A stretch of DNA of 64,000 nt from Verrucomicrobiales bacterium (GTDB lineage: Bacteria; Verrucomicrobiota; Verrucomicrobiia; Limisphaerales; UBA11358). The stretch is taken from assembly GCA_028712475.1 (NCBI GenBank), contig JAQTQB010000008.1, forward strand, positions 1-64,000, given 5' to 3'. Numbering within the stretch: the first letter of the stretch is position 1; the number at the start of each line of letters is the position of its first letter. The notes beneath the pieces were generated by a model that saw only the letters and a list, made by a program, of their open reading frames with translations, ran no database searches and was not told the DNA's origin. Shown here one piece after another: positions 1 through 64,000 of this stretch. The translations under genes were made by a program, and so were the position numbers.

Positions 1-105
1 GGCCGCCCGCATGATTGTATTTTATAAACATTTGCCGTGGGTGACTTGCAACAGGATTGCCCATTTTATTCAGTCCGTCAATGAAGAAATGCCATTTTAT
101 CATAT

Positions 106-128
106 TTTATGTTCGTATTATATGAACA
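106..128. promoter_or_regulatory. TATGTTCGTA-type dyad, possible IclR-class site
   Basis: The core TTTATGTTCGTATT resembles the ATTATGTTCGTAAT dyad lying in the iclR promoter at 27445-27458. It also overlaps a longer inverted repeat, TGTTC at 110-114 and GAACA at 124-128. No gene starts directly downstream, so its role is uncertain. Confidence 0.3.
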
Positions 129-370
129 ACAGTTGCAATCCAATTGCCCGATACGCTCCAGAGACTAGGCGTGGCGTTGGCCTAGCATAGGTCTGGGCCT
201 GGTCAGCGATCACAACCAGCCCCCCCCCCCCAGCACGACGCCACCAATTGATGGCAGATGTTTTTGCAGGTGTTTTTCACGATCAGTTTTCAGGTTTTTG
301 ATTTTTGTGATTTGACAAACACGCTATCCGCTGGCTTACCCGTATTACCATCCGCCAACGCTGAACGGGC

Positions 371-393
371 ATTATGTTTTACGAACATATTAT
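371..393. promoter_or_regulatory. ATTATG...CATATTAT dyad, possible IclR-class site
   Basis: ATTATG at 371-376 faces CATATTAT at 386-393 across a short spacer that contains ACGAA. It is related to the dyads flanking the IclR regulator at 27.3-27.46 kb and sits 10 bases before a GCTATATAGC palindrome. The shared-regulator reading is inference. Confidence 0.3.
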
Positions 394-402
394 ATCGGGA
401 TA

Positions 403-412
403 GCTATATAGC
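403..412. promoter_or_regulatory. GCTATATAGC palindrome, copy 1
   Basis: Exact ten-base self-complementary motif GCTATATAGC. It is the leftmost of six copies or near-copies confined to the first 13 kb. No recognisable gene starts within 400 bases downstream, so it may mark a decayed promoter or act at a distance on the transporter at 854. Confidence 0.5.
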
Positions 413-811
413 ACACAATACGTTTGCCTTTTGTGTTTGTCAACGATTTTTTATCACTTTTATTCCAACCACCGAAGATCAACTCTGAAATCGGTCTTAT
501 GGACTCATTGTAAAATTGCTAGCGATGCGGCCAAAAACCTGCCAAACGCGGACGCCTCCCGCTGATCGGCAGCACGTCCTCGACGGCGTTTTGCAGATTG
601 CCAAGTGTGGCTACCTGCGGCGTTACCTGAAGGTGAAGGTAACGGATGACCGTGTCGCCTTCCGCCAAACCGGCGGCATCATTAATCTGTCTCTTGCCGG
701 CTTCAAATTCACGTTGCCGACGTTGCCGGATTTTCCAACTCCGGCCCGCTTTCCGGAACAGCCAGATATATCTTCGATGCAACCAGATTCAGCTTGCATC
801 TCCCTGCCGGT

Positions 812-821
812 TCTATATAGC
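812..821. promoter_or_regulatory. GCTATATAGC palindrome, copy 2 (one mismatch)
   Basis: TCTATATAGC, one base off the consensus, 32 bases before the GTG start of the sugar transporter. The spacing fits an operator or promoter element for that gene. Confidence 0.55.
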
Positions 822-853
822 TTTAGCTCTCCACTAATTCCATTTTAAACACG

Positions 854-2257
854 GTGCAAATCAACCCTCTTGCCGACAAACCGATCGCGCGTGATCCCGT
901 CAGAATAACCTCGCATCTCGTCATCGCCACGCTGGTGGCCGCCTTGGGTGGTTTCCTGCTGGGTTACGACAACCTCGTCATTAGCGGCACGCTGGATTAC
1001 CTGGCAAAACATTTCCACTTGCAAGCTTTGGGCACCGGATTTGCCGCCAGCATTGCGCAGCTTGGGGGGTTGGTCGGGGCCTTGTGCGGCGGCTGGTTTG
1101 CCGACCGGTTGGGATTGAAGCGGAGCCTGTATGCCTGCGCTTTCACGTTTGTGGTTGCTTCGGTGGGAATTTTTTATGCCCCCACCATCGAACTTTACAC
1201 CTGCTGGCGGCTGATTTGCGGACTGGGCAGCGGCGCAGCCACCATCATCGCGCCGATGTATGTGGCCGAAATTGCTCCCGCCGGGGTGCGGGGGCGGCTG
1301 GTCACGATTTTCCAGCTCGGCCTGGTGTTTGGGATTTTCTTCGCGCTCCTGATCAACAGCTACATTCACGGATTGGGCAGCGAGGAGTGGAATGTTCAAA
1401 CCGGCTGGCGCTGGATGTTTCTGGTCGGGGCATTGCCGGGAACGCTCTTTTTTCTGGCGGTGCTCGGAGCGGTCGAAAGCCCGCGGTGGTTGATGAAAGC
1501 GGGGCGGGAAAACGAGGCCGGGAGCCTGCTTGAAAAGCTCGACGGCCCGGTGCGGGGTGCGGAGATCGCCGGTGAAATCCGCGCTTCGCTGGCGAGGGAG
1601 GAAGGGCGTTTCTCCGAACTTTTCCGGACTCCCTTCCTGCGACCGCTGCTCATCGGGGTGCTGCTGGCGGCGTTTTCGCAGACCAGCGGGATTAATGTGG
1701 TGCTGGTCTATTTGCCGGAAATTTTCAAAACCTCCGGGCTGAACGCGAACGACGCCTTTTCGCAGTCCGTGCTGGTTAGTCTCGTCAACATCGTGTTTTC
1801 CTTTGTGGCGCTGAGGTTGATTGACCGAGCGGGCCGCCGCACGCTCATCCGGCTGGGCACGGCCATCCAGTTTCTGGCCCTGGCAACCATCGGGGTGATG
1901 TATGCGGGGTCGGCCACCGGAATCGTGCTGGCGCTGGCGATCATGGCGGTGATGGCCGGCCACGCGGTGGGCAATGGCGTGGCCTGCTGGGTGGTCATCT
2001 CGGAAATTTTTCCCACCAAGCTGCGAGGCCGCGCGATGTCAATGGCCATCACCGCCATGTGGCTGGCTTCCTACCTGACGCTGCTGGTATTTCCGCTCAT
2101 GCGCAATCATCTTGGCGACGCCGCGACCTTCTGGATTTTCGCCGCCTTTGCGCTTCTCAATTTTTTCTACGCCTGCTGGCAAGTGCCGGAGACCAGGGGT
2201 TATACACTGGAGGAAATCGAAGCCATGTGGCGACGCAGTGGAAAGATTGACCGGTAA
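854..2257 (+). CDS. MFS sugar/H+ symporter (sugar porter family)
   Basis: A 467-residue, twelve-helix major facilitator permease of the sugar porter (XylE/AraE/GalP) family, expected in the inner membrane to import a monosaccharide with protons. Family hallmarks are visible: the GGFLLGYDN segment of helix 1, ESPRWLM after helix 6 (about residue 207), DRAGRR in the loop of the second half, and the C-terminal PETRGYTLEEIE signature. The start is a GTG without a clear ribosome binding site, 32 bases after a GCTATATAGC-like motif. It converges on the regulator gene at 2270 with a 12-base gap. Being the only sugar porter in the cluster, it probably imports rhamnose, galactose, xylose or arabinose released by the neighbouring glycosidases; the substrate cannot be read from sequence. 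Confidence 0.9.
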   Translation: MQINPLADKPIARDPVRITSHLVIATLVAALGGFLLGYDNLVISGTLDYLAKHFHLQALGTGFAASIAQLGGLVGALCGGWFADRLGLKRSLYACAFTFVVASVGIFYAPTIELYTCWRLICGLGSGAATIIAPMYVAEIAPAGVRGRLVTIFQLGLVFGIFFALLINSYIHGLGSEEWNVQTGWRWMFLVGALPGTLFFLAVLGAVESPRWLMKAGRENEAGSLLEKLDGPVRGAEIAGEIRASLAREEGRFSELFRTPFLRPLLIGVLLAAFSQTSGINVVLVYLPEIFKTSGLNANDAFSQSVLVSLVNIVFSFVALRLIDRAGRRTLIRLGTAIQFLALATIGVMYAGSATGIVLALAIMAVMAGHAVGNGVACWVVISEIFPTKLRGRAMSMAITAMWLASYLTLLVFPLMRNHLGDAATFWIFAAFALLNFFYACWQVPETRGYTLEEIEAMWRRSGKIDR

Positions 2258-2269
2258 AGCGGACGAATT

Positions 2270-3373
2270 TCAACGCCGCGCGGAAACGCGGGCGGGCGCG
2301 GTGCTCTCCCGAGGAATGAATCGGGGGCGAATGATATGCCCCTCCACACTGAGCTTCCGGCCGCGGAGCGCTTCCAAAATCAAATCGGTGGCAACCTGGA
2401 TGTGCCGCTCGAATTGAACATCCATCACCGACAACGCCGGCGTGGCATATTCGGCAAGGACTGTGTTCCCAAAGCTGATGACGGAAACCTCTCCGGGCAC
2501 CTTGACACCCAGCTCCCGCAGGCCGTGAAGCACCCCCAAGGCCAGCTCGTCATTGTCGCAGATGATGGCCGACGGACGCGGATAATTTTTCAAGCAGCGC
2601 TTGATCGCCTGACTGGCAGTGCGGGGGCGGGACTCATAGCTTTCGGTTTTCACGCATAGCGGCGAGCGGGGATGCCTTGGGTTTTGCTCCCGCACATAAC
2701 GCATCCATTCGTCAAGACCATCGGTAAGTCCTTGATGTTTGATGTCATCATGGACAAATAGAATTGACCGGTGGCCTAGTTCCCGGAGGTGGTCAAGAGC
2801 CACGCGCATTTCCGCGCGATCGTCAGCCTTGACCCACGGGACGCTATCGTCCTTTGGACTGTTGCCCACAATAACCGCTGGCCCGTGGGAATTGCGCAGG
2901 GCCTCGCCGATTTTCCCCTCAAGCAGAGCATTTGGTGGGAGCAAGAGCAGGCACGGATCTCCGGAAGCGATGGCACGCAGGGCGAACGGGTCGTTGTTAC
3001 CATGAATGATGGTCAACTGGGTGATCCATTCATTTTTGCGCGCGATTTCGTCCGCCGCCTTGAGCAGCGGTTCGGAAAAGGTGTTGATTTGACTGCAAAG
3101 AAGATGGAGCCGCACGGATCCGGCGATGTGCAAAGCGTCAGAAGTCACCAAAGTGCATTTACCGCGTCGTTCCAGCAAACCCTCGGCCACAAGCTCCGCG
3201 ATGGCACGGCGGGCAGTCATGTAACTCACTGCAAAACGCTCGGCCAGTAGTCGCTCCCCTGGCAAAACGCCGCCGGGTTTGAATTCTCCACCGAGCAGAG
3301 CCTGACGCAGAGCGTTCCCGACCCGCAGGTGTTTGTGCTCCGCGTTTTGTCCGGGGCGTTTCTTCATGCGCAT
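2270..3373 (-). CDS. GntR-HTH / LacI-type sugar-responsive transcriptional regulator (AraR-like)
   Basis: A 367-residue chimeric regulator. Residues about 15-75 form a GntR winged helix (LPGERLLAERFAVSYMTARR, then EGLLERRGKCTLV). Residues about 80-350 form a periplasmic-binding-protein-like sensor of the LacI/GalR type (HLRELGHRSILFVHD, AIICDNDELALGVLHGLRELG, VPGEVSVISFGN). This arrangement is known from AraR of Bacillus, which releases DNA on binding arabinose. The gene is divergent from the GH106-like gene; the 159-base gap between them contains a GCTATATAGC palindrome. It is therefore the best candidate to bind that repeated palindrome and control the plus-strand sugar genes. Effector and operator are inferred. 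Confidence 0.88.
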   Translation of the reverse strand: MRMKKRPGQNAEHKHLRVGNALRQALLGGEFKPGGVLPGERLLAERFAVSYMTARRAIAELVAEGLLERRGKCTLVTSDALHIAGSVRLHLLCSQINTFSEPLLKAADEIARKNEWITQLTIIHGNNDPFALRAIASGDPCLLLLPPNALLEGKIGEALRNSHGPAVIVGNSPKDDSVPWVKADDRAEMRVALDHLRELGHRSILFVHDDIKHQGLTDGLDEWMRYVREQNPRHPRSPLCVKTESYESRPRTASQAIKRCLKNYPRPSAIICDNDELALGVLHGLRELGVKVPGEVSVISFGNTVLAEYATPALSVMDVQFERHIQVATDLILEALRGRKLSVEGHIIRPRFIPRESTAPARVSARR

Positions 3374-3512
3374 ATTCTACCACAAGGCCGCGGGATTAGT
3401 CCACGGCGATGACAGGCAGGCCATCGGCGCGGCAACGGCCCGAAACCCGCAGTCACGAAAAACACACACTATTCTCTTGCCAAAGTCGGAGGTGGCGAGT
3501 TAAATAGCTATT

Positions 3513-3522
3513 GCTATATAGC
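3513..3522. promoter_or_regulatory. GCTATATAGC palindrome, copy 3
   Basis: Exact copy ending only 10 bases before the ATG of the GH106-like gene, within the divergent region shared with the GntR/LacI regulator. If TATATA inside it served as a -10 box, the transcript would be nearly leaderless. The absence of a ribosome binding site is compatible with that, but no matching -35 box is visible. Confidence 0.6.
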
Positions 3523-3532
3523 TGTTTCTTTT

Positions 3533-6109
3533 ATGAGAATGTTTGACCAGTCCGTCACCCCGGAAAGTTGCCCGCGCTACCGCCGGCAGGGGGATGGTTC
3601 GCCCCGTTTTTATTCTTTTTGGGCGATCAATGCCTCGCTGGATGCCGCCCGGCTGCAATCTCAATTGGATCGTTTGAAAGCGTCCGGGTTGGATGGGGTG
3701 GTTTTTCACCCCCGTTATTATCCCGACACGCCACCGTATCTCGACGGGCGCTACCTGGAGCTGGTTTCGGGAGCGATCCTGCATGCTAAATCCATCGGGC
3801 TCGCCTTTTGGATCTATGATGAAAACGGGTGGCCGAGCGGCACGGTGGGCGGTCAATTGCTGGCACGCCATCCCGCTGACGCCCAATCCTGGGCGGGACT
3901 CGGAACGGAGGTGCCAGAGCGTCCACTCGCGGAATTCAAGCATGGAGGCCAGCGCTGGTATTTGGGGGAACAGCCTGGCCCCGGGGTGGATTATTTCAGC
4001 CGGGCGATGACGGATCATTTCATCGAAATGACCTATGAGCGTTACCGTTCGGGACTGACGCCGGAGGCCTTTGATCATGTGGGCGCGTTTTTCTGCGATG
4101 AGCCGGAATTCGGCCTGGGTCATGCCTACTCACTTTTGCCGAAAGCGGGCGCAATTCCCTGGACCCCGCGTATGCCGGAGCTTTTCAAACAACGTTACGG
4201 ACGGGATCTCATCCCGCTGATTCCCCTGCTCTTTTTCCCGGGGACGGGATCCGCCGAAGCGCGAATCCAATTCTGGGAACTGCTGACCGATGTTTTCTGC
4301 GGAAACTTTGTGGGGCCGATCAAGGAGTGGTGCCGCCGGCACGGCAAGCTGTTTACGGCCCATGTAAAGGGTGAGGAACATCCGCTTTTTCAGGTGCCAA
4401 CATCCGGCTCATGCCAGCAGTTCTTCCGCCATCTCACCCTGCCCGGAATTGATGCCTTGGAGCGTTATCCTGCCAACAATTTTTATCCCCGCCAAGTTTC
4501 GACCGCCGCCCGTCAATTTGGGAATGGTCGCTGCATGGTCGAGGCGTTTGGCGGTTCCGGGTGGGGAAGCACCCCGGAAGATCTCGAACGCTATCTGCTC
4601 TGGCTCGGACGCAACGGCCTGACCGACTTCGTCATGCACTTGAGCCAGTATCGCCTCGACAGCGCGGCCCTACAGGATTGGCCGCCCTCGCAGCCGTTGC
4701 ATCTCACCTGGAGCCACCTGTATGCCGAGGTGCTCGACCGGGTTCGGCGCGAGTTGCAAACCCGGCCGCGCGAGGTTGCGGACACGCTGGTGATCGCACC
4801 CTATCGCGCCATCATGGCTAACTGTCAGCCGGCGGACTTTTTGAAAACCAATATTCATAATGCCGCCACCTATCCAGACGGTCCGGCTGGCGACATTAAT
4901 ACGCGCTTCATGAAGTTAGTGGAGTCTCTGCACCTGGCGGACACGAACTTTGATGTGGTTGATGAGCGCACCTTGGAACAATACGGCGAAATCTCGCAGG
5001 ATCAGCTTCGCATCGGCAATTGCGGTTATCGCCGCTTGATTATTGACGAGGCGGCCCGCTTGAATAAAGCGGCGCAGGCTCTCGTGAAGCCATTGGTCGT
5101 GCCGACCACTCCGGCAGTTACCACCAGAATAACGACGGTTTTACCGTTGGTTCCGCAGGTCATCATTCCGGTTCGTTGGCGATTGGTGGAACACCCGGTC
5201 AACAGCCTTTTCCTCGAGTCCAAAGTGGAAGCCGACGGTTGGTTCAGCGCCACTTTTGCCAGCGGCTTCCTGCCGTTCGATACGGAACTCGAATTTGTCT
5301 TTGCGGATGTGATCGCCGAGTTTTCCATGAATGGTCTGGAGTGGAAATTGTTTCCGTCCGACGAAGGCTCCCGATTAAGGTTGAATGCGGCATCTTTGCG
5401 CGCCATGAACCATCTGCGCTTTCGTCCCGCGCGTTTGGTCGAGCGGCCTTTTGTGTGGCTGCAGGGCCGCTTCCGGGTCTGCGCGATGAGCCAGTTTGCC
5501 GACGGCCCCGGGGAAACCGTCAAGACCAACGGCCCATTCCGAATCGAGGTCGCCCGCAGTGCCATCAGGTCGAATCTGGTCGCCGACGGGTTTCCTTTCC
5601 TGCGCCACGCGCTGAAGATGGAATGTGAGGTGAAGTTTCCAGACGCAGTCTCCGCACTGGTGCTGGTGGGCGGGACAGCCGATGCATTGCGACTGAACCT
5701 GGACGGCAGCCAGCAGGACTGGATTTGGCCAATCAACGGTGAACATCGGTTTGCAGCACCCCTGGCCCCGGGCAGTCATCGCCTGGGGATTGAACTCATT
5801 CCCAACGGATATAATTTCCACGGGCCGCACCACTATTTCGGAGGCGACCGGTTCGTGGTCAGTCTCGACCAGTTTCATGGCCGGAAAAACTTCGCCGATC
5901 CCACAAATGCCCCGGCAATGACCCATGTTTCTGCCTGGCATTTCCGGCGGTTCGACTTGCCGACAGGCATCGCACTCGGACCGGCCTCATCCTTCCAGCT
6001 TCAATCCGACGCAATTGTCACTGGCACCGGTAATGGCTTGCCCCGCCTCCCAATACCAAACCCAACGGTGAAAGACGTTGCCAAATCTTCCAATACCAGC
6101 CGTTATTGA
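3533..6109 (+). CDS. Glycoside hydrolase, GH106 (alpha-L-rhamnosidase)-like
   Basis: An 858-residue protein resembling the GH106 alpha-L-rhamnosidase superfamily. The N-terminal half looks like the catalytic barrel: FYSFWAINASL at the start, LKASGLDGVVFHPRY, then AFWIYDENGWPSGTVGGQ, a signature typical of these enzymes, and GAFFCDEPEFG around residue 190. The C-terminal 350 residues look like beta-sandwich modules. There is no signal peptide, unlike most neighbours, so it may act in the cytoplasm on imported oligosaccharides. The ATG lacks a ribosome binding site and sits directly after the GCTATATAGC motif; a later start cannot be excluded. Context (GH78, GH28, galactosidases) supports a role in pectin breakdown, but the exact linkage is not known. 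Confidence 0.75.
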   Translation: MRMFDQSVTPESCPRYRRQGDGSPRFYSFWAINASLDAARLQSQLDRLKASGLDGVVFHPRYYPDTPPYLDGRYLELVSGAILHAKSIGLAFWIYDENGWPSGTVGGQLLARHPADAQSWAGLGTEVPERPLAEFKHGGQRWYLGEQPGPGVDYFSRAMTDHFIEMTYERYRSGLTPEAFDHVGAFFCDEPEFGLGHAYSLLPKAGAIPWTPRMPELFKQRYGRDLIPLIPLLFFPGTGSAEARIQFWELLTDVFCGNFVGPIKEWCRRHGKLFTAHVKGEEHPLFQVPTSGSCQQFFRHLTLPGIDALERYPANNFYPRQVSTAARQFGNGRCMVEAFGGSGWGSTPEDLERYLLWLGRNGLTDFVMHLSQYRLDSAALQDWPPSQPLHLTWSHLYAEVLDRVRRELQTRPREVADTLVIAPYRAIMANCQPADFLKTNIHNAATYPDGPAGDINTRFMKLVESLHLADTNFDVVDERTLEQYGEISQDQLRIGNCGYRRLIIDEAARLNKAAQALVKPLVVPTTPAVTTRITTVLPLVPQVIIPVRWRLVEHPVNSLFLESKVEADGWFSATFASGFLPFDTELEFVFADVIAEFSMNGLEWKLFPSDEGSRLRLNAASLRAMNHLRFRPARLVERPFVWLQGRFRVCAMSQFADGPGETVKTNGPFRIEVARSAIRSNLVADGFPFLRHALKMECEVKFPDAVSALVLVGGTADALRLNLDGSQQDWIWPINGEHRFAAPLAPGSHRLGIELIPNGYNFHGPHHYFGGDRFVVSLDQFHGRKNFADPTNAPAMTHVSAWHFRRFDLPTGIALGPASSFQLQSDAIVTGTGNGLPRLPIPNPTVKDVAKSSNTSRY

Positions 6110-6165
6110 AATAAAGAACCGGCCGGAAGTATTTTGCCGTGCTAAATAAGCAAAAAAATCCAACC

Positions 6166-6434
6166 ATGAATTCTCCGGGCAGCGCATTCGCGCGTCGCAA
6201 GTCCTTTAACGTGTTGCGCTATGCAGACCGAGCAAACCTTCGACACACCGCCGCTGAAAATATTGAGGGTATTCGCCATCAAGAGAAAATACAGTTTGTG
6301 TTGCTATATAGCTTTTTCACATTTATATTACTCACAAAATCACGCACATGGCCCTGCCGGATGGCAACATGGACAATGTAGCGGACAATGTCTATGATAA
6401 CGACGAAATCCTGAAGTTGGCCAGGCCACCGTAA
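6166..6434 (+). pseudogene. Remnant of a Tat-exported protein gene (leader fossil)
   Basis: From 6166 the sequence encodes MNSPGSAFARRKS, nearly the same as the Tat leader MNSPGNAFTRRKF that begins the FAD oxidoreductase at 11272, but the frame then loses any hydrophobic segment. A second open piece at 6348-6434 begins MALPDGNMDNVADNVYDND and continues after a frame change towards the next gene. No intact protein can be drawn. This 415-base interval between two glycosidase genes is best read as a decayed gene or a leader left by recombination. A GCTATATAGC copy lies inside it at 6303. Confidence 0.5.
6303..6312. promoter_or_regulatory. GCTATATAGC palindrome, copy 4
   Basis: Exact copy, 213 bases before the start of the Tat-exported GH5-like gene at 6526, within decayed sequence. 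It is the only copy in front of the 6526-11177 transcription unit. Confidence 0.55.
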
Positions 6435-6525
6435 GCAATCACTTTGGCAATTGGCGGCGGTGGTTCATCGTCGGGATGGCATTAAATCAAAGTGTCAAAC
6501 AAGCCATCGTGAAAAATAGCTCCAC

Positions 6526-7710
6526 ATGAATCGCCGGGCATTTATCAAGTCCACCTCCACCGCACTGGCGGGCGGCGCGCTGCTGGGGAGTTATTCAGGC
6601 ATGGCATTGGGGGCAAATGCTGACGACCGGTTTCGACGCCATCGCTTTGGCGTGAACTATGTGCCGTCGCGCAACTGGTATTACTGCTGGAACGACTGGA
6701 AGCCCGGTGACATTGCCCGTGATTTTGATCGCATCGCTGAAATCGGGGCGGACCATATGCGCATCATGCTCATCTGGCCGTGGTTCCAGCCCAATCCAAA
6801 ACTTGTCAGTTCCGCGCACCTTGACCGGCTGGAGGAACTCATGCAGTTGGCGGCCAAGCGGAAGCTGGATGTGCTGGTGACGATTTACACCGGCTGGTTG
6901 AGCGGTTTTCATTTCAACCCGCCTTTTCTGGAGAAAGAACCCTTCTACACGTCGCCCAAATGGCAGGCCGTGCAGGAATTGTATCTGGGGGAGGTCAGTC
7001 GCCGGCTGATGCGGCACGCCAACTTTCTCGGCTACGATGTCGGGAACGAAATCAACTGCAACTGGGCCTGCGCGCCGACGGAGGGCGATGCCTGGATGCA
7101 ACGCGTTTTCAAACAGATGCAGGCATTATGCCCCGGGCGCATCCACGTCAACGGCGTGGATCAACAACCGTGGTTCACGCAGACCACTTTCTCTCCGGAG
7201 GCGCTGATGGCGCAGCAGGAAATTGTGTCGCTACACTGCTGGCCCTATTGGACCGGCGCCGGCAAATACGGCGGCCATCTGGACCGGCCCTACACGCAGT
7301 TGCCGGCGGCGATGGCCGCACTGGCCCGGAGCTACGGAAAAGCCCCCCAAAAACCGATTTGGCTCGAAGAATTCGGCGCGTGCAAGGCGGAGATGCCGGA
7401 AGCCGATGTGCCGCGTTGGATGGAGCTGGCCGTGACGGGCGCGGTGGCTCAAGGCATTAGTTGGTTCACTTGGTGGGCCAGCCATGATGTGAGCGAACGG
7501 TTTGAATTCAATCCGTTTGAATTCAGCCTCGGCCTGATGACGGTGGACAACCAGATCAAGGAACAGGGGAAAATGTTCAAACGCCTGGCGGAAGCCTACC
7601 GTGGCAAGCCCGTGATCATCCCCGACCAACCTCTGCCGCCGCCACCGAGCCGCCGGAACAGTGATGCGACGTGGGAGTGGCTGCTCGCATGGATGGACTG
7701 GAAGAAATAA
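6526..7710 (+). CDS. Tat-exported clan-A (GH5-like) glycoside hydrolase
   Basis: A 394-residue protein with a Tat leader (NRRAFIKS, hydrophobic stretch to about residue 30, cleavage near ALGA). The mature part is a TIM-barrel glycosidase of the cellulase/mannanase type (clan GH-A). YDVGNEINCNW holds the likely acid/base Glu175, and IWLEEFGA the likely nucleophile Glu282, about 107 residues apart as usual for the clan. Many surface tryptophans (YYCWNDW, WPWFQPN, WFTWWASHD) suggest an oligosaccharide cleft. It begins a transcription unit with the GH27 enzyme and DUF362 protein. The substrate could be a beta-galactan, mannan or glucan; the subfamily cannot be assigned by eye. Confidence 0.8.
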   Translation: MNRRAFIKSTSTALAGGALLGSYSGMALGANADDRFRRHRFGVNYVPSRNWYYCWNDWKPGDIARDFDRIAEIGADHMRIMLIWPWFQPNPKLVSSAHLDRLEELMQLAAKRKLDVLVTIYTGWLSGFHFNPPFLEKEPFYTSPKWQAVQELYLGEVSRRLMRHANFLGYDVGNEINCNWACAPTEGDAWMQRVFKQMQALCPGRIHVNGVDQQPWFTQTTFSPEALMAQQEIVSLHCWPYWTGAGKYGGHLDRPYTQLPAAMAALARSYGKAPQKPIWLEEFGACKAEMPEADVPRWMELAVTGAVAQGISWFTWWASHDVSERFEFNPFEFSLGLMTVDNQIKEQGKMFKRLAEAYRGKPVIIPDQPLPPPPSRRNSDATWEWLLAWMDWKK

Positions 7711-7858
7711 TTTTCAATGGGCAAAACCATTAACCATGAACCATCGGGAATTCATCAAATTCAATCCGGAAGCTGCGGCCACCCTTCTGGTTAAACCTCG
7801 GGCGGCGGCTTCGGCAGAGGAGACAAGGAAATCAGCCCGAGGTTTGTCTAAAAAGTTT

Positions 7859-9493
7859 ATGAAATCACGTCTCCTGTTTGCCATCGTTCTAACCTGCGTC
7901 TGTCAGCTTCGCGCGGCCGAGACTAATGCCGTCATCGCGCCTTACCTGCTCACGCCGCAGGCGCCGGCCACACCGCGCATCAACGGCGCGAGCGTCTTCG
8001 GCGTGCGCCCCGGCTCGCCGTTCCTGTTCACGATTCCGGCGACGGGCGACCGGCCGATGAAATTTTCCGCCAAGAACCTGCCGCGCGGCTTGAAGCTCGA
8101 CGCCAAAACCGGCCGCATCACCGGAGCCTTGAAAACAAAGGGCGAATTCATCGTCACGCTGCGTGCAAAGAACTCGCTCGGCGCGGCGGAGAAATCATTT
8201 CGCATCGTCTGCGGTGATCAAATCGCGCTGACGCCGCCGATGGGCTGGAACAGTTGGAACTGTTTCGCCCACGCGGTTTCCGCCGAGAAGGTGAAGGCCG
8301 CGGCGGACGCAATGGTCAAGAGCGGCCTCATCAACCACGGCTGGGCTTACATCAATATTGACGACTATTGGCAGAACAATCGCGAGTCGAATGATCCGAC
8401 ATTGCAGGGACCGTTTCGGGACGCGAAGGGCAACGTCGTGCCGAACGCGCGATTTCCCGACATGAAGGGCCTAGCCGATTATGTTCACGGCCTGGGCCTG
8501 AAAATCGGTTTGTATTCCTCGCCGGGGCCGTGGACTTGCGGCGGTTGCACGGGCAGTTGGCAGCACGAGGAGCAGGATGCGCAAACCTACGCCGAATGGG
8601 GTTTTGACTACTTGAAATATGACTGGTGCAGTTATGGTCAGACCGACCCGCTCCGAACCTGGCCGACGGCGAAACAAAGAGCCGAATATAAATTGGAATA
8701 TTTACAACAACCCTACGCGCTCATGGGCGGGTTTCTTGGCAAGCAAAGACGCGACATCGTTTTCAGCATTTGTCAGCAGGGCACGGGCGACGTTTGGAAT
8801 TGGGGCGGGAGATTTGGCGGCAATTGCTGGCGCACTTCGCATGACATTACTGACCAATGGGAAGATAAAAACGAAAAGCTTGCCCGCAGCGTTGCCACCA
8901 TTGGTTTCAGGCAAGACCAGGCCGCCCCTTACGCGAAGCCCGGCAACTGGAACGACCCCGACATGCTCGTGGTCGGCCAAGTGGGCTGGGGCAAGATGCA
9001 CCCGTCCCGCCTGACCCCGGATGAACAATACTCGCACATCAGCCTCTGGTGTCTGCTGTCCGCGCCGCTGCTCATCGGCTGCGACATGGAGAAGCTGGAC
9101 GCCTTCACGCTGAATCTCTTGAGCAACGACGAAGTGCTGGCGCTGGATCAGGACGCGCTGGGAAAACAGGCGACGTGCGTTTTGACCAACGACAACGTGC
9201 GGGTTTACGAAAAAGCCCTGGCAGATGGCGGACGCGCACTCGGGTTTTTCAACCTCGGTGGGGAACCGGTGAAGCTGGAGTTCACAGAATTCGCCAAGCT
9301 TGGTTTGACCGGCATACAACATATCCGCGATCTCTGGCGGCAGAAGGATCTGGCCGACATGGACGCGGTGGATGGAGTATTGCCGCTGACGATTCCAACG
9401 CATGGGGTGCTGCTTTACAAGTTGACAACAGCCCAGCGGCCGAAAAATCACATTGGAACCATTGGTCAAATGAAACCAGGCGGATCAACGTGA
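7859..9493 (+). CDS. GH27 alpha-galactosidase with N-terminal Ig-like domain
   Basis: The ATG at 7859 gives a 544-residue secreted enzyme with a Sec signal peptide (MKSRLLFAIVLTCVCQLRAA). Residues about 40-118 are a putative Ig-like (He_PIG) domain, followed by a GH27 barrel: PPMGWNSWNCF at 127, NIDDYW, DYLKYDWCSYG with nucleophile Asp255, RTSHDITDQW with acid/base Asp329, and WNDPDMLVVG. The enzyme would release terminal alpha-galactose (or the related arabinopyranose). The frame stays open upstream to 7661, and from 7736 it encodes MNHREFIKFNPEAAATLL, which looks like a ruined Tat leader (RR changed to HR). I regard that as a fossil and not the start. It is followed at 9567 by the DUF362 gene. 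Confidence 0.9.
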   Translation: MKSRLLFAIVLTCVCQLRAAETNAVIAPYLLTPQAPATPRINGASVFGVRPGSPFLFTIPATGDRPMKFSAKNLPRGLKLDAKTGRITGALKTKGEFIVTLRAKNSLGAAEKSFRIVCGDQIALTPPMGWNSWNCFAHAVSAEKVKAAADAMVKSGLINHGWAYINIDDYWQNNRESNDPTLQGPFRDAKGNVVPNARFPDMKGLADYVHGLGLKIGLYSSPGPWTCGGCTGSWQHEEQDAQTYAEWGFDYLKYDWCSYGQTDPLRTWPTAKQRAEYKLEYLQQPYALMGGFLGKQRRDIVFSICQQGTGDVWNWGGRFGGNCWRTSHDITDQWEDKNEKLARSVATIGFRQDQAAPYAKPGNWNDPDMLVVGQVGWGKMHPSRLTPDEQYSHISLWCLLSAPLLIGCDMEKLDAFTLNLLSNDEVLALDQDALGKQATCVLTNDNVRVYEKALADGGRALGFFNLGGEPVKLEFTEFAKLGLTGIQHIRDLWRQKDLADMDAVDGVLPLTIPTHGVLLYKLTTAQRPKNHIGTIGQMKPGGST

Positions 9494-9566
9494 ATAGTTC
9501 TATTCGCCTGGACAGAAAAGCAAACCGGCAGCAAAATAATAAACGACGACATTTCACCCGCAACCT

Positions 9567-11177
9567 ATGAAACCAAACTTCAAACACCTGATGCAATCAA
9601 CAACCGTCATTCAAAAACTTGGCCGGCTCCGGCACCTGCTGGCCGGTGGCCGGCAGCAAGAAAATGACCGATCCACTTCGCGAGGCTGGAAGCGGCTGGT
9701 TTTTCCGGCGATGAGCCTTCTGGCGCTGGCGTGGTTTTTGTTCCGCGTCATTCCCAAGCCCAGCCGCGCCAACTACCCGTGCCAGCGGGCGGCGTTTCCG
9801 CTGGCGTCGGCGCTGGTCATCTGGGTGCTGGGTTTCAACACCAGTTTTCTGTCGTGGCTGGGAATCAATAAAAATTATCGGCGCCTGCGTCCGTTTTTGC
9901 TGGTGGTGTGCGGCGTGTTCGCGTCGGGCCTGCTGTTTGCCGTGGGGGAGGCGGCGAAGACATCCCATTGGGCTTCCACCGACGGCCCCAACAGCCCGAT
10001 GGGCGTCGCCCGCGGCATTCATCCGGGCCGGGTGGCGTGGGATTTTGACCCAGAGGCGGTGTCGTGGAATTTTAAAGGCAACTGGTGGGACGACGCCTAC
10101 AACCGGCAGACGAACATTGACCAGATGTTTTCCAGGACGATTCGCTGCGTGGGCGGCGGCGGCACCGACGCGTCGGCCTGGGACGCCATCTTCCACAGCT
10201 TCAACCGGCGGCTCGGGCGCGGCGACACGGGCTATGCTGCCGGCCAAAAAGTGGCGGTGAAGATCAACATGAACAACACCGACAGCCACACGAACAACAA
10301 CAACATCAATGCCTCGCCCCACACGGTGCTGGCGTTGCTGCGGCAGCTTGTGAATCAGGCCGGCGTGGCTCCGGCCAGCATCACCGTTTTTGACGCCAGC
10401 CGTTTCGTGACCGACAACATTTTCAACAAGTGCCATAAAGAATTTCCCGGCGTGGTGTTCGTGGACAACATCGGCGGCGATGGGCGCGAAAAATCCGTCT
10501 ATAAGACCAACACCATTCTTTACTCCGTCAAAAACAACACCTCCAATGGTCTGGCCACCTGCGCCATCGAGGCGGACTATCTCATCAACCTGGCGCTCCT
10601 CAAGGGCCACGGGGGCGGAGGCGTGACCTTGTGCGCCAAGAACTACTATGGGATTACGAGCATCAATTCGGACTGGCACAAGAACAACCACATCGCCTTT
10701 ACCCAACGCCGTGACGGCTCGGCCACTTATCTGACCTTTGTGGATTGGCTGGGGCACAAGGATCTGGGCGGGAAAACCCTGCTGTTCATTATTGATGGTC
10801 TTTACGGTTGTCAGGATGTTTCCGGCGCGCCGCATCCCAAATGGCAAACCGCCCCCTTCAACAATCAGTGGCCCTCAAGCCTTTTCGTGTCCCAGGATGG
10901 CGTGGCGGTTGACTCGGTGGCGCTGGATTTTTTCCGCACCGAATTCCCCACCGCAAAAGATATCGCTTATGCCGACACCTATCTGCATGAAGCCGCCACT
11001 GCCAACGCGCCGGCCTCGGGCACCTTTTACGACCCGGACCGCACCGGCACCCGGCTGCCCAGCCTGGGAACCCACGAACACTGGAACAACGCGACCAACA
11101 AGCAATACAGCCGGAATCTGTCTCCCGGCGGAACCGGCATCGAATTGGTGGCCGTTCATGCGGAGACGAAAAAATGA
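9567..11177 (+). CDS. Membrane-anchored DUF362 protein
   Basis: A 536-residue protein. The first 130 residues have a basic segment and about three hydrophobic helices (LVFPAMSLLALAWFLF, FPLASALVIWVLGF, PFLLVVCGVFASGLLFAVG). The remainder is a DUF362 domain with KVAVKINMNN, ITVFDASRF, and DYLINLALLKGHGGGGVTLCAKNYYG. DUF362 proteins are sometimes fused to ferredoxin-type iron-sulfur domains, but no Cys-rich ferredoxin motif is visible here. Its biochemical role is unknown. The gene lies 73 bases after the GH27 gene on the same strand and directly before an FAD oxidoreductase, suggesting a redox or membrane step tied to sugar use. The domain assignment is fairly sure; the function is not. Confidence 0.8.
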   Translation: MKPNFKHLMQSTTVIQKLGRLRHLLAGGRQQENDRSTSRGWKRLVFPAMSLLALAWFLFRVIPKPSRANYPCQRAAFPLASALVIWVLGFNTSFLSWLGINKNYRRLRPFLLVVCGVFASGLLFAVGEAAKTSHWASTDGPNSPMGVARGIHPGRVAWDFDPEAVSWNFKGNWWDDAYNRQTNIDQMFSRTIRCVGGGGTDASAWDAIFHSFNRRLGRGDTGYAAGQKVAVKINMNNTDSHTNNNNINASPHTVLALLRQLVNQAGVAPASITVFDASRFVTDNIFNKCHKEFPGVVFVDNIGGDGREKSVYKTNTILYSVKNNTSNGLATCAIEADYLINLALLKGHGGGGVTLCAKNYYGITSINSDWHKNNHIAFTQRRDGSATYLTFVDWLGHKDLGGKTLLFIIDGLYGCQDVSGAPHPKWQTAPFNNQWPSSLFVSQDGVAVDSVALDFFRTEFPTAKDIAYADTYLHEAATANAPASGTFYDPDRTGTRLPSLGTHEHWNNATNKQYSRNLSPGGTGIELVAVHAETKK

Positions 11178-11238
11178 TGGTCGCCGGGGTTGGATTCGCA
11201 TGTAACTTTATCAAGCCCCAACCGTCTCCTTGTGTTAT

Positions 11239-11248
11239 GCTATATATC
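11239..11248. promoter_or_regulatory. GCTATATAGC palindrome, copy 5 (one mismatch)
   Basis: GCTATATATC, one base off consensus, 23 bases before the ATG at 11272. It lies inside the open frame that extends upstream to 11230, which argues that 11272 is the true start. Confidence 0.55.
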
Positions 11249-11271
11249 AATCGGATAAAACAAATCAACCC

Positions 11272-12711
11272 ATGAACTCTCCGGGCAACGCCTTCACGCG
11301 TCGCAAATTCCTCTATGCTGCGGCCCTCGGGGCGGTTACCGGGACGCAACTCGCATGGGGTGCGGACGACAAGCCCGCGGCTTCTCCCGGTGAAAAGTAT
11401 TTCAACGAGCCGCCGTTAAGACTGCCGATCGCAAGGGATGCCGACGTCATTGTCTGCGGCGCCGGGCCGGCAGGAATTTCCGCGGCCATCACCGCGGCGC
11501 GGGCGGGCGCCCGCACGCGATTGTTCGAGGTGCATGGATGTCTTGGCGGAGTGTGGACAGCAGGATTGCTCACTTACATTTTCGATTTTGACAAGCCCGG
11601 ACTCACTCGCGAGATAGTGAAGAAACTCGACGAGCGCGACGCACGGCGCAACAAGAATTCAAGCCGTTTTGTCTATGAACCAGAGGTGATGAAGTTGTTG
11701 GTTGAGGAAATGTGCGTGGAGGCTGGCGTGAAAATCCAGTTGCTTACCAGCGTCGTAGCCGCTTATCGCCAGGGTCAACGGCTCACGACGATCATCACGG
11801 AATCCAAATCCGGCCGCGAAGCGTGGACGGCTCCGGTGTTCATTGATACGACCGGCGATGGCGATCTCGGCGCGCAGGCGGGTTGCGCGTGGGAGGTGGG
11901 TCAGGCAAAGGATTGCCCGTGCCAGCCCATGACGATGAACGCGCTGGCCGTGGTGGAGGATGCAAAAGCCCTCGGCAAATATACTTCATTCACCGCCACC
12001 GATGAATTCACCGGTCCGGGCGGGCATCTCGCCTGCGTCGAAGCCTTCAAGGGGGAACTGAAGCGCGCCGGTGTGGAAACCTCATATGGCCACCCGACCA
12101 TCTTTCCTGTGCATGACAATCTCGTCATGCTCATGCTCAATCATGAGTATGGGGTCATGGCCTACGACAGCGCCAAGATCACGGAAGCCACCTTGCGGTC
12201 GCGGGCCGAAATCCATCGTGTGGCCAAGGCGCTCCGCTCATTGGGTGGCGTCTGGAAGAATTTGCAAATTGCCACCAGTGCGGAGCAGATCGGCGTGCGC
12301 GATGGGCGCAGAATTCGTGGGCGCTACACGGTGACCAAGGAAGACTTGATTCGGGGAGCCAGACAGCCCGACGCAGTCTGCCGTGTAACCTTCGGCGTGG
12401 ATATCCACGCCGAAACCCGGGAAAGTAATAGCGCCGAAACGATTTCACATGGCGGCTTCAAAACCGAACCTTACGACATTCCCTTGCGTGCGCTCATCGC
12501 TAAAGATGTGGACGGTCTGATGATGGCTGGTCGTTGCATCAGCGGCGATTTCATCGCCCACGCCAGTTATCGCGTCACCGGCAATGCCGTGGCCATGGGC
12601 GAGGCCGCCGGAGTGGTGGCCGCAATCGCCGCCAAGAGCGGGCGCCTGCCGCAGGACGTTGAATGGAGCGAAGGTGCCGGGCAACTGGCCAAGATGGGAC
12701 AACGGATTTAG
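11272..12711 (+). CDS. Tat-exported FAD-dependent oxidoreductase (FAD_oxidored family)
   Basis: Using the ATG at 11272 the protein has 479 residues and starts with a Tat leader (FTRRKFLYAAALGAVTG). The FAD-binding Rossmann fold is clear: DADVIVCGAGPAGISAAITA, then TRLFEVHGCLGGVWTAG. Further flavoprotein motifs are VFIDTTGDGDLGAQAG and, near the C-terminus, GLMMAGRCISGDFIAHAS followed by MGEAAGVVAA. It belongs to the PF12831-type family often found in sugar clusters of Planctomycetes and Verrucomicrobia. The likely role is oxidation or dehydration of a sugar or sugar derivative in the periplasm; the substrate is unknown. It is preceded by palindrome copy 5 and forms its own unit. Confidence 0.85.
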   Translation: MNSPGNAFTRRKFLYAAALGAVTGTQLAWGADDKPAASPGEKYFNEPPLRLPIARDADVIVCGAGPAGISAAITAARAGARTRLFEVHGCLGGVWTAGLLTYIFDFDKPGLTREIVKKLDERDARRNKNSSRFVYEPEVMKLLVEEMCVEAGVKIQLLTSVVAAYRQGQRLTTIITESKSGREAWTAPVFIDTTGDGDLGAQAGCAWEVGQAKDCPCQPMTMNALAVVEDAKALGKYTSFTATDEFTGPGGHLACVEAFKGELKRAGVETSYGHPTIFPVHDNLVMLMLNHEYGVMAYDSAKITEATLRSRAEIHRVAKALRSLGGVWKNLQIATSAEQIGVRDGRRIRGRYTVTKEDLIRGARQPDAVCRVTFGVDIHAETRESNSAETISHGGFKTEPYDIPLRALIAKDVDGLMMAGRCISGDFIAHASYRVTGNAVAMGEAAGVVAAIAAKSGRLPQDVEWSEGAGQLAKMGQRI

Positions 12712-13015
12712 TGGACACGGGGAGATGGAACGGCTTTTGACGAAGCCGTATAAGTGAAAAGCATCTGGAACCGAATGGTCATGAGGCGTGCCCGGCAGTG
12801 GAATCGTTCTTCAGTGCCAAAAAACAGACGATGAGAGATTTTATTTGACAGCCAGATAAAACAGCCACACTATGCTATATAGCTCTCCGCATACAGGTTC
12901 TTGAGACCTCTTGTTTTTATTCAGTATTGTGGATGACGACATGGCAAATCCAGTTGCGGCGTGTTGGATATAATAACCAAACGAGAACCCCCAAAAATTG
13001 ATGAAAATAGAAAAC
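12712..13015. other. Intergenic region with hairpin and promoter elements
   Basis: About 300 bases without a gene. A seven-base-pair hairpin (ACGGCTT at 12730-12736 with AAGCCGT at 12743-12749) follows the oxidoreductase stop and may stop transcription weakly; there is no T tract. TTGACA at 12845-12850 and GCTATATAGC at 12874-12883 precede the GH5-like gene, but their spacing is too long for an ordinary -35/-10 pair. Confidence 0.4.
12874..12883. promoter_or_regulatory. GCTATATAGC palindrome, copy 6
   Basis: Exact copy, 132 bases before the ATG of the GH5-like gene at 13016, upstream of the unit that also includes GH78 and the esterase. Confidence 0.6.
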
Positions 13016-14167
13016 ATGAAGACGAAAATCATCATCGCCGTCCTGTTTTGCTGCGGCATTTGTGGAGTCGGGCAAGCCGGAGAACCCTTGGGTCTGACCC
13101 TTGGCCCCAACAGGACGGTGCTTAAGGATGGCAAACCTTATCGTGGCGTGGGGATGACCTACTATGACTGTTTTGATCGCACCCTGCAACGCAACACCGA
13201 CACCTCTTATGAAGAGGGTTTTCGGGTGCTGGCCAAGTATCATATTCCGTTCGTGCGTTGTTCTTTTAGCGGTTCCACAGTCAAAAACATGAGGCTTTAT
13301 CAGGAGAACCGCGCGGCCTATTTCCGACTCATGGATGCGGTGGTGCATTGCGCAGAAATAAACGGGGTTGGACTAATTCCCTCGCTTTTTTTCTCTGCCA
13401 AAACCGTGACGCCCCAAATGATGAACGAACACGGGGATCAATGGGCGAATACCAACAGCCGGACCATCGCCTTCATGCGGCAATACACTCACGAAGTGGT
13501 CAGCCGGTATAAGAATTCTCCGGCCATCTGGGCCTGGGAGTTCTGCAATGAATACAATTCCTACGCCGACTTTCCCCGTATGGCGAAGGAAATGGCAAAA
13601 CACAAAAACCCGAAGTTTCCCGACCCGCGCGACTACCCCAAACATGACATTATGATTGTCGCGTTTCGAGAATTTGCGCTGGCCGTTCGCCGGGATGATC
13701 CTTACCGGCTGATTGAAAGCGGCGCCGATTTCCCGAAGCCCACTGCCTGGCATTATTACAAGGAGCATAACTTTCTCAAAGACACTCCGCAGCAATTCGA
13801 GTTCATGCTGGGGCTGAACGCCGTTGACCCGATGAACCTTATTTGTGTGCATTGCTACCAGGACAATGGTTCGGATAATTTCAGACGGCTTGATGATGCC
13901 GCAGTAGCCGCACGGAATTTGGGCAAACCGCTTTTTGTCGGCGAATTTCAATACCCGTTAAAATATGGGCCGGCCTCCCCCGAAGCGCGCAAATCCATGG
14001 AGGATTTTCTGGCCCGATTGGATCGCTTGCAGGTTCCGTTGGCGGCCCTTTGGGTGTTTGATTATTCGCCGCAGGAAAAGGACCGGAATGTTACCGCCAC
14101 CAACCAGCGGGCGTGGGAACTGTCACTTCTCCGCGAACATAACGAACGGCTGGCGGGCGGGCGTTGA
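13016..14167 (+). CDS. Secreted clan-A (GH5-like) glycoside hydrolase, paralogue A
   Basis: A 383-residue protein with a signal peptide (MKTKIIIAVLFCCGICGVG). The barrel is of the GH5/mannanase type: IWAWEFCNEYNS gives acid/base Glu179 and KPLFVGEFQYP gives nucleophile Glu310. The start was chosen because the paralogue at 25924-27129 shares MKTKI as its N-terminus; the frame could also open at 13001. The two paralogues match over their whole length, including the unusual stretch GLTLGP..TVLK.GKPYRGVG. It heads a unit with the GH78 gene 49 bases downstream. The substrate is probably a hemicellulose or pectin side chain; not determined. Confidence 0.83.
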   Translation: MKTKIIIAVLFCCGICGVGQAGEPLGLTLGPNRTVLKDGKPYRGVGMTYYDCFDRTLQRNTDTSYEEGFRVLAKYHIPFVRCSFSGSTVKNMRLYQENRAAYFRLMDAVVHCAEINGVGLIPSLFFSAKTVTPQMMNEHGDQWANTNSRTIAFMRQYTHEVVSRYKNSPAIWAWEFCNEYNSYADFPRMAKEMAKHKNPKFPDPRDYPKHDIMIVAFREFALAVRRDDPYRLIESGADFPKPTAWHYYKEHNFLKDTPQQFEFMLGLNAVDPMNLICVHCYQDNGSDNFRRLDDAAVAARNLGKPLFVGEFQYPLKYGPASPEARKSMEDFLARLDRLQVPLAALWVFDYSPQEKDRNVTATNQRAWELSLLREHNERLAGGR

Positions 14168-14215
14168 AATCGCAGCACCAGTCTCTCCTGCGGCGCTTGG
14201 AACATCCTAATCACC

Positions 14216-17209
14216 ATGAAAAATTATTCGACTCGGCACCTGAAAATCGTTTCGGGCGGCCTGCTTTGGACATTGATCGCGTCTCTTTGTCTTTTCGCTT
14301 CACCCGTCGTCGAAGCGGGCTTAAAACCCCTGAACGCGCAATGGATCTGGCTGCCCAAAAAACACGGCCAAAGCGACTACAACCAGACGGTCATCGCCCG
14401 CAAAACTTTCGAGGCAAAGGGACTGCGGGAGGCGACGCTCCGAATCACCGCCGACACTTTCTACCGGCTGCAGGTCAACGGCAAATGGGTCAACGACGGC
14501 CCCTGCCGGAGCTGGCCGGAACATTACAAGTATGACGTGATTGACCTCCGTCCCTACCTCCGTGACGGCCAGAACGAGTTGCTGGTCTGTGCGCGCTATT
14601 TCGGGGTCGGTGATTTTCATCACATTCCACAGGAGCCGGGCTTGTTGGCGCAATTGGATGCGGTGGAAGCGGGCGGACGGGCTTGGACATTGATTACGGA
14701 TCGGAGCTGGGACGTCGCGGATGCGCCTGAATGGAAAAGCGAAACACCCAAGATCAGTTCGCAAATGGGCCCCGCCGAATGGTATGACGCCCGGTTGGAG
14801 CACAAAGAATTCGTGAAGGCCGCCGTGATTTGCGGCGTGGAAGCCGGACCGTGGAAGGATTTGCACGCCCGCGATGTCGCGCTCATGACCAAACAGCCGA
14901 GGCCGTTTCGCTCCTTTTTAGGGGCCAAAGTGGTTCAGGCGGAAGGATGGAACTTCTGCCTGCCCGCCGTCCGGCTTTCGTCGCCCGGGGTGGTCGAGGC
15001 CAATCACACCGCGAGTGCGGCTTGTGGCATGGCTACACTGGTCGAGAATCAGCGGCCCGTTAAACTGGAACTCCGCGCGGAAGGAATGCAGGTGGCCGTG
15101 GACGGCCGGCAGGTGAAAGACAACCAATTTGAGCTTCCGGCCGGGCGGCATCTGGTCGTGGCTTTCCCGCAGGAATTGTTCGGACATATCAAAGAGAAAA
15201 CGCTGCGGTTTGTTGATCCCGCAGGCTACAAGCTGGTCAATCCGCTGCAAGCATCCCATGAGAACCCCTTTGTGCTGGTGCGATTGTCCGAGTTCACGAT
15301 TGCGACCAATGACTTGTTTTGGAAGTCCTTCTATCGCGATGATCCCAAGCTGCGTGGTCTCATCGAAGGCTATCAGCAAACGACTGACAAGATTCTCGCC
15401 ACGGCGACCAATGTCACCAGCCTGCAGGCTTGCGCGGGGCCGCGCCTCGAACTGCTGCCATATAAAAAAATGTTTGTGGAGGACGCTTTCTGGCAGTTCA
15501 CCGATCGCAAGGTGGTGGCGGACGCCGCCGCGCTGGTGCATAATCCGACGGGGTTGATTTATGACAACGCCGAAGCAACCACCGTCCTGCCCGCGGCCAA
15601 CGGAGACGTGGAATTGCTCTATGATCTGGGTGAACAGGACGTCGGCTACTACGATTTTGAAATGACGGCTGATGCCGGGGTGGTGGTGGATATTTTTGGC
15701 CTTGAATACATTTCGCCGGATGGAAAGTTGCAACACACCATCGGCAACCGCAATGGCATGCGCTACATCACCAAGGCCGGCATCAACCGATTCACCTCGC
15801 TTAACCGCCGGTCCGGCCGCTACCTCTTCGTCACCCTGCGCCAGCAAAAGAACCCCGTGCAAATCCAGCGGCTGCAATTGGTCTCTTCGACCTACCCGGT
15901 GGACGAAGTCGGCTCCTTCGAGTGCAGCGACGCGCGGCTGAACCAAATCCGGGAGATCTCGACCCGCACCTTGAAACTGTGCATGGAAGACACTTTCACC
16001 GATTGCCCGCTATACGAGCAAACTCATTGGGTGGGCGATGCCCGCAACGAGGCGTTGCTGGCCTTTGGGGTTTATGGGAGCTACGATCTGGCCGCCCGCT
16101 GCGCGCGGCTCACCGCGGAATCGCTGGAGCACCTGCCCATCGCCGGTTGCCAGACGCCTTCAGCCTGGGAAACGCTGCTGCCCGCGTGGAGTTTCTTGTG
16201 GGGCATTTCCACCTGGGATTATTATTTTGAAACCGGCGACCGGAGTTTTCTGGAGGAAATCTATCCCGCCGTAATTCGTAATCTCAAAGGCGCGGAAAAA
16301 TTCACCAATCAGCAAGGCCTCTTCAGCGGCCCCTTTTGGAACATGTTCGATTGGAGCGGCAGCGATCAGGACCATCGAACCGTCATTCACAACAGCATGT
16401 TCATCGTGGGGGCGGTAGATGCGGCGATTAAAGAGGCGACGGTGCTGGGCAGGACCAACGATCTTGTCTGGCTGGAGCAGTATCGCAATCAAACAATTCA
16501 AGCCGTGAATAATCTCTGGGATGATGAGAAAAAAGCCTATCCCGACAGTGTGCATGAGGATGGCAAACTTAGTGATACCATTTCCCAGCACACCAGCATC
16601 CTGGGGCTGCTGTATGACATTGTCCCCCCGGAAAAGCGGGAGGCGGCGGTGCAAAACCTGGTTCACCCGCCGGAGAAGATGGTTCGCCTGGGCTCGCCCT
16701 TCGCCGCGTTTTATCTCTACGAAGCTTATGAGAAGCTCGGTCTGCAAGACGAAATCTTGAAGGACATTTACCACAATTACCTGCCCATGATCGAGGCCGG
16801 GGCCACCACGGTCTGGGAATCTTATCCGCAAGGAACCACCGGTCGCGGCCAGTGGCCAACGCGCAGCCACTGTCATGCCTGGTCGGCCGCACCCGTCCGG
16901 TTTTTCAATCGCATTATATTGGGCGTGAAGGCGGACAAACCCGGCGGGGACGCCATCGAAATCAGTCCAAACCTGTGCGGATTAAGCTGGGCCAAAGGCA
17001 AAACCCTCACCCGTCACGGAGTGGTGGAGGTCTCGTGGCGCAAGGAAGGCAGCCGCTTGCTGTTGAATTTCACGGCCCCCCCGGAATCGTCGGCCAGCTT
17101 TGTAAAAAATCCAAGCCTTGACGGCCTGGAAATTGTGGTGAACGGCCAAACCTTGGCCACACAAGCCAAACAAACCTTGACGGTAATGCCGAATCATAAA
17201 TTAAATTAA
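14216..17209 (+). CDS. GH78 alpha-L-rhamnosidase
   Basis: A 997-residue exported protein (hydrophobic signal about residues 12-34, ending near PVVEAG). It opens with AQWIWLPKK and a beta-sandwich of the rhamnosidase N-terminal type (YRLQVNGKWVNDGP). The catalytic (alpha/alpha)6 barrel occupies the second half: CMEDTFTDCPLYEQTHWVGDARNEALL is the characteristic acid-containing segment, followed by WSFLWGISTWDYY, FWNMFDWSGSD and the TTVWESY motif near residue 870. A C-terminal beta domain closes the protein. It would cut terminal alpha-L-rhamnose from rhamnogalacturonan or glycosides. Its stop codon directly abuts the ATG of the next gene, indicating co-translation. Confidence 0.88.
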   Translation: MKNYSTRHLKIVSGGLLWTLIASLCLFASPVVEAGLKPLNAQWIWLPKKHGQSDYNQTVIARKTFEAKGLREATLRITADTFYRLQVNGKWVNDGPCRSWPEHYKYDVIDLRPYLRDGQNELLVCARYFGVGDFHHIPQEPGLLAQLDAVEAGGRAWTLITDRSWDVADAPEWKSETPKISSQMGPAEWYDARLEHKEFVKAAVICGVEAGPWKDLHARDVALMTKQPRPFRSFLGAKVVQAEGWNFCLPAVRLSSPGVVEANHTASAACGMATLVENQRPVKLELRAEGMQVAVDGRQVKDNQFELPAGRHLVVAFPQELFGHIKEKTLRFVDPAGYKLVNPLQASHENPFVLVRLSEFTIATNDLFWKSFYRDDPKLRGLIEGYQQTTDKILATATNVTSLQACAGPRLELLPYKKMFVEDAFWQFTDRKVVADAAALVHNPTGLIYDNAEATTVLPAANGDVELLYDLGEQDVGYYDFEMTADAGVVVDIFGLEYISPDGKLQHTIGNRNGMRYITKAGINRFTSLNRRSGRYLFVTLRQQKNPVQIQRLQLVSSTYPVDEVGSFECSDARLNQIREISTRTLKLCMEDTFTDCPLYEQTHWVGDARNEALLAFGVYGSYDLAARCARLTAESLEHLPIAGCQTPSAWETLLPAWSFLWGISTWDYYFETGDRSFLEEIYPAVIRNLKGAEKFTNQQGLFSGPFWNMFDWSGSDQDHRTVIHNSMFIVGAVDAAIKEATVLGRTNDLVWLEQYRNQTIQAVNNLWDDEKKAYPDSVHEDGKLSDTISQHTSILGLLYDIVPPEKREAAVQNLVHPPEKMVRLGSPFAAFYLYEAYEKLGLQDEILKDIYHNYLPMIEAGATTVWESYPQGTTGRGQWPTRSHCHAWSAAPVRFFNRIILGVKADKPGGDAIEISPNLCGLSWAKGKTLTRHGVVEVSWRKEGSRLLLNFTAPPESSASFVKNPSLDGLEIVVNGQTLATQAKQTLTVMPNHKLN

Positions 17210-18301
17210 ATGAATAACATTGCATTGAAAGATTTTCTGACGTTCCTGAAAACCTGTTCGCAGACACCGCGCATTGTAGATTATAGACGGCGAAATTCGA
17301 GCGGCCGCCACTCCGAGCGTCTCATACTGGTTCTACTGATGATGGTGATGGGAGTATATTGTGCATCGGCGGCTATTCCGGGAACTGTTCTTGAATGCAC
17401 GCGGGATAGCAACGGAGGGGCGCCGCAATACAATCATGCGATATATTTGCCTGCGAATTACGATGCCGAAGACGCCACGAATAGACATCCGCTGTATATA
17501 ATGTTCGGCGGTTATACGGGCGTTGAAATGACGGCCCATCAAATCAGGTCTATGTGGAGCATCATGACGCGTGTGGAAGGCGGGAAACTCCCGGCGCTTG
17601 TAGATGCCGGCTGCATTGTCGTCTGTGCCGAACTGCTGATAAACGGCGGCAAGACCAACCAAAACCCGGGTGATATCGTCACCGGTTCGGATTGGCCAAA
17701 TATCCGGACGAAAAAGATACACCTGTTCGTGAATGAATTAAAAACCAAATACCGAGTTGACAGATCCCGCATCTATATCACCGGCCACAGTTGGGGGGCC
17801 GCCGGAGCTGCCGCATACGTCCAGGATTATGGCGACGCTGACAGCATAGCAGCGGTCGGTCCCAATGAGTGCGGCTGGTCCAAATCCGGCGGGTATAGTA
17901 ATTACGTGCATATGGCGACGTGGTTCTATGAGGGCTACTATGACTCAGTAACAAAGCCCGGATACACCATATCGCTTATGAATAGGATCGCCGATGCAAT
18001 GTCCGGGAAGACTGGTTCTGACCTTATGGCCAACTGCCCGTATGTGCTTCGGTTCAATGAGCGCGGATCTGTAACCAATATCGTGGATCGGGATGGTGCC
18101 GGCGTTGTTGCGCCGAAGACATTGACCGCGCTCTATATGACAGGAAGCGGATGGATGTGGACCGAAGGCACAAATTATAACGCCACCAATCGGCTCAAAT
18201 ACACGCTGTTCCCAACAGATCGCAAGAAAAATCATGTCCAGAGTTCAGTGCTTGATGACGACTTTTATTCGAAATGGCTTTTGAAGCAGCGGCGGTTTTA
18301 A
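17210..18301 (+). CDS. Exported alpha/beta-hydrolase (esterase-like)
   Basis: A 363-residue protein starting directly after the GH78 stop (TAAATG). About 37 basic N-terminal residues precede a hydrophobic segment (LILVLLMMVMGVYCASAA), so it is either anchored or processed there. The fold is an alpha/beta hydrolase: HPLYIMFGGYTG, then IYITGHSWGAAGAAAY with nucleophile Ser194 in GHSWGA. A late histidine (KKNHVQSS) is a candidate triad member. It resembles PHB-depolymerase/feruloyl-esterase-like enzymes and may remove acyl groups from pectin, but the substrate is unknown. The sequence looks less GC-rich than the neighbours, suggesting separate acquisition. It converges on the GH28 gene. Confidence 0.7.
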   Translation: MNNIALKDFLTFLKTCSQTPRIVDYRRRNSSGRHSERLILVLLMMVMGVYCASAAIPGTVLECTRDSNGGAPQYNHAIYLPANYDAEDATNRHPLYIMFGGYTGVEMTAHQIRSMWSIMTRVEGGKLPALVDAGCIVVCAELLINGGKTNQNPGDIVTGSDWPNIRTKKIHLFVNELKTKYRVDRSRIYITGHSWGAAGAAAYVQDYGDADSIAAVGPNECGWSKSGGYSNYVHMATWFYEGYYDSVTKPGYTISLMNRIADAMSGKTGSDLMANCPYVLRFNERGSVTNIVDRDGAGVVAPKTLTALYMTGSGWMWTEGTNYNATNRLKYTLFPTDRKKNHVQSSVLDDDFYSKWLLKQRRF

Positions 18302-18373
18302 CGCATGAGTAGTCTGCCGATTACGTTTTCTTTTTAAACTTTGGTTTTTTGCCTGTAAAAATGGATGCGAAAA

Positions 18374-19954
18374 TTATCTTTGCAACGCGGGTGAGTTGCG
18401 GATGGCGATGCCTACCACATTGTCAGCAAACACGGCAGCTTTCACGCCGTCGAACACCTGCGGTTTGAAGTTGTCGATTTCCAATCCTTGAATGTCCGCG
18501 AACATCGCCGCTGGGCGCAGATCGTTCGTCTGAAAACTCACCTGAATATTGGCCAGCTCCAAACCCTTCACATGGCGCGCAAAAATGCCATAGGCCGGCA
18601 ATGTGCCGACGAAGCTCGGTTCGGGATAGCCCGCGCCCAATTCCTTGGGCGTGCGCGCGGCGTCCTCCGCCGTGCCGCCGCCGTCGCTCGTGAGCCGGAT
18701 GTTTTCCAGCCGCACGCCTTCGATGGGTTGCTCCGGCAAGCCCATGATTTGAATGCCGCTCATCTTGCTCACGCCATCGGCGATGACGTCGGAGATCAGG
18801 ATGTTTTTCATCCGGCTGTTCGTTTTCAAATCCGGGGTGCGGTTGCGTTTGCCGGTGGTGAGGTAAATGGCGTAATCCTGCACATCCATCATGGAGAGAT
18901 TGTTGATGGTGATGTTCTCCATGATGCCGCCGTCCACTTCTTCCAGCGCGAGGCCGCGGCAACTGCGGAACGTGCAGTTGGCCACCGTGCAGTTGCGGAA
19001 GCCGCCGCTGGATTCCGTGCCGAACTTGATGCGGCCATGTGCGCGCGGCTTGGGCTTCATTGTGCCGTCGAGCAGCGTGCCTTCCAGAAAACCGGAAACC
19101 TGGCAGTTGACGATGGTGAGGTTTTCGGTGATGCGGATTTCGCCGAGCGCGCAGGTGCTCTTGAGGCAGATGCCATCGTCATTGGGCGAATTGACGCGGC
19201 AGTTGGAAATTATCGTGTTGCGGCAGCAATCCAAATCCATGCCGTCGCGGTTGGTGTCGAGCGTCACGTTGTCAATCGTCAGGTTGTCGCAGCCGGTGGC
19301 GAGAATGCCAAACCAGCCGCCGTGAAAAATGGTGACGTCGCGGATGACCACGTTGCGGCAACGCTTCAGCGCGATGGCCTTGTCGCCGATCCGCACGGGC
19401 GGAAAATTCGTTTTGTTCGGCGTCCCGAAGTGGGTGAACCCGCACATCTCGTCGAGAATCTTCGGGTCTCGCTCCAAGCCGCCACCGTTGATCATGCCGT
19501 GGCCGGTGATGAAAACATTCGTCAGGTTTTCGCCCCAGATGAGGCTGTTGTGAAAATAGCAATGGCCGCCGTCCTGATACGCGCCGCTCGGAAACGGCTC
19601 GGTCTCGTCGTAGGCATTCAGGCTCTGCGGCGCGCCGAGAATGGTCGCGCCGGCGTCAATCAGCAGATGAATGTTGCTCTTGAGATGAATTGAGCCGCTC
19701 AAATAGGTTCCCGCCGGCACGAGCACCGTCCCGCCGCCTACTGCCACAGCGGCGGTAATCGCCTTGTTGATTGCCGGACTGTCGAGGTTCTTACCATCGC
19801 CCACCGCGCCGAAGTTGCGGACGTTGAAATAATTTCCCGCCGGAGAATCCGCCGCTTGCAGAATTCCGCACAGGCAAAACATGAGCACGGAAGCTTTCAA
19901 TGCGGTTGGGGTGAAGGCCTTCATTGAACGGGTGTAGTGGCGCGATGATTTCAT
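18374..19954 (-). CDS. GH28 polygalacturonase-like hydrolase
   Basis: About 526 residues from the ATG at 19954 (alternatives: 20011, which would overlap the upstream gene, or 19924). A signal peptide follows (ALKASVLMFCLCGILQAA). The mature protein starts with FNVRNFGAVGDGK, the usual opening of pectin-lyase-fold proteins. GH28 landmarks appear in order: ITGHGMINGGG, LDTNRDGMDLD (NTDG-like), NSPNDDGICLKS (DD pair), and the HGRIKFGTES segment (RIK substrate-binding motif). It should hydrolyse galacturonic-acid linkages in homogalacturonan or rhamnogalacturonan outside the cytoplasm. It is the last gene of a leftward series that includes a DUF1349 protein and an SGNH esterase. Confidence 0.87.
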   Translation of the reverse strand: MKSSRHYTRSMKAFTPTALKASVLMFCLCGILQAADSPAGNYFNVRNFGAVGDGKNLDSPAINKAITAAVAVGGGTVLVPAGTYLSGSIHLKSNIHLLIDAGATILGAPQSLNAYDETEPFPSGAYQDGGHCYFHNSLIWGENLTNVFITGHGMINGGGLERDPKILDEMCGFTHFGTPNKTNFPPVRIGDKAIALKRCRNVVIRDVTIFHGGWFGILATGCDNLTIDNVTLDTNRDGMDLDCCRNTIISNCRVNSPNDDGICLKSTCALGEIRITENLTIVNCQVSGFLEGTLLDGTMKPKPRAHGRIKFGTESSGGFRNCTVANCTFRSCRGLALEEVDGGIMENITINNLSMMDVQDYAIYLTTGKRNRTPDLKTNSRMKNILISDVIADGVSKMSGIQIMGLPEQPIEGVRLENIRLTSDGGGTAEDAARTPKELGAGYPEPSFVGTLPAYGIFARHVKGLELANIQVSFQTNDLRPAAMFADIQGLEIDNFKPQVFDGVKAAVFADNVVGIAIRNSPALQR

Positions 19955-19988
19955 AAGCGAGATTATTTTGACAGTCCGGAGACCCGCT

Positions 19989-20684
19989 TCACGGAAGATG
20001 GGGCGTGGCATTTTTGGGCGGCTGGGAAAGCGTCACATGGTCGAATGTCGCCGTGGTGAGGATGTTTGTATTGTGCGATGATGCCGTCAGCCCGATGACC
20101 GTGTCGGCGGCAAGTTCCAGCGTAATTCCACCCGAAACCTGCCACTTCTCGCCGTCCACCGATTCGTAGCCGGTAAATTCATTGCCGCGCCGGACGATTT
20201 TCAGCCAGCAGGGGAAATGCGCCTTCGGGACACTGGTTTTCAATGCTTCGGCATCGGCAAGAACGTGGGTTGTCTTGCCACCGGTCTGGTCGCGATACAG
20301 GAACTCGACGCCGTCAGCCGCCGTGACGCATAATGTGACGTGCCGGGAACCGGCGGCGGTGGATTCACGAATGCCCAGGCCGGCCTTGGCGTGCGGCATG
20401 CCGCCGGGGTTGTCCATCGCCGCCACGCGCGCCACCAGTTCGACATCACCGTGCCGCGGCTGGAAAGCGAAGTGCGACCCATCGTTGGCGCCCCAAATAT
20501 CCATCGTGCCTTGCAGGATAAAACCGCTCTCAACATGGCGGGCCGTTCCCGGCACTTGCGCCGGGCCTATGTCCTGATGCGTCCAGGGCGCGGGCAGCGG
20601 TTCTTGGGCCAAGAGGCACGCCGTAGCTGCCTGCATAAAGATGAGGACTAAATGGAACTTAATTTTGCAATGATATGGGTTCAT
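19989..20684 (-). CDS. Secreted DUF1349 (concanavalin-like) protein
   Basis: A 231-residue protein with a signal peptide (FHLVLIFMQAATACLLA). The rest is one DUF1349-type beta-jelly-roll: PWTHQDIGPAQVPGTA, GTMDIWGANDGSHFAFQP, VELVARVAAM, AKAGLGIRES, RHVTLCVTA, GNEFTGYESVDGEKW, and SSHNTNILTTATFDHV. Such domains resemble the C-terminal module of beta-xylosidases and bind or shield carbohydrates; here it stands alone, so it probably acts as a carbohydrate-binding accessory. It lies 34 bases upstream of the chosen GH28 start on the same strand, suggesting co-transcription. Confidence 0.8.
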   Translation of the reverse strand: MNPYHCKIKFHLVLIFMQAATACLLAQEPLPAPWTHQDIGPAQVPGTARHVESGFILQGTMDIWGANDGSHFAFQPRHGDVELVARVAAMDNPGGMPHAKAGLGIRESTAAGSRHVTLCVTAADGVEFLYRDQTGGKTTHVLADAEALKTSVPKAHFPCWLKIVRRGNEFTGYESVDGEKWQVSGGITLELAADTVIGLTASSHNTNILTTATFDHVTLSQPPKNATPHLP

Positions 20685-20795
20685 GATTTTTTTATGGTTT
20701 GGAATTTACTGTCGCAGAAACGAAGAAGTTTGCGTTTCCCATTCACGTCTGAAAAAGCGGTTGGGTTCACGGTATTCATAATACAATCTGGGAAT

Positions 20796-21992
20796 TCAAT
20801 GTTCAGGCACGCCGGCCGCTCCCAGGCCGAGGATTACGAAACGGTGACCGGTGCTGCCCGGGCTGTTGTCCGGCAACAATTCAAAACGCACCCGGTGCTT
20901 GCCGGAGTGCGGTTGCCGAAGGATTTCATTGGATTGCCGGTAACCACCCCAAGTCTGATCGAACCAACCGTTCAACTCCTTGCCAGCAACGCCGTCCACC
21001 GTCACGCGAGCCTTGCCCATGTCGCTACGCACCACATGATGCATGGAATAGAACACCCGTCCTTCAAGCTCGAATTCAATCACGCTGCCGGGTTGTTCAC
21101 TGGTCCAGCCTTTGCTCTTCGTATCATAGGTCCATCCTTGGTTGGATACCGGGTGCAACGCCTCGCCTTCGAACAGCGCCGTGTGTTCAAACAGATCGCT
21201 GAACAAAGGAGCCGGCATTGGTTTGATCGCCGGCAACAGCGGGTCGGCCGGGAGTCCGTGAAGCGTGTTTTCCAGCAGCGAGATGATGCAGCTTGCCGCA
21301 AAGGCATGACCGTGGTCATTGGGATGAATATAGTCTGCTCCCACCGCTTCCCACTTGAGATGGCCGGCTTGGATTTGCGGCCACAAGGCATCGCGGTAGC
21401 TCACCATCGGCAGGCCATAATGCGCGCCGACCTTGCCGTGCCATTCCTGGATGTTAGTTCCGTCATTCCGCATCATAAACAGCAACACCACCGCCGGCTG
21501 ATTCGTCTGACTGAGTATCTGCCGGATTAACCCCTCCAAAGTCTCGGCGGCGGCCTGCTTGAGCGCCAGCGAATCATTGACGGCGAAATCAACCACCACA
21601 AAATCGGGGTTATATGCCAGCAAATCCCGCCGCGCGCGCAATGCGCCATAGTTGGAGCCGGTGGCGCCGATGCCGGCGTTGATAAACTTAATTTTTGAAT
21701 GAGGGAAAGTCTTCCGCCACCACGCGGCAACCAGATTGGCATAACGGTTTTCCGGTTTGCTGGCTTTGGCGCCCTGGGTGATGGATCCGCCAATGACGCC
21801 CACGGTAACGGATTCGCCCCGGCGGGCCTTGGCCATGACTTGCTCCAGACGGGCCGAATCGCCGGGGCTTGCCAAAGAATTCTTGATCCACTCCGATTCG
21901 TTCTCGGCAGCGCCCGCCCGCAACCCGCATACCAGAACTGCGGCCAGGATTATCGGCCACCAGCAGCCCAAACCGAATTTACGTTGCGTCAT
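20796..21992 (-). CDS. Secreted SGNH/GDSL esterase
   Basis: From the ATG at 21992 the protein has 398 residues and a signal peptide (WWPIILAAVLVCGLRAGA). SGNH blocks are visible: VGVIGGSITQGAK with the nucleophile Ser in GGSIT, INAGIGATGSNYGA (Gly block), VVDFAVNDS (Asn block) and YIHPNDHGH with the Asp/His pair. The C-terminal 150 residues form a beta-rich module (SVIEFELEGRVFYSM, KHRVRFELLP). Enzymes of this layout deacetylate pectin or xylan, which would help the adjacent GH28. The frame is open 70 residues further upstream, but no signal peptide or ribosome site supports an earlier start. Confidence 0.82.
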   Translation of the reverse strand: MTQRKFGLGCWWPIILAAVLVCGLRAGAAENESEWIKNSLASPGDSARLEQVMAKARRGESVTVGVIGGSITQGAKASKPENRYANLVAAWWRKTFPHSKIKFINAGIGATGSNYGALRARRDLLAYNPDFVVVDFAVNDSLALKQAAAETLEGLIRQILSQTNQPAVVLLFMMRNDGTNIQEWHGKVGAHYGLPMVSYRDALWPQIQAGHLKWEAVGADYIHPNDHGHAFAASCIISLLENTLHGLPADPLLPAIKPMPAPLFSDLFEHTALFEGEALHPVSNQGWTYDTKSKGWTSEQPGSVIEFELEGRVFYSMHHVVRSDMGKARVTVDGVAGKELNGWFDQTWGGYRQSNEILRQPHSGKHRVRFELLPDNSPGSTGHRFVILGLGAAGVPEH

Positions 21993-22277
21993 TGTTATTC
22001 CGGTTGCGTGTCCACTGGCATCGCCCAATCTCGCTCCATCAAGCCCAGTTCCAACAGCGATTACTCCATGCCAAACTTTAACCGGATAAACCGGACGCCA
22101 ATTTTTATTGCTCATAAAACGAGGACTGGGCCGCTTTTGAGCCACAAAAATTGTAGGCGCTCTCATCAACAGCAACAGGACGGATCGAGAAGTCGGTGAC
22201 ACCGGAACGGGAAAGGATGGGGTGAAGGCCAGGGTGTTTGATTGGAAAAGTCATAAGACTGGACGGAAAATTCAGCA

Positions 22278-24470
22278 CTATTTGGTTTCTGGAGCCAGTT
22301 CGATGACGCAGGCTTCCAGTGCCTTGGCGCATGAAGGTGAAACACCGTCGCGCATCAGTTCTGTCCCGGTGAACGTCCTGCCTTCCTGCGGCAGTGCGGC
22401 CCGTCCGGGCGCCGGATTAAGTTCGTGAATGGAATAATGTTTCTCTGGATCCAGCCCCTGTGGCCGGACCGGCAATGCCTCCCCATCTTTCAATTGAAAC
22501 ACAAACACCACGGCGCGCGCGCGGTCTTCCGCCACAAAATTCAGCGCGCCGCGCGTTGTCCCATGCGGAGTTTCCAGGCGATACAGGTCGCCCAGCAGCG
22601 TCACCTCGCGAATGTGTTTATAGGCGCTGATGGCTCCGGCACAGACGGCCTTGTCTTCCGGCGACAGCTTTGCCAGATCGAGATCCATGCCGAAACGCGC
22701 GCTCATGGCCACGCTGCACGCGAAGTGCAGGGGCCGCTCGCCCCAATGCGTGACATGACTGGCCAACGACAGGACCGGGAAGAAATACGAATAGTCCCAT
22801 TGCATCGGCACGCGGATGACCGGATCGGTGTTGTCGCTGGGCCAGAACTCGTGGAAATATTTCAACGCGCCGTAATCCGCCCGGGCGCCGCCGCCGGAAC
22901 ACAACATTAATTCCGTGCCGGGGAAGGTCTGCGCCGTTTTGTCCATGAGCGCGTAGAGCGCGTTTACATAATCGGTCATCAGATGAGACTGGCGATCCGG
23001 CGCGAGCCAGGATGAACCGGGCTGGGTCAGATAGCGGTTGCAATCCCATTTGGCATAACTGATGCCCGGCACGCCCAGCGTGTTGCTGATGACCTGCCAC
23101 TCGAACTCCCGCACCGCCGGCCGCGTGAGATCAAGCACCATCTGCTCGCGTCTCAGCTCATGTTTGCGTTTCGGCTGGGCGATCACCCAGTCGGGATGCC
23201 GCTCAAACAGTTCGCTCTGGGGATTCACCATTTCCGGCTCCAGCCAGATGCCGAACTTCAGTCCGCGTTTCCCGGCTTCAGCGGCCAGCGGCGCCAGCCC
23301 GCCAGGCAAACGCTGGCGGTTCGGTTCCCAATCGCCCAGGCCGGCGTGCGTATCCAGACGCGGATGTTTGTTTCCAAACCAGCCGTCATCCAGCAAAAAC
23401 AATTCCGCGCCGATTTCCCTGGCCGGATCAAAAAAGCCCGTGATGCGGTTGAAATCAAAGTTAAAGCCGGTTGTCTCCCAGTTGTTCAACAGCACGGTGC
23501 GGGTCTTGTGGCCATCGCGCACTCCGAAATCGCGCGCCCAGCGGTGGAATTTCCGGCTCATGTCGCCCAGGCCGTTCGCGCTCCAGACCCAGATCATTTT
23601 CGGCGTGGTGAAGACCTGTCCCGGCTCCAGATGATACGCGGAAGCAAACGGGTTCACGCCGCACAGCGCGCGGACACCGCTTCCGAAGCCCTCAAACGCG
23701 CATTGAAAACTGCCGGACCACGCCAGCGAACCGGCCAGCACGCGGCCTGCATTTTCCTGCGGCGCCCCGTCCAGTGACAGCACAAAGGAGGAATTGCGAA
23801 ATTGCTCCGCGCGCGTGCCCAGCTTGGAATCCAAAACCTTCAGGCCGGGCGTAATGGCCTCCGTGATCGGGGACAACATTTCCTTCGCCCAGCCGCCAAA
23901 AAAATGCGTCAGATAAATATTCGTGGCCGGCAGCAGCAATGCCGTCGAAGCCATGCGTTCCAAAGTCACCGCGCCGGATTCGTGGTGCAGGATTTCCGTC
24001 CATTGCTCCACCACGTCCTGCTCTCGATGCGTCCGGAAACACAGCGTTGTTTCAAACGGATAGGCCGGATCGCACAGTTTGATGCGCACCACTTCGCAAT
24101 CCGCAGTTTCATTCGTCCGCGTGACGTCCTTGAACAGCAATGCCGTGGAGGTGTTTCCGTCCGCGTGAACCGCCTGTAACGCCGGCTCCCAAATGTAGCC
24201 GTCGCCGGCTTGCGGATAAGCCTCGTCCTCGCGCGGCGGTTTTCCCTTTGCGCCCCGGTCCCCGACCGGCTGCTGGTAAAGCCGTCCGTCAATTCCCACC
24301 AGGAACACCAGTCCGAAATGCGCGGTGTCCAGCCGGACAACTTGACTCCCCGGCGACGGCGGCACTTCCGCGAACAAGCCGGGGACTAAAGTCATCAAGG
24401 CGGCAACCAAGCCAATGCCATTGCAGCGCCGCCGGAATACCCTGTTGTGCGGGTTGAAAATTTGTTTCAT
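22278..24470 (-). CDS. GH36 alpha-galactosidase
   Basis: From the ATG at 24470 the protein has 730 residues, with a basic N-terminus and a hydrophobic export signal (GIGLVAALMTLVPGLFA). GH36 landmarks: LFLLDDGWFGNKHPR, GIWLEPEMVNPQSEL, DLTRPAVREF, ISYAKWDCNRYLTQ with nucleophile Asp476 of KWDCNR, and LCSGGGARADYG followed by FWPSDNTDP holding the acid/base Asp546. It releases alpha-galactose from oligosaccharides such as raffinose-type or galactomannan side chains. With the GH27 enzyme on the other strand, the cluster encodes two unrelated alpha-galactosidases. The protein is of usual length for the family. Confidence 0.92.
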   Translation of the reverse strand: MKQIFNPHNRVFRRRCNGIGLVAALMTLVPGLFAEVPPSPGSQVVRLDTAHFGLVFLVGIDGRLYQQPVGDRGAKGKPPREDEAYPQAGDGYIWEPALQAVHADGNTSTALLFKDVTRTNETADCEVVRIKLCDPAYPFETTLCFRTHREQDVVEQWTEILHHESGAVTLERMASTALLLPATNIYLTHFFGGWAKEMLSPITEAITPGLKVLDSKLGTRAEQFRNSSFVLSLDGAPQENAGRVLAGSLAWSGSFQCAFEGFGSGVRALCGVNPFASAYHLEPGQVFTTPKMIWVWSANGLGDMSRKFHRWARDFGVRDGHKTRTVLLNNWETTGFNFDFNRITGFFDPAREIGAELFLLDDGWFGNKHPRLDTHAGLGDWEPNRQRLPGGLAPLAAEAGKRGLKFGIWLEPEMVNPQSELFERHPDWVIAQPKRKHELRREQMVLDLTRPAVREFEWQVISNTLGVPGISYAKWDCNRYLTQPGSSWLAPDRQSHLMTDYVNALYALMDKTAQTFPGTELMLCSGGGARADYGALKYFHEFWPSDNTDPVIRVPMQWDYSYFFPVLSLASHVTHWGERPLHFACSVAMSARFGMDLDLAKLSPEDKAVCAGAISAYKHIREVTLLGDLYRLETPHGTTRGALNFVAEDRARAVVFVFQLKDGEALPVRPQGLDPEKHYSIHELNPAPGRAALPQEGRTFTGTELMRDGVSPSCAKALEACVIELAPETK

Positions 24471-24595
24471 GCGCGAAGAATAACCGATTAAATTCACGCA
24501 TTCGCTGACTGCGAAATAAAATTCCTCCGGCACGAAAAATTGATGGTCAGCAAGAGCGTTAAAACTGATTTATTTGGCATAATAATTTTGGCTCA

Positions 24596-25885
24596 TCATG
24601 TTTCAGGGAACAACCAGGTCAGATTATCATTTTTCCAATCCAAGATGAATGAAATGGTAAAGACCGCCGACCAGCCGAACTTTCCGGCCCCCAGCCCGTC
24701 ACCCGTTTTCGGATTGTAATATTCCCGGATTGATGCCGGATCGCGGTCAATCCAACCAAGCAGCGTCGAACGCATCGTTTCCGCGAGTTTGGCGTGACCA
24801 TAATCTTTCAACCCTTTTATCGCAAAATAGGAGGTGTTTAACCAGGCCGGCCCGCGCCACATATTGGTTGCGCTGAACTCCGGCGTGTCATACGCCGCCG
24901 TCGGCATGCCGGGATAAAACTTGTCCTGGCTGGCGGAGATTTTTACCAGTTGATCAGCCCGGTCCGTCGGCGCGATGTGGATAAACAGAGGCATAAAGCC
25001 GGCCGGCGAAAGCGTCGGGGAGAACGCTCCGGTTGTCCGGTCTCGATCCATATAAAAACCGGTCTTTTCATCCCAAAGTTTTTCGTTGATCAATCGGGCC
25101 ATCGTATCCGCCTTCTTCAACCATGCCTGCCTGTCGTCGTCCCGTCCCAGTCGTCCCGCCAAATAGGACAAGGCGCGATACTGCATATATACATAGCAAT
25201 TGAGGTCAATCGCCCAAAGCCGGTGGTTGTCGGACGGCGATTTCCGATATCCATTGTCCCAGCGCATGGAATTATCCCAGCCCGAATCATAACCAACATC
25301 CGAACCGGCATAATAAAACAACCCGTCACTTTCACCGCCCCGCTCCTTGAGCCAAAACTTTTCCAGCTGAACCAGCTTCGGATAAATCTGTTGGAGATAT
25401 CTTTGATCCGGCGACCGCCGGTCAACCACGGCCACCGCCCAGGCCATCACCGGCGGTTTGGTGCAACTGGTGATCGTTCTTCCATCTTCGCGAATGACAT
25501 CCGGCAGCATTCCATTGGTCAACTGCCTGGCAAACATGATGTCGAGCTGTTCGCGCGCCAGTTCGGCATCCCAGTGGGAAACCCCAACGGCGTGAAACGC
25601 CGCATCCCAATTCCAGATCCCACGGTAAGTCGAACTGGACGGCTCGATGCCCCGGTATGGTTCCCAAGCATTGGTTTTCACGACGTTGCCAAGCAGGGTG
25701 CTTTGCGCCGCCTGCAACAAATTGGATTCAACCGGCGTGACCCCGGCAGTCGCCTTTGCCAGCCAGACGCCGGCCAGTTTGATGTCCACCGTTGTTTCAA
25801 GGTTCCCGGCGGGCGAGTCGGCCGCGCCACAGCAAAAAACAGCCAGCAACCCTGCCAGCACGATGTGAGATAGGTGTTTTTTCAT
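24596..25885 (-). CDS. Secreted GH63/trehalase-like (alpha/alpha)6-barrel glycosidase
   Basis: A 429-residue protein with a signal peptide (HIVLAGLLAVFCCGAA). It is an (alpha/alpha)6 barrel of the MGH1/GH63-GH37 group: STYRGIWNWDAAFHAVGVSHWD, GMLPDVIRE, VGYDSGWDNSMRWDN with a candidate catalytic Asp, MWRGPAWLNTSYFAIKGL, and YYNPKTGDGLGAGKFGWSA near the C-terminus. Relatives cleave alpha-glucosyl or alpha-mannosyl links (including mannosylglycerate), so the linkage here is open. It lies 38 bases downstream of the GH5-like gene at 25924 and 125 bases upstream of the GH36 gene, consistent with one leftward operon. Confidence 0.78.
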   Translation of the reverse strand: MKKHLSHIVLAGLLAVFCCGAADSPAGNLETTVDIKLAGVWLAKATAGVTPVESNLLQAAQSTLLGNVVKTNAWEPYRGIEPSSSTYRGIWNWDAAFHAVGVSHWDAELAREQLDIMFARQLTNGMLPDVIREDGRTITSCTKPPVMAWAVAVVDRRSPDQRYLQQIYPKLVQLEKFWLKERGGESDGLFYYAGSDVGYDSGWDNSMRWDNGYRKSPSDNHRLWAIDLNCYVYMQYRALSYLAGRLGRDDDRQAWLKKADTMARLINEKLWDEKTGFYMDRDRTTGAFSPTLSPAGFMPLFIHIAPTDRADQLVKISASQDKFYPGMPTAAYDTPEFSATNMWRGPAWLNTSYFAIKGLKDYGHAKLAETMRSTLLGWIDRDPASIREYYNPKTGDGLGAGKFGWSAVFTISFILDWKNDNLTWLFPET

Positions 25886-25923
25886 ACGTCCTAATCTAGC
25901 GAGTTGCTTTGGCGTCCCGAGAT

Positions 25924-27129
25924 TCAGGGCGTGGAAACTGGGGAGAGTTTTTCGTTGTGTTCACGCAGCAACGGAAGTTCCCAGGCCCGTTTGCTGGTGG
26001 CGGTGATGTTGCGTGGATCTTTTGAGCCATCATCCTGCGACGGCAAGTCAAACACCCAAACCGCAGCCAAAGGAACTTTCAGGCGATCCAACCGGGCCAG
26101 AAAGTTGGTGAAATACTTGCGATATTCGGGAGAATCCGGAGCAAAATCATTCGGCGATTGGAATTCCCCGACAAAAATCGGCTTCCCGATTTTCCGGGCT
26201 GCCGCGACCGCCCAATCGAGGCGTTCCATTTCATCATTACGCCGCTTGCCCCGCAGCTCGTCGTAGCAATGCACGCTGATAAGATCTATTGGAGCCGGGT
26301 TTCGAATATCGAGCATGAACCCGAGTTGTTCCGCCGTATCTTCCACGAAGGAATTTTCTTTATAGAAATGCCAGGCCGTATTTCTCCCGATGCTGCAGCC
26401 GTTCTCAATCAGCCGGTGCGGGTCGTCCCGCCGCACCGCCAGGGCGAATTCCCGCGTGGCGACCATGAAGTTCGTGGTCTTGGGATAATCCTGCGGCGTG
26501 CGCACGGCGGGTTGTCCCAGGTGGGTGTTGGTGGTGGGGTAATGCGCTTTTGGCAAATAAGTCAGCGCATTGGGCAGATCACAGTAACTATCCCACTCGT
26601 TCATAAATTCCCACGCCCAGATGGCCGGGGAGTTGCGGTAACGGCTCACCACTTCGTGTGTGTATTGCCGCATGAAGGCGATGGTCTTGCTGTCGGGATT
26701 GCCCCATTGATCCATATGTTCACCCATCATATCCGGGACGCACATGTTTTGCCAGAAGAGCGAGGGAATGAGGCCGATGCCGTTCTTCTCCGCGCACCGC
26801 ACGACGCCATCCATAAGCCGGAAATAGGCCTCGCGATCCTTCTGATACAGTTTCATGTCGTTCGGGAAAAACCCGGTGGCGCAGAACCGCACGAAGGGGA
26901 TGTGATGTTCGGCCAGCACCCGGAACCCCGCCTCGTAGGAAGTGTCGGCGGGGTTGTGCAGGGTGCGGTTAAAACAACTGAAATAATTTATGCCCACGCC
27001 CCGATAGGGTTTGCCGCCCTTGAGCACCGTGCCCCCGGGGCCAAGAGTCAAACCCAATGGCTCTTCGGCATACCCGACAGCACACAAGATTCCACACAAG
27101 AGGACAGCAAGAACGATCTTCGTTTTCAT
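25924..27129 (-). CDS. Secreted clan-A (GH5-like) glycoside hydrolase, paralogue B
   Basis: A 401-residue protein beginning with signal peptide MKTKIVLAVLLCGILCAVG. It is collinear with the enzyme at 13016-14167 over its whole length (shared FRVLAEHHIPFVR-type, YTHEVVSRYRNSPAIWAWE and AFMRQ segments). Catalytic glutamates are in WAWEFMNEWDS (acid/base) and KPIFVGEFQSP (nucleophile). It heads the leftward group and is divergent from the IclR regulator; the 378-base gap carries ATTATG-type dyads. The duplication suggests two enzymes split between the two halves of the locus and possibly under different regulators. Confidence 0.83.
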   Translation of the reverse strand: MKTKIVLAVLLCGILCAVGYAEEPLGLTLGPGGTVLKGGKPYRGVGINYFSCFNRTLHNPADTSYEAGFRVLAEHHIPFVRFCATGFFPNDMKLYQKDREAYFRLMDGVVRCAEKNGIGLIPSLFWQNMCVPDMMGEHMDQWGNPDSKTIAFMRQYTHEVVSRYRNSPAIWAWEFMNEWDSYCDLPNALTYLPKAHYPTTNTHLGQPAVRTPQDYPKTTNFMVATREFALAVRRDDPHRLIENGCSIGRNTAWHFYKENSFVEDTAEQLGFMLDIRNPAPIDLISVHCYDELRGKRRNDEMERLDWAVAAARKIGKPIFVGEFQSPNDFAPDSPEYRKYFTNFLARLDRLKVPLAAVWVFDLPSQDDGSKDPRNITATSKRAWELPLLREHNEKLSPVSTP

Positions 27130-27326
27130 ATTTTTAGTATTCAGGATTCGTTTGTAGCATTTTGCAATCAACTAAAATGTGTGCAACCGGGTTCCTTGAC
27201 TGGCGGAGTTTGCCGGCGGAGCAAGGTTGTGTTACACAGGGCGCAAAGGTCATTCGTCGTCCCCCTCTCCCCCTCATCCCTGTCACCGGCATCACAATCC
27301 GCCGGTTGTCAGACATGCGACTATCT

Positions 27327-27340
27327 ATTATGAACATAAT
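27327..27340. promoter_or_regulatory. ATTATG-AA-CATAAT palindrome
   Basis: Perfect six-base arms around AA, about 200 bases before the GH5-like gene on the minus strand. Related to the dyad inside the iclR promoter; a candidate operator for the IclR protein. Confidence 0.5.
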
Positions 27341-27438
27341 GCCGGGCGAATGAGCAACAATAGTTAATATATTTTGCATGTGTCAACAAAAAATGAAACC
27401 CGTTCAAAATCGTGTTCACATATTATGTGCAAAAAATG

Positions 27439-27467
27439 TTGACAATTATGTTCGTAATCCATAAACA
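27439..27467 (+). promoter_or_regulatory. Probable iclR promoter with embedded operator dyad
   Basis: TTGACA at 27439-27444 and TAAACA at 27462-27467 are separated by 17 bases. The spacer holds ATTATG-TT-CGTAAT (27445-27458), the same dyad type as at 27327. A repressor bound there would block polymerase, fitting autoregulation, which is common in the IclR family. Confidence 0.5.
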
Positions 27468-27507
27468 TAAAGGCAATCTTAAATTAATCGCCAACCCTTA
27501 ACCATTC

Positions 27508-28275
27508 ATGCAGCGATCCTCCACCGTTGACAAGAGCCTGAACATTCTGGAAGCCACCCGCGATGCTGGGGAAAAAGGGCGGGGCGTGCGCGAACTTTCG
27601 CGCTTGCTGAGCATCAACCCGGCCACCGTGCATAATCTGGCTTGGACCCTGTCCTACAGGGGTTACTTGAGCCAGAATCCAAAGACGCGGCGGTTTGTGC
27701 TCGGACCGGCGTGCCAGCAACTAGCCAGCAGCCAATCCCCCTGGCGGGACTTGGCGGAAAAGGCCGGGCCGCTGGTGCGGCAATGCCAGCGGGAGTTGGA
27801 TGAATCCATCATGCTGGCGGCGCTGCATGGGAACGAGGTGGTCTCGCTGGTTTACATCCCTTCCACCCAAGCACTCCGGGTGGATGAACCGGAGGTGATG
27901 GGGGATCGGGCCTACGGAACGGCCGTTGGGAAGATGTTGTTAAGTTCCTTGTCGGAACCGGCGCTACAGGCGTATTTGCGGGCGCATCCACCACAGGCAT
28001 TCATGCCGCGGACGTTGGCCACGCCGGAGGCTATTCGCAAGGAATTGGACAGAATCCGAAAACGCGGCTACGCTGAAACCCGGGATGAATTGTGCCTAGG
28101 GGTCAGCGCCATGGCGGTGCTGGTGAAGCCGCAGGCGCACGCTGGGATTGTGGCCGGCTTGGGCGCAAGCGCCCCGACGATTCGGATGGACGCCCGGCTC
28201 AAACAGACCACCCTGACCGTCCTGCGCCGCTTTGCGGGACTTATTGATCGTGCGGACGAAAGCCAGGCTAAATGA
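27508..28275 (+). CDS. IclR-family transcriptional regulator
   Basis: A 255-residue protein. Residues about 5-60 are the winged helix (STVDKSLNILEATRD, RELSRLLSINPATVHNLAWTL, RGYLSQNPKTRRFVLGP). Residues about 75-245 are the GAF-like effector domain with GTAVGKMLLSSLSEPAL, IRKRGYAETRDELCLGVSAMAV and a C-terminal helix. IclR proteins often control sugar-acid and aromatic catabolism and bind a pathway intermediate. The promoter holds a dyad in its spacer. Neighbours (isomerase and hexuronate-type transporter downstream, GH5-like gene divergent) suggest a pectin-sugar effector, which is inference. Confidence 0.88.
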   Translation: MQRSSTVDKSLNILEATRDAGEKGRGVRELSRLLSINPATVHNLAWTLSYRGYLSQNPKTRRFVLGPACQQLASSQSPWRDLAEKAGPLVRQCQRELDESIMLAALHGNEVVSLVYIPSTQALRVDEPEVMGDRAYGTAVGKMLLSSLSEPALQAYLRAHPPQAFMPRTLATPEAIRKELDRIRKRGYAETRDELCLGVSAMAVLVKPQAHAGIVAGLGASAPTIRMDARLKQTTLTVLRRFAGLIDRADESQAK

Positions 28276-28951
28276 GCCTTCGCGTCTGAGGCCGGCAACA
28301 GAGTTGTCGCACTACTATTCTATAGTTACCCGCTCTTGCTGCCCAGGTTCTGCCGCAGACACAGAACCATGCCGGCGGTTTTTCCCCTCCCCCGGTTGTC
28401 CCACTTTTCCGCAGGCAGGTCGCAGCCGTGGGTCGCTGCGTTGCAGGGGCGGTGTCCGGAAAACTGCCGCTCATTCCGTTTATTAAATACAAACATAAAA
28501 TACACGCGAATGATACATTCCTGTTGACATACCAGCAAACAAAGGAATAATTGAGTGTAATCCGCATGCATTAGCGTTTATAGAATACAATCAATGTTTG
28601 CTGTCTGCGAATGACGCGCTTGATAAAAAGTAAAACGCCAAAACCAAAATGCCAGTCATGAAACTCGACTTTAAACCTGCATCATTAATTTTTAAGAGTG
28701 GGGGACGGGATGTTGACTGGTTTGAGCGCGCACAAAGTGCAAACACAGGGTGGCGGCGCTTTGGGGCTGGCGCCGCCATCTGTAGTTTCAGTTAATAATA
28801 TAATCAGCGGGTGACAATCGCGTGCCACCGATTGCGGTGAGGTGTTACCAGATACCGGAACAATAAATGAGCCGGATTACCCGGCTAAAATGGAGCAGGC
28901 TGGAAATCCCATTTTAAGCGGCGAATATTATAGAAAGCGGTTCCAATTTTT
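28276..28951. other. Intergenic region, no confident gene
   Basis: About 675 bases. A 48-codon open frame (28649-28795, beginning MPVMKLDFKPASL) has no ribosome site and no recognisable similarity. Its end overlaps an eight-pair GC hairpin (GGCGGCGC at 28752-28759 against GCGCCGCC at 28770-28777) that lacks a T tract. Short AT-rich segments near 28486-28510 and 28800-28930 could hold promoters for the isomerase gene. Confidence 0.4.
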
Positions 28952-30490
28952 ATGCAATTAATACCATCGAAGAAGAAAGGCCGCATCGGCAACAACGGTG
29001 CGCTTCCGGCAGGAGAGCGCCAAATTGTGGAAATAGTCCGGCAACAACCCTTGCGGGCCCGCGTGGGGCTTGTCGGCGTGGGGCACCATGTTTACTGGCC
29101 GCAATTTGATGGGCTGTTTGTCGAAATGCACCGCAAGCAGACGGTCGTGGCCCGGCGGCTGGAGCAGCACGGCGTGGTCGTGAGTGATTTCGGCATGGTG
29201 GACAGCGCAGACGCGGCCTACGCCGCCGTTCCCAAAATGAAGGCCGCCGATTTGGACGTGCTGTTTGTGGACATGGTGACCTACGCGACGTCCTCCACGT
29301 TCGGGGTGCTGGCGCGGGAATTGAAGGGCGTGCCGATTGTGCTGGTGGCGTTGCAGCCGCTGAAAGCCATGGATTATCCAAATGGCACCACCTATATGCA
29401 GTTGTGCAACGACGATTTTTGTTCCGTGCCGGAATTCACCGGCGTGGCCATCCGGCTGGGCCGCCGCCCGCCGCCGGTGATTTTGGGTCACGAACAGGAT
29501 GATCCGCGGGCGGAGGCGGAACTGGCGCGCTGGTGCGGCATCGCCAAAGCGCTGCATGACTTGCGGCGCGGCCGGATTGGGCTGATGGGGCATGTGCTGG
29601 AATCCATGCTGGACATGCACTGCGATCCGACGGCCATCACGGCGGCGTTCGGCTGCCATGTGCCGCTGCTGGAACCGCACGACCTCCTGCGGTATTTCGA
29701 GCAGGCGGACGCCGCCGCCATCGAGGGGAAGAAGAAAATCATCCTGGATTTCTTTGCCACCCCCCAGCCGAAGTCTGACCCGCTGACCCAGAAACTGACG
29801 GCGCGGGACCTGGAGACGGCGGCGCGGGGCGCGGTGGCGCTGGACGGGCTGATCGCGGAAAAGAACCTGACCGGGCTGGCGTATTACTACGAAGGCAGCC
29901 CCGGCAGCCAGATTCGCACGGTGATGACGAATTTGATCGTGGGCAACTCGCTGCTCACGGGCGCGGGCTTTCCCATGTGCGGCGAGTATGACCTCAAGAC
30001 GTGCGTGGCGATGCTGATCATGGACCGGCTCGGCATCGGCGGCAGTTTTGCGGAGTTTCACCCGGTGGATTTCGAGCGGGACACGGTGCTGGTGGGCCAC
30101 GACGGCCCGCACCACATCAACATCGCCGCCGGGCAGCCGGTGCTGCGCAGCCTCAAGAAATACCACGGCAAACCGGGGTTTGGGGCGTCGGTGGAATTCC
30201 AGATCAAGGATGGTCCGCTCACCATGCTCTCCATCGGCCAGACGGCGGCGGGCAAATTCAAGTTTGTCGTGGCCGAGGGCCTCTCGGAGCGGCACCCCAT
30301 ACCGCCGACAGGAAACACCAACACGCACGTTCGTTTTGGCAAGGACGTGCGCGACTTCTTGTGCCGCTGGGTGGCCGAGGGGCCGACGCACCATTTTGCG
30401 CTCGGCATCGGCCACCACGCCGATACCATCCGGCTGCTCGCCGAATGCCTCGACATCGAGTGCGTCATCGTCAAGCCAAACCCCGCGTGA
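28952..30490 (+). CDS. L-fucose/L-arabinose isomerase-like protein
   Basis: A 512-residue cytoplasmic protein of the fucose/arabinose isomerase superfamily. The N-terminal Rossmann-like part contains RVGLVGVGHHVYWPQFDG and LDVLFVDMVTYATSSTFG. The middle holds GRIGLMGHVLESMLDMHCDPTAI, and the C-terminal part YYYEGSPGSQIRTVMTNLIVGNSLLTGAGFPMCGEYDLKT and HHINIAAGQPVL, including acidic and His residues that would bind the metal. Such enzymes convert aldoses (fucose, arabinose, rhamnose-like) to ketoses. It stands just upstream of an ExuT-like transporter and a truncated FucP-like symporter, supporting a deoxy- or pentose-sugar catabolic unit. The true substrate is unknown. Confidence 0.8.
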   Translation: MQLIPSKKKGRIGNNGALPAGERQIVEIVRQQPLRARVGLVGVGHHVYWPQFDGLFVEMHRKQTVVARRLEQHGVVVSDFGMVDSADAAYAAVPKMKAADLDVLFVDMVTYATSSTFGVLARELKGVPIVLVALQPLKAMDYPNGTTYMQLCNDDFCSVPEFTGVAIRLGRRPPPVILGHEQDDPRAEAELARWCGIAKALHDLRRGRIGLMGHVLESMLDMHCDPTAITAAFGCHVPLLEPHDLLRYFEQADAAAIEGKKKIILDFFATPQPKSDPLTQKLTARDLETAARGAVALDGLIAEKNLTGLAYYYEGSPGSQIRTVMTNLIVGNSLLTGAGFPMCGEYDLKTCVAMLIMDRLGIGGSFAEFHPVDFERDTVLVGHDGPHHINIAAGQPVLRSLKKYHGKPGFGASVEFQIKDGPLTMLSIGQTAAGKFKFVVAEGLSERHPIPPTGNTNTHVRFGKDVRDFLCRWVAEGPTHHFALGIGHHADTIRLLAECLDIECVIVKPNPA

Positions 30491-30498
30491 GGACGTGG

Positions 30499-30530
30499 AT
30501 GGTATCGGCATGAATTCATGCCGATACCAT
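30499..30530. repeat. 32-bp perfect palindrome overlapping the transporter start
   Basis: Two perfect 16-base arms with no spacer (ATGGTATCGGCATGAA then its reverse complement), centred on GAATTC. The right arm ends in the first two bases of the ATG at 30529. There is no T tract, so it is not a typical terminator. As RNA it would bury the start region in a long hairpin; as DNA it could be a dimer-binding site. Confidence 0.85.
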
Positions 30531-31824
30531 GACGGTAATAACCGGCTTGAAAAATGAATCCATCTTGAACCACCCGAATCCAGCCGCCGGCCCGCCAATT
30601 CCGCGCATCGCCTGGGTGCTGTGTGGATTTCTCTTTGTGGCCACGGCTTTGAGCTTTCTCGACCGGCAGGTGTTGTCGGTGCTGGCGCCTTCGTTGATGA
30701 AGGATTTGGGCATGAACAACACCGATTACTCGCACGTTGTATCCACCTTTGTCTTTGCTTATACGATCATGTTTGCGGCCGGTGGCTGGCTGGTGGACCG
30801 GTTGGGCACGGTGCGCGGGTTGGCGATTTCAGTGGCCGTGTGGTCGCTGGCCAGCGCCGGTCACGCGCTGGCGGCGGGCGTGCTGGGTTTGGGCGTGGCG
30901 CGGTTCATCCTGGGTCTGGGCGAAGGCGCATGTTTTCCGGCGGCAATCAAGGGTGCGACGGAATGGTTTCCGCCGGAGAAACGAGGCGCGGCAATGGGCA
31001 TTGCGATTGGCGGTTCCGCTTTTGGGGCGGTGATTGCACCGCCGTTGACAGCGTGGGTGGCTGGCAGTTTCGGCTGGCGCGGCGCGTTTTTTGTGACCGG
31101 CTTGATTGGTCTGACGTGGGTGGCCGGATGGATTGCGGCGGGACGCTTTGCGCCCAAGCCCGTCAGATCTGCGGCGTCCGCAAAAACAGACACCAAGGCA
31201 GTGTGGCGCGAGGTGTTCCGCCAGCCTGCCATATGGCGCATTCTCGCGGCGCGGTTCCTGTTTGACCCGGTTCTCTATTTTTACCTGTTCTGGATTCCGC
31301 AGTATCTTTCGCACGATCGCGGCTTCTCGCTGGATGAGATCGGGAGGTATTATTGGGTTCCTTTTCTGGCGCTGGGCTTGAGCAATATCGTCAGCGGCTA
31401 TCTCGGCGACGGTTTGCTGCGGCTGGGCTGGTCCGAGCGGCGGGTGCGGCGGGTGTTGCTGGCGGTGGCGGCGTTGCTCACACCGGTTTCCTGCGGCGTG
31501 ATTTTTGCCCCGAACGCCGGCTGGGCGATTGCGATGATGGCCATGCTGATGGTCGCGCATGGTCTTTGGATATGTAATTACGTCCTGCTCATCGGTGACC
31601 ATTTTCCATCCAGGGTTGCGGCTACCGTGATGGGGCTGACGGGCACGGTGGGTGGCAGCGCCGCAATGCTGGCCAACCTGATCACCGGTCCGGTGGTGGA
31701 TCGTCATGGTTTCACGCCGATTTTTATTTGCACGGCGCTGCTTTATCCCTTGGCGCTCGTGGTGCTGCTGACGATTCCGCGCCCGGCAATTGCGAAGGAG
31801 TCTTCCGCCGATCTCGCCGGTTGA
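30529..31824 (+). CDS. MFS transporter, hexuronate/organic-anion (ExuT/ACS) type
   Basis: A 431-residue, twelve-helix MFS permease of the anion:cation symporter group, which includes ExuT (galacturonate/glucuronate). Family features: SFLDRQVLSVLAPSLMKDLGM in helix 1, GGWLVDRLGTVRG in the 2-3 loop, GLGEGACFPAAIKGATEWFPPEKRG in helices 4-5, and FLFDPVLYFYLFWIPQYLS in helix 7. With the GH28 enzyme it would import galacturonate. The chosen ATG falls at the end of the 32-bp palindrome; a TTG at 30547 is the next in-frame alternative. It lies 38 bases after the isomerase stop, so both are probably one operon. Confidence 0.87.
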   Translation: MTVITGLKNESILNHPNPAAGPPIPRIAWVLCGFLFVATALSFLDRQVLSVLAPSLMKDLGMNNTDYSHVVSTFVFAYTIMFAAGGWLVDRLGTVRGLAISVAVWSLASAGHALAAGVLGLGVARFILGLGEGACFPAAIKGATEWFPPEKRGAAMGIAIGGSAFGAVIAPPLTAWVAGSFGWRGAFFVTGLIGLTWVAGWIAAGRFAPKPVRSAASAKTDTKAVWREVFRQPAIWRILAARFLFDPVLYFYLFWIPQYLSHDRGFSLDEIGRYYWVPFLALGLSNIVSGYLGDGLLRLGWSERRVRRVLLAVAALLTPVSCGVIFAPNAGWAIAMMAMLMVAHGLWICNYVLLIGDHFPSRVAATVMGLTGTVGGSAAMLANLITGPVVDRHGFTPIFICTALLYPLALVVLLTIPRPAIAKESSADLAG

Positions 31825-31854
31825 TTTACGCAGCCACTTTAATAAAATTTTATA

Positions 31855-32061
31855 GCAATCATCTCTATCAACACTTCAGACACCGGCGGCAACGCCAACG
31901 GAACGAACTATCGCGGCTCGTTCTGGATCATGACCTCGCTCTTTTTTCTATGGGGGTTCATGACCGTGTTCAACGACATCCTGATCCCGCGCTTCAAGGA
32001 GGCGTTCACGTTGAACTATTTTCAGGCGATGCTTGTGCAGTTCGCCTTCTTTGGCGCCTAG
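31855..32061 (+). pseudogene. N-terminal fragment of a FucP-like sugar/H+ symporter
   Basis: About 69 codons encode SFWIMTSLFFLWGFMTVFND, then ILIPRFKEAFTLNYFQAM and LVQFAFFGA, the first two helices of an L-fucose/glucose symporter of the FucP family. The frame then runs into a stop (GGCGCCTAG) where the family continues FGAYF. The GGCGCCTA bases are also the end of an inverted HsdM fragment, so the gene was cut by recombination at a shared eight-base sequence. No start codon is evident. The substrate would have fitted the neighbouring isomerase. Confidence 0.8.
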
Positions 32062-32208
32062 TCGTGCCATACTGGGAACGATATCCGGACCATGTAGCGC
32101 CCTCGTTCGCAAGAACCGTTCTTGCTTTGCATCATACAGACGATCCTTGAGCCACTCGAAGGCCGCCAATAGAAATCCACCTGTGCCACTGGCTGGATCA
32201 ACTAATTG
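32053..32208 (-). pseudogene. Internal fragment of type I restriction methylase (HsdM)
   Basis: Read on the minus strand, about 52 codons give LVDPASGTGGFLLAAFEWL, a stretch with RTRALHGPDIVPSMARL, then GA at the junction. This is AdoMet-binding motif I (DPASGTGGF) and the following helix/strand of N6-adenine methylases of type I systems (usual LHG.DI.P..ARL). No other part of the gene (NPPF motif, HsdS, HsdR) is present. The fragment is bounded by the FucP remnant on one side and the integrase remnant on the other. Confidence 0.75.
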
Positions 32209-32725
32209 TCGTCATCTGTTCCGGTCGCATAACTTCGACGACGGCACGGATAACTGCACAGCTTGGCGCGTTCCGCCCACGCATAACGGTAAAAATGAAC
32301 GAGACGCCCGTGATGCCCAAGCCCGCGCAGCGGCGTTTGAATTCTTTGGCGCGGTGCTTTTCCATCCACAGGGCAATCTTCGGCAGCAAAAGTCCATGGG
32401 TCGGGAGCGAGCGCAAGATGGCTTCCACCACCGGACCGAAATGAATAAATGCCGGCGTTCCAGTTTTTCTGCGTGCGTAAGAAATGACGCGGTCAGACCA
32501 GTCAATGTTTTCCGCCGCCAGATTGGCCATGTCGGTTTGGGAACCGCCCAAATGCCAGGCACAGTTCATATAACGCCCGAAGTTCCACATTCCTTTCCCT
32601 ATCAATGATCCGGCGATGTTCGTCGGCGGTGATTGCGCGTTTGGGTTTATATTCAAATTTTGGCCAGTAGTATTTTCACTGGCACTTTCACTGGCACTGC
32701 CTTCCTCTGGCCGCACCATCTTGCT
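32209..32725 (-). pseudogene. Frame-shifted tyrosine recombinase (integrase) remnant
   Basis: Three reading frames together give a phage-type integrase: YWPKFEYKPKRAITADEH and IDRERNVELRALYELC in one frame, then WHLGGSQTDMANL, ENIDWSDRVISYARRKTG and KEFKRRCAGLGITGVSF in the next, then HFYRYAWAERAKL in the third. The final conserved Tyr region is missing, since the sequence runs into the HsdM fragment. At least two frameshifts make it dead. Its position, 20 bases from the 3' end of tRNA-Leu, is where island integrases sit. Confidence 0.78.
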
Positions 32726-32745
32726 GAAAAACGACAAGATAAATT

Positions 32746-32833
32746 TGGTGCCGGTGGTGGGACTCGAACCCACACGACTTTTTATAGTCCCAGGATTTTA
32801 AGTCCTGTGCGTCTGCCATTTCGCCACACCGGC
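32746..32833 (-). tRNA. tRNA-Leu (UAA)
   Basis: An 85-base tRNA plus encoded CCA. Acceptor arms GCCGGTG and CACCGGC pair fully, discriminator A, anticodon arm CAGGA-CTTAAAA-TCCTG giving anticodon TAA, a long variable arm, and the T arm containing GGTTCGAGTCC. The variable arm and anticodon identify a class II leucine tRNA. The adjacent integrase remnant suggests its 3' end is or was an attachment site. Confidence 0.95.
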
Positions 32834-32894
32834 AATTTTTATTTTCAATAGCTTCCAGGTGAGCTGATGGCCGGAACATGACATTGCGTCGCTG

Positions 32895-32923
32895 TTATGG
32901 CATGAAAACGAGTGATGCCATAA
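32895..32923. repeat. Inverted repeat upstream of tRNA-Leu
   Basis: TTATGGCAT (32895-32903) and ATGCCATAA (32915-32923) are perfect nine-base arms around an 11-base loop, 62 bases upstream of the tRNA (which reads leftward). It may be a protein site or a weak terminator; nothing else was seen in 32834-33064. Confidence 0.4.
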
Positions 32924-33064
32924 GCAATCATCAAACAATCAAAAGCACCATGCTCATGGGTCAACTTTCGCAAAAGTCATGGACGGGCGCAAGCAGCCGA
33001 TTCGCAGACTGCGGATATAACGCGCGCGGTGCAATGTGATCAGACAAACCCCCGTTGACTACGG

Positions 33065-33649
33065 TTACTGTTCAGCCTCCGACCGGATCGCGGCGGCGAT
33101 ATCGCTGCTCACCTTCGCGAGTGCGCGGCTGTGCGCGGCGACCAGCGCATCGAAGTTTTCGCCCAACACCGGCTCGCTCGCGACCGTGCGGCCGGAAAGC
33201 GTGATGCCGCCCGCCGATTTGCGGACCACCCACACCGCCTTGATTTGCGCGAACTTGCCGGGCACAGACGCGAACTGCTGGATGTCAATCGTCACGCGAT
33301 AGGCGGGATCAAAATTTGCCAGCGACACTGCCGCCACGCGCGGCGTCCCGAGCAGCGACGACAGATCACCGGCGATGACGCGGGCGATGTTTTCATTCAA
33401 CGGCGCGGCCCAGCGGTTGAATTCGTCAACCGCGACCCGGTTCGGCGCGACTTGCACGGTGAACTGCGGCCGGTCCACTTCCGCCGGGACGGTGACTGGC
33501 CCGACGGCCACGGCATAGTTTGCGGCGGACGTGCCATCGCCTTTGGCCGTGGAGTTGAGCGCGTAGAACCGCGACGGCGCGGAGGCGCAACCGGCGGCGA
33601 ACACCGCGATGAACGCGATGGCGATGATCTGATGGAAATGTTTTTTCAT
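33065..33649 (-). CDS. pqiC: PqiC-like outer-membrane lipoprotein
   Basis: A 194-residue lipoprotein with signal IIAIAFIAVFAAGC (lipobox AAGC) and an ABC-type transport auxiliary (PqiC/DUF330) domain: FYAL near the N-terminus, VGPVTVPAEVDRPQFTVQ, RWAAPLNENIARVIAGDL, and AAHSRALAKVSSDIAAAI at the end. PqiC anchors the PqiB needle at the outer membrane in the phospholipid-transport Pqi system. Its ATG overlaps the pqiB stop by four bases (ATGA). It is the last gene of the leftward pqiA-pqiA-pqiB-pqiC operon. Confidence 0.88.
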   Translation of the reverse strand: MKKHFHQIIAIAFIAVFAAGCASAPSRFYALNSTAKGDGTSAANYAVAVGPVTVPAEVDRPQFTVQVAPNRVAVDEFNRWAAPLNENIARVIAGDLSSLLGTPRVAAVSLANFDPAYRVTIDIQQFASVPGKFAQIKAVWVVRKSAGGITLSGRTVASEPVLGENFDALVAAHSRALAKVSSDIAAAIRSEAEQ

Positions 33650-35175
33650 GGTTTTGCCTCTCCGGTTTTGCCGCGAATGAGCGCTTCGGGATGACGTTCG
33701 AGATAGTCGGCCAGCACGCGCAACGACCGCGCCGCGCCGCCGCCTTGTTGAAGCATGTTGTTCAGTTCCGCGTTGAACATGGAGTCCGGCGCAATGAAAC
33801 TGCCGGCGTTGCCAAGCAGTTTGTCGGTGTTGGTGAGCGTGCCGCGCACGCTGCCAAGCGTGGTGTCGAGCGACTTCAAGAGTTTGTCGGCGCTCACTTC
33901 AATCGCCTCAATCTGGCCGGGCTTGGTCGGCAGTTGCACGGGATTCTGCGCCCAGTCCAAAGTTGCCGGAGGCTCGTCGGGAAATAAATCAACCGCCACA
34001 TACAGCGACCCGCTGATCAGGCTGCCCGTCTTCAACTGGGCGCGCAGCCCATGCGCCACCATGGTGTCCATGATGATCTTATTGTTGCTGATGGCATTTC
34101 CGCCTTCAGGCAGATTGAGAAACTGGACCCCGTATCGGATCGGATCCACCGAGACGGTCACCGGCACGTTGAATTCGACTTTCTGCGCATCGAATTGCGG
34201 GCTGATTTTCGTTACCTCGCCAATGGTGATTCCGTTCATGACCACCGGCGCGCCGACCGACAGGCCGCGGACGGATTGCTTGAACACCATCAGATAGGTG
34301 TGCGGATCGCGGGCGGGCGGACGGAAGGCGGCGGTGCGGTCGCTAAAAAGTTCAAAGGTCGTGCCGGCTTCGGCAGGCGGCAGCAACGGCCCGGCAGCGG
34401 GGGTCTCGAACGCCACGCCGCCGGCGAGAATGGACATGACCGATTCGGTCTGGACATGCAGGCCGCTTGCAGAAAGGGAAACATCAATCCCGCTCGCCTG
34501 CCAGAAACGCGTGTCTGGATTGACGTATTGGTCGTAAGGCGCCTGCACGAAAATTTTCACGTTCAGAAATTCGCCGTTCTTGTCCAGTTCGTAGGACACC
34601 ACCTGGCCGGCCTGCAACTGCCGGAAATAAATCGGCGTGCCCGCACCCAGCGAACCCAGCTCCGTGGCCTTCAGCATGAAAATCCGTCCGGGCTCGTCGC
34701 CGGTCAGCGGCGGCGATTCGAGCGCGGTGAAACTGCGTGCGCTTTCCTTTGACTGGCCAAGCTGCACGCCGATGTAGTTTCCGGAAATCAAGGTGCCCAG
34801 CCCGGTGATGTTCAGGCCGGACATGCGCGGCTTCACGACCCAGAACTTCATGTCCTTCACTAGAAAATCTTTCGCCTTGGGACTCATTTCCGCCGTGGCG
34901 ATCACATGCTTATGGTCTTCCGCGAACCGGATGCTGGTGAGCGTGCCGATGTTCACACCGTCGTAGTTGACTTTGGTCTTATTGGCCTCCAGCCCGTCGG
35001 CGGACGTGAACACGATCGTGATCTCCGGCCCCTTTTCCAAAATTCTCGTCACGGCAATCCAGACGCCGGCGACCGCCGCGACGATGGGGATGACCCAGAC
35101 AAGCGAGAGCCGCGTGCGCTTTTTGGGGACGGTTTTGGCTTCCGGCACTGTTGGAAATTTGTCGTTGTCAGGCAT
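33646..35175 (-). CDS. pqiB: PqiB-like MCE protein
   Basis: About 509 residues from the ATG at 35175, which has GAGAGG eight bases upstream; a 10-residue longer start exists. One N-terminal membrane helix (LVWVIPIVAAVAGVWIAV) is followed by three MCE/MlaD domains: ITIVFTSADGLEANKTKVNYDG, FMLKATELGSLGAGTPIYFR, and the third around LSVGAPVVMNGITIGEV. The C-terminal helices (LDTTLGSVRGTLTNTDKLL) would form the needle tip. It carries lipids between the membranes with PqiA and PqiC. Start and upstream stop overlap by eight bases (ATGCCTGA), so translation is coupled. Confidence 0.9.
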   Translation of the reverse strand: MPDNDKFPTVPEAKTVPKKRTRLSLVWVIPIVAAVAGVWIAVTRILEKGPEITIVFTSADGLEANKTKVNYDGVNIGTLTSIRFAEDHKHVIATAEMSPKAKDFLVKDMKFWVVKPRMSGLNITGLGTLISGNYIGVQLGQSKESARSFTALESPPLTGDEPGRIFMLKATELGSLGAGTPIYFRQLQAGQVVSYELDKNGEFLNVKIFVQAPYDQYVNPDTRFWQASGIDVSLSASGLHVQTESVMSILAGGVAFETPAAGPLLPPAEAGTTFELFSDRTAAFRPPARDPHTYLMVFKQSVRGLSVGAPVVMNGITIGEVTKISPQFDAQKVEFNVPVTVSVDPIRYGVQFLNLPEGGNAISNNKIIMDTMVAHGLRAQLKTGSLISGSLYVAVDLFPDEPPATLDWAQNPVQLPTKPGQIEAIEVSADKLLKSLDTTLGSVRGTLTNTDKLLGNAGSFIAPDSMFNAELNNMLQQGGGAARSLRVLADYLERHPEALIRGKTGEAKP

Positions 35176-35821
35176 GTTGCACCTCTCGGTTGGTTTCTTT
35201 CGCATCGGCGGAATCCCAGATGAGCCGCGGGTCGAATGATTCCACCGCGAGCATAGTCAGCACCACGACCGCCGCAAAGAACAATAATCCCGGCCCCGGC
35301 TCAACCGACATGAGCGGCTGCAATTGGATCAGCGACACGGTGAAGGTGTCCACAAACACATCCACCATGGACCAGCGCCCGATGATCTCCACCATCCGGT
35401 AAAGCCGGACGCGCTGCGCGTTGTTCTGGATCGAGCCGCGCTTCACCGTGATGACCAGGTAAAGCAGCGCCAGGATTTTCGCGCTCGGAATCATGATGCT
35501 GGCGAACAGCACGATGAGCGAAAGCGGCCAGCCCGTCGGTGACCACAGCAGCACGACGCCCTGCAAGATGGTGTCGGACTCGCTGCCGCCAGACGTGATG
35601 GTTTTCATCACCGGCAGCACGTTGGCCGGAATATAACAAACCGCCGCCGCGATCAGATAAGCCATCGTGCGCTCAAGGCTGGCGGGCTTGCGGAACTCAA
35701 GCGGCTCATCGCAGCGCGGGCAGCGGCCCTTCTCGACTCCGGGGGCGGGACGAGAAAGCAGGCCGCAGCCGTGGCAGCTTTGCAGCCCTTGCCCCATCGC
35801 GGCCGGTTCCAATGCATTCAT
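35168..35821 (-). CDS. pqiA: PqiA-like inner-membrane protein (second half)
   Basis: About 217 residues from ATG 35821. It begins with a zinc ribbon (CHGCG...CPRCDE) and has a four-helix PqiA domain (AYLIAAAVCYIPANVLPVM, WPLSLIVLFASIMIPSAKI, LFFAAVVVLTMLAVESFDPR). In E. coli PqiA both halves are fused in one protein; here each is a separate gene. The start overlaps the preceding stop by four bases (ATGA). The pair would form the inner-membrane part of the Pqi transport bridge. Confidence 0.87.
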   Translation of the reverse strand: MNALEPAAMGQGLQSCHGCGLLSRPAPGVEKGRCPRCDEPLEFRKPASLERTMAYLIAAAVCYIPANVLPVMKTITSGGSESDTILQGVVLLWSPTGWPLSLIVLFASIMIPSAKILALLYLVITVKRGSIQNNAQRVRLYRMVEIIGRWSMVDVFVDTFTVSLIQLQPLMSVEPGPGLLFFAAVVVLTMLAVESFDPRLIWDSADAKETNREVQHA

Positions 35822-36516
35822 GGTGTCACCCCCGTCACTGGTCCGGCTGTCTCCGGGCTGTGTGCCTCCTCTTCCGCCCATTCGATCCGGGACCACACTT
35901 CGCGCGGATCAAAACTGGACTGGATCATGGCGAGCAAAAAAACCAGTCCAAACAACGCAAACAGCGCCGTGCCCAAAATGACGTGGGCGTAGTCAGCGAT
36001 CTTCGTCAGCGCCACCAGCACGCCAAGCAGCATGACCTCGATCATGCTCCATGTGCGGGTGAAGTGGAGATTACGCAGGAACAGCCCGACCCAGAACGGC
36101 GGGCGTTCGCGCTGGCAGCCGGTCACGATCAGCAGCAGAAAAATAATCTGCAGCGCCGGCGAGATCACCGCCGCAAAAAGCACCAGCACGGCGACGATTT
36201 GCTGTCCGTCATGCCAGAGCTGTTGCGCGCCGCCGATCACGGTGGTGAAAGCCTCGCGTCCGACAGCGTGGAGTCCAAGCATGGGAACGGCGTTCGCGAT
36301 GATGTAAAGCACCAGCGCCGCCAAGGTCAGGGCAAATGTGCGATTGAGGGAATCCGGCTTGTGCCGCCACAGTTCCTTGTCGCAGCGCGGGCAGCGCACC
36401 GACGCGCCTGTCGGGACGTCCGGGATGCGCTGGAGCAAATCACAATCCAGACAGGCGACGATTTTGGAATCACCCACCGGGCGGTTGCAGTCAGGATGTT
36501 GATTTTGGATTTGCAA
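35818..36516 (-). CDS. pqiA: PqiA-like inner-membrane protein (first half)
   Basis: A 232-residue protein with an N-terminal zinc ribbon (CLDCDLLQR...CPRCDKELW) and a PqiA domain: TFALTLAALVLYIIANAVPML, QIVAVLVLFAAVISPALQI, TRTWSMIEVMLLGVLVALTKI and SSFDPREVWSRI at the end. It is the first gene of the four-gene pqi operon, related to its downstream neighbour as the other half of a split PqiA. The separate zinc ribbons match those of classical PqiA. Confidence 0.87.
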   Translation of the reverse strand: MQIQNQHPDCNRPVGDSKIVACLDCDLLQRIPDVPTGASVRCPRCDKELWRHKPDSLNRTFALTLAALVLYIIANAVPMLGLHAVGREAFTTVIGGAQQLWHDGQQIVAVLVLFAAVISPALQIIFLLLIVTGCQRERPPFWVGLFLRNLHFTRTWSMIEVMLLGVLVALTKIADYAHVILGTALFALFGLVFLLAMIQSSFDPREVWSRIEWAEEEAHSPETAGPVTGVTP

Positions 36517-36610
36517 ATGAGCCTCTAAAAAACTGCGAAACCAAATTGCCTCGTCTCCCGCGCGAATGCAAACGCAGAAGTGAATGCAAAATCAGGGCAA
36601 GCCCAGTTTA

Positions 36611-37642
36611 TCACCTGCGTCGGCCGTAGGTTCCGCCCGTCCGGGTGTAGGTTCGCGGATACACCCTGTCGTCGGTGGTCACAGGATTAACAGGATTAGC
36701 AACCGGCGTGGCAGCAACCGGTGTGACCGGCCGCCGGGCATAGGCCAGTTCCTCTGCCGTCCAGCCATAATAACCATAGGTTGTAGTCGTTGTAGTCGTC
36801 GGTTGAGTCGCCGCCGCCGCCGGTTGTTGGACGGCGGAATCAGGCGCAGTTGCATCTGCGGCTGGCGCCGGTTGAGCGGCTGTCGCCACCGGCTGCGCCG
36901 CGGCAACGCGCGGTTGCGCCAGGGCGAGCATGTCCGCGTCGGAAGCCTGCGCACTGGCGAGCGCGTTCGTATCGTAAACCGACACCCACCAGCCGCCATA
37001 CGAACCCCATTCACCCGGCAACAAGGTTTCAAACGCCATGCTTCCGTTTTTCTGCACGTCCTTCTGGTTCCAGTTCAAGGCGCGGACCATTTTCCGGTCG
37101 GCGGCGTTTGCCAGCACGGAACAAATAAAATTGACGCAGTTGCTTTTGGCGGCGGCGTTGTCCTTCAGATAAGTCATGGCCCCGATCTGGACGGCTGCCG
37201 GCTGGTTCAGGTCGCCGAAGATGTTGAGTTCATAGCCGCCAGAAGCGCAGCGAAAGGAGACGTAGGGGACATTGTTGAATTTGCCGTAGTTGATCACCGT
37301 GGCCGGCACCTGTGTCAACTCACCCGCCCATCCGTTGTTCGCCAGCAGGGTGACTATCTGCGCCCAATCCGGAATGACCTTTCCGTTGTTGGAGACATGG
37401 GGCGCGGCGGCCGCCTCCTTCTTCACTTCTTTGATCAAGGCCGGCGGATAACGGAAGGTGCCGTATTCCATCTGCATGAGCACGCCGCTGGCGTCCTGTT
37501 GCAAAATATTTCCGGTGATCACCTCGCCGTTTTGCAGAACGACCACGTCCGCCATGAGCAATGGTTGGAACAATATCCCAATAACGATTGCGGCCAGAAG
37601 TTGAATCACCCTTCCCAAGTTGGCTTGCATGTTTTTTTTCAT
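36611..37642 (-). CDS. Secreted Ala/Pro/Thr-rich protein of unknown function
   Basis: About 343 residues from ATG 37642 (a 19-residue longer start exists). A signal peptide (VIQLLAAIVIGILFQPLLMA) is followed by DVVVLQNGEVITGNILQQD, a short beta motif frequent at the N-termini of secreted proteins in this group. A globular middle (about 60-215) has two cysteines in SNCVNFICSVL. A low-complexity tail rich in Ala, Pro, Gln and Thr ends in YGYYGWTAEELAYARRPV and an Arg-rich tip. I do not recognise the family. It lies between the pqi operon and a radical SAM gene on the same strand, 94 bases before pqiA. Confidence 0.7.
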   Translation of the reverse strand: MKKNMQANLGRVIQLLAAIVIGILFQPLLMADVVVLQNGEVITGNILQQDASGVLMQMEYGTFRYPPALIKEVKKEAAAAPHVSNNGKVIPDWAQIVTLLANNGWAGELTQVPATVINYGKFNNVPYVSFRCASGGYELNIFGDLNQPAAVQIGAMTYLKDNAAAKSNCVNFICSVLANAADRKMVRALNWNQKDVQKNGSMAFETLLPGEWGSYGGWWVSVYDTNALASAQASDADMLALAQPRVAAAQPVATAAQPAPAADATAPDSAVQQPAAAATQPTTTTTTTYGYYGWTAEELAYARRPVTPVAATPVANPVNPVTTDDRVYPRTYTRTGGTYGRRR

Positions 37643-37698
37643 GGTGCGCTCTTTCAATGTCGGGTTGTTGTGCAGCTTTTTCTTTACCATGGTCGCCA

Positions 37699-37790
37699 TC
37701 AGAACACCAGCGTGACCTTGGCCCGGAAGAAATTGCCCTGCGTGAGGTTGTCAGTGTGCGTCTGGCTTTCTTGCCCAAGTATTCTGGGTA
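37699..37790 (-). pseudogene. C-terminal fragment of an outer-membrane beta-barrel protein
   Basis: The minus strand encodes SQTHTDNLTQGNFFRAKVTL followed by VF and a stop; the alternating hydrophobic pattern ending in Phe is the usual C-terminal strand of an outer-membrane protein. Nothing upstream continues the barrel, since the radical SAM gene ends at 37818. It is probably what is left after a deletion. Short, so uncertain. Confidence 0.35.
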
Positions 37791-37817
37791 ATTGGCGGTC
37801 AAGTGTTTTTCGACGCG

Positions 37818-39161
37818 TCACATCCGTTTCCGCGCCTGCACCGGCCGCTGTTTCAAGTCCGCCACGATCCGGTCCACCTCGGGGATGGCGTGGGCGAAAT
37901 ACTTTTTGAATCCCCGGCAGAGATAGTTCAGGCCCGGCTCGCCGTCCGCCGTGCGGATGAACCGGTTCTTGGGACATTCCCCCCAGCAGTCCGTCAGATA
38001 CGCGCAATGCCGGCAATACGCCGGCAGGGTCTCATTCTTCGCGTAACCGAACTTCACCTGCGTCCGGGAAAACACCTGGGCATCGAGCGCGCTGTCCTTG
38101 ACGTTGCCGAGGCGATACTCCGGATAGACGTAGTGGTCGCAGGCGTAAACGCTGCCGTCATTTTCCAGCGCCACGCCTTTGCCGCAAAATTCTCCGTAGA
38201 TGCAGACCTGCGAACCCAGCCCCATGTGCTGCGACACCAGCGTCTCGAAATGGTTCACCAAAACCTTGCCCACGTCATTCGCAGCCCACTGGTCAAAAAC
38301 GCGGCACAGGAAATAACCCCAGTCATCGGGATCCACCGACCAGTCGGTCACGATGGAATTCGGATGGCCTGGCCGGGCTTCGGGTTCGCCGTCACGGGGC
38401 AGGACGGCGCTGTCCCACTTGTGCGGCGCCGTCTTCTCGAAGCCCTTGTATTCGGCGATGGGAATGAACTGCATGTAGGTGGAGCCGGTTTCATTCCGGA
38501 GAAAACGGTAAACATCCAGCGGCTTCCGTGCGTTGAAACGGTTGACGCAGGTGAGCGTGTTGAAAGGAACTCCATGGCGTTTGAACAGTCTGGCCGTGTT
38601 GAAAACTTTTTCAAACGTGGGCCTGCCGCCTTTCGTGACCCGGTATTTGTCGTGGATTTCCCGCGGCCCATCAATGCTCAACCCCACCAGAAAACGGTTT
38701 TCCTTTAGAAACTCGCACCATTCTTCATTGATGAGCGTGCCGTTGGTTTGAAGGTCATTCTCGATTTTTTGGCCGGGCCTGGCGTATTTCTTTTCGAGCG
38801 CGACGACCTTGCGGAAAAAATCCAGCCCCATCAAGGTCGGTTCGCCGCCCTGCCAGGAAAACACCACCTCCGATCCGGTCACACCCGCGATGTATTGCTG
38901 GATGAACCGCTCCAGCGTCTCGTCGGACATGCGCCCGGCGCCGGGGCCGTTGGGAAGCGTCTGCTTGCTCAAATAAAAGCAATAGCTGCAATCGAGATTG
39001 CAGGCGGAACCGCCGGGCTTGGCCATGACATGAAACCGGCGGCGCGACTGGTTGCCGAGCAAAGAAGGCGCGTCGTATTTGGTGGCCGGCCGCCGCGAAC
39101 CATCGGCCTCCACAATGGTGGCCGGAATTGTGCCGGCGTTGTTTGTGTCCAAGGGATCCAT
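37818..39161 (-). CDS. Radical SAM anaerobic sulfatase-maturase-like enzyme (anSME)
   Basis: A 447-residue radical SAM protein with CNLDCSYC (Cys54, Cys58, Cys61) in the first strand, followed by VVFSWQGGEPTLMG, NDLQTNGTLINEEWCEFLKE and VGLSIDGP. The SPASM part holds further clusters: CGKGVALENDGSVYACDHYVYPE and CRHCAYLTDCWGECPKNRF. This is the layout of anaerobic sulfatase-maturating enzymes, which turn a Cys or Ser of sulfatases into formylglycine without oxygen. No sulfatase gene lies in the window. The ATG has TAAGG just upstream. An oxygen-dependent FGE is encoded 2.4 kb away (41577-43220), so both maturation routes may be present. Confidence 0.85.
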   Translation of the reverse strand: MDPLDTNNAGTIPATIVEADGSRRPATKYDAPSLLGNQSRRRFHVMAKPGGSACNLDCSYCFYLSKQTLPNGPGAGRMSDETLERFIQQYIAGVTGSEVVFSWQGGEPTLMGLDFFRKVVALEKKYARPGQKIENDLQTNGTLINEEWCEFLKENRFLVGLSIDGPREIHDKYRVTKGGRPTFEKVFNTARLFKRHGVPFNTLTCVNRFNARKPLDVYRFLRNETGSTYMQFIPIAEYKGFEKTAPHKWDSAVLPRDGEPEARPGHPNSIVTDWSVDPDDWGYFLCRVFDQWAANDVGKVLVNHFETLVSQHMGLGSQVCIYGEFCGKGVALENDGSVYACDHYVYPEYRLGNVKDSALDAQVFSRTQVKFGYAKNETLPAYCRHCAYLTDCWGECPKNRFIRTADGEPGLNYLCRGFKKYFAHAIPEVDRIVADLKQRPVQARKRM

Positions 39162-39351
39162 GGCCTTAATGTGAAAATTTGGGTGACGGAATAACGGGCT
39201 TCAAATGAAAACGCCCGACGACTTTATACGCCGCACATTCTTCAACAACTCACCTTTTCTTGCGAAGGAGCGAACCTCTTTTGCCACCCACCCAAGAGTT
39301 GCTCTTTGCCCGGTGAATTGACGCCGCCGCCGCGCTTCTCTAATCTCCGGC

Positions 39352-39760
39352 ATGGCGAAAAAAAATTTCCGGCGCGGAAACTTCCGAGGCTTCCGGTGGT
39401 TCCGGTGTAGCGTCGAGCCTGCGGCTCGATAAATCCGGCCACAGGCCGGACACTACACGGCAAAAACCCAGCTCCCTCCTCGACACCCGCGTCGTCTATT
39501 GCGGCGACAATCTGGAACAGCTCGCCAAGCTGCCTGATGCCTGCGTGGATTTGATTTACATTGATCCGCCGTTCAACTCCAACCGCAACTACGAGGTCTT
39601 CTGGGGCGAGACCAAGGAGAAGCGCGCCTTTGAAGACCGCCACGAGAACACCAAGGCTTACATTGACTACATGCGCCCGCGCTGCGTGCAACTCGCCCGC
39701 GTCCTCAAAAAGACCGGCAGCTTTTATTACCACTGCGACTGGCACGCCAGTGTTTGTAAA
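39352..39760 (+). pseudogene. 5' fragment of an adenine-specific DNA methyltransferase gene
   Basis: A continuous frame runs from about 39359 through RVVYCGDNLEQLAKLPDACV, DLIYIDPPFNSNRNYEVF (motif IV DPPF) and KAYIDYMRPRCVQLARVLKK to TGSFYYHCDWHAS, then ends at unrelated sequence. This is the N-terminal third of a Mod-type DNA methyltransferase. The apparent start ATGGCGAAAAAAAA (39352) is one base out of frame at a run of eight A, so either an indel or a sequencing slip separates it. A hairpin element (39405-39458) is inserted in frame. The matching C-terminal piece lies at 40838. Confidence 0.8.
39405..39458. repeat. 54-bp hairpin element with GTGTAG/CTACAC ends
   Basis: GTGTAG and CTACAC bound two short internal hairpins (CGAGCC-TG-CGGCTCG and CCGGCC-ACA-GGCCGG). 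Its length of 54 bases is a multiple of three and it keeps the methyltransferase frame open, so it is a miniature palindromic insertion within the coding region. Confidence 0.6.
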
Positions 39761-39811
39761 ATTTCGGATAAAACCAGAAGAGAAATGGTGTAAAAATCAA
39801 AGGATAAAGTT

Positions 39812-40795
39812 ATGGCTGAATTTATTCATTCAACAGAGTCGCAAATTGATGGACCTTTTTTGATTGACCGATCTCAAATGGAGGCATTGGACAAGATACT
39901 CCAAGAAGAGTGGGCGCGGTTTAAAGAGAAACGTAATGAAATGTTGGATCAATCGGTAGAAGAACGATTCAAAGTAGAACACGCTAGATCATATAACAAA
40001 GAAGTGCCCAGCGAAAAGCTTCGTGAAACCATCCGAGAAGAACTTCAAAAGTCTTATGATTTTCGAGAACGAAAAGAGTGCTTATTATATTTGCGCAACG
40101 GTTCAGTTGCCAAAGTGCCAGATTTTGTTACAGCCTTCCGAGAACCAGACCTCCAAGATAAAGAACCAAATGGGTTTTATGCCATTTTGGAAAGTTGCGG
40201 ACATTCTTGTCAAATTAGGCTTACAGGTCGGAGAGCTACGCTCGAAGTTGACGTTGCTCCAAAACGTAACCAATTTGTGCAGGAGACATTGATGGTTCTT
40301 AAAAATTGGCAAAACGCAGTTCGCCCGCCAAAATGGCAAACCTTGTGGTTAAAGACTGTTGATTTTGGAATTGCACATTGGATGATTTGGATTTTAGCGT
40401 GCTTTTTAAGTTTCACAGCAATTGAGAAACAAGCTGAAACTACACAAGTTTACACATATAGTCAGGAGGCAAGCCAGTTACTCAACGCAACAAATCTAAC
40501 AGCAGAAAATCAAGGTAAAGCCATACAACTCTTGCTGGCCAAAACTTATGGTTATGCTCCGCAACCGATTAAGCGTAATTTCCCCGGCTGGTTTTTAATT
40601 CTTGTTTTTTGCGGGCTGGCTTATTGCGTTGCATTTTCTTATGCCCCCACAGTTTCAATTGCAATAGGTTTAGGTGAAAAAAAAGTTCAGTTTTGGCGAA
40701 AATATTCAAGGTTTATTCTCATTACAACCCCTACATTTATTTTTGGCACTTTCTTTTGGCCAAAAATTGAAGCCATACTTAAATCTATTCTATAG
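39812..40795 (+). CDS. AT-rich gene for unknown three-helix membrane protein
   Basis: A 327-residue protein with AAAGGATAAAG before the ATG. Residues 1-180 are soluble and charged (helical ALDKILQEEWARFKEKRNEM, then a beta-rich part around residues 90-150). Three membrane helices follow: about 189-204 (HWMIWILACFLSFTAI), 258-277 (GWFLILVFCGLAYCVAFS) and 300-316 (RFILITTPTFIFGTFFW), with a roughly 50-residue loop after the first. I do not recognise the family. Its base composition is visibly lower in GC than every neighbour, and it lies exactly between the two halves of a broken DNA methyltransferase gene, so it arrived by transfer. A defence or toxin role is possible but unproven. Confidence 0.72.
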   Translation: MAEFIHSTESQIDGPFLIDRSQMEALDKILQEEWARFKEKRNEMLDQSVEERFKVEHARSYNKEVPSEKLRETIREELQKSYDFRERKECLLYLRNGSVAKVPDFVTAFREPDLQDKEPNGFYAILESCGHSCQIRLTGRRATLEVDVAPKRNQFVQETLMVLKNWQNAVRPPKWQTLWLKTVDFGIAHWMIWILACFLSFTAIEKQAETTQVYTYSQEASQLLNATNLTAENQGKAIQLLLAKTYGYAPQPIKRNFPGWFLILVFCGLAYCVAFSYAPTVSIAIGLGEKKVQFWRKYSRFILITTPTFIFGTFFWPKIEAILKSIL

Positions 40796-40837
40796 ATAGA
40801 AAAATCGGCCACCTGTTGTTTTGAAAATTTACACGGC

Positions 40838-40912
40838 ATGATTGGCATTGATATTTCGCCCACCGCCTGCCGCGTCATGGCCAAGCGCCGGCGCGACGTT
40901 TGCGGCCTGCCG
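40838..40912 (+). pseudogene. C-terminal fragment of the same DNA methyltransferase
   Basis: The frame from 40838 encodes MIGIDISPTACRVMAKR, then RRDVCGLPE. FIGIDxSPxACxVMAxRL is the AdoMet-binding FxGxD segment of Mod-type methyltransferases carrying the N-terminal part seen at 39352-39760. The middle third is missing and replaced by the AT-rich gene. After DVCGLPE the family match stops and a REP-like element follows. Confidence 0.7.
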
Positions 40913-40955
40913 GAAAGAAGCCGCTCTGGCGCGCTGGACGCTCTTCAATTTCATC

Positions 40956-41027
40956 GTAGCAGCCGACGTGAGTCGGCTCAAACTTTTCACCCGCCGGAAT
41001 AATGAGCGGACTGACGTCCGCTGCTAC
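40956..41027. repeat. REP-like palindromic element, copy 1
   Basis: Starts GTAGCAGCCGACGTGAG and ends with its near reverse complement (GACGTCCGCTGCTAC), 72 bases in all, with inner pairs GTCGGCTCA. The same left end recurs at 55210, so this is a dispersed miniature element. Confidence 0.7.
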
Positions 41028-41241
41028 GGGATTTACGTCATGGAGCAGGAGAAATCGTCCGCCGTCCCCTTGAAAATCCGAACCGGGATTTGCCGGGCAC
41101 TGATCGAACCGCCTTTTGTCCCTTTGTCCCATTTTCATTCAAGCGACGGGACAAGGTGTGTCGCAGTTTCGGTTTGGCCGGAAATAACAGCCCGGTTTGA
41201 AGGCAGATGATCCTTGGTTCGTCTTTGAAACCCATTGGGAA

Positions 41242-41493
41242 ATGATTTCCCTTCCAAGGAAAATCACTTTTAAGGTTAAACAAATGATTTCCCAAGGTTG
41301 GTTGAACTTTTTCCTTCCAAGGAAAATGTTTTTCTTAATTAAGAAAACGGTTTTCCTTACCTTCCCAAAGATTTTCCTTCCAAGGGAAATGTTTTCCCTC
41401 CCAAGGAAAATGATTTCCCTTACCTTCCCAAACATTTTCCTTCCAAGGGAAAAGGTTTTCTTAGTCAAGGAAATGATTTCCCTTCCAAGGAAA
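41242..41493. repeat. Array of twelve 21-bp imperfect palindromic units
   Basis: Twelve adjoining units of exactly 21 bases, without spacers. Typical core: TTTTCCTT, then CC, then AAGGAAAA, with ATG between units; some units are TTAATTAA or CCTTACCTTCC variants. Both strands are open through the array: the plus strand reads as seven-residue repeats (MISLPRK, FLPREMF, SLPRKMI, SLTFPNI), the minus strand as LGRKIFG-like repeats. Because 21 bases are two helical turns, every unit faces the same side of the DNA. A frame from a TTG at 41197 to 41574 (125 codons) runs through it; whether it is translated is unknown. Confidence 0.85.
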
Positions 41494-41576
41494 ATGAAGG
41501 AAAAACCTTTGTTTTTGGTGAAAACAGCCCGACGCCATCCACCATGTCTATGCAAGGCAAGTTGCCGCCGGTAAAA

Positions 41577-43220
41577 TTATTTGTCTTTCACGCAGCGGAA
41601 TCCGACGTGATTGCTGCCGGTGTCAATGTCGCCTTTGCCGCGCGTCCCCATCATGTAACGCGTGCAATACTCATCCGTGCAGAGGAACGAGCCGCCGCGA
41701 TGCACGCGCTGGGGCTGGTCATCGCCGGGATTGTAGCTGGAGGCCGGGCCTTGCGGATTGCGCACCACGGCCGCGCCCGCCAGCTTCAGCCGCGCATAAT
41801 AGTCGGGCCGATACCAGTCGCTGCACCATTGCCAGACGTTGCCAGCCATGTCGTAAAGCCCGTAGCCGTTCGGCGGAAACTGCGCGACCGGCGCGATGCC
41901 CGCATAACCGTCTTCGCCCGTGTCTTTCACCGGAAACTTGCCCTCGAAAATGTTCGCCATCCATTTGCCGCCGGGTTTCAGTTCATCGCCCCACGCAAAC
42001 GTCTTGCCGGTCAGGCCGCCGCGCGCGGCAAATTCCCATTCCGCCTCCGTGGGCAGTCGTTTGCCCGCCCATTTCGCGTAAGCCGCCGCGTCGGCGTAGG
42101 CGATCTGCACCACGGGATAGTTTCCTTTTCCCTTGAGGTCGCTGTCCGGCCCGGTGGGATGACGCCAGTTCGCGCCATGCACATAACGCCACCATTGGAA
42201 GTAATCATCCAGCGGCACGGCGTTGGTGGTGGGCGTGAAGACGGTGGAACCGGCGACGAGATTTTCCGGCGGTGCGGTGGGGAACTGTTCCTTCGTCGGC
42301 GCGATCTCCGCGATGGTCTTGTAGCCGGTGGCCCTGACGAATTTCTCAAACTCGTCGTTCGTCACATCCGTCTTGTCCATCCAGAAACCATCCACATAAA
42401 CGCGGTGGATGGGCTGTGAATCCTGCACCGATTGCAATGTGGCCATGGTGCAGATGCCGTCGTTCGGAGTCAGGCAGCCCATGGAAAATTCGCCGCCGGG
42501 AATCCACCCCATGCCGGCTGGCGCGTTTGTGGGCGCGGGAGTTGTGTTCGGAATCGTGGGGGCGAAAGGGGACGGCCTCGTCGCGGTGTCGGTGCTTGCC
42601 GTTGTCGTCTGGGCGAAAGCCGCAGCCGTCATCAACGCGATGACCGCAGCCGTGGCGGCGGCGCGGACGGACGACGGTTTCTTGATCTTGACCGGAATTG
42701 GAACGGCATCACGCCGGAGGCTGGCGGAGGATTTTATTTTGATGATTGGTTGCGGGACGGATTTGGCTTTCAAATTTTTGAGATTGCGCACCGGGACTTT
42801 TTTCGCCGTTGGTGTCAATTCTGTTTCCGCCTGCGGCTCCACGCCACCGGACAGCCAGAGGATGGCCTCCTCGAAACTGTCGAACGCCTGGACTTTCCAG
42901 CCGCGCAGTTTGGCGATGAACGCGAACAGCCGGGCGCGATGATGCGGGTCGGAACCGTAAAGCACCGCCAGCCGTTCCTTGTGCGTGAACCCGACTTCAC
43001 GAAATGTGTTCACCAGCGTCACCAGGTCATTGGGCGAGAACACCGGCTTCGGCCCCGGATGCAGCGCCCGCAGATCCAGCAGGGCCTGGTTGATCCCCCG
43101 TTTGCAGCAAGCCGACGCCAGTTGCGCCAGCACCGCCTTGCTGGCATCCAGGTCAAAATGGCCCTTCGGCCCCAGCCGGATGAATTCCTGGGCGCGGATG
43201 ATTTGAAGTTCCATTGGCAT
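41577..43220 (-). CDS. Formylglycine-generating enzyme (FGE) fused to a STAS-like domain
   Basis: From the ATG at 43220 the protein has 547 residues. Residues about 1-125 resemble a STAS/SpoIIAA domain (HFDLDASKAVLAQLASACCK, LLDLRAL). A basic linker and a membrane helix (AAATAAVIALMTAAAFA) follow, so the C-terminal part is probably outside the cytoplasm. The rest is an FGE-sulfatase domain: WIPGGEFSMGC, VYVDGFWMDKTDVTNDEF, RLPTEAEWEFAARGG, MAGNVWQWCSDWY, and RVHRGGSFLCTDEYCTRY with both active-site cysteines (514 and 519). Many bacterial family members lack these; their presence argues for true oxidation of sulfatase cysteine to formylglycine. No sulfatase is in the window. Confidence 0.85.
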   Translation of the reverse strand: MPMELQIIRAQEFIRLGPKGHFDLDASKAVLAQLASACCKRGINQALLDLRALHPGPKPVFSPNDLVTLVNTFREVGFTHKERLAVLYGSDPHHRARLFAFIAKLRGWKVQAFDSFEEAILWLSGGVEPQAETELTPTAKKVPVRNLKNLKAKSVPQPIIKIKSSASLRRDAVPIPVKIKKPSSVRAAATAAVIALMTAAAFAQTTTASTDTATRPSPFAPTIPNTTPAPTNAPAGMGWIPGGEFSMGCLTPNDGICTMATLQSVQDSQPIHRVYVDGFWMDKTDVTNDEFEKFVRATGYKTIAEIAPTKEQFPTAPPENLVAGSTVFTPTTNAVPLDDYFQWWRYVHGANWRHPTGPDSDLKGKGNYPVVQIAYADAAAYAKWAGKRLPTEAEWEFAARGGLTGKTFAWGDELKPGGKWMANIFEGKFPVKDTGEDGYAGIAPVAQFPPNGYGLYDMAGNVWQWCSDWYRPDYYARLKLAGAAVVRNPQGPASSYNPGDDQPQRVHRGGSFLCTDEYCTRYMMGTRGKGDIDTGSNHVGFRCVKDK

Positions 43221-43302
43221 GGCAGAAATTAAATTGCCAGTCTCCAGCGCAAATGCAAATGCAGAAGTGACCCGGACGCCCCGGTTTTGTGGACTCCCAA
43301 AA

Positions 43303-43920
43303 TCAAGGCTGGGCTGGCGGCGGGTTGGTGATTCCGAGCCGCATCTTGATCTGATCAAGGTCGCGTTTGATTTGAGCCACGTCAGCCTCCATCTCCATCC
43401 GCCGGGCGGTCTCGGCTTTATCCGGTGCCAGCAACTTGATCTGGTTCAGCAAGTCAGCCCCCACCTGCCGGGTTCCGGCATTGACCTTGTCGGTGATCCG
43501 GTTTTCCTGCGCCGTCAGATCCTCCTCGATCTGCGCGGTGGTGAGATACATCGTGCGCAACTGGTTGGTATGGTAGGAATACGCCAGCGCATGTTCGGCC
43601 TGCCGTTCGGTGTCGGCAACCTGCAGTTCCGACTCGATCTTCCGGTCCACCGTCAGCAGCAAATAGAGCGTGTTGGTGTGGAAGAAGAACGCATCCTCGT
43701 GGCTCTTCTCAAAGTAGGAATTGTTCATCTTGTCCAACATGGGCGCCAGCGAGGTCAACTGCGTCTGGATCGTCGCCAGTTGGTTGGCCTGGTTTTGCTG
43801 GAGCACAACCATCTTCTGCGACAGGACCGCAATCTTTTCAGTGTTGATCCGTGTTTGTTTGTCGCAGCCACAAAAGAGGGCTGCTCCGGCGAGCGCCAGC
43901 AAAAGGTGTTTATTTTTCAT
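43303..43920 (-). CDS. Coiled-coil lipoprotein of unknown function
   Basis: A 205-residue protein with a lipoprotein signal (LLLALAGAALFCGC, lipobox FCGC). The mature part is almost all helix with heptad spacing (INTEKIAVLSQKMVVLQQNQ, VAQIKRDLDQIKMRLG) and a middle region with YFEKSHEDAFFFHTNTLYLLL. I do not recognise a family. It lies 82 bases upstream of the FGE fusion gene on the same strand and may be co-transcribed with it. Confidence 0.75.
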   Translation of the reverse strand: MKNKHLLLALAGAALFCGCDKQTRINTEKIAVLSQKMVVLQQNQANQLATIQTQLTSLAPMLDKMNNSYFEKSHEDAFFFHTNTLYLLLTVDRKIESELQVADTERQAEHALAYSYHTNQLRTMYLTTAQIEEDLTAQENRITDKVNAGTRQVGADLLNQIKLLAPDKAETARRMEMEADVAQIKRDLDQIKMRLGITNPPPAQP

Positions 43921-44359
43921 ATCAAATCAAACCGGACAGGTCAAAAACCACGCAGAATTTGCAGTTTTTCAGACTCCAATTCGACCGCGCCATGGAACAC
44001 CTTGCCGGTGGATTCGTCAACCGGGATTGTCTTGTTCCTCCTGGCTGTTTCTTAAACCGGACAGGCCCAAAACAACGTGGTGTGTCCAGCCGCAGTTAGT
44101 TTCATCATCTCCATCTGTCTGGGTGTGGTGATTCAGGCCGGCTTTGGCGGCGGCACGTTCCCCCGGCAGTTTTTATAAATAGCAGGAACAGAATGAAAAA
44201 TGCAGCCTTCTGGATGACGCCGAACGATAACAAAAAATTGCTGCAAAACTCGTGGACAAAAACACACAAACGGTCAAAAATATAAATGGTTTTGTGTGGA
44301 TGCACCGAACCGTTTTATGGATGTAAAAAAAGACGTTGGCAGCCGATGTGACATTCTAA
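43921..44359. other. Intergenic region with a 12-bp direct repeat
   Basis: No gene was found. AAACCGGACAGG occurs at 43929-43940 and again at 44054-44065. AT-rich stretches near 44160-44350 could hold a promoter for the FN3 gene. Confidence 0.35.
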
Positions 44360-45256
44360 ATGGAAATTTTTTTACGGTCGGGACGCTTCGCTTCCCCTTC
44401 GCTCATCATCGCCCTTTTGTTTGCAGTCTCGGAAGTTTGCACTTTCGCCGCCGCGAGTGTTACCCTGGCCTGGAACCCCAGCCTGGCCAAGGGCGTCGCT
44501 GGCTATAATTTATATTACGGGGGGAGGAGCGGTGTTTACACGAACGAGATTTCCAAGGCCAGCTTCAAGGGCACCACTGTTTCCGGCCTGGTTCCAGGCG
44601 TCACCTACTATTTTGCCGTCACGGCGTATGACCGCAACGGCTTGGAAAGTCCGTTCTCCAGCGAAATCTCCTACGAAGTTCCCCTCAATGCCGCAAGCCC
44701 GTTGCCGACGTTGAATCCGATCAGCAACTTCTATCTCACGGTGAACTCCGCCGCCCAGACGGTGAGCTTGACCGGCATCAGTCCCGGTGCGGCCAACGCC
44801 AGTTCCAGCGCCGCCAGTAAAAAACCGGCCGGCAAAATCAAAATCACCGCCGCGTCCAGTAATCGCAAACTGTTGCCAGCGCCAAAAATTCGCTACTCTG
44901 CGGGATCTTCCGCCACCATGACTTTCAAACCGGCGCGCAACGCCACTGGAACCGCGACCGTCACCGTCACGGTCAGCAACGGGGCAAAAAACAACAATCG
45001 CGTCACAAGGACTTTCACCGTCACCGTTCTGCCGGCGGGCCAGACCATGCCGGCGACGCTGAAAGCCGCCGCCCAGGCCAGCGGACAGTTCAGGCTGAAC
45101 ATCACCGGAGTTTCCGGCCTGAAATATATTGTCCAGGCTTCCACCAACCTGATTGACTGGATTCCCGTTCAGACCAATACCGCACCGTTCGACTTCACGG
45201 ATCCGCACACGGGGGAATTTAGCCAGCGGTTCTACCGTTCAGTTTCTGCGCCTTGA
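44360..45256 (+). CDS. Secreted fibronectin type III-domain protein
   Basis: A 298-residue protein with a signal peptide (PSLIIALLFAVSEVCTFAAA). Residues about 32-110 are an FN3 domain (VTLAWNPSLAKGVAGYNLYY, VSGLVPGVTYYFAVTAYDRNG). Residues about 120-225 are Ala/Ser/Lys-rich, with a beta segment ATVTVTVSNGAKNNNRVTRTFTV-like in character. The C-terminal 70 residues (FRLNITGVSGLKYIVQASTN, LIDWIPVQT) form a module frequent at the ends of secreted Verrucomicrobia proteins. A role in adhesion or surface display is possible. The flanking genes run the other way, so it stands alone. Confidence 0.75.
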   Translation: MEIFLRSGRFASPSLIIALLFAVSEVCTFAAASVTLAWNPSLAKGVAGYNLYYGGRSGVYTNEISKASFKGTTVSGLVPGVTYYFAVTAYDRNGLESPFSSEISYEVPLNAASPLPTLNPISNFYLTVNSAAQTVSLTGISPGAANASSSAASKKPAGKIKITAASSNRKLLPAPKIRYSAGSSATMTFKPARNATGTATVTVTVSNGAKNNNRVTRTFTVTVLPAGQTMPATLKAAAQASGQFRLNITGVSGLKYIVQASTNLIDWIPVQTNTAPFDFTDPHTGEFSQRFYRSVSAP

Positions 45257-45713
45257 GCAGCGGGGCAAACGGCCCGTTGGTTTTCCATTTGCAAGGCTGG
45301 CATGGTTTTCATGGCGGAGATCGTCACTCCGTCCTGCAATCCGTTGAATCTTCCTTGCCCATGAAATGAAAAAATATGTCAACCAATTTTCAGATAATAT
45401 GGTCTCACAATTAACTAGGGCGCACAGCCCGGCGGCGGGACTCGGTTGAACAGGATTTGGAAAAAAGAAAGAACGGCGCTGAAGGCACTCCGCCCACATT
45501 GCCATCATAAACCCACCCGAATTTATGATGGTTATTCGGCACAAACACGGCACTTCTTACGACGGCACTGCGGCACTGCGGCACTGCGGCACTTAACAGT
45601 TCGTCGTCACCGGCAGAACAATTGACGACCGCTGGCGTTGTGAAGCAGTCAGTCCTCTGCCCGCCGCAGATTGACGAATGAATGACGGCGCACGGAGTGA
45701 CGCGCCCTGCCAA
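45257..45713. other. Intergenic region with short tandem repeat
   Basis: No convincing gene. The main feature is the CGGCACTG repeat at 45563-45594. Short frames here lack known motifs. Confidence 0.35.
45563..45594. repeat. Tandem octamer CGGCACTG (four units)
   Basis: Three exact CGGCACTG units and one CGGCACTT unit in a row; another CGGCACTT stands at 45548-45555. Simple slipped-strand repeat in non-coding DNA. Confidence 0.7.
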
Positions 45714-46886
45714 TCAAATTTTCCCGAAAGCCGCTTCGATGACCTGTTTGAAGTTATTCTCGCCGGGCTTGACGATGCCGAATTCGCGCTGGGCATTTTC
45801 GACGGAGTCGCTGGCGTGCGCGGCGTTGACCATGATGGTGGAGCCGAATTCACGGCGGATGCTGCCGGGCGGCGCCTTTGACGGATCGGTCGGTCCGAGC
45901 ACGTCGCGGATTTTGTTCACCGCGCCAACTCCTTCATAGACGAGGGCGATGCACTTCTCGGTGCCGGGCTTGCTCCAGTCGGATTCGGGAATTTCACCGG
46001 GCGCGTGGCCGGACATGAAACGCACGATGTTGTCAAACTGCGCGTCGCCTTGCAACGGGCCGAGGATGTCGCCAAGCGCTTTCTGGTCAGCGGGGGAAAT
46101 CTTGAAGCCGAACTCTTTTTCGAGCAGATCCTTGGCCTTGGCGCTGACGCCGTCCTTGAGCTTGGTGCGGAGAAATTCGCGGACAGGCCCGTAGAATTCC
46201 ATCGCCTGCGCAGTGCTCATGGGCAGGACTTTGGCGCCGACGATGTAAAGGCCGGTGCGGGAGAAGAAATCAATGACGTTGCCGGGGCGTCCGGTGGCAA
46301 ACTTGAAATTGTCCGGCTTGATGAGCACCAGCGTGCGCTGGCCGGTTTCGCCCGGTTGGTAGGTGATGACATTTTCCACAATGCCGCCGTCGCTGTCGGA
46401 ATACTTCGCCCACAGCTTCAATTTTCTCTCGGCCTCCTCGACGTTCGGGGCGGCAAGGACGGCCGGCTCGAAGTAACGGACATTGCCGTTGTCGTCCATG
46501 ATGAGGTCGCTGTAAGTGTCGCGGATGGTCTCGCCGCCGCGACGGTCGGGACTCAAGTTGCCGACGACGGAACGGACTTTGCGCACGGCTTCGTCACCTC
46601 GGAACAAAAGCATCAGGACGCGGCGGCGGCGGCCGGTTTTTGGGTCGGGCGAAAGATTTTCCAGGACGTATTGCTGGAGCAGTTCCTGGATTTTCCGGTC
46701 CTGCGTGTCGTGGGCGGAGACAATGGTGGCCGCGTATTCCTTCACGAGTTCCGCGCTCGGGGTGAACATCCGCATCCCGGCCAGATCCAGTCCGGTGCGG
46801 GTAATCAACCGGGTGAGAATGCCGCCAGTGCGCGATTTGTAGAGCGAATACGGCGTGATGATGACGTAGGCAAGCTGTTGCGACAT
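45714..46886 (-). CDS. ndk: Tandem nucleoside diphosphate kinase
   Basis: A 390-residue protein with two NDP-kinase domains. The N-terminal one (residues about 1-160: AYVIITPYSLYKSRTGGILTR, RETIRDTYSDLIMDDNG-like) lacks the active-site His motif. The C-terminal one (about 175-370) has RTLVLIKPDNFKF at its start, IRREFGSTIMVN and NAAHASDS with catalytic His357. NDP kinases normally have about 140 residues and exchange phosphate among nucleotides; here a degenerate copy is fused to an apparently active one, each with insertions. It is followed upstream by a small zinc-ribbon gene three bases away, so both form one operon. Confidence 0.85.
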   Translation of the reverse strand: MSQQLAYVIITPYSLYKSRTGGILTRLITRTGLDLAGMRMFTPSAELVKEYAATIVSAHDTQDRKIQELLQQYVLENLSPDPKTGRRRRVLMLLFRGDEAVRKVRSVVGNLSPDRRGGETIRDTYSDLIMDDNGNVRYFEPAVLAAPNVEEAERKLKLWAKYSDSDGGIVENVITYQPGETGQRTLVLIKPDNFKFATGRPGNVIDFFSRTGLYIVGAKVLPMSTAQAMEFYGPVREFLRTKLKDGVSAKAKDLLEKEFGFKISPADQKALGDILGPLQGDAQFDNIVRFMSGHAPGEIPESDWSKPGTEKCIALVYEGVGAVNKIRDVLGPTDPSKAPPGSIRREFGSTIMVNAAHASDSVENAQREFGIVKPGENNFKQVIEAAFGKI

Positions 46887-46889
46887 AAA

Positions 46890-47087
46890 TCAACTCGTGG
46901 CGGGCGGGGTGGTGGGAGCAGCAGGCGCTGCCGGCGGTGATGCTTTGCCGCCCAGAATTTTGAACATCACCGTGCCGCAGGTCGGGCATTTGCCCTTGAT
47001 GGCCTTGCGTCCGTTTTTCATGGTTTCCTCAAGGCCATCAACGATTTCCTTTTTGGCTTTGCATTTAACACAATATCCTTCGGCCAT
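46890..47087 (-). CDS. Small zinc-ribbon protein (DUF5679-like)
   Basis: A 65-residue protein from ATG 47087, with CVKCKAKKEI near the start and CPTCGTVMFKI in the middle, two CxxC knuckles forming a zinc ribbon, then a Pro/Ala/Thr tail (SPPAAPAAPTTPP). Similar small proteins are found across bacteria and archaea with unknown role. It lies three bases upstream of the NDP-kinase start, so both should be co-translated. Confidence 0.75.
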   Translation of the reverse strand: MAEGYCVKCKAKKEIVDGLEETMKNGRKAIKGKCPTCGTVMFKILGGKASPPAAPAAPTTPPATS

Positions 47088-47435
47088 AAATTTTTTTACC
47101 GCCCAACGCTTCATGCGCCGGACGGTGAAGCCAGCTTACCGGACACCATGCGCCAAAGCAACTTGGAAAAGAACGCCGGGAAAACCAGCGGGATTGGGGC
47201 GAATTGCAACCGTGAAATGCGCCAATGACACGAGATCTTTTCCGAGCGCGATGTTCGCGTATTTAGCGGTTTCCTGCTTTTTGAAAAAATCAATTGCTAA
47301 TGCAAGCGCGGGTAAAAAATTGAATTCTAATGGGTCAACTCAACCAGTTTTTTGAAAACAATTATTGCGCACAAAACGAAATTAAGTGAAAAATAAGTGA
47401 ACGCAGGCTTATCCGCCTGCAATCATCAGAAAATA
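47088..47435. other. Control region upstream of gltB
   Basis: About 350 bases with no gene. It becomes AT-rich towards gltB. A short hairpin (GCAGGC at 47403-47408 against GCCTGC at 47415-47420, loop TTATCC) lies 15 bases before the gltB ATG and could shape translation. The divergent zinc-ribbon/NDP-kinase operon must have its promoter here too. Confidence 0.4.
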
Positions 47436-50400
47436 ATGCCGAACGCCAATCAGATCAGTCAGGCGCCTCCGGGCGCTCCGTTGAAACAAGGCCTTTACGA
47501 CCCGCAGTTCGAACACGACTCGTGCGGGCTGGGGTTCGTCGTCAACATCAAAGGCAAGAAGTCGCACCAGACGGTCAGCGACGCGTTGCAGATTCTCGTC
47601 AACTTGGATCATCGCGGCGCGGTCGGCTGCGAACCGAACACCGGCGACGGCGCGGGCATCCTCCTGCAAGTGCCCCATGATTTTCTCGCGGCGCAGACGG
47701 CCAGGCTTGGCTTCAAGCTGCCCGCGTTCGGCCAATACGGGGCCGGCATGTTGTTCCTGCCGAAAGATCCCGCCCAGCGCAATGGCGTCAAGGCAGAGAT
47801 CGCCAAAATCATTTCTGCCGAGGGACAGACGCTGCTCGGCTGGCGCGATGTGCCGGTGGATAATTCCTCGCTCGGCAAATCCGCCGTGGCCGCCGAGCCG
47901 TTCATGGCGCAGATTTTCATCGGCAGGAGTCCGGCATTGAAAGACGACGCGGCGTTCGAGCGCAAGCTTTACGTCATCCGCAAGATCGCGGAGCAGACCA
48001 TCCGCTACGGAAATAAAATTCCCGGCGGCAAATGGTTTTACGTTTCCAGCCTGTCGGCGCGCACGATCATCTACAAAGGCATGTTGATGCCGGAGCAGGT
48101 CGCGAAGTATTATCCCGACCTGCGCGACGAGACGATGGTGACGGCGCTCGCGCTCGTCCATTCACGTTTCAGCACGAACACGTTTCCGAGCTGGGACCGC
48201 GCGCATCCGAACCGCTACATCGCGCACAACGGCGAAATCAACACTCTCCGGGGCAACGTGAACTGGATGAAGTCGGCGCAGTCGAATTTCGTCTCGGAAC
48301 TGTTCGGCGACGACATCAAGAAAGTCATTCCGGTCATCAACACGGACAACAGCGACTCGGCGCAGTTTGACAACGTCGTAGAACTGCTCACGCTCGCCGG
48401 GCGCGAACTGCCGCACGCGATGATGATGATGATCCCCGAACCGTGGGAAAATCACGAGAGCATGGACGCGGAACGCCGCGCGTTTTACGAATATCATTCA
48501 TGCCTCACCGAACCGTGGGACGGCCCGGCTTCGATGGCGTTCACGGACGGGAAATTCATCGGCGCATGTCTCGACCGCAACGGCCTGCGCCCGTCGCGTT
48601 ATTACGTCACCAAGGATGACATGGTCATCATGGCCTCGGAAGCAGGCGTGCTGCCCATCGCCCCGGAACGAATCGCCGTCAAAGGCCGTTTGCAGCCGGG
48701 CCGGATGTTTTTGATTGATACCGAGCAGGGGCGGATCATCGCCGATGAAGAGCTGAAGAAAAAATATTCCAGCGCAAAACCGTATCAGCAGTGGCTCGAC
48801 GAACATCACGTCCTGCTCGAAAACCTCCCCGAGCCGTCGCAGCACACCGAGCCGTCGCATCGCAAAATTTTGCAGGAACAACAGGCGTTCGGCTACACGT
48901 TCGAGGATCTGCGCTTCATCGTCGGCCCGATGGCAAACGACGGCGTGCAGCCGCTCGGTTCGATGGGCACGGACACGCCGCTCGCCGTCCTCTCACAAAA
49001 GCCGCAACTGCTCTACAATTATTTCAAACAGCTTTTCGCGCAGGTCACGAACCCGCCGATTGATCCCATCCGCGAGGAGATCGTCACCTCGACGGAAACG
49101 ATGGTCGGCTCGCGCGGCGGCCTGTTGAATCCGCAGCCGGAAAGCTGTTCGCTCATCAAACTGGAACAGCCGATCCTCACGGACGAGCAACTGCAAAAAT
49201 TGCGTTTCCTTGATCGGCCCGGCTTCAAGTCCGCGACGCTGCCGATCCTGTTCAAGGTCGCTGACGGCAAGAACGGACTGGAGACCGCGCTGGAAAATCT
49301 TTTTGCCGCCACTGACGAAGCCATAAAGAACGGCGTCAATGTTTTGATTCTGTCCGACCGTGGCGTTTCGCCGGAACTCGCGCCCATCCCTGCCCTGCTC
49401 GCAACGGCGGGTTTGCATCATCACCTCATCCGCGCCGGCACGCGCGGGCGCGTCGGCCTCGTCCTCGAATCCGGCGAACCGCGCGAAGTGCATCATTTCG
49501 CGCTGCTCATCGGCTACGGCTGCAGCGCCATCAATCCGTATCTCGCCTACGAGACGATTGACGACCTCATCAAGGGCGGCCTGCTGCTCAAGACCGACCA
49601 CAAGACGGCACAGAAAAAATTCATCAAGGCCGCCATCAAGGGCGTCGTGAAAACGATGGCCAAGATGGGCATCTCGACCGTGCAAAGCTATCGCGGCGCA
49701 CAAATCTTTGAAGCCGTTGGCCTCAACTCTGAAGTCGTGGACAAGTATTTCACCTGGACGCCTTCGCGCATTCAGGGTGTCGGCCTCGACGTCATCGCAG
49801 CAGAGGCGATTGCCCGTCATCACCACGCGTTTCCAACGCGCCAGGTCAACGGCGAACTTGAAGCGGGCGGCCAATATCAATGGCGCGACGGCGGCGAACA
49901 GCATTTGTTCAACCCGCAGACAATCCACAAATTGCAGACCGCCTGCCGCACCAACAACGAAAAAGTCTATCGCGAATACGCCGACCTGCTCAACGACCGC
50001 AGCAAATCACTGTGCACGTTGCGCGGCCTGCTGGAATTCAAATTCGCCGAGACGCCGGTTCCGCTCGAGGAAGTCGAAAGCGTCGAAAGCATCGTGAAAC
50101 GGTTCAAGACCGGCGCGATGAGCTACGGCTCGATCTCGAAGGAGGCACACGAGGCGCTCGCCGTCGCCATGAACCGCATCGGCGGCCGCAGCAACACCGG
50201 CGAAGGCGGCGAAGACCCGGCGCGCTACGTTCTTGAAGTCAACGGCGACTCGAAAAATTCCGCCATCAAACAGGTCGCGAGCGGACGCTTCGGGGTGACG
50301 AGCCAGTATCTGGTCAACGCGAAGGAACTTCAGATCAAGATGGCGCAAGGCGCGAAGCCCGGCGAAGGCGGCGAACTGCCCGGCAAGAAAGTTTATCCAC

Positions 50401-52043
50401 CCATCGCCAGAGTGCGCGGCACGACGGCGGGCGTCGGCCTCATTTCACCGCCGCCGCACCATGACATTTATTCCATCGAGGATCTGGCGGAGTTGATCCA
50501 CGACCTGAAGAATTCCAACCGTGACGCACGCATCAGCGTAAAGCTGGTCGCCGAAGTCGGGGTCGGCACGGTCGCGGCGGGCGTCGCCAAGGCGCACGCG
50601 GATGTCGTCTTGATCTCCGGTCACGACGGTGGCACGGGCGCGTCGCCGCTCTCGTCCATCAAGCACGCAGGCGGCCCATGGGAACTCGGCCTTGCCGAAA
50701 CTCACCAGACGCTCGTGCTGAACAATCTGCGCAGCCGCATTTACGTCGAGACCGATGGACAATTGAAGACCGGCCGCGACGTGGCCATCGCCGCGTTGCT
50801 CGGCGCGGAGGAATTTGGCTTCGCGACCGCGCCGCTCGTGACACTGGGTTGCATCATGATGCGCGTTTGCCACATGAACACTTGTCCGGTCGGCGTCGCC
50901 ACGCAAGACCCGAAGCTGCGCGAACGGTTCACCGGCAATCCCGATCACGTCGTCAATTTCATGCGCTTCATGGCGCAGGAACTTCGCGAAATCATGGCGA
51001 AGCTGGGCTTCCGCAAACTCGAAGACATGGTGGGCCGCACAGACAAGCTCGTTCCATGGAAGGCCATCGAACATTGGAAGGCGAAGGGTCTCGACCTCAC
51101 GCCGATCCTGTATCAGCCCGAAGCCGGGCCGGAAGTCGGGCGTTTCCGCTCGCAGGATCAGGATCACGGCCTGGAAAAATCCCTGGATGTGACGAAGCTG
51201 CTGGAGATTTGCAAACCGGCGATTGAGCGCGGCGAAAAAGTTCGCGCCGAGTTGCCGATCCGCAACGTCAACCGCGTCGTCGGCACGATCACCGGCAGCG
51301 AAGTGACGAAGAAACACGGGCCGAACGGCCTGCCGGAAGACACGATTCATCTCAAGTTCAACGGCAGCGCGGGCCAGAGCTTCGGCGGTTTCATGCCCAA
51401 GGGCATGACGCTCGAACTCGAAGGCGACGCGAATGATTATTTCGGCAAAGGCTTGAGCGGCGGCAAACTCATTGTCTATCCGCCCAAGGCCGCGACGTTC
51501 AAGGCCGAGGAAAACATGATCGTCGGCAACGTGGCGTTTTACGGCGCGACGGCCGGCGAGGCGTTCATCCGCGGAATGGCGGGCGAACGTTTCTGCGTGC
51601 GCAACTCCGGGGTGGACGTGGTGGTGGAGGCCATCGGCGACCACGGCTGCGAATACATGACCGGCGGGCGCGTGGTGATCCTCGGCACGACTGGGCGCAA
51701 CTTTGCCGCCGGCATGAGCGGCGGCATCGCCTACATCCTCGACGAAAAAGGTGATTTCGCCTCGCGCTGCAACATGGAGATGGTCGGCCTGGAAAAACTG
51801 GCCGATGCCGACGAGATCGAGGCAGTTTGGAAATTGATCCAGCGCCATCAGACTTACACGAAGAGCGGACGCGCGGCGCAGATTCTCGCCGACTGGAAAA
51901 ACTTCGTGCCGAAGTTCGTGAAGGTGATGCCGCAGGATTACAAGCGCGTGTTGCAGTCGCTCAAAAAAGTTCAGTCGCAAGGATTGGGCGGCGATGAGGC
52001 CATCATGGCGGCGTTCGAGGAAAACGTGAAGGGCGGGCATTAA
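47436..52043 (+). CDS. gltB: Glutamate synthase, large subunit
   Basis: From ATG 47436 the protein has 1535 residues; a GTG 39 bases earlier is in frame but follows a hairpin. The first 29 residues are a propeptide, and Cys30 in [10 protein letters not shown] is the glutaminase nucleophile exposed after processing. The amidotransferase domain is followed by the central domain, the FMN-binding barrel ([40 protein letters not shown]), the 3Fe-4S cluster loop ([19 protein letters not shown]) and a C-terminal beta-helix ([20 protein letters not shown]). The enzyme makes glutamate from glutamine and 2-oxoglutarate with GltD. Its partner starts 38 bases downstream. Confidence 0.96.
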
Positions 52044-52081
52044 ACGCGCGCCAAAAGTTCAGAATCAAAACCTAAAACAAG

Positions 52082-53566
52082 ATGGGAAAACCAACCGGAT
52101 TTTTAGAGTTCCAACGTGAATTGCCACAGGACCGTTCGCCGCTTGCGCGGATCGCGGACTGGAAGGAATTTCACCTCCACATGCCGGAGGCCGACCTGAA
52201 AAAACAGGGCGCGCGCTGCATGGATTGCGGGATTCCGTTCTGCCACGCCGGCCAGCTCGTCAGCGGCATGGCCAGCGGCTGCCCGATCCATAATCTCATC
52301 CCCGAATGGAACGACCTCGTCTATCGCGGGCTGTGGAAGGAAGCGTTGGAGCGCCTCCACAAGACAAACAACTTTCCGGATTTCACCGGTCGCGTTTGCC
52401 CCGCTCCGTGCGAAGGCTCGTGCGTGCTGGGCATCAACAACCCGCCGGTCACGATCAAGAACATCGAGGTCAGCATCATTGACCGCGGTTGGGAAAATGG
52501 CTGGGTGGTCGCCGAACCGCCGAAGCGGCGCACCGGCAAAAAGGTCGCCGTCATCGGTTCCGGCCCGGCGGGATTGAGCGCGGCGGCGCAATTGAACAAG
52601 GCGGGCCACCTCGTCACCGTGTTTGAACGCGCCGACCGCCCCGGCGGTTTGCTCATGTATGGCATCCCCAACATGAAGCTCGATAAAAATGAAGTCGTTC
52701 TGCGCCGCCTGAAAGTTCTCGAGGCGGAAGGAATTCAATTTGTCTGCAACACCGAAGTCGGAAAAAATTATCCGGCGGAAAAGTTGTTGAAGGAATTCGA
52801 CGCCGTCGTGCTCGCCACCGGCGCGACCAAGCCGCGCGATCTGCCGATTGAAGGCCGTCAACTGAAGGGCGTTCATTTCGCGATGGATTTTTTGACCGCG
52901 AACACCAAGAGCCTGCTCGACCTGCACAAGAACGGAGATTTCATTGACGCGACCGGCAAGGACGTCGTCGTCATCGGCGGCGGCGACACCGGCACGGATT
53001 GCGTCGGCACTTCGATGCGGCACGGTTGCAAGTCGCTCGTGCAGGTGGAAATTCTGCCCAAGCCGCCGCTCGACCGCGCCAAGGACAATCCCTGGCCCGA
53101 ATGGCCCAAGACTTACAAAATGGATTACGGCCAGGAAGAAGTCGCCGCAAAATTCGGCGCTGATCCGCGCGTTTATCTGACGACGGCTACTAAATTTGAA
53201 GGCGACGCACACGGCCACGTCAAAGCCGTCCACATCGTGCAAGTGGAATGGACGCGGAACGACAAAGGCCAGTTCATTCCCAAGAATGTGCCCGGCACAG
53301 AAAAAGTTTTGCCCGCGCAACTCGTGCTGCTGGCGATGGGTTTTCTCGGACCGGAACAGCCGTTGCTCGAATCGCTCGGCATCGAACGCGACGCACGCAG
53401 CAATGCGAAGGCGGAGTTCGAGAAATACACCACGAACCTCAAGGGCGTCTTTGCCGCCGGTGATTGTCGTCGCGGCCAGAGCCTCGTCGTCTGGGCGTTC
53501 AACGAGGGCCGCGGCGCGGCGCGCGAGTGCGACCGCTACCTGATGGGCGCAACGGATTTGCCGTGA
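52082..53566 (+). CDS. gltD: Glutamate synthase, small subunit
   Basis: A 494-residue protein with N-terminal iron-sulfur cysteine clusters ([28 protein letters not shown]), an FAD-binding site ([20 protein letters not shown]), [15 protein letters not shown], an NADPH-binding site ([16 protein letters not shown]) and the C-terminal FAD motif [18 protein letters not shown]. It feeds electrons from NADPH to GltB. The two genes form one operon; a terminator-like hairpin follows at 53653. Confidence 0.95.
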
Positions 53567-53652
53567 GTATTTTAACTTGACTTCCGTATGATGATTTTTT
53601 ATGCTGCACCCCGAATTGAGGCATGAGTGGTTCCAAACACTGACTTACTTAA

Positions 53653-53684
53653 GGCACGACTAAATCCAGTCGTGTCTTTTTTTT
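53653..53684 (+). terminator. Rho-independent terminator after gltD
   Basis: GGCACGACT (53653-53661) pairs with AGTCGTGTC (53668-53676) over nine pairs with one G-T, a six-base loop, then eight T residues. It lies between gltD and the cold-shock gene. Confidence 0.8.
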
Positions 53685-53720
53685 GTTTTATGGACGTCGC
53701 CTCGCAAATCAGGAGTCATT

Positions 53721-53930
53721 ATGGCCAGCGGCAAAATCAAGTGGTTCGACAATAAAAAAGGGTTCGGTTTCATCAGCCAAAGTTCTGGTCAGGACGTTTT
53801 TGTGCATCACACGTCCATCACCGGCGAAGGATTCAAAACCTTTAATGAAGGCGATGTCGTTTCCTTCGAGATCGTCCCCGGCGAAAAAGGGCTGAAAGCG
53901 GAAAACGTCCAGCGCGTGCAGGCCCCGTAG
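53721..53930 (+). CDS. Cold-shock-domain protein
   Basis: A 69-residue single cold-shock domain: [16 protein letters not shown] holds RNP1 (KGFGFI) and [10 protein letters not shown] holds RNP2 (VFVHH). It binds single-stranded RNA/DNA and keeps mRNA unfolded. AGGAG five bases before the ATG is a clear ribosome site, one of the few in the window. The gltD terminator directly upstream implies its own promoter. Confidence 0.95.
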
Positions 53931-54011
53931 CGCCTGCGCAGTTAGAATTCTGTTTTTGCGCCGCGAGCATTTTCGTTCGCCAGCGGTAATGATGGCGGCT
54001 ACTCTGGTCTC

Positions 54012-55202
54012 ATGGCGAATCCAGCCGCAACCCGCGTCACCAGCCTTTACGTTCACGTCCCCTTCTGCGCGCAGAAATGTGCGTATTGCGCCTTTTATTC
54101 CGAGGCCTCCAGCGGCGAACTCATCAACCGCTACACCGCCGCGCTCGTCCGCGAAATGGAAATCGTGGCGGACGACCTCAAGCCCAGGACCATTTTCTTC
54201 GGCGGCGGCACGCCCTCGCTTTTGAACCTGCGCCAATGGGAAACTATTCTCCGCACGATGGAAAAACTGAATCTGCTCGGCGCGGAAGAATTCACCGTCG
54301 AATGCAATCCCGCCACCATTTCGGCGGACAAGGCGAAATTGTTCCGCAACTTCGGCATCAACCGCATTTCCATGGGCGTGCAATCGCTCGATGAAAAACT
54401 GCTGGATCGCCTGGGCCGCATCCATTCGCGCGAAATGGTTTTCAAGTCGTTCGACATCCTGCGCCGCGCCGGCTTTGAAAACATCAATCTTGATCTGATG
54501 TTCGCCATTCCCAGCCAGACGATGGAAATCTGGCGCGCGACTTTGAACGAGGCGATGGCCATGCAGAGCGAACATCTCTCCAGCTACGAAGTCATCTACG
54601 AGGACGACACGCCGCTGTTTGAGCAGCTCAAGGCGGGCGAATTTTCCGTGGATGAAGACCTCGCCTGCGAGATGTATGAGGAATTGGTCTCACGCGCCAC
54701 GAACGGCGGTTTTCATCAATATGAAATCGCCAACTTTGCCCGCGACCAACGGACACCCGCCCAGGCCCCAGACCCCAGACCCCGGACGCAAATACCCAGC
54801 CACGCCTGCAAACACAACGTGAACTACTGGCGCGGCGGTTCGTTTTATGGACTCGGCCCCAGCGCCACGGGTTACGTTCGCGGCGTGCGCACGAAGAATT
54901 GGTCGAACACCCAGCTCTATTGCGACCAGTTGGAAAAAGGAAAACGCGCGATTGAATCCAGCGAGGAACTGCCGCCGCTGCGCCGCGCTGGCGAAATTGC
55001 CGCCTTTGGCCTGCGGATGAATGCTGGCTGGCCGTTCGCGGAATTCAAGCGCGCGACTGATTTTGATCTGCGGAACGAATGGTCGTCGGAAATGGAGCAA
55101 CTGGCCGAACGCGGCTGGGCGGCGCGCAACGACGACCGTTTTCACCTCACCCGTCAGGGACTGCGCTTTGCGGATACGGCGGCGGAACTTTTTCTGCGTT
55201 AA
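54012..55202 (+). CDS. hemW: HemW-like radical SAM protein
   Basis: A 396-residue radical SAM protein with VPFCAQKCAYCAF (Cys19, Cys23, Cys26) followed by IFFGGGTPSLL, TVECNPATIS, NRISMGVQSLDEKLLDRLGR and NLDLMFAIPSQT. The C-terminal HemW domain has YWRGGSFYGLGPSATGYV and AAFGLRMNAGW. The fourth Cys typical of coproporphyrinogen oxidase HemN is absent (CAF instead of CxC), so heme chaperone HemW is the better name. An unusual Pro-rich insert (TPAQAPDPRPRTQIP) lies near residue 255. The gene converges with the histidine kinase across a REP-like element. Confidence 0.88.
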   Translation: MANPAATRVTSLYVHVPFCAQKCAYCAFYSEASSGELINRYTAALVREMEIVADDLKPRTIFFGGGTPSLLNLRQWETILRTMEKLNLLGAEEFTVECNPATISADKAKLFRNFGINRISMGVQSLDEKLLDRLGRIHSREMVFKSFDILRRAGFENINLDLMFAIPSQTMEIWRATLNEAMAMQSEHLSSYEVIYEDDTPLFEQLKAGEFSVDEDLACEMYEELVSRATNGGFHQYEIANFARDQRTPAQAPDPRPRTQIPSHACKHNVNYWRGGSFYGLGPSATGYVRGVRTKNWSNTQLYCDQLEKGKRAIESSEELPPLRRAGEIAAFGLRMNAGWPFAEFKRATDFDLRNEWSSEMEQLAERGWAARNDDRFHLTRQGLRFADTAAELFLR

Positions 55203-55209
55203 TTTATCT

Positions 55210-55286
55210 GTAGCAGCCGACGTGAGGAGGCTCAAATTCTATCAGGAACAACAAAATGTTTTCAATCTTCTCGCGTCGGCTGCTAC
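55210..55286. repeat. REP-like palindromic element, copy 2
   Basis: Seventy-seven bases beginning GTAGCAGCCGACG and ending CGTCGGCTGCTAC, a perfect 13-base terminal inverted repeat. It is related to the element at 40956. It fills the gap between the convergent hemW and histidine-kinase genes and could act as a terminator for both. Confidence 0.75.
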
Positions 55287-55290
55287 GAGT

Positions 55291-56817
55291 TCAAACTGGC
55301 AATCGCACGGTGAAAGTCGTCTTAACATTTTCCTCGCTCGCCACTTCAATCGTCCCGCCGTGCGCCTCGACAATCGCCTTGGAAATCGCCAGACCAAGAC
55401 CAGTGTTGCCCGCGCCGGTGCGCGATTGATCGGCGCGGTAGAAGCGTCCGAACACTCGCGGCACATCTTCGGCGGCAATCCCCTGCCCCGTGTCCGTCAC
55501 CGTCAGCACGGCGAGGCCGTTTTGTGATTCCAGCTTTACGCGCACTTCGCCTTCCGGCTGGTTGTATTGAATCGCGTTGGTGAGCAGGTTTGTGACGACT
55601 TGCGCGAGCCGTTCGGGATCGCCGGTAATTTCCAGCGGGCCGGCTTCAATGAAAACTTTCACGGCACGTTCTTCGGCGAGCGGCTGCACAAGTTCGGCGC
55701 AATCGCTGATTGTCTTGAAAAGATCAAAAGGCATCCGTTTCAAAACTTCCTGCCCCGCATCGAACCGCGCGAGCGCGAGCAGCGACTCGATCAATTTCCG
55801 CATCCGCTGCGCCGCGCGCTGGCAGGCCTCGACGGTTAGTTTGTAACTGGCAGCATCGCGCTCGCGGTTCAGCGCGGTCTGCGTCTGCGTGAGCATTACG
55901 GAAACAGGCGTGCGCAGTTCATGCGCGGCGTCGGACGCAAATTGCTTCTGCTGCGCGAACGCCGTTTCCAGCCGCGCGAAGGTGGAATTCAAAACGGCGG
56001 CGAGCTGGCCGAGTTCGCTTTCCGCCTCCGCGACGTTGATGCGCTGCGACAGATCGCCGGCGGAAATTTTCACGGCCGTCGCGCTAATGCTGGAGATCGG
56101 CTTGAGCGAGCGCGAAACCAACCATGCGCCGCCAGCCAGACCCACCAGCAGAATCAAGCCACCAACCGCAGTCAGATTCAGAGCCGTGTGCTGAAGCTCG
56201 TTCAGTTCCGGCAAAACAGAACAGCCAACTAAAATGAAGTCGCCCGCTGGCAGGTGCTGGTAAATCTCCCGATAATTTTCAATCGAATGCACGTTTTGTG
56301 GCCTTTGGGTGTTTCCGGGTAGGTTTGCTAGCTGATTTACAGGACCCCCAAAATATGTGCTAGTGACATACATGCTCAACCGCTGATTCATTGACTTGGC
56401 AATCTCTTTATCATCACGCATGATGGAGAAATAAAACTCATGCGGATCACTGGCTTCAAAGAAGTGCTCGGCATCTTCCGGCAACGAGAACTTGCCTGGC
56501 GGACGCGCGCCCAATCCCAGCGGATCTTCTTCCGGGAACTGTCCGGGCGGCGGCCCACCCGGTGGCGGCTCGTTTAAATTCTGCCGGCGGGGTGACTGGC
56601 CGGGAAATGGACGATTCCCATTCGGCCCACGCGGCTGCTGGCGGTGCAGCGCATTTTTCAAAACTTCCAACCGCTGATGCAACTCGTCATCAATGCGACG
56701 GAACTGCCGCCCGCGCTCTAGTTGATACGACGTAAAACCAAACCCCGCCAGCACGACCACGAGGATGAGGCCATACCAGATCTGCAAGCGCCACTTGATG
56801 GATTTGAACAGTTTCAT
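55291..56817 (-). CDS. Sensor histidine kinase
   Basis: A 508-residue membrane kinase. Helix 1 is at about 13-30; the periplasmic part (31-212) carries a Pro/Gly-rich stretch (RPFPGQSPRRQN, EPPPGGPPPGQFP); helix 2 is at about 214-234. HAMP follows (SRSLKPISSISATAVKISAG), then the H box ASDAAHELRTPVSV with phospho-acceptor His299, and an ATPase domain with N box (NLLTNAIQYNQ), G1 (DTGQGI) and G2 (GLGLAI). It pairs with the OmpR-type regulator upstream (ATGA overlap). Kinases of this layout often sense metal or envelope signals; the stimulus here is unknown. Confidence 0.9.
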   Translation of the reverse strand: MKLFKSIKWRLQIWYGLILVVVLAGFGFTSYQLERGRQFRRIDDELHQRLEVLKNALHRQQPRGPNGNRPFPGQSPRRQNLNEPPPGGPPPGQFPEEDPLGLGARPPGKFSLPEDAEHFFEASDPHEFYFSIMRDDKEIAKSMNQRLSMYVTSTYFGGPVNQLANLPGNTQRPQNVHSIENYREIYQHLPAGDFILVGCSVLPELNELQHTALNLTAVGGLILLVGLAGGAWLVSRSLKPISSISATAVKISAGDLSQRINVAEAESELGQLAAVLNSTFARLETAFAQQKQFASDAAHELRTPVSVMLTQTQTALNRERDAASYKLTVEACQRAAQRMRKLIESLLALARFDAGQEVLKRMPFDLFKTISDCAELVQPLAEERAVKVFIEAGPLEITGDPERLAQVVTNLLTNAIQYNQPEGEVRVKLESQNGLAVLTVTDTGQGIAAEDVPRVFGRFYRADQSRTGAGNTGLGLAISKAIVEAHGGTIEVASEENVKTTFTVRLPV

Positions 56818-57467
56818 CCTTCAATGCAATAGCCATGTCCGCGCCGCGTGGCGATGAATTCCGCACCGAGTTTTTTGCGCACGTTGGAGACATGGACGTC
56901 GAGCAGGTTGGACAGCGAGCTTTCGTTCTCGTCGAACAGATGCTCGTAAAGCTGCGTGCGCGTGACGACTTCGCCGCGATGCAATGCCATGAATTCCACG
57001 AGCGAATACTCGCGCGCCGTGAGTTCCACCAGCTTTTCCTTGAGGAAAACATTCCGCGCCGCCGTGTCCACCTTCACGTCGCCGATTTCAATGACGTTCG
57101 TTGTCTTGTTCGCGCTGCGGCGGATGATGGCGCGTAGCCGGGCGAAAACTTCCTCCAAATCGAACGGCTTCACGACGTAATCATCCGCGCCGGTGTCGAG
57201 ACCCTTCACGCGGTCGCACGTCTGGTCGCGGGCGGTGAGCATGAGCACGGGAGTCTTTTTGGCTTTGCGCAGACGTTTGAGGATTTCCCAGCCGTCCATT
57301 CCCGGCAACATCACGTCCAGCACGATGGCGTCGTAGTCCGTGCCCTCGGCGTTGAAAAGTCCGTCGTCGCCATTGTCGGCGGTGTCCACGGCGTAACCTT
57401 CCTCGCGCAACGCCTGCGCGAGGCTCGCGAGCAAATCGGGTTCGTCTTCGACAATCAGGATTCTCAT
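56814..57467 (-). CDS. OmpR/PhoB-family response regulator
   Basis: From ATG 57467 the protein has 217 residues: a receiver domain (RILIVEDEPDLL, phospho-acceptor Asp51 in IVLDVMLPGMDGW, Thr/Lys switch residues in LMLTARD and VVKPFDLEE) and a winged-helix DNA-binding domain (LTAREYSLVEFMALHRG, LDVHVSNVRKKLG, TRRGHGYCI). It shares an ATGA overlap with the downstream kinase. It is divergent from the EF-hand gene, with CTTAAG motifs between, and probably regulates both. Confidence 0.92.
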   Translation of the reverse strand: MRILIVEDEPDLLASLAQALREEGYAVDTADNGDDGLFNAEGTDYDAIVLDVMLPGMDGWEILKRLRKAKKTPVLMLTARDQTCDRVKGLDTGADDYVVKPFDLEEVFARLRAIIRRSANKTTNVIEIGDVKVDTAARNVFLKEKLVELTAREYSLVEFMALHRGEVVTRTQLYEHLFDENESSLSNLLDVHVSNVRKKLGAEFIATRRGHGYCIEG

Positions 57468-57525
57468 AACGGCGCGCGGCAGTTTTAACACAGCCGCGCA
57501 CGAGCGTCACCTTCGCAAAAGCGAC

Positions 57526-57604
57526 CTTAAGCGGAGATGAAGCTGCGGTGGAATAAACTGCTAAAAACAATTGAAAATGTTTTCCGGCTTCACGTCTTCT
57601 TAAG
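57526..57604. promoter_or_regulatory. Two CTTAAG sites in divergent region
   Basis: CTTAAGCGGAGATGAAG begins at 57526 and CTTAAGGCTGGCTTTGA at 57599. The shared CTTAAG-GG-like core resembles half-sites of OmpR-type regulators. Placement between the regulator and EF-hand genes makes them candidates for its binding. Confidence 0.3.
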
Positions 57605-57663
57605 GCTGGCTTTGATAGGTTGACGGCGTAAAAAGATTCACACCCAAAACGAAAGGTAAAATT

Positions 57664-58035
57664 ATGAAAATAAAAAACACCATCGCCCTCGCGCTGCTTG
57701 CGCTGGGTGCCACCGCGCTGCTCGCCAGCGCCCAAGACAACAACAACGACGGACCACCCGGTGGTGGCGACCAGCCCCGACCGGGCATGGGCGGGCATCG
57801 TCCGCCGCCGCCCGCAGTCATCCGCGCGCTGGATGCCAATCACGACGGGGTGATTGATGCCGACGAAATCGCCAATGCCAGCGCGGCATTGAAGGCGCTG
57901 GATAAAAACGGGGACGGCAAATTGACGCCGGATGAATTCATCGGCAAGCGCCCGCCGGGCAAGCCTCCGGGCGGAAACGATTCCGGCCCCGGCAACAACA
58001 ATGATCCGCAAGGGCCGCCGCCGGGCGACAATTAA
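57664..58035 (+). CDS. Secreted Pro/Gly-rich EF-hand protein
   Basis: A 123-residue protein with a signal peptide ([21 protein letters not shown]). Two EF-hand loops bind calcium: [12 protein letters not shown] and [12 protein letters not shown], with all ligand positions present. They are framed by Pro/Gly/Asn-rich sequence ([28 protein letters not shown]). GAAAGG lies seven bases before the ATG. Its divergent position to a two-component system whose sensor has a similar Pro/Gly-rich periplasmic region suggests it is a target or partner of that system. Function is otherwise unknown. Confidence 0.8.
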
Positions 58036-58059
58036 ACTTCCGTTCGTGTGAACGGCAAG

Positions 58060-58109
58060 CCGGCGGGCTGGCAAAAGTTCCGGGTGTGAAGCCAGTCCGC
58101 CGGTGTTTT
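58060..58109. terminator. Bidirectional terminator-like hairpin
   Basis: Thirteen-pair stem, 58060-58072 with 58091-58103 (one G-T), loop of 18 bases, followed by TGTTTTC. It lies between the stops of the convergent EF-hand and MFS genes. Confidence 0.65.
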
Positions 58110-59344
58110 CATTTCTCCGCGACGACCATCGGCGCGAGCTCTTCACGGCAGAGAGATTTCCACGCAAACAGGCCGGTGAGCAATGCCACGCCGCCGCAGA
58201 TGAGATAGGGCAGTTTCATGTCCACGAAAAACAGCGTGGTGGCAAAAACCGGGCCGAGGATGCGCGCGAGGCTGCCGAAACTTTGGGCGACCCCGAGGTT
58301 CGCGCCCTGTTCGTCCGCCGAAGATTTCAGCGAAATCATTCCGAAGACGGGCGGACGGTTCAACCCCGAACCGATGGCCAGCAGCGCGAGGACGACCAGC
58401 AGCGCGGGCATGTTTGTGGCAAACGGCAGCGCGACCAGGCTGGCAGCGTATATCAACATGCTGATGAAAATCAGTTTGGGTTCGCCAAATTTTTTCACCA
58501 GCCGGCCGATGACGCCGCCCTGCAAAATGGCCGAGATGAGTCCGCAATAAGTGAACAGATAGCCGACGCGATGATCCTGGCCTTTTGCGCCGAAACCGAA
58601 TTCATGTCTCGCCAGCAGCGGAAAAGTGGATTCAAAACAGGTGAAGCAAAACGTCGCGAAGAAAAAAATCAGGATGAGCAGGCCGAGCTTGGGCTGCGCG
58701 AGCGTGTGCGCCCACTGGTTTATTTTCGGGCGCGGCGCGACGGGCGCGGAACTGGGCTGGCGGCTTTCGCCGAGGATGAACCAGCCGAGGACAAAATTTG
58801 CTGCGCAGAAACCGGCGGCAACCCAGCCCGGTCCTTGCTTGCTGTGAAAAATATCTATGCTGAACGCGCCAATCGCCGGGCCAAAAATAAAGCCGAGGCC
58901 GAACGCCATGCCGATCAAACCCATGCGGGCGGAGCGTTTTTCCGGCGGCGAAATGTCGGCGATGTAGGCGGACGCGACGGACAGATTCGCGCCGCAGATG
59001 CCGGCGAAAATCCGCGAGATGAGAATCCACACCAGACCAACCGTGCCGCTCATGCCGCACGCGATGGCGAAGAGCGCGTAGGAACCGGCGGCGCCGAGGT
59101 TGCTGATGAGCATCACGGGCCGGCGTCCGATGCGGTCGGATAATCTTCCCCACGCGGGCGCGAAGAGAAATTGCATCGCCGAGAACGAGGCGATGATGCC
59201 GCCGATGACCCAGCCTTTGGCGCTGAAGTCGGGGCGGAAATTATCCTCCGCGTAGCCGGGCAGCAGCGGCAGCACGATGCCGAAGCCGATGAGGTCAATG
59301 AAGACCGACAGGAAAATGACGAGGATGGACGGCTTGCGTTTCAT
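58109..59344 (-). CDS. MFS transporter, TetA-like drug/H+ antiporter family
   Basis: From ATG 59344 the protein has 411 residues and twelve predicted helices. It matches the TetA/DHA1 layout: VFIDLIGFGIVLPLLPGYAE in helix 1, WGRLSDRIGRRPVML in the 2-3 loop, RIFAGICGANLSVASAYIADIS in helices 4-5, and EKRSARMGLIGMAFGLGFIFGPAIG (motif C). It would export small toxic compounds or metabolites; drug specificity cannot be read. The frame extends 28 residues upstream, but those are polar and unlike the family. Confidence 0.88.
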   Translation of the reverse strand: MKRKPSILVIFLSVFIDLIGFGIVLPLLPGYAEDNFRPDFSAKGWVIGGIIASFSAMQFLFAPAWGRLSDRIGRRPVMLISNLGAAGSYALFAIACGMSGTVGLVWILISRIFAGICGANLSVASAYIADISPPEKRSARMGLIGMAFGLGFIFGPAIGAFSIDIFHSKQGPGWVAAGFCAANFVLGWFILGESRQPSSAPVAPRPKINQWAHTLAQPKLGLLILIFFFATFCFTCFESTFPLLARHEFGFGAKGQDHRVGYLFTYCGLISAILQGGVIGRLVKKFGEPKLIFISMLIYAASLVALPFATNMPALLVVLALLAIGSGLNRPPVFGMISLKSSADEQGANLGVAQSFGSLARILGPVFATTLFFVDMKLPYLICGGVALLTGLFAWKSLCREELAPMVVAEK

Positions 59345-59470
59345 GTTTTCAACAAGCGGCAAGTCTAGTCGCGTTTGGATTCGAGTCAATTTTTCCGTGG
59401 CGAAGAACTTTGTGAACAAGAAAAACAACTTTGTCTTGCCGCCGATTTAATCGCAGAGTCTCCTGTTTGC

Positions 59471-59911
59471 ATGACTAACTATCTTGAAAGAAAAATCTCT
59501 GAGATTGATGACGATGATTTTCAAATACTCGTGGCCGAGCTTTGTGAATGCGCCGATTGGTTTGAAGACGAATTTGAAAACAAAACTTTGGCAAACCTAT
59601 TCACGACGCTCGTCACAGAGGACAAGAAACTTAATTTGAACAAGGTTTTGTTTAGCCGGATTCTCGCAATGAAGGTGAAAGACCTGGCATTCGACTCTGT
59701 TGTTGAGGGGGTTTGCTGTGAACTGGCAAGTCGAAAGGGAAAGGCCATGGATGACTTGGCTGGAAAGTTGGTGTTTACCCTTATCAAGCAATGTTACAAG
59801 GCCGTCTGTCCGCAAAAACTCCGGCCAAAAAGGCCAACACAGTTGCAAAAGAAGCACCAACTCAAAACTGCATTGATTTTACGCCGCCGGAGTAATGGTG
59901 CTTATTTTTAG
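59471..59911 (+). CDS. Small hypothetical protein
   Basis: From the ATG at 59471 about 146 residues: mostly helical and acidic at first (ERKISEIDDDDFQILVAELC, FEDEFENKTLANLF), with a very basic tail (LRPKRPTQLQKKHQLKTAL). There is no strong ribosome site, and the frame opens earlier at a TTG (59375) that overlaps the region in front of the divergent MFS gene. Base composition is AT-richer than the neighbours. No family recognised. It may be a real transferred gene or a remnant; the basic tail could come from a late frameshift. Confidence 0.4.
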   Translation: MTNYLERKISEIDDDDFQILVAELCECADWFEDEFENKTLANLFTTLVTEDKKLNLNKVLFSRILAMKVKDLAFDSVVEGVCCELASRKGKAMDDLAGKLVFTLIKQCYKAVCPQKLRPKRPTQLQKKHQLKTALILRRRSNGAYF

Positions 59912-60019
59912 GACTGAAAGTTATTGACATTAAAACGGTAGGTTTTCCCCAAAACGTTGGGAGTATCTTTCACTTCACAGTTATTTCCTTTTGTTTCCCA
60001 TTTTGGTAGCAATGGTGGT

Positions 60020-61489
60020 ATGATTGATTCCGTTTCCGACATTGCCGGCGCAGCAGCCGATTTGAAAAAAGCGCGGCGGCAAAAACAGGCTCGCGGGGAC
60101 GCTCGCCCCACCATTGACCGGCTGCCGCCCCATTCGCCGGAGGCTGAACAGGGCGTGCTGGGCTGCGTGCTGCTTTCGCCAAACGAGTGCATGGGCGAGT
60201 GCATCGAGAAGCTTAAGGGCGAGGGACACGAGGTTTTTTACGATCTGCGGCATCAGACGATTTATGAAACCCTGGCGCTGATGTATGACGCGCGGGAGCC
60301 GATTGATGTCATCACGCTCCAGCAAAAGCTCAAGGATCAGCAGTTGCTCGAACAGATTGGCGGCATTGCGTATCTGGGCCAGTTGCAGGACGCGGTGCCG
60401 AGCGCGGCGAACTTGAGCTACTACGTCGAGATCATCCAGGAAAAATTCCTGCTGCGCCGCATGATCGCGACCTGCACGGATGTGGTGGGGCGCGTTTATG
60501 ATTATCAGGGTGACGTGGAAACGCTGCTCGACGAGGTGGAGAAGGAGATTTTGCGCATCAACGAATCGCGCGCGCAAAGCACCACGTCGTCAGTCAAGGA
60601 ACTGGTGGGCAAGGCGATTCTGACGGTGGAAAATTATTTCGACCGCAAGGGCACGCTGAACGGACTGGCGACGGGTTTCGCGGACCTGGACCGGATGACT
60701 GACGGATTGCACGGCCAGGAAATGATCGTGATAGCGGCGCGGCCTTCGATGGGCAAAACGTCGCTGGCGATGAACGTCGTCGAGCACGTCGTGCTGGAAC
60801 TCAACCAGCCGGTGGGCGTGTTCAGCCTGGAAATGAGCGCGGAGTCGCTGATTTTGCGCATGCTGTGCTCGATTGCGCGGGTGAACCTGCGGAGCATCCG
60901 CGAGGGGTTCATGCACGAGTCGGATTTTCCGAAGCTGACCAACGCGGCGGGCAAGCTGGCGAAGTCAAAGCTGCTGATTGACGATTCGGCGGGACTTTCG
61001 ATTTTGGATCTGCGGGCGCGGGCGCGTCGGATGCACCAGCAGCATGGCGTGAAGCTTTTCGTGATTGACTACCTTCAATTGCTGCATTCTACTGCGCGGC
61101 GATCGCAAGACAACCGGCAGCAGGAAATCTCCGACATTTCCAGCGGCATCAAGGCGCTGGCGAAGGAATTGAAGGTGCCGGTGCTGGTGTTGAGCCAGTT
61201 GAACCGCGAACTGGAGAAGGACAAGAGCCGCAAGCCGAGGCTGTCGGACTTGCGCGAGTCGGGCGCGATTGAGCAGGACGCCGACGTGGTGGGCCTGTTG
61301 TATAAACCCAGTTCGGGCGACGATGAAGACGGCGCACCCGCCGAGGAAGCGGATGGTCTGCCGGTGAATCTGCTGATCGCCAAGCAGCGCAACGGCCCGA
61401 CGGGCGACATCAATTTAACGTTCTTGAAATCTTATACGCGATTTGAAAGCGCCGCCAAAGTCAGCGACGAAGACATGCCGGGCAGATAA
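60020..61489 (+). CDS. dnaB: Replicative DNA helicase
   Basis: From ATG 60020 the protein has 489 residues. The N-terminal domain carries LPPHSPEAEQGVLGCVLLSP, and the C-terminal RecA-like domain has VIAARPSMGKTSLAMNV (Walker A), GVFSLEMSAESLILRML, LFVIDYLQLLHS (Walker B) and LSQLNRELEKDKSRKPRLSDLRESGAIEQDADVV-type motif 4. It is the ring helicase that unwinds the fork. No intein is present. A TTG 63 bases upstream is in frame but unlikely. The bamA start follows three bases after its stop. Confidence 0.95.
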   Translation: MIDSVSDIAGAAADLKKARRQKQARGDARPTIDRLPPHSPEAEQGVLGCVLLSPNECMGECIEKLKGEGHEVFYDLRHQTIYETLALMYDAREPIDVITLQQKLKDQQLLEQIGGIAYLGQLQDAVPSAANLSYYVEIIQEKFLLRRMIATCTDVVGRVYDYQGDVETLLDEVEKEILRINESRAQSTTSSVKELVGKAILTVENYFDRKGTLNGLATGFADLDRMTDGLHGQEMIVIAARPSMGKTSLAMNVVEHVVLELNQPVGVFSLEMSAESLILRMLCSIARVNLRSIREGFMHESDFPKLTNAAGKLAKSKLLIDDSAGLSILDLRARARRMHQQHGVKLFVIDYLQLLHSTARRSQDNRQQEISDISSGIKALAKELKVPVLVLSQLNRELEKDKSRKPRLSDLRESGAIEQDADVVGLLYKPSSGDDEDGAPAEEADGLPVNLLIAKQRNGPTGDINLTFLKSYTRFESAAKVSDEDMPGR

Positions 61490-61492
61490 ACG

Positions 61493-63973
61493 ATGAAATT
61501 ATTTTACCGCCTACTGTTGGCCTGGCTGTTGCTCGGCGGCACCCAAGCCGCATGGGCGCAAACCCCCGGCGCAAAAGTTGACCGGGTGGACATAAAGTTT
61601 GTCGGCCCGGCGACGGTCAGCGAGCAGTTCATCCGCGTCAACATCCGCGTCAAGCCGGACGACCTCTACCGGCCCAGCTCCACGCAGGACGACGTCCGTT
61701 CACTTTACGGCACGGGGCAGTTCTACAACATCCGCGTCTCGGTTGACCAGTCCACGAACAACGGCGTGGTGCTGACCTACATCGTGCAGGCGCGCCCGCG
61801 CATTACGGAGATCAAACTGGACGGAAACAAAAAAGTCAGCGACTCCAAGCTGAAGAAAAAAATCACGGTGAAGGTGGGCGACCCGCTGGACGAGCAAAAA
61901 CTGTTTTCCAATGTCCAGGACATCAAAAAGCTTTACGAGAAATACGGCTACCCGGACACGCAGGCCAAATACGTCCTGAACATTGACGAAAACGCCGGCA
62001 CCGGCCGAGTCACGTTCCAGATGGTGGAAAGCCCGAAGGTCAGGATCACGAGCGTGGAATTCGTCGGCGCGGCGGCGTTCACCCAGAAGGAATTGCGCAA
62101 GCAGATCAAGACCCGGAAGCATTGGATGTGGTCGTGGCTGACGGGCAGCGGCACTTTCAAGGAGGACGAGTTTGATACCGACAAAGAGACGCTCGCCACA
62201 TTTTACCATGACCACGGCTATCTCGACTTTGAAATCAAGGACGTGAAGTTCACCAACCCGACGACCAACCGGCTGGCCATCACTTTTTATATTTACGAAG
62301 GGCGGCAATACAAGGTCGGCGCGGTCAAGTTCACCGGCAATAAAATCTTCAGCGACGCCCAGATCATCGCCGGCATGAAGGCAAACCACGATTACCAGCG
62401 GTTGAAAGGCCAGGTCGGAGCGAACGGGCTGGGGATGGACGTGGGCGATATTTTCACGCCGGACGGTTTGAAAAAGGACACCACGGCGGTGCAGGATTTT
62501 TACGGCGGCAAGGGATACATTGACGTGATGCAGGGTCCGACCTTGCGCGTCGTCCAGATTCCGAACGTGGACACCGGCACGATGGATCTGGAATTCCAGA
62601 TTGATGAGGGCCGGAAAACCTACGTCGAAAAAATCAGCATCACGGGCAACCTGAAAACCAAGGACAAGGTCATCCGCCGCGAACTCGCAATCGCGCCGGG
62701 CGATGTGTTTGACATGGTGCATGTCAAAGTCAGCAAGCAGCGCCTTGAAGGCTTGAACTATTTTGAAAAGGTGGAAATGGATCCGGCGCCGCTGGATCCG
62801 CCGGTGCCCGGCCGCAAAAACCTGGACGTGGCCGTGACGGAAAAAAACACGGGCAATCTGACGTTCGGCGCGGGTTTCAGCTCGGTGGATTCGCTTGTTG
62901 GCTATGTGGAGATGACGCAGGGCAACTTTGACCTGTTTCATCCGCCAAACTTCACCGGCGGCGGCCAGAAGCTGCGCCTGAAAGCCCAGCTCGGCACGCA
63001 GCGCCAAGACTACGAAATCTCCTTCATCGAGCCGTGGTTTTTGAACCGCAAGCTCGCGCTGGGCGTTGACCTGTATCGCCACCAGTTGAACTTTGAAAGT
63101 CCCAACAACATCTATGACGAAACCCGCTCAGGCATGCGTGTGAGCCTGACCCGCGCGTTGTGGAGCGATTTCTTCATCGGCAGCGCCAGCTACACCCTCG
63201 AGCAGGTGGGCATTTCGTTGAACAGCCCTTACAACAAAAACAGCTTCCTGCCCGGCCCGCAGATTCCGCCGGTGATCGACCCCAATTCCGGCAAGGCTGA
63301 AGTGCCGCAGGCCATTTTGAACCAGACTGGCGCCCATCTGTTCAACCGCTTCGAAACCACGCTCGCCTACGATACGCGCAACAGCACCCGGTTGCCCAAC
63401 CACGGCCAGAAAACGGAGATCGACCCGGAAATCAGCGTCGGCGACAGCAGTTTTTTGAAAATCCAGTTGCGGACGGCGTGGTATTTCCCCGGCTTTGCCA
63501 AAGGCCATGTCATTGAAGTCGTCGGGCGCGGCGGCATCGCCACCAGCCTGGGCGGCGGCGACGTGCCGTTTTACGACCGCTATTATCTGGGCGGCCTGTA
63601 TTCGCTGCGCGGCTTCAAATTCCGCAACATCTCGCCGCGTGAAAAATTCAATCCCAACTATCCCGACGTCAAGAACGAGCCGATCGGCGGCGACAGCTTC
63701 TATTTCGGCTCGCTGGAATACAGCATCCCTCTGCTGGAAAAAGACAACGGACTGGGCGTGCGCATCGCCGCCTTCTACGACGTGGGCTCCGTCGGCACAG
63801 GCACCACCACCTTCACCGGAAATTTTGACGACAACTGGGGCCTGGGATTCCGGCTAAACATCCCGCACCTCGGCCCGTTGCGCCTCGACTACGGCATCCC
63901 GATCACCCACGATAAATACAACGGCGGAGGCGGCCAGTTCCAGTTCGGAGCCGGCTACACCCGCGAATTTTAA
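61493..63973 (+). CDS. bamA: Outer-membrane protein assembly factor BamA
   Basis: An 826-residue protein with a signal peptide (LLLAWLLLGGTQAAWA). Several POTRA domains follow (VDRVDIKFVGPATVSEQFIR at the start, ITEIKLDGNKKVSDSKLKKK, VRITSVEFVGAAAFTQKEL, YKVGAVKFTGNKIFSDAQI, YVEKISITGNLKTKDKVI), giving five, then a C-terminal beta-barrel of about 400 residues with the YYLGGLYSLRGF segment (conserved RGF lid) and PLRLDYGIPI. It ends in Phe, as barrel proteins do. It inserts proteins into the outer membrane. A new gene begins two bases after its stop. Confidence 0.95.
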   Translation: MKLFYRLLLAWLLLGGTQAAWAQTPGAKVDRVDIKFVGPATVSEQFIRVNIRVKPDDLYRPSSTQDDVRSLYGTGQFYNIRVSVDQSTNNGVVLTYIVQARPRITEIKLDGNKKVSDSKLKKKITVKVGDPLDEQKLFSNVQDIKKLYEKYGYPDTQAKYVLNIDENAGTGRVTFQMVESPKVRITSVEFVGAAAFTQKELRKQIKTRKHWMWSWLTGSGTFKEDEFDTDKETLATFYHDHGYLDFEIKDVKFTNPTTNRLAITFYIYEGRQYKVGAVKFTGNKIFSDAQIIAGMKANHDYQRLKGQVGANGLGMDVGDIFTPDGLKKDTTAVQDFYGGKGYIDVMQGPTLRVVQIPNVDTGTMDLEFQIDEGRKTYVEKISITGNLKTKDKVIRRELAIAPGDVFDMVHVKVSKQRLEGLNYFEKVEMDPAPLDPPVPGRKNLDVAVTEKNTGNLTFGAGFSSVDSLVGYVEMTQGNFDLFHPPNFTGGGQKLRLKAQLGTQRQDYEISFIEPWFLNRKLALGVDLYRHQLNFESPNNIYDETRSGMRVSLTRALWSDFFIGSASYTLEQVGISLNSPYNKNSFLPGPQIPPVIDPNSGKAEVPQAILNQTGAHLFNRFETTLAYDTRNSTRLPNHGQKTEIDPEISVGDSSFLKIQLRTAWYFPGFAKGHVIEVVGRGGIATSLGGGDVPFYDRYYLGGLYSLRGFKFRNISPREKFNPNYPDVKNEPIGGDSFYFGSLEYSIPLLEKDNGLGVRIAAFYDVGSVGTGTTTFTGNFDDNWGLGFRLNIPHLGPLRLDYGIPITHDKYNGGGGQFQFGAGYTREF

Positions 63974-63974
63974 T

Positions 63975-64000
63975 ATGAACAAGAATCTCGCTGCAAAATT
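63975..64000 (+). CDS. Start of next gene, cut by the window edge
   Basis: ATG at 63975 followed by codons for NKNLAAK. In many genomes bamA is followed by an OmpH/Skp chaperone gene; that would fit here, but too little is visible to tell. Confidence 0.4.

Follow-up and report, generated by a model that had tools for sequence, protein, structure and literature searches.

Template switching in replication is known from Escherichia coli, where it copies short stretches as their reverse complement and makes perfect those inverted repeats that were imperfect before (PMC7202029), and it is also known as a maker of perfect hairpins in RNA genes (PMC8794818). In E. coli, upstream genes with stabilised messages can have stable hairpins that lack a U-tract at their 3′ ends (PMC5927463), REP elements carry a conserved tetranucleotide, most often GTAG, before their palindrome (PMC8266576), and perfect inverted repeats with arms of at least 10 are widespread across bacteria (PMC13155455).

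We analysed a stretch of 64,000 nucleotides (the window) from the 3.4-Mb genome of a Verrucomicrobiales bacterium, assembled in 29 contigs, in which a perfect palindrome lies in the junction of two genes. With the quasipalindrome-associated template-switch mutations (PMC7202029; PMC8794818) this palindrome shares a nearby reverse-complement copy and arms that are more perfect than their presumed source, whereas here the product alone is seen, in one assembly, and two steps are required. Like the protective hairpins of the malE-malF type (PMC5927463), it is stable, has no U-tract and is situated between co-directional genes; unlike them, it is not conserved, and its RNA form is a prediction. 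It is a short perfect palindrome in a gene junction, as REP elements are (PMC8266576), but it occurs as a single copy, has GGACGTGG before it in place of a GTAG head and is unrelated to the REP-like family of its own genome. With the operators of IclR-family regulators it has in common its dyad symmetry and the proximity of an iclR gene, but its sequence is unrelated to the TGTTC-N9-GAACA pairs that we inferred for this locus and its relatives.

The palindrome and its setting

The palindrome, ATGGTATCGGCATGAATTCATGCCGATACCAT, occupies positions 30499-30530 between a sugar-isomerase gene and a transporter gene, both on the + strand (Table 1). Its arms, ATGGTATCGGCATGAA and TTCATGCCGATACCAT, are 16 nt long and match without mismatch or spacer; GGACGTGG precedes it and GACGGTAATA follows. 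The earlier note on this DNA had described an uninterrupted perfect 32-bp palindrome with 16-nt arms, and this is confirmed in the sequence and beyond chance, the expectation for such arms being about 64000 x 4^-16 = 1.5e-5 per window (an estimate for uniform bases). Within 464 kb of its own genome (the window and 20 further 20-kb stretches) no other spacer-free palindrome is as long, the runners-up having arms of 12 (24 bp), 11 and 10. In 664 kb around 80 related isomerase loci there is one spacer-free palindrome with an arm of at least 11 (arm 15, locus L132). The palindrome is real and rare, yet has a parallel elsewhere.

The observation that it lacks a terminator tail was borne out as well, no T-tract being present 3′ of it, and an intrinsic terminator was rejected, since the stem has no U-tract, GACGGTAATA follows it and it is absent from the terminator listing. 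Strong instability of palindromes in E. coli concerns lengths of roughly 150 bp and above. The accessible portion of PMC7999016 gives no instability limit that bears on 32 bp.

Table 1. Coordinates of the features discussed, numbered from the first letter of the window
Feature	Position	Strand	Remark
IclR-family regulator gene	27508..28275	+	
IclR-operator-like site, upstream member of pair	28477..28495	.	Inferred motif, score 16.2
Promoter-like TTGACA-16-AATAAT between both operator-like sites	28524..28551	+	Consensus match only
IclR-operator-like site, downstream member of pair, 98 bp from the first	28575..28593	.	Inferred motif, score 11.2
Isomerase gene	28952..30490	+	Arabinose/fucose isomerase C-terminal domain matches
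Probable donor segment CACGCCGATACCATCC, codons H-A-D-T-I, inside isomerase gene	30416..30431	+	Reverse complement of 30497-30512, 1 mismatch in 16
Left arm plus two outer bases, inverted copy of donor segment	30497..30512	+	
Perfect palindrome, 32 bp	30499..30530	.	Arms 30499-30514 and 30515-30530
Right arm	30517..30530	+	Direct copy of 30416-30429, 13/14
MFS transporter gene, read from ATG 30529	30529..31824	+	
Putative alternative transporter start, TTG	30565..30567	+	Distance to CG motif equals that of the ATG in G002, G275 and G080

A third copy in the isomerase gene end

A third near-identical copy of the arm sequence, absent from the earlier note, is found upstream of the palindrome at 30416-30431, and its inverted match to 30497-30512 extends over 15 of 16 positions across a gap of 65 nt. 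At a single position the donor differs from both arms, which carry the identical base there and agree with each other at 16 of 16 positions; since both arms have the same base where the donor differs, one of them is probably a copy of the other. The donor codons are part of a GHHADTI motif, variants of which are present in isomerase orthologs, and because the gene copy encodes a variant of this shared motif the donor side is likely to be the source and the older copy.

The 16-mer of donor and left arm has only one match outside this place in the whole 3.4-Mb genome (at most 1 mismatch). Among 18 strong hairpins in the 464 kb (perfect arms of at least 11, loop of at most 14), one has a third copy of its arm within 200 nt with at most 1 mismatch, namely this palindrome, and the other two longest inverted repeats of the related loci, in L132 and L162, have no third copy within 400 nt. 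Local inverted copies of 16-mers are common in this genome, with 39 places counted in the 464 kb and 0 in a single base-shuffled control; judged by eye, 7 of these places are members of the REP-like family and about 9 look to be of low complexity. From the 39 places, the chance that an unrelated local inverted repeat overlaps a given 32-bp stretch is estimated at about 1%. In an isomerase table of 95 rows, the window included, just two rows (the window and L102) have an inverted 12-nt copy of the gene end in the 150 nt that follow it; five rows of this table duplicate others, and in five (L117, L122, L124, L140 and L146) the automatic finding of stop codons is visibly off. A nearby reverse-complement copy and homogenised arms that are closer to each other than to their source, both marks of template switching, are thus found at this locus.

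Distribution among relatives

Genome-wide patterns were run with the 28-bp core of the palindrome, not all 32 bases. Allowing up to 3 mismatches in its 24 fixed bases, the core occupies a single place in its own genome and has no match in the remaining 48 genomes of the genus, nor has it one there when searched as exact arms with a loop of 0-8 (in the set of 49 genomes, 28 reach 90% completeness or more and have contamination of 5% or less). The named genome collection (contigs of at least 3,000 bases), which may omit records very near the window, holds no exact copy of the core. The core has no match in viral contigs, phages or plasmids, and the transporter has no relative in viral contigs.

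We scanned the junctions of 90 non-duplicate isomerase orthologs, the window included, over a span that begins 60 nt upstream of the stop codon and ends 150 nt downstream of it. The palindrome is not present at the other isomerase junctions examined, and the window alone among the 90 has a longest junction inverted repeat that is spacer-free with arms of at least 10. Inverted repeats with arms of at least 10, spacers allowed, occur at 5/90 junctions versus 0/90 control stretches inside the same genes, so that gene ends attract inverted repeats in general. At L162:5428-5469, in the tree neighbour of the window's isomerase (support 0.66), a perfect 19-bp inverted repeat with a 4-nt loop spans the stop codon of the isomerase ortholog; it is unrelated in sequence to the window's palindrome and has neither a T-tract nor a third copy nearby.

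The order of isomerase followed by this type of transporter recurs only in L145 and L159 among 80 loci, a count limited by loci that break off shortly past the isomerase and blind to transporters of dissimilar sequence (G490 is apparently the same contig as L145). In these two, stop and start codon share bases (ATGA) or stand back to back (TAGATG), with neither an insert nor a palindrome, and since the genes touch there, the palindrome-bearing spacer looks like an addition in the lineage of the window, but the transporters of L145 and L159 are just 64% and 50% identical to the window's. A search for closer relatives by means of the transporter returned 1 of 319 other genomes of the order and 2 of 386 other genomes of the phylum sample (E <= 1e-118). 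In G002, G275, G080 and G024 an IclR gene diverges from a transporter-then-isomerase pair, and in G163 this order stands with no IclR match within the stretch examined; given that order, the same junction is impossible in any of them. Just 3′ of the window's MFS gene, at 31870-32061, is the remnant of a second transporter frame, stopped after some 60 codons, which presumably begins like a FucP-type permease.

The window's isomerase is 73-75% identical to its best matches (Cerasicoccus, Opitutales and other Verrucomicrobiota records) and 69% and 67% identical to orthologs of its own genus, and in a FastTree tree it falls into a seven-member clade that also contains Cerasicoccus and an Opitutales genome (local support 0.98). 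As it is closer to Opitutales-type sequences than to its congeners, the gene was probably acquired or replaced, and the grouping together with the swapped gene order relative to the transporter points to a probable horizontal replacement; congeners are therefore poor controls for the palindrome junction. This limits the absence from close relatives, which the earlier note had named as telling against a function: the palindrome is indeed found neither in the 48 genus genomes nor at the isomerase junctions examined, but the check is weak, because the window's isomerase branches with Opitutales-type sequences rather than with congeners and no really close relative is among them. The earlier view that such a palindrome is rarely kept without reason is nevertheless weakened, since a nearby template for the arms exists and the palindrome was absent from relatives as far as the comparison was run. 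The palindrome is lineage-specific and not a clearly conserved control switch.

Repeats of other kinds are present in the same genome. A GTAG-headed REP-like family, GTAGCAGCCGACGTGAGGAGGCTC, occupies 129 places (at most 3 mismatches) versus 0 in a reversed control, its copies often stand in head-to-head pairs, and copies in the window are seen at 55210-55286 and 40956-40979. At 41235-41496, inverted repeats that are imperfect and nested cluster together, their units resembling ATTTTCCTTCCAAGGGAAAA.

IclR-operator-like sites upstream of the isomerase gene

Two sites of the TGTTC-N9-GAACA type, 97-100 bp apart, are situated between regulator and transporter in each of four relatives, and the IclR motif matrix was inferred from these eight sites; all sites named here are putative and sequence-based. 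In the window the matrix scores 11.2-25.2 at 110, 27318, 27413, 27449, 28477 and 28575, the maxima of 20 base-shuffled windows being 8.3-16.7. The scores at 28477 and 28575 are individually within reach of the shuffled maxima, and it is their position and spacing that argue for this pair. A narrow literature search found no published IclR operator pairs at 98 bp.

The earlier note had suggested that the palindrome, as DNA, would suit a dimeric repressor. As operator of the adjacent IclR regulator this is not supported: the motif from the eight sites scores 0 in the palindrome region (30480-30560), the operator-like sites lie elsewhere, and the candidate was rejected. With the pair upstream of the isomerase and a score of 0 at the palindrome, the visible control signals lie upstream of the isomerase gene, and the isomerase and transporter genes are probably controlled by this operator-like pair.

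A second pair with the same distance of 98 bp was noticed at 12-30 and 110-128, its score of 25.2 at 110 exceeding all 20 shuffled maxima. It precedes a transporter-like ORF (854-2257), which we take to resemble sugar porters, and may share the same regulon. Further IclR-operator-like sites are at 27318-27336, 27413-27431 and 27449-27467.

The transporter start and the predicted RNA hairpin

The downstream gene had been labelled ExuT-like; that it encodes an MFS permease stands, but the best named subfamily, TIGR00893, scores below its cut-off. Its start bears on the further claim that the palindrome runs into the start codon, for the AT of ATG 30529 is indeed part of the palindrome, but this codon is doubtful as a start. 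A conserved CG motif could be located in 9 of the 19 rows, the window and 8 relatives, with starts read from sequence. In the window the in-frame starts before this motif are ATG 30529 at 31 residues, TTG 30547 at 25, TTG 30565 at 19 and a GTG at 2. In G002, G275 and G080 the sole ATG before the motif is exactly 19 residues upstream, G024 has a GTG at 19 and ATG at 17 and 12 residues, L158 and L165 have an ATG at 10 residues, G163 and L134 offer only TTG or GTG, and none of the 8 relatives has an ATG at 31 residues. The transporter may thus start at TTG 30565 and not at ATG 30529.

In the transcript the palindrome is predicted to form a hairpin of 14 pairs with a 4-nt loop (-23.3 kcal/mol alone), and the fold of 30485-30560 is predicted at -32.1 kcal/mol (z -6.0 versus shuffles). 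Rfam 15 gave 0 covariance-model matches up to E = 1 in 28200-32000. Of the suggestion that the hairpin hides the start region, the stable hairpin is retained as a prediction, but the hiding depends on ATG 30529, which homology disfavours.

The donor segment allows one further arrangement, an attenuator-like switch in which the donor codons (segment 1) and the left and right arms (segments 2 and 3) would form the exclusive pairings 1:2 and 2:3; to this we attach a very small probability. Cotranscriptional folding is predicted to give 1:2 once segment 2 is made, unless a ribosome covers segment 1, and to replace 1:2 by 2:3 as segment 3 is completed, so that ribosome traffic over the last isomerase codons could time hairpin formation before the transporter. 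At equilibrium with segment 1 free, 2:3 is predicted to beat 1:2 by 12.4 kcal/mol (-70.3 versus -57.9), and it also forms in the prediction with the isomerase stretch masked. As 2:3 is favoured by this amount, also when masked, the switch could only be kinetic, and an equilibrium RNA switch was rejected on these energies.

Origin of the palindrome and rival explanations

The palindrome is best accounted for by a mutational origin, as a by-product of replication template switching (probability about 0.6), in which the product is observed and the events are inferred. For a short time the replication machinery would have taken the growing strand (or its partner) as template, and a first switch would have placed an inverted copy of the isomerase gene end into the gene junction; a second fold-back around the central AATT would then have copied the arm into its own mirror image, perfecting the palindrome. 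Copying of one arm from the other in this second step would account for the arms being closer to each other than to the donor. The sole argument for the left arm as the earlier one is a pair of extra matching bases, a coincidence of 1 in 16, and no microhomology beyond the copied bases is evident by eye at the left switch point. The origin needs two events, or one event plus repair, and since the comparison turned up no close relative that retains the ancestral junction, it is the product that is seen, not the event. Also weighing against it, local inverted repeats are common in this genome, and perfect ones with arms of at least 10 are widespread across bacteria (PMC13155455). A mutational origin is compatible with a function acquired later, and the predicted hairpin between the two cistrons may protect the isomerase message or lower transporter output, although there is no sign that selection acts on it.

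The main rival, which we regard as unlikely but well ahead of the others, is an intercistronic RNA hairpin kept by selection, which would block 3′ exonucleases and keep the isomerase message abundant, or would lower translation of the transporter. The predicted stem is stable, has no U-tract and is flanked by co-directional genes, as in the E. coli precedent of stabilised upstream genes (PMC5927463), and the excess of longer inverted repeats at isomerase junctions (arms of at least 10 in 5/90 versus 0/90 controls) points the same way; the protective form of this explanation assumes cleavage in the transporter part, as in malE-malF-type operons. Against it, the hairpin is unconserved at every related junction examined, and the same-order relatives L145 and L159 have overlapping or abutting genes. 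Were the stem instead to sequester ATG 30529, transporter translation would await ribosomes finishing the isomerase. The stem does end on the AT of that codon, and a modelled ribosome at the isomerase stop, covering to 30502, leaves ten of the 14 pairs, but TTG 30565, 34 nt past the stem, better fits the start of three relatives and the palindrome is not conserved, and we judge masking of this kind improbable.

Equally improbable is an operator function at the DNA level, with a dimeric transcription factor regulating an internal promoter of the transporter; the perfect dyad symmetry and the position just upstream of the transporter gene speak for it. The sequence does not match the motif inferred for the adjacent IclR regulator, the core occurs once in the genome, and sigma-70-like matches on the + strand of 28200-32100 (this promoter type only being sought) are found only at 28524 and 31821, with none close to 30500. 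Least probable of all is membership of a dispersed palindromic family, be it REP/BIME or a small mobile element: although the genome holds its GTAG-headed family in 129 places, the core remains single-copy even at 3 mismatches, differs from that family in sequence, has no GTAG before it and matches nothing in viral contigs, phages or plasmids. A dispersed element was rejected because of the single copy and the lack of a plasmid or phage match. The original observation of the palindrome is sound, its reading as an operator is not supported, and a likely source of its sequence has been found.

Significance

A regulatory-looking palindrome that has a nearby template and a mutational explanation is a warning against calling each perfect palindrome an operator. 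If the mutational origin is true, template switching would have placed a hairpin at once in a gene junction, as raw material for post-transcriptional control.

Follow-up and report, generated by a model that had tools for sequence, protein, structure and literature searches.

What kind of element is the tandem array of short palindromes that interrupts a conserved gene pair in this Verrucomicrobiales genome? The initial annotation offered three readings: a multimeric protein-binding site, a structured RNA or a repetitive peptide. The window analysed here is the whole stretch of 64,000 nucleotides that contains the array, and the features that matter for the argument are the following.

37818-39161, minus strand: radical-SAM/SPASM (anSME-like) gene, the usual downstream partner of the FGE gene
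39162-41576, no strand: 2.4-kb insertion, with the FGE-fusion gene on one side and the radical-SAM (anSME-like) gene on the other
40955-41030, no strand: REP-like palindrome with a GTAG tag; about 50 copies are dispersed in the genome
41120-41241, plus strand: left flank of the array, sharing about 100 bp of homology with the corresponding side of the array in genome G030 (GACARGGTGTGTCGCAGTTT)
about 41242-41497, no strand: 21-bp array of 12 units, consensus TTTTCCTTCCAAGGAAAATGA, with a 63-bp higher-order period
41498-41540, plus strand: right flank of the array, sharing about 40 bp of homology with that in G030
41577-43358, minus strand: neighbouring FGE-sulfatase-domain fusion gene, its 3' end toward the array

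The array and its closest relatives

Positions 41242-41493 (252 bases) are made of twelve consecutive 21-nt units in a single register, ungapped and without any indel. Identity at lag 21 is 122/231, compared with a maximum of 86 among 10,000 shuffles, and at lag 63 it is 131/189, which reveals the higher-order period; TRF likewise reports periods of 21 (score 106) and 63 (score 234). The units had been called exact: their count, length and palindromy stand, but they deviate from the consensus TTTTCCTTCCAAGGAAAATGA 68 times over the 12 units, so that length is constant and sequence is not. This consensus is an imperfect palindrome (8/9 pairs, P=0.0085 after axis optimisation), and a second dyad lies across TGA (AAGGAAAATGATTTTCCTT). 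Since the units vary and have no spacers, and no cas gene was found among the array neighbours inspected, the locus is indeed not a CRISPR, as had been stated from the start.

The insertion that carries the array also contains a truncated methyltransferase fragment, a 327-aa ORF and the GTAG-type REP, and the FGE and radical-SAM genes that it separates are directly adjacent in G030, L012 and L071. A locus on contig C10 (L154:14145-14351) matches the first 69 residues of the DNA-methyltransferase fragment (window 39545-39793) without a difference, and the fragment is, judging by its sequence, a recent partial duplication. The GTAG REP family has already been described in Verrucomicrobia (PMC3733652).

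The window unit recurs once more in the same genome, on contig C24 (G000:C24, about 40795-41190), making two loci in total; the C24 array has another GTAG REP-like copy about 220 bp away. A period-only scan covering 2.0 of the 3.4 Mb of this genome returned three non-coding degenerate period-21 arrays, namely those of the window and of C24 and a third at C10:94061-94370, which has a different unit and weak symmetry. The C24 array occupies an RNase HIII locus. Of 29 such loci examined in other genomes of the genus, 27 have no array, and the arrays at the remaining two (G018 and G071) are unrelated in sequence. Arrays unrelated in sequence were recorded in the same place as that of C24, 3' of RNase HIII, at L273:2557-2925 (TTAGCAGCTGCTAA, period 21) and L270:251-546 (TTGTAAGCTTACAA plus CATCCGT..ACGGATG, period 41); this side of the gene is possibly an array hot spot.

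The closest homologue of the window array is found in G030, with 73% identity and homologous flanks on both sides. It is located on a contig other than that of the G030 FGE gene, 127 bp upstream of a gene of the fn3 family described below. A search for the unit in related genomes and a comparison of copy number had been proposed at the outset; in a MAFFT alignment a single gap of 21 nt, exactly one unit, accounts for the difference in length between the two arrays. Among the 49 genomes of the genus the left-flank sequence GACARGGTGTGTCGCAGTTT occurs beside these two arrays only, and the right-flank homology stops before the sigma-54-like site and the fn3 gene of G030, neither of which has a counterpart in the window. 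A mobile flank common to the arrays was considered and rejected, the flank being shared with G030 alone.

A family of arrays with a two-turn period

Intergenic dyad-symmetric arrays with a period of 21 bp (rarely 20-22) occur in other genomes of the genus and in three further families of its order, and nearly every one has a private sequence; other palindromic units found include TTTCCCTGATCAGGGAAA, TTCCTAGCTAGGA, TTTCCCAATATTGG and TTTACCTTGCAAGGAAAA. The first further arrays came from pattern and BLAST searches in genus and order, and their symmetry is biased because resemblance to a palindrome was how they were detected. In a less biased test, on arrays chosen by their neighbouring gene alone and with the axis optimised and columns shuffled, 14 of 20 had a dyad axis at P<=0.05. 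Consensus units were compiled for 50 arrays; symmetry is weak or absent in L249, L306, L307 and L308. Covariation between the arms of a unit is weak (pooled core z 2.98, mainly due to two arrays), a pattern more in keeping with independent half-sites or recent amplification than with RNA hairpins.

Across 182 in-register units of 15 arrays we counted 1089 substitutions. The units of L137 alternate between 20 and 21 bp and a few arrays have periods of 41, 44 or 60, so the geometry in common is that of two helical turns and not that of seven codons. The suggestion that the 21-base period is kept while the sequence drifts is hence borne out by its recurrence in dozens of unrelated arrays, and by the one-unit difference with G030. 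At L139:9753-9878 (G025 contig C103) a second 21-bp array, built of another unit, directly abuts the first. Heptanucleotide arrays of GATTACT/GATCACC type were also observed at L071:2026-2339 and 4873-5238, the unit being inverted at both ends of the longer one; they resemble the cyanobacterial STRR repeats.

Neither array nor protein matches were found in plasmids and viral contigs. Among named genomes of other phyla 2 of 17 gave hits, with no array in the loci examined. We found no description of such arrays in the open-access PMC literature, which is weak evidence of novelty, and the family is apparently undescribed so far.

The fn3-domain gene downstream of the arrays

Reading the neighbours of 15 arrays brought out a recurrent partner, a protein of ~205 aa with an N-terminal half (motif LTGNxxFPTP) that has no family match in the libraries searched, and a C-terminal fn3 (fibronectin III) domain. 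No rep or par gene was seen next to these 15 arrays, the neighbours being read by eye. A five-member profile of the protein matches 25 of the 49 genus genomes, with 0-19 copies each. For the survey of this family, loci were chosen by the protein profile alone, provided that they had enough upstream sequence, and an array was called when lag-21 identity was at least 0.52 within 900 bp. By this measure 49/66 fn3-family genes have an array upstream, but only 3/67 have one downstream, and only 3/564 control genes have one upstream (Fisher P=1.4e-54, a value that is too small since paralogues are not independent and 3 of the 66 are profile seeds). With the seeds removed the count is 46/63. Furthermore, all 59 fn3 loci with a strong period of any kind have their best lag at 20-22 bp or at twice or three times that value (42 in 28 loci, 21 in 19, 63 in 6 and 41 in 3, then 62, 44 and 60). 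In a family member from outside the genus (G098, L165) the array likewise precedes the fn3-family gene.

Several arrays have no fn3 gene, and those of the window, C24, L135 and L166 sit between convergent genes. A rule based on flanking orientation, with the array as terminator between convergent genes, agreed with the first two arrays but broke down when 16 were examined. A profile search of the window's own genome found no fn3-family member, and its arrays are therefore orphans; a 237-aa gene beside the C10 array was considered as a candidate and rejected for having no detectable membership. We infer that the gene was lost from this genome rather than never present. A small conserved ORF (MANYDTPGLTYDSGALYDD...) was noted just upstream of the fn3 genes of the MAKVKF clade (L292, L293, L294, L300, L302 and L323).

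Array content correlates weakly with the linked protein (Mantel rho 0.115, 4/999). Indeed, pairs with a protein similarity of 0.8-0.9 have an array 8-mer Jaccard index of 0.02-0.09 (0.08 at a protein similarity of 0.9) while the period stays, which means that array sequence diverges much faster than the linked protein.

Between array and gene we found sigma-54-like promoters, using the standard -24/-12 consensus TTGGCACGNNNNTTGCW, adopted after the motif had been noticed in these same upstream regions. Sites scoring at least 11 of 13 are present in 13/67 fn3 upstream regions compared with 9/1122 controls (Fisher 6e-12), and sites scoring at least 10 in 17/67 compared with 33/1122, an enrichment of about 9- to 24-fold; the opposite strand of the fn3 upstream regions has 0/68. 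These sites are mostly at -70 to -115, so that wherever a promoter is recognisable the array is upstream of it and should lie outside the mRNA of the gene. The majority of fn3 loci have no recognisable sigma-54 site, nor does the window copy have a sigma-54-like one. Sigma-70-like promoters were considered too and are not enriched (2/68 compared with 17/1122).

Interpretation and comparison with known systems

We consider it rather probable that arrays and gene form an undescribed two-part module of Verrucomicrobia subdivision 3, in which a private two-turn palindrome array stands before most copies of a multi-copy helical-plus-fn3 gene, and in which architecture would be selected and sequence left free (a sequence-agnostic or co-diversifying DNA platform). 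On the narrower proposal, that the window array is an orphan belonging to a family of regulatory, putatively protein-binding arrays that act in cis and are normally placed upstream of the fn3 gene, our judgement is evenly balanced. A multimeric site on one face of the DNA, as first suggested, is nonetheless still the best reading, and we infer protein binding. About 10-24 dyad-symmetric sites, two helical turns apart, would lie just upstream of the promoter of the fn3 gene; most likely successive palindromes on one helix face would be filled by a DNA-binding protein that forms homodimers, such as a sigma-54 enhancer-binding activator or a nucleoid protein, and once bound it would control or insulate the gene. 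Turnover of the array would be fast, through copying of 21/42/63-bp blocks and substitution, with period and symmetry retained. In the window's own genome the fn3 gene would have gone and the array been left behind. Several observations count against a regulatory role. With as many as 19 fn3 loci in one genome and mostly private arrays, many DNA-binding proteins would be needed, and none was identified; in addition, several arrays have no fn3 gene, most loci have no recognisable sigma-54 site and the dyads of some arrays are weak or absent.

Alternatively, array and fn3 gene could be a mobile or gene-family-spreading unit, the array acting as a recombination or replication site and the orphans being leftovers. 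The window array does lie inside an insertion and its flank-sharing homologue is at a different locus in G030; the fn3 family is patchy and multi-copy; and 27/29 RNase HIII loci of other genomes are empty where this genome has an array. We nevertheless regard this as unlikely: no transposase or integrase is consistently found beside the arrays (L134 alone has a transposase-like neighbour), there is no plasmid or viral-contig match, and no terminal repeats or target duplications have been demonstrated.

A smaller chance is left to non-functional satellite DNA, that is, to a palindromic seed amplified by slippage. Higher-order periods of 42/63 bp, array-private sequences and copy numbers that differ by whole units are what satellites typically show, and the weak covariation between arms points the same way. 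Against this, the register has been kept through the 1089 substitutions, the 21-bp period is common to dozens of arrays unrelated in sequence, and placement before one gene family is far from random (P about 1e-54, with paralogues that are not independent).

The array could also be transcribed into a structured or hairpin RNA. Its palindromic units fold well (predicted folding z of -4.8 for the plus strand and -2.2 for the minus strand), but the structure is not supported inside units, as the arms of a window unit pair with each other no better than with those of other units (P about 0.2 over nine pairs; core z for covariation 1.8). An Rfam search matched only a tRNA and nothing in the array; a period that is a helical multiple has no obvious reason in RNA, and the arrays stand upstream of the sigma-54-like promoters. 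We therefore think this RNA quite improbable.

A gene for a repetitive seven-residue peptide is scarcely credible: one frame per strand is stop-free throughout the window array (MISLPRK/FLGREI), as had been pointed out, and true coding 21-bp heptads do exist elsewhere in the genome, in the coiled coils of a LuxR-like protein (L159:3704-4225, RTEQAE repeats) and a CheB/CheR-like protein (L223:17283-19964, NEELQ repeats), but the open frames are not conserved, that of the G030 homologue being FPWKRNH, L135, L137 and L138 have no stop-free frame, L137 alternates 20/21 bp and codon-score gene calls pass over the window array.

Returning to the reading of the arrays as protein-binding sites, we compared them feature by feature with known systems, among them enhancers, iterons and VNTRs, and none fits fully. 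As in the enhancers of sigma-54 activators (UAS), dyad sites recur in phase along one face of the helix, and at the minority of loci where -24/-12-like promoters are recognisable the sites lie upstream of them; unlike the enhancers, the arrays have 10-24 sites instead of 2-3, the palindrome differs at nearly every locus, and the window copy has no such promoter or linked gene beside it. Plasmid iterons and partition centromeres consist of tandem sites about two helical turns apart, an arrangement and spacing that the arrays share. On the other hand, the arrays are private, stand on chromosomal contigs, many per genome, and no replication or partition gene was seen among the neighbours read. 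REP/BIME elements are also short intergenic palindromes, and a REP copy adjoins the window array, but REPs have one genome-wide sequence and a GTAG/CGTC tag, whereas the arrays have neither and keep a strict 21-bp period. Minisatellites and VNTRs have the same head-to-tail units, whole-unit changes and higher-order repeats; in contrast, array units are only ~50-60% identical yet in register, one period holds across unrelated arrays, and these are fixed before one gene family, with a period and location beyond chance. CRISPRs resemble the arrays in their regularly spaced palindromic cores and variable linkers, and differ from them in that the arrays have a period of 21 bp, linkers of 3-11 bp, no cas genes and no spacers.

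What dozens of paralogous loci, each in front of a member of one gene family, have in common is not a sequence but a strict DNA geometry, with dyads every two turns. Either many dedicated DNA-binding proteins co-evolve with the arrays or one machine reads the geometry, and both would be unusual. The arrays are, furthermore, a first handle on this fn3-domain family.
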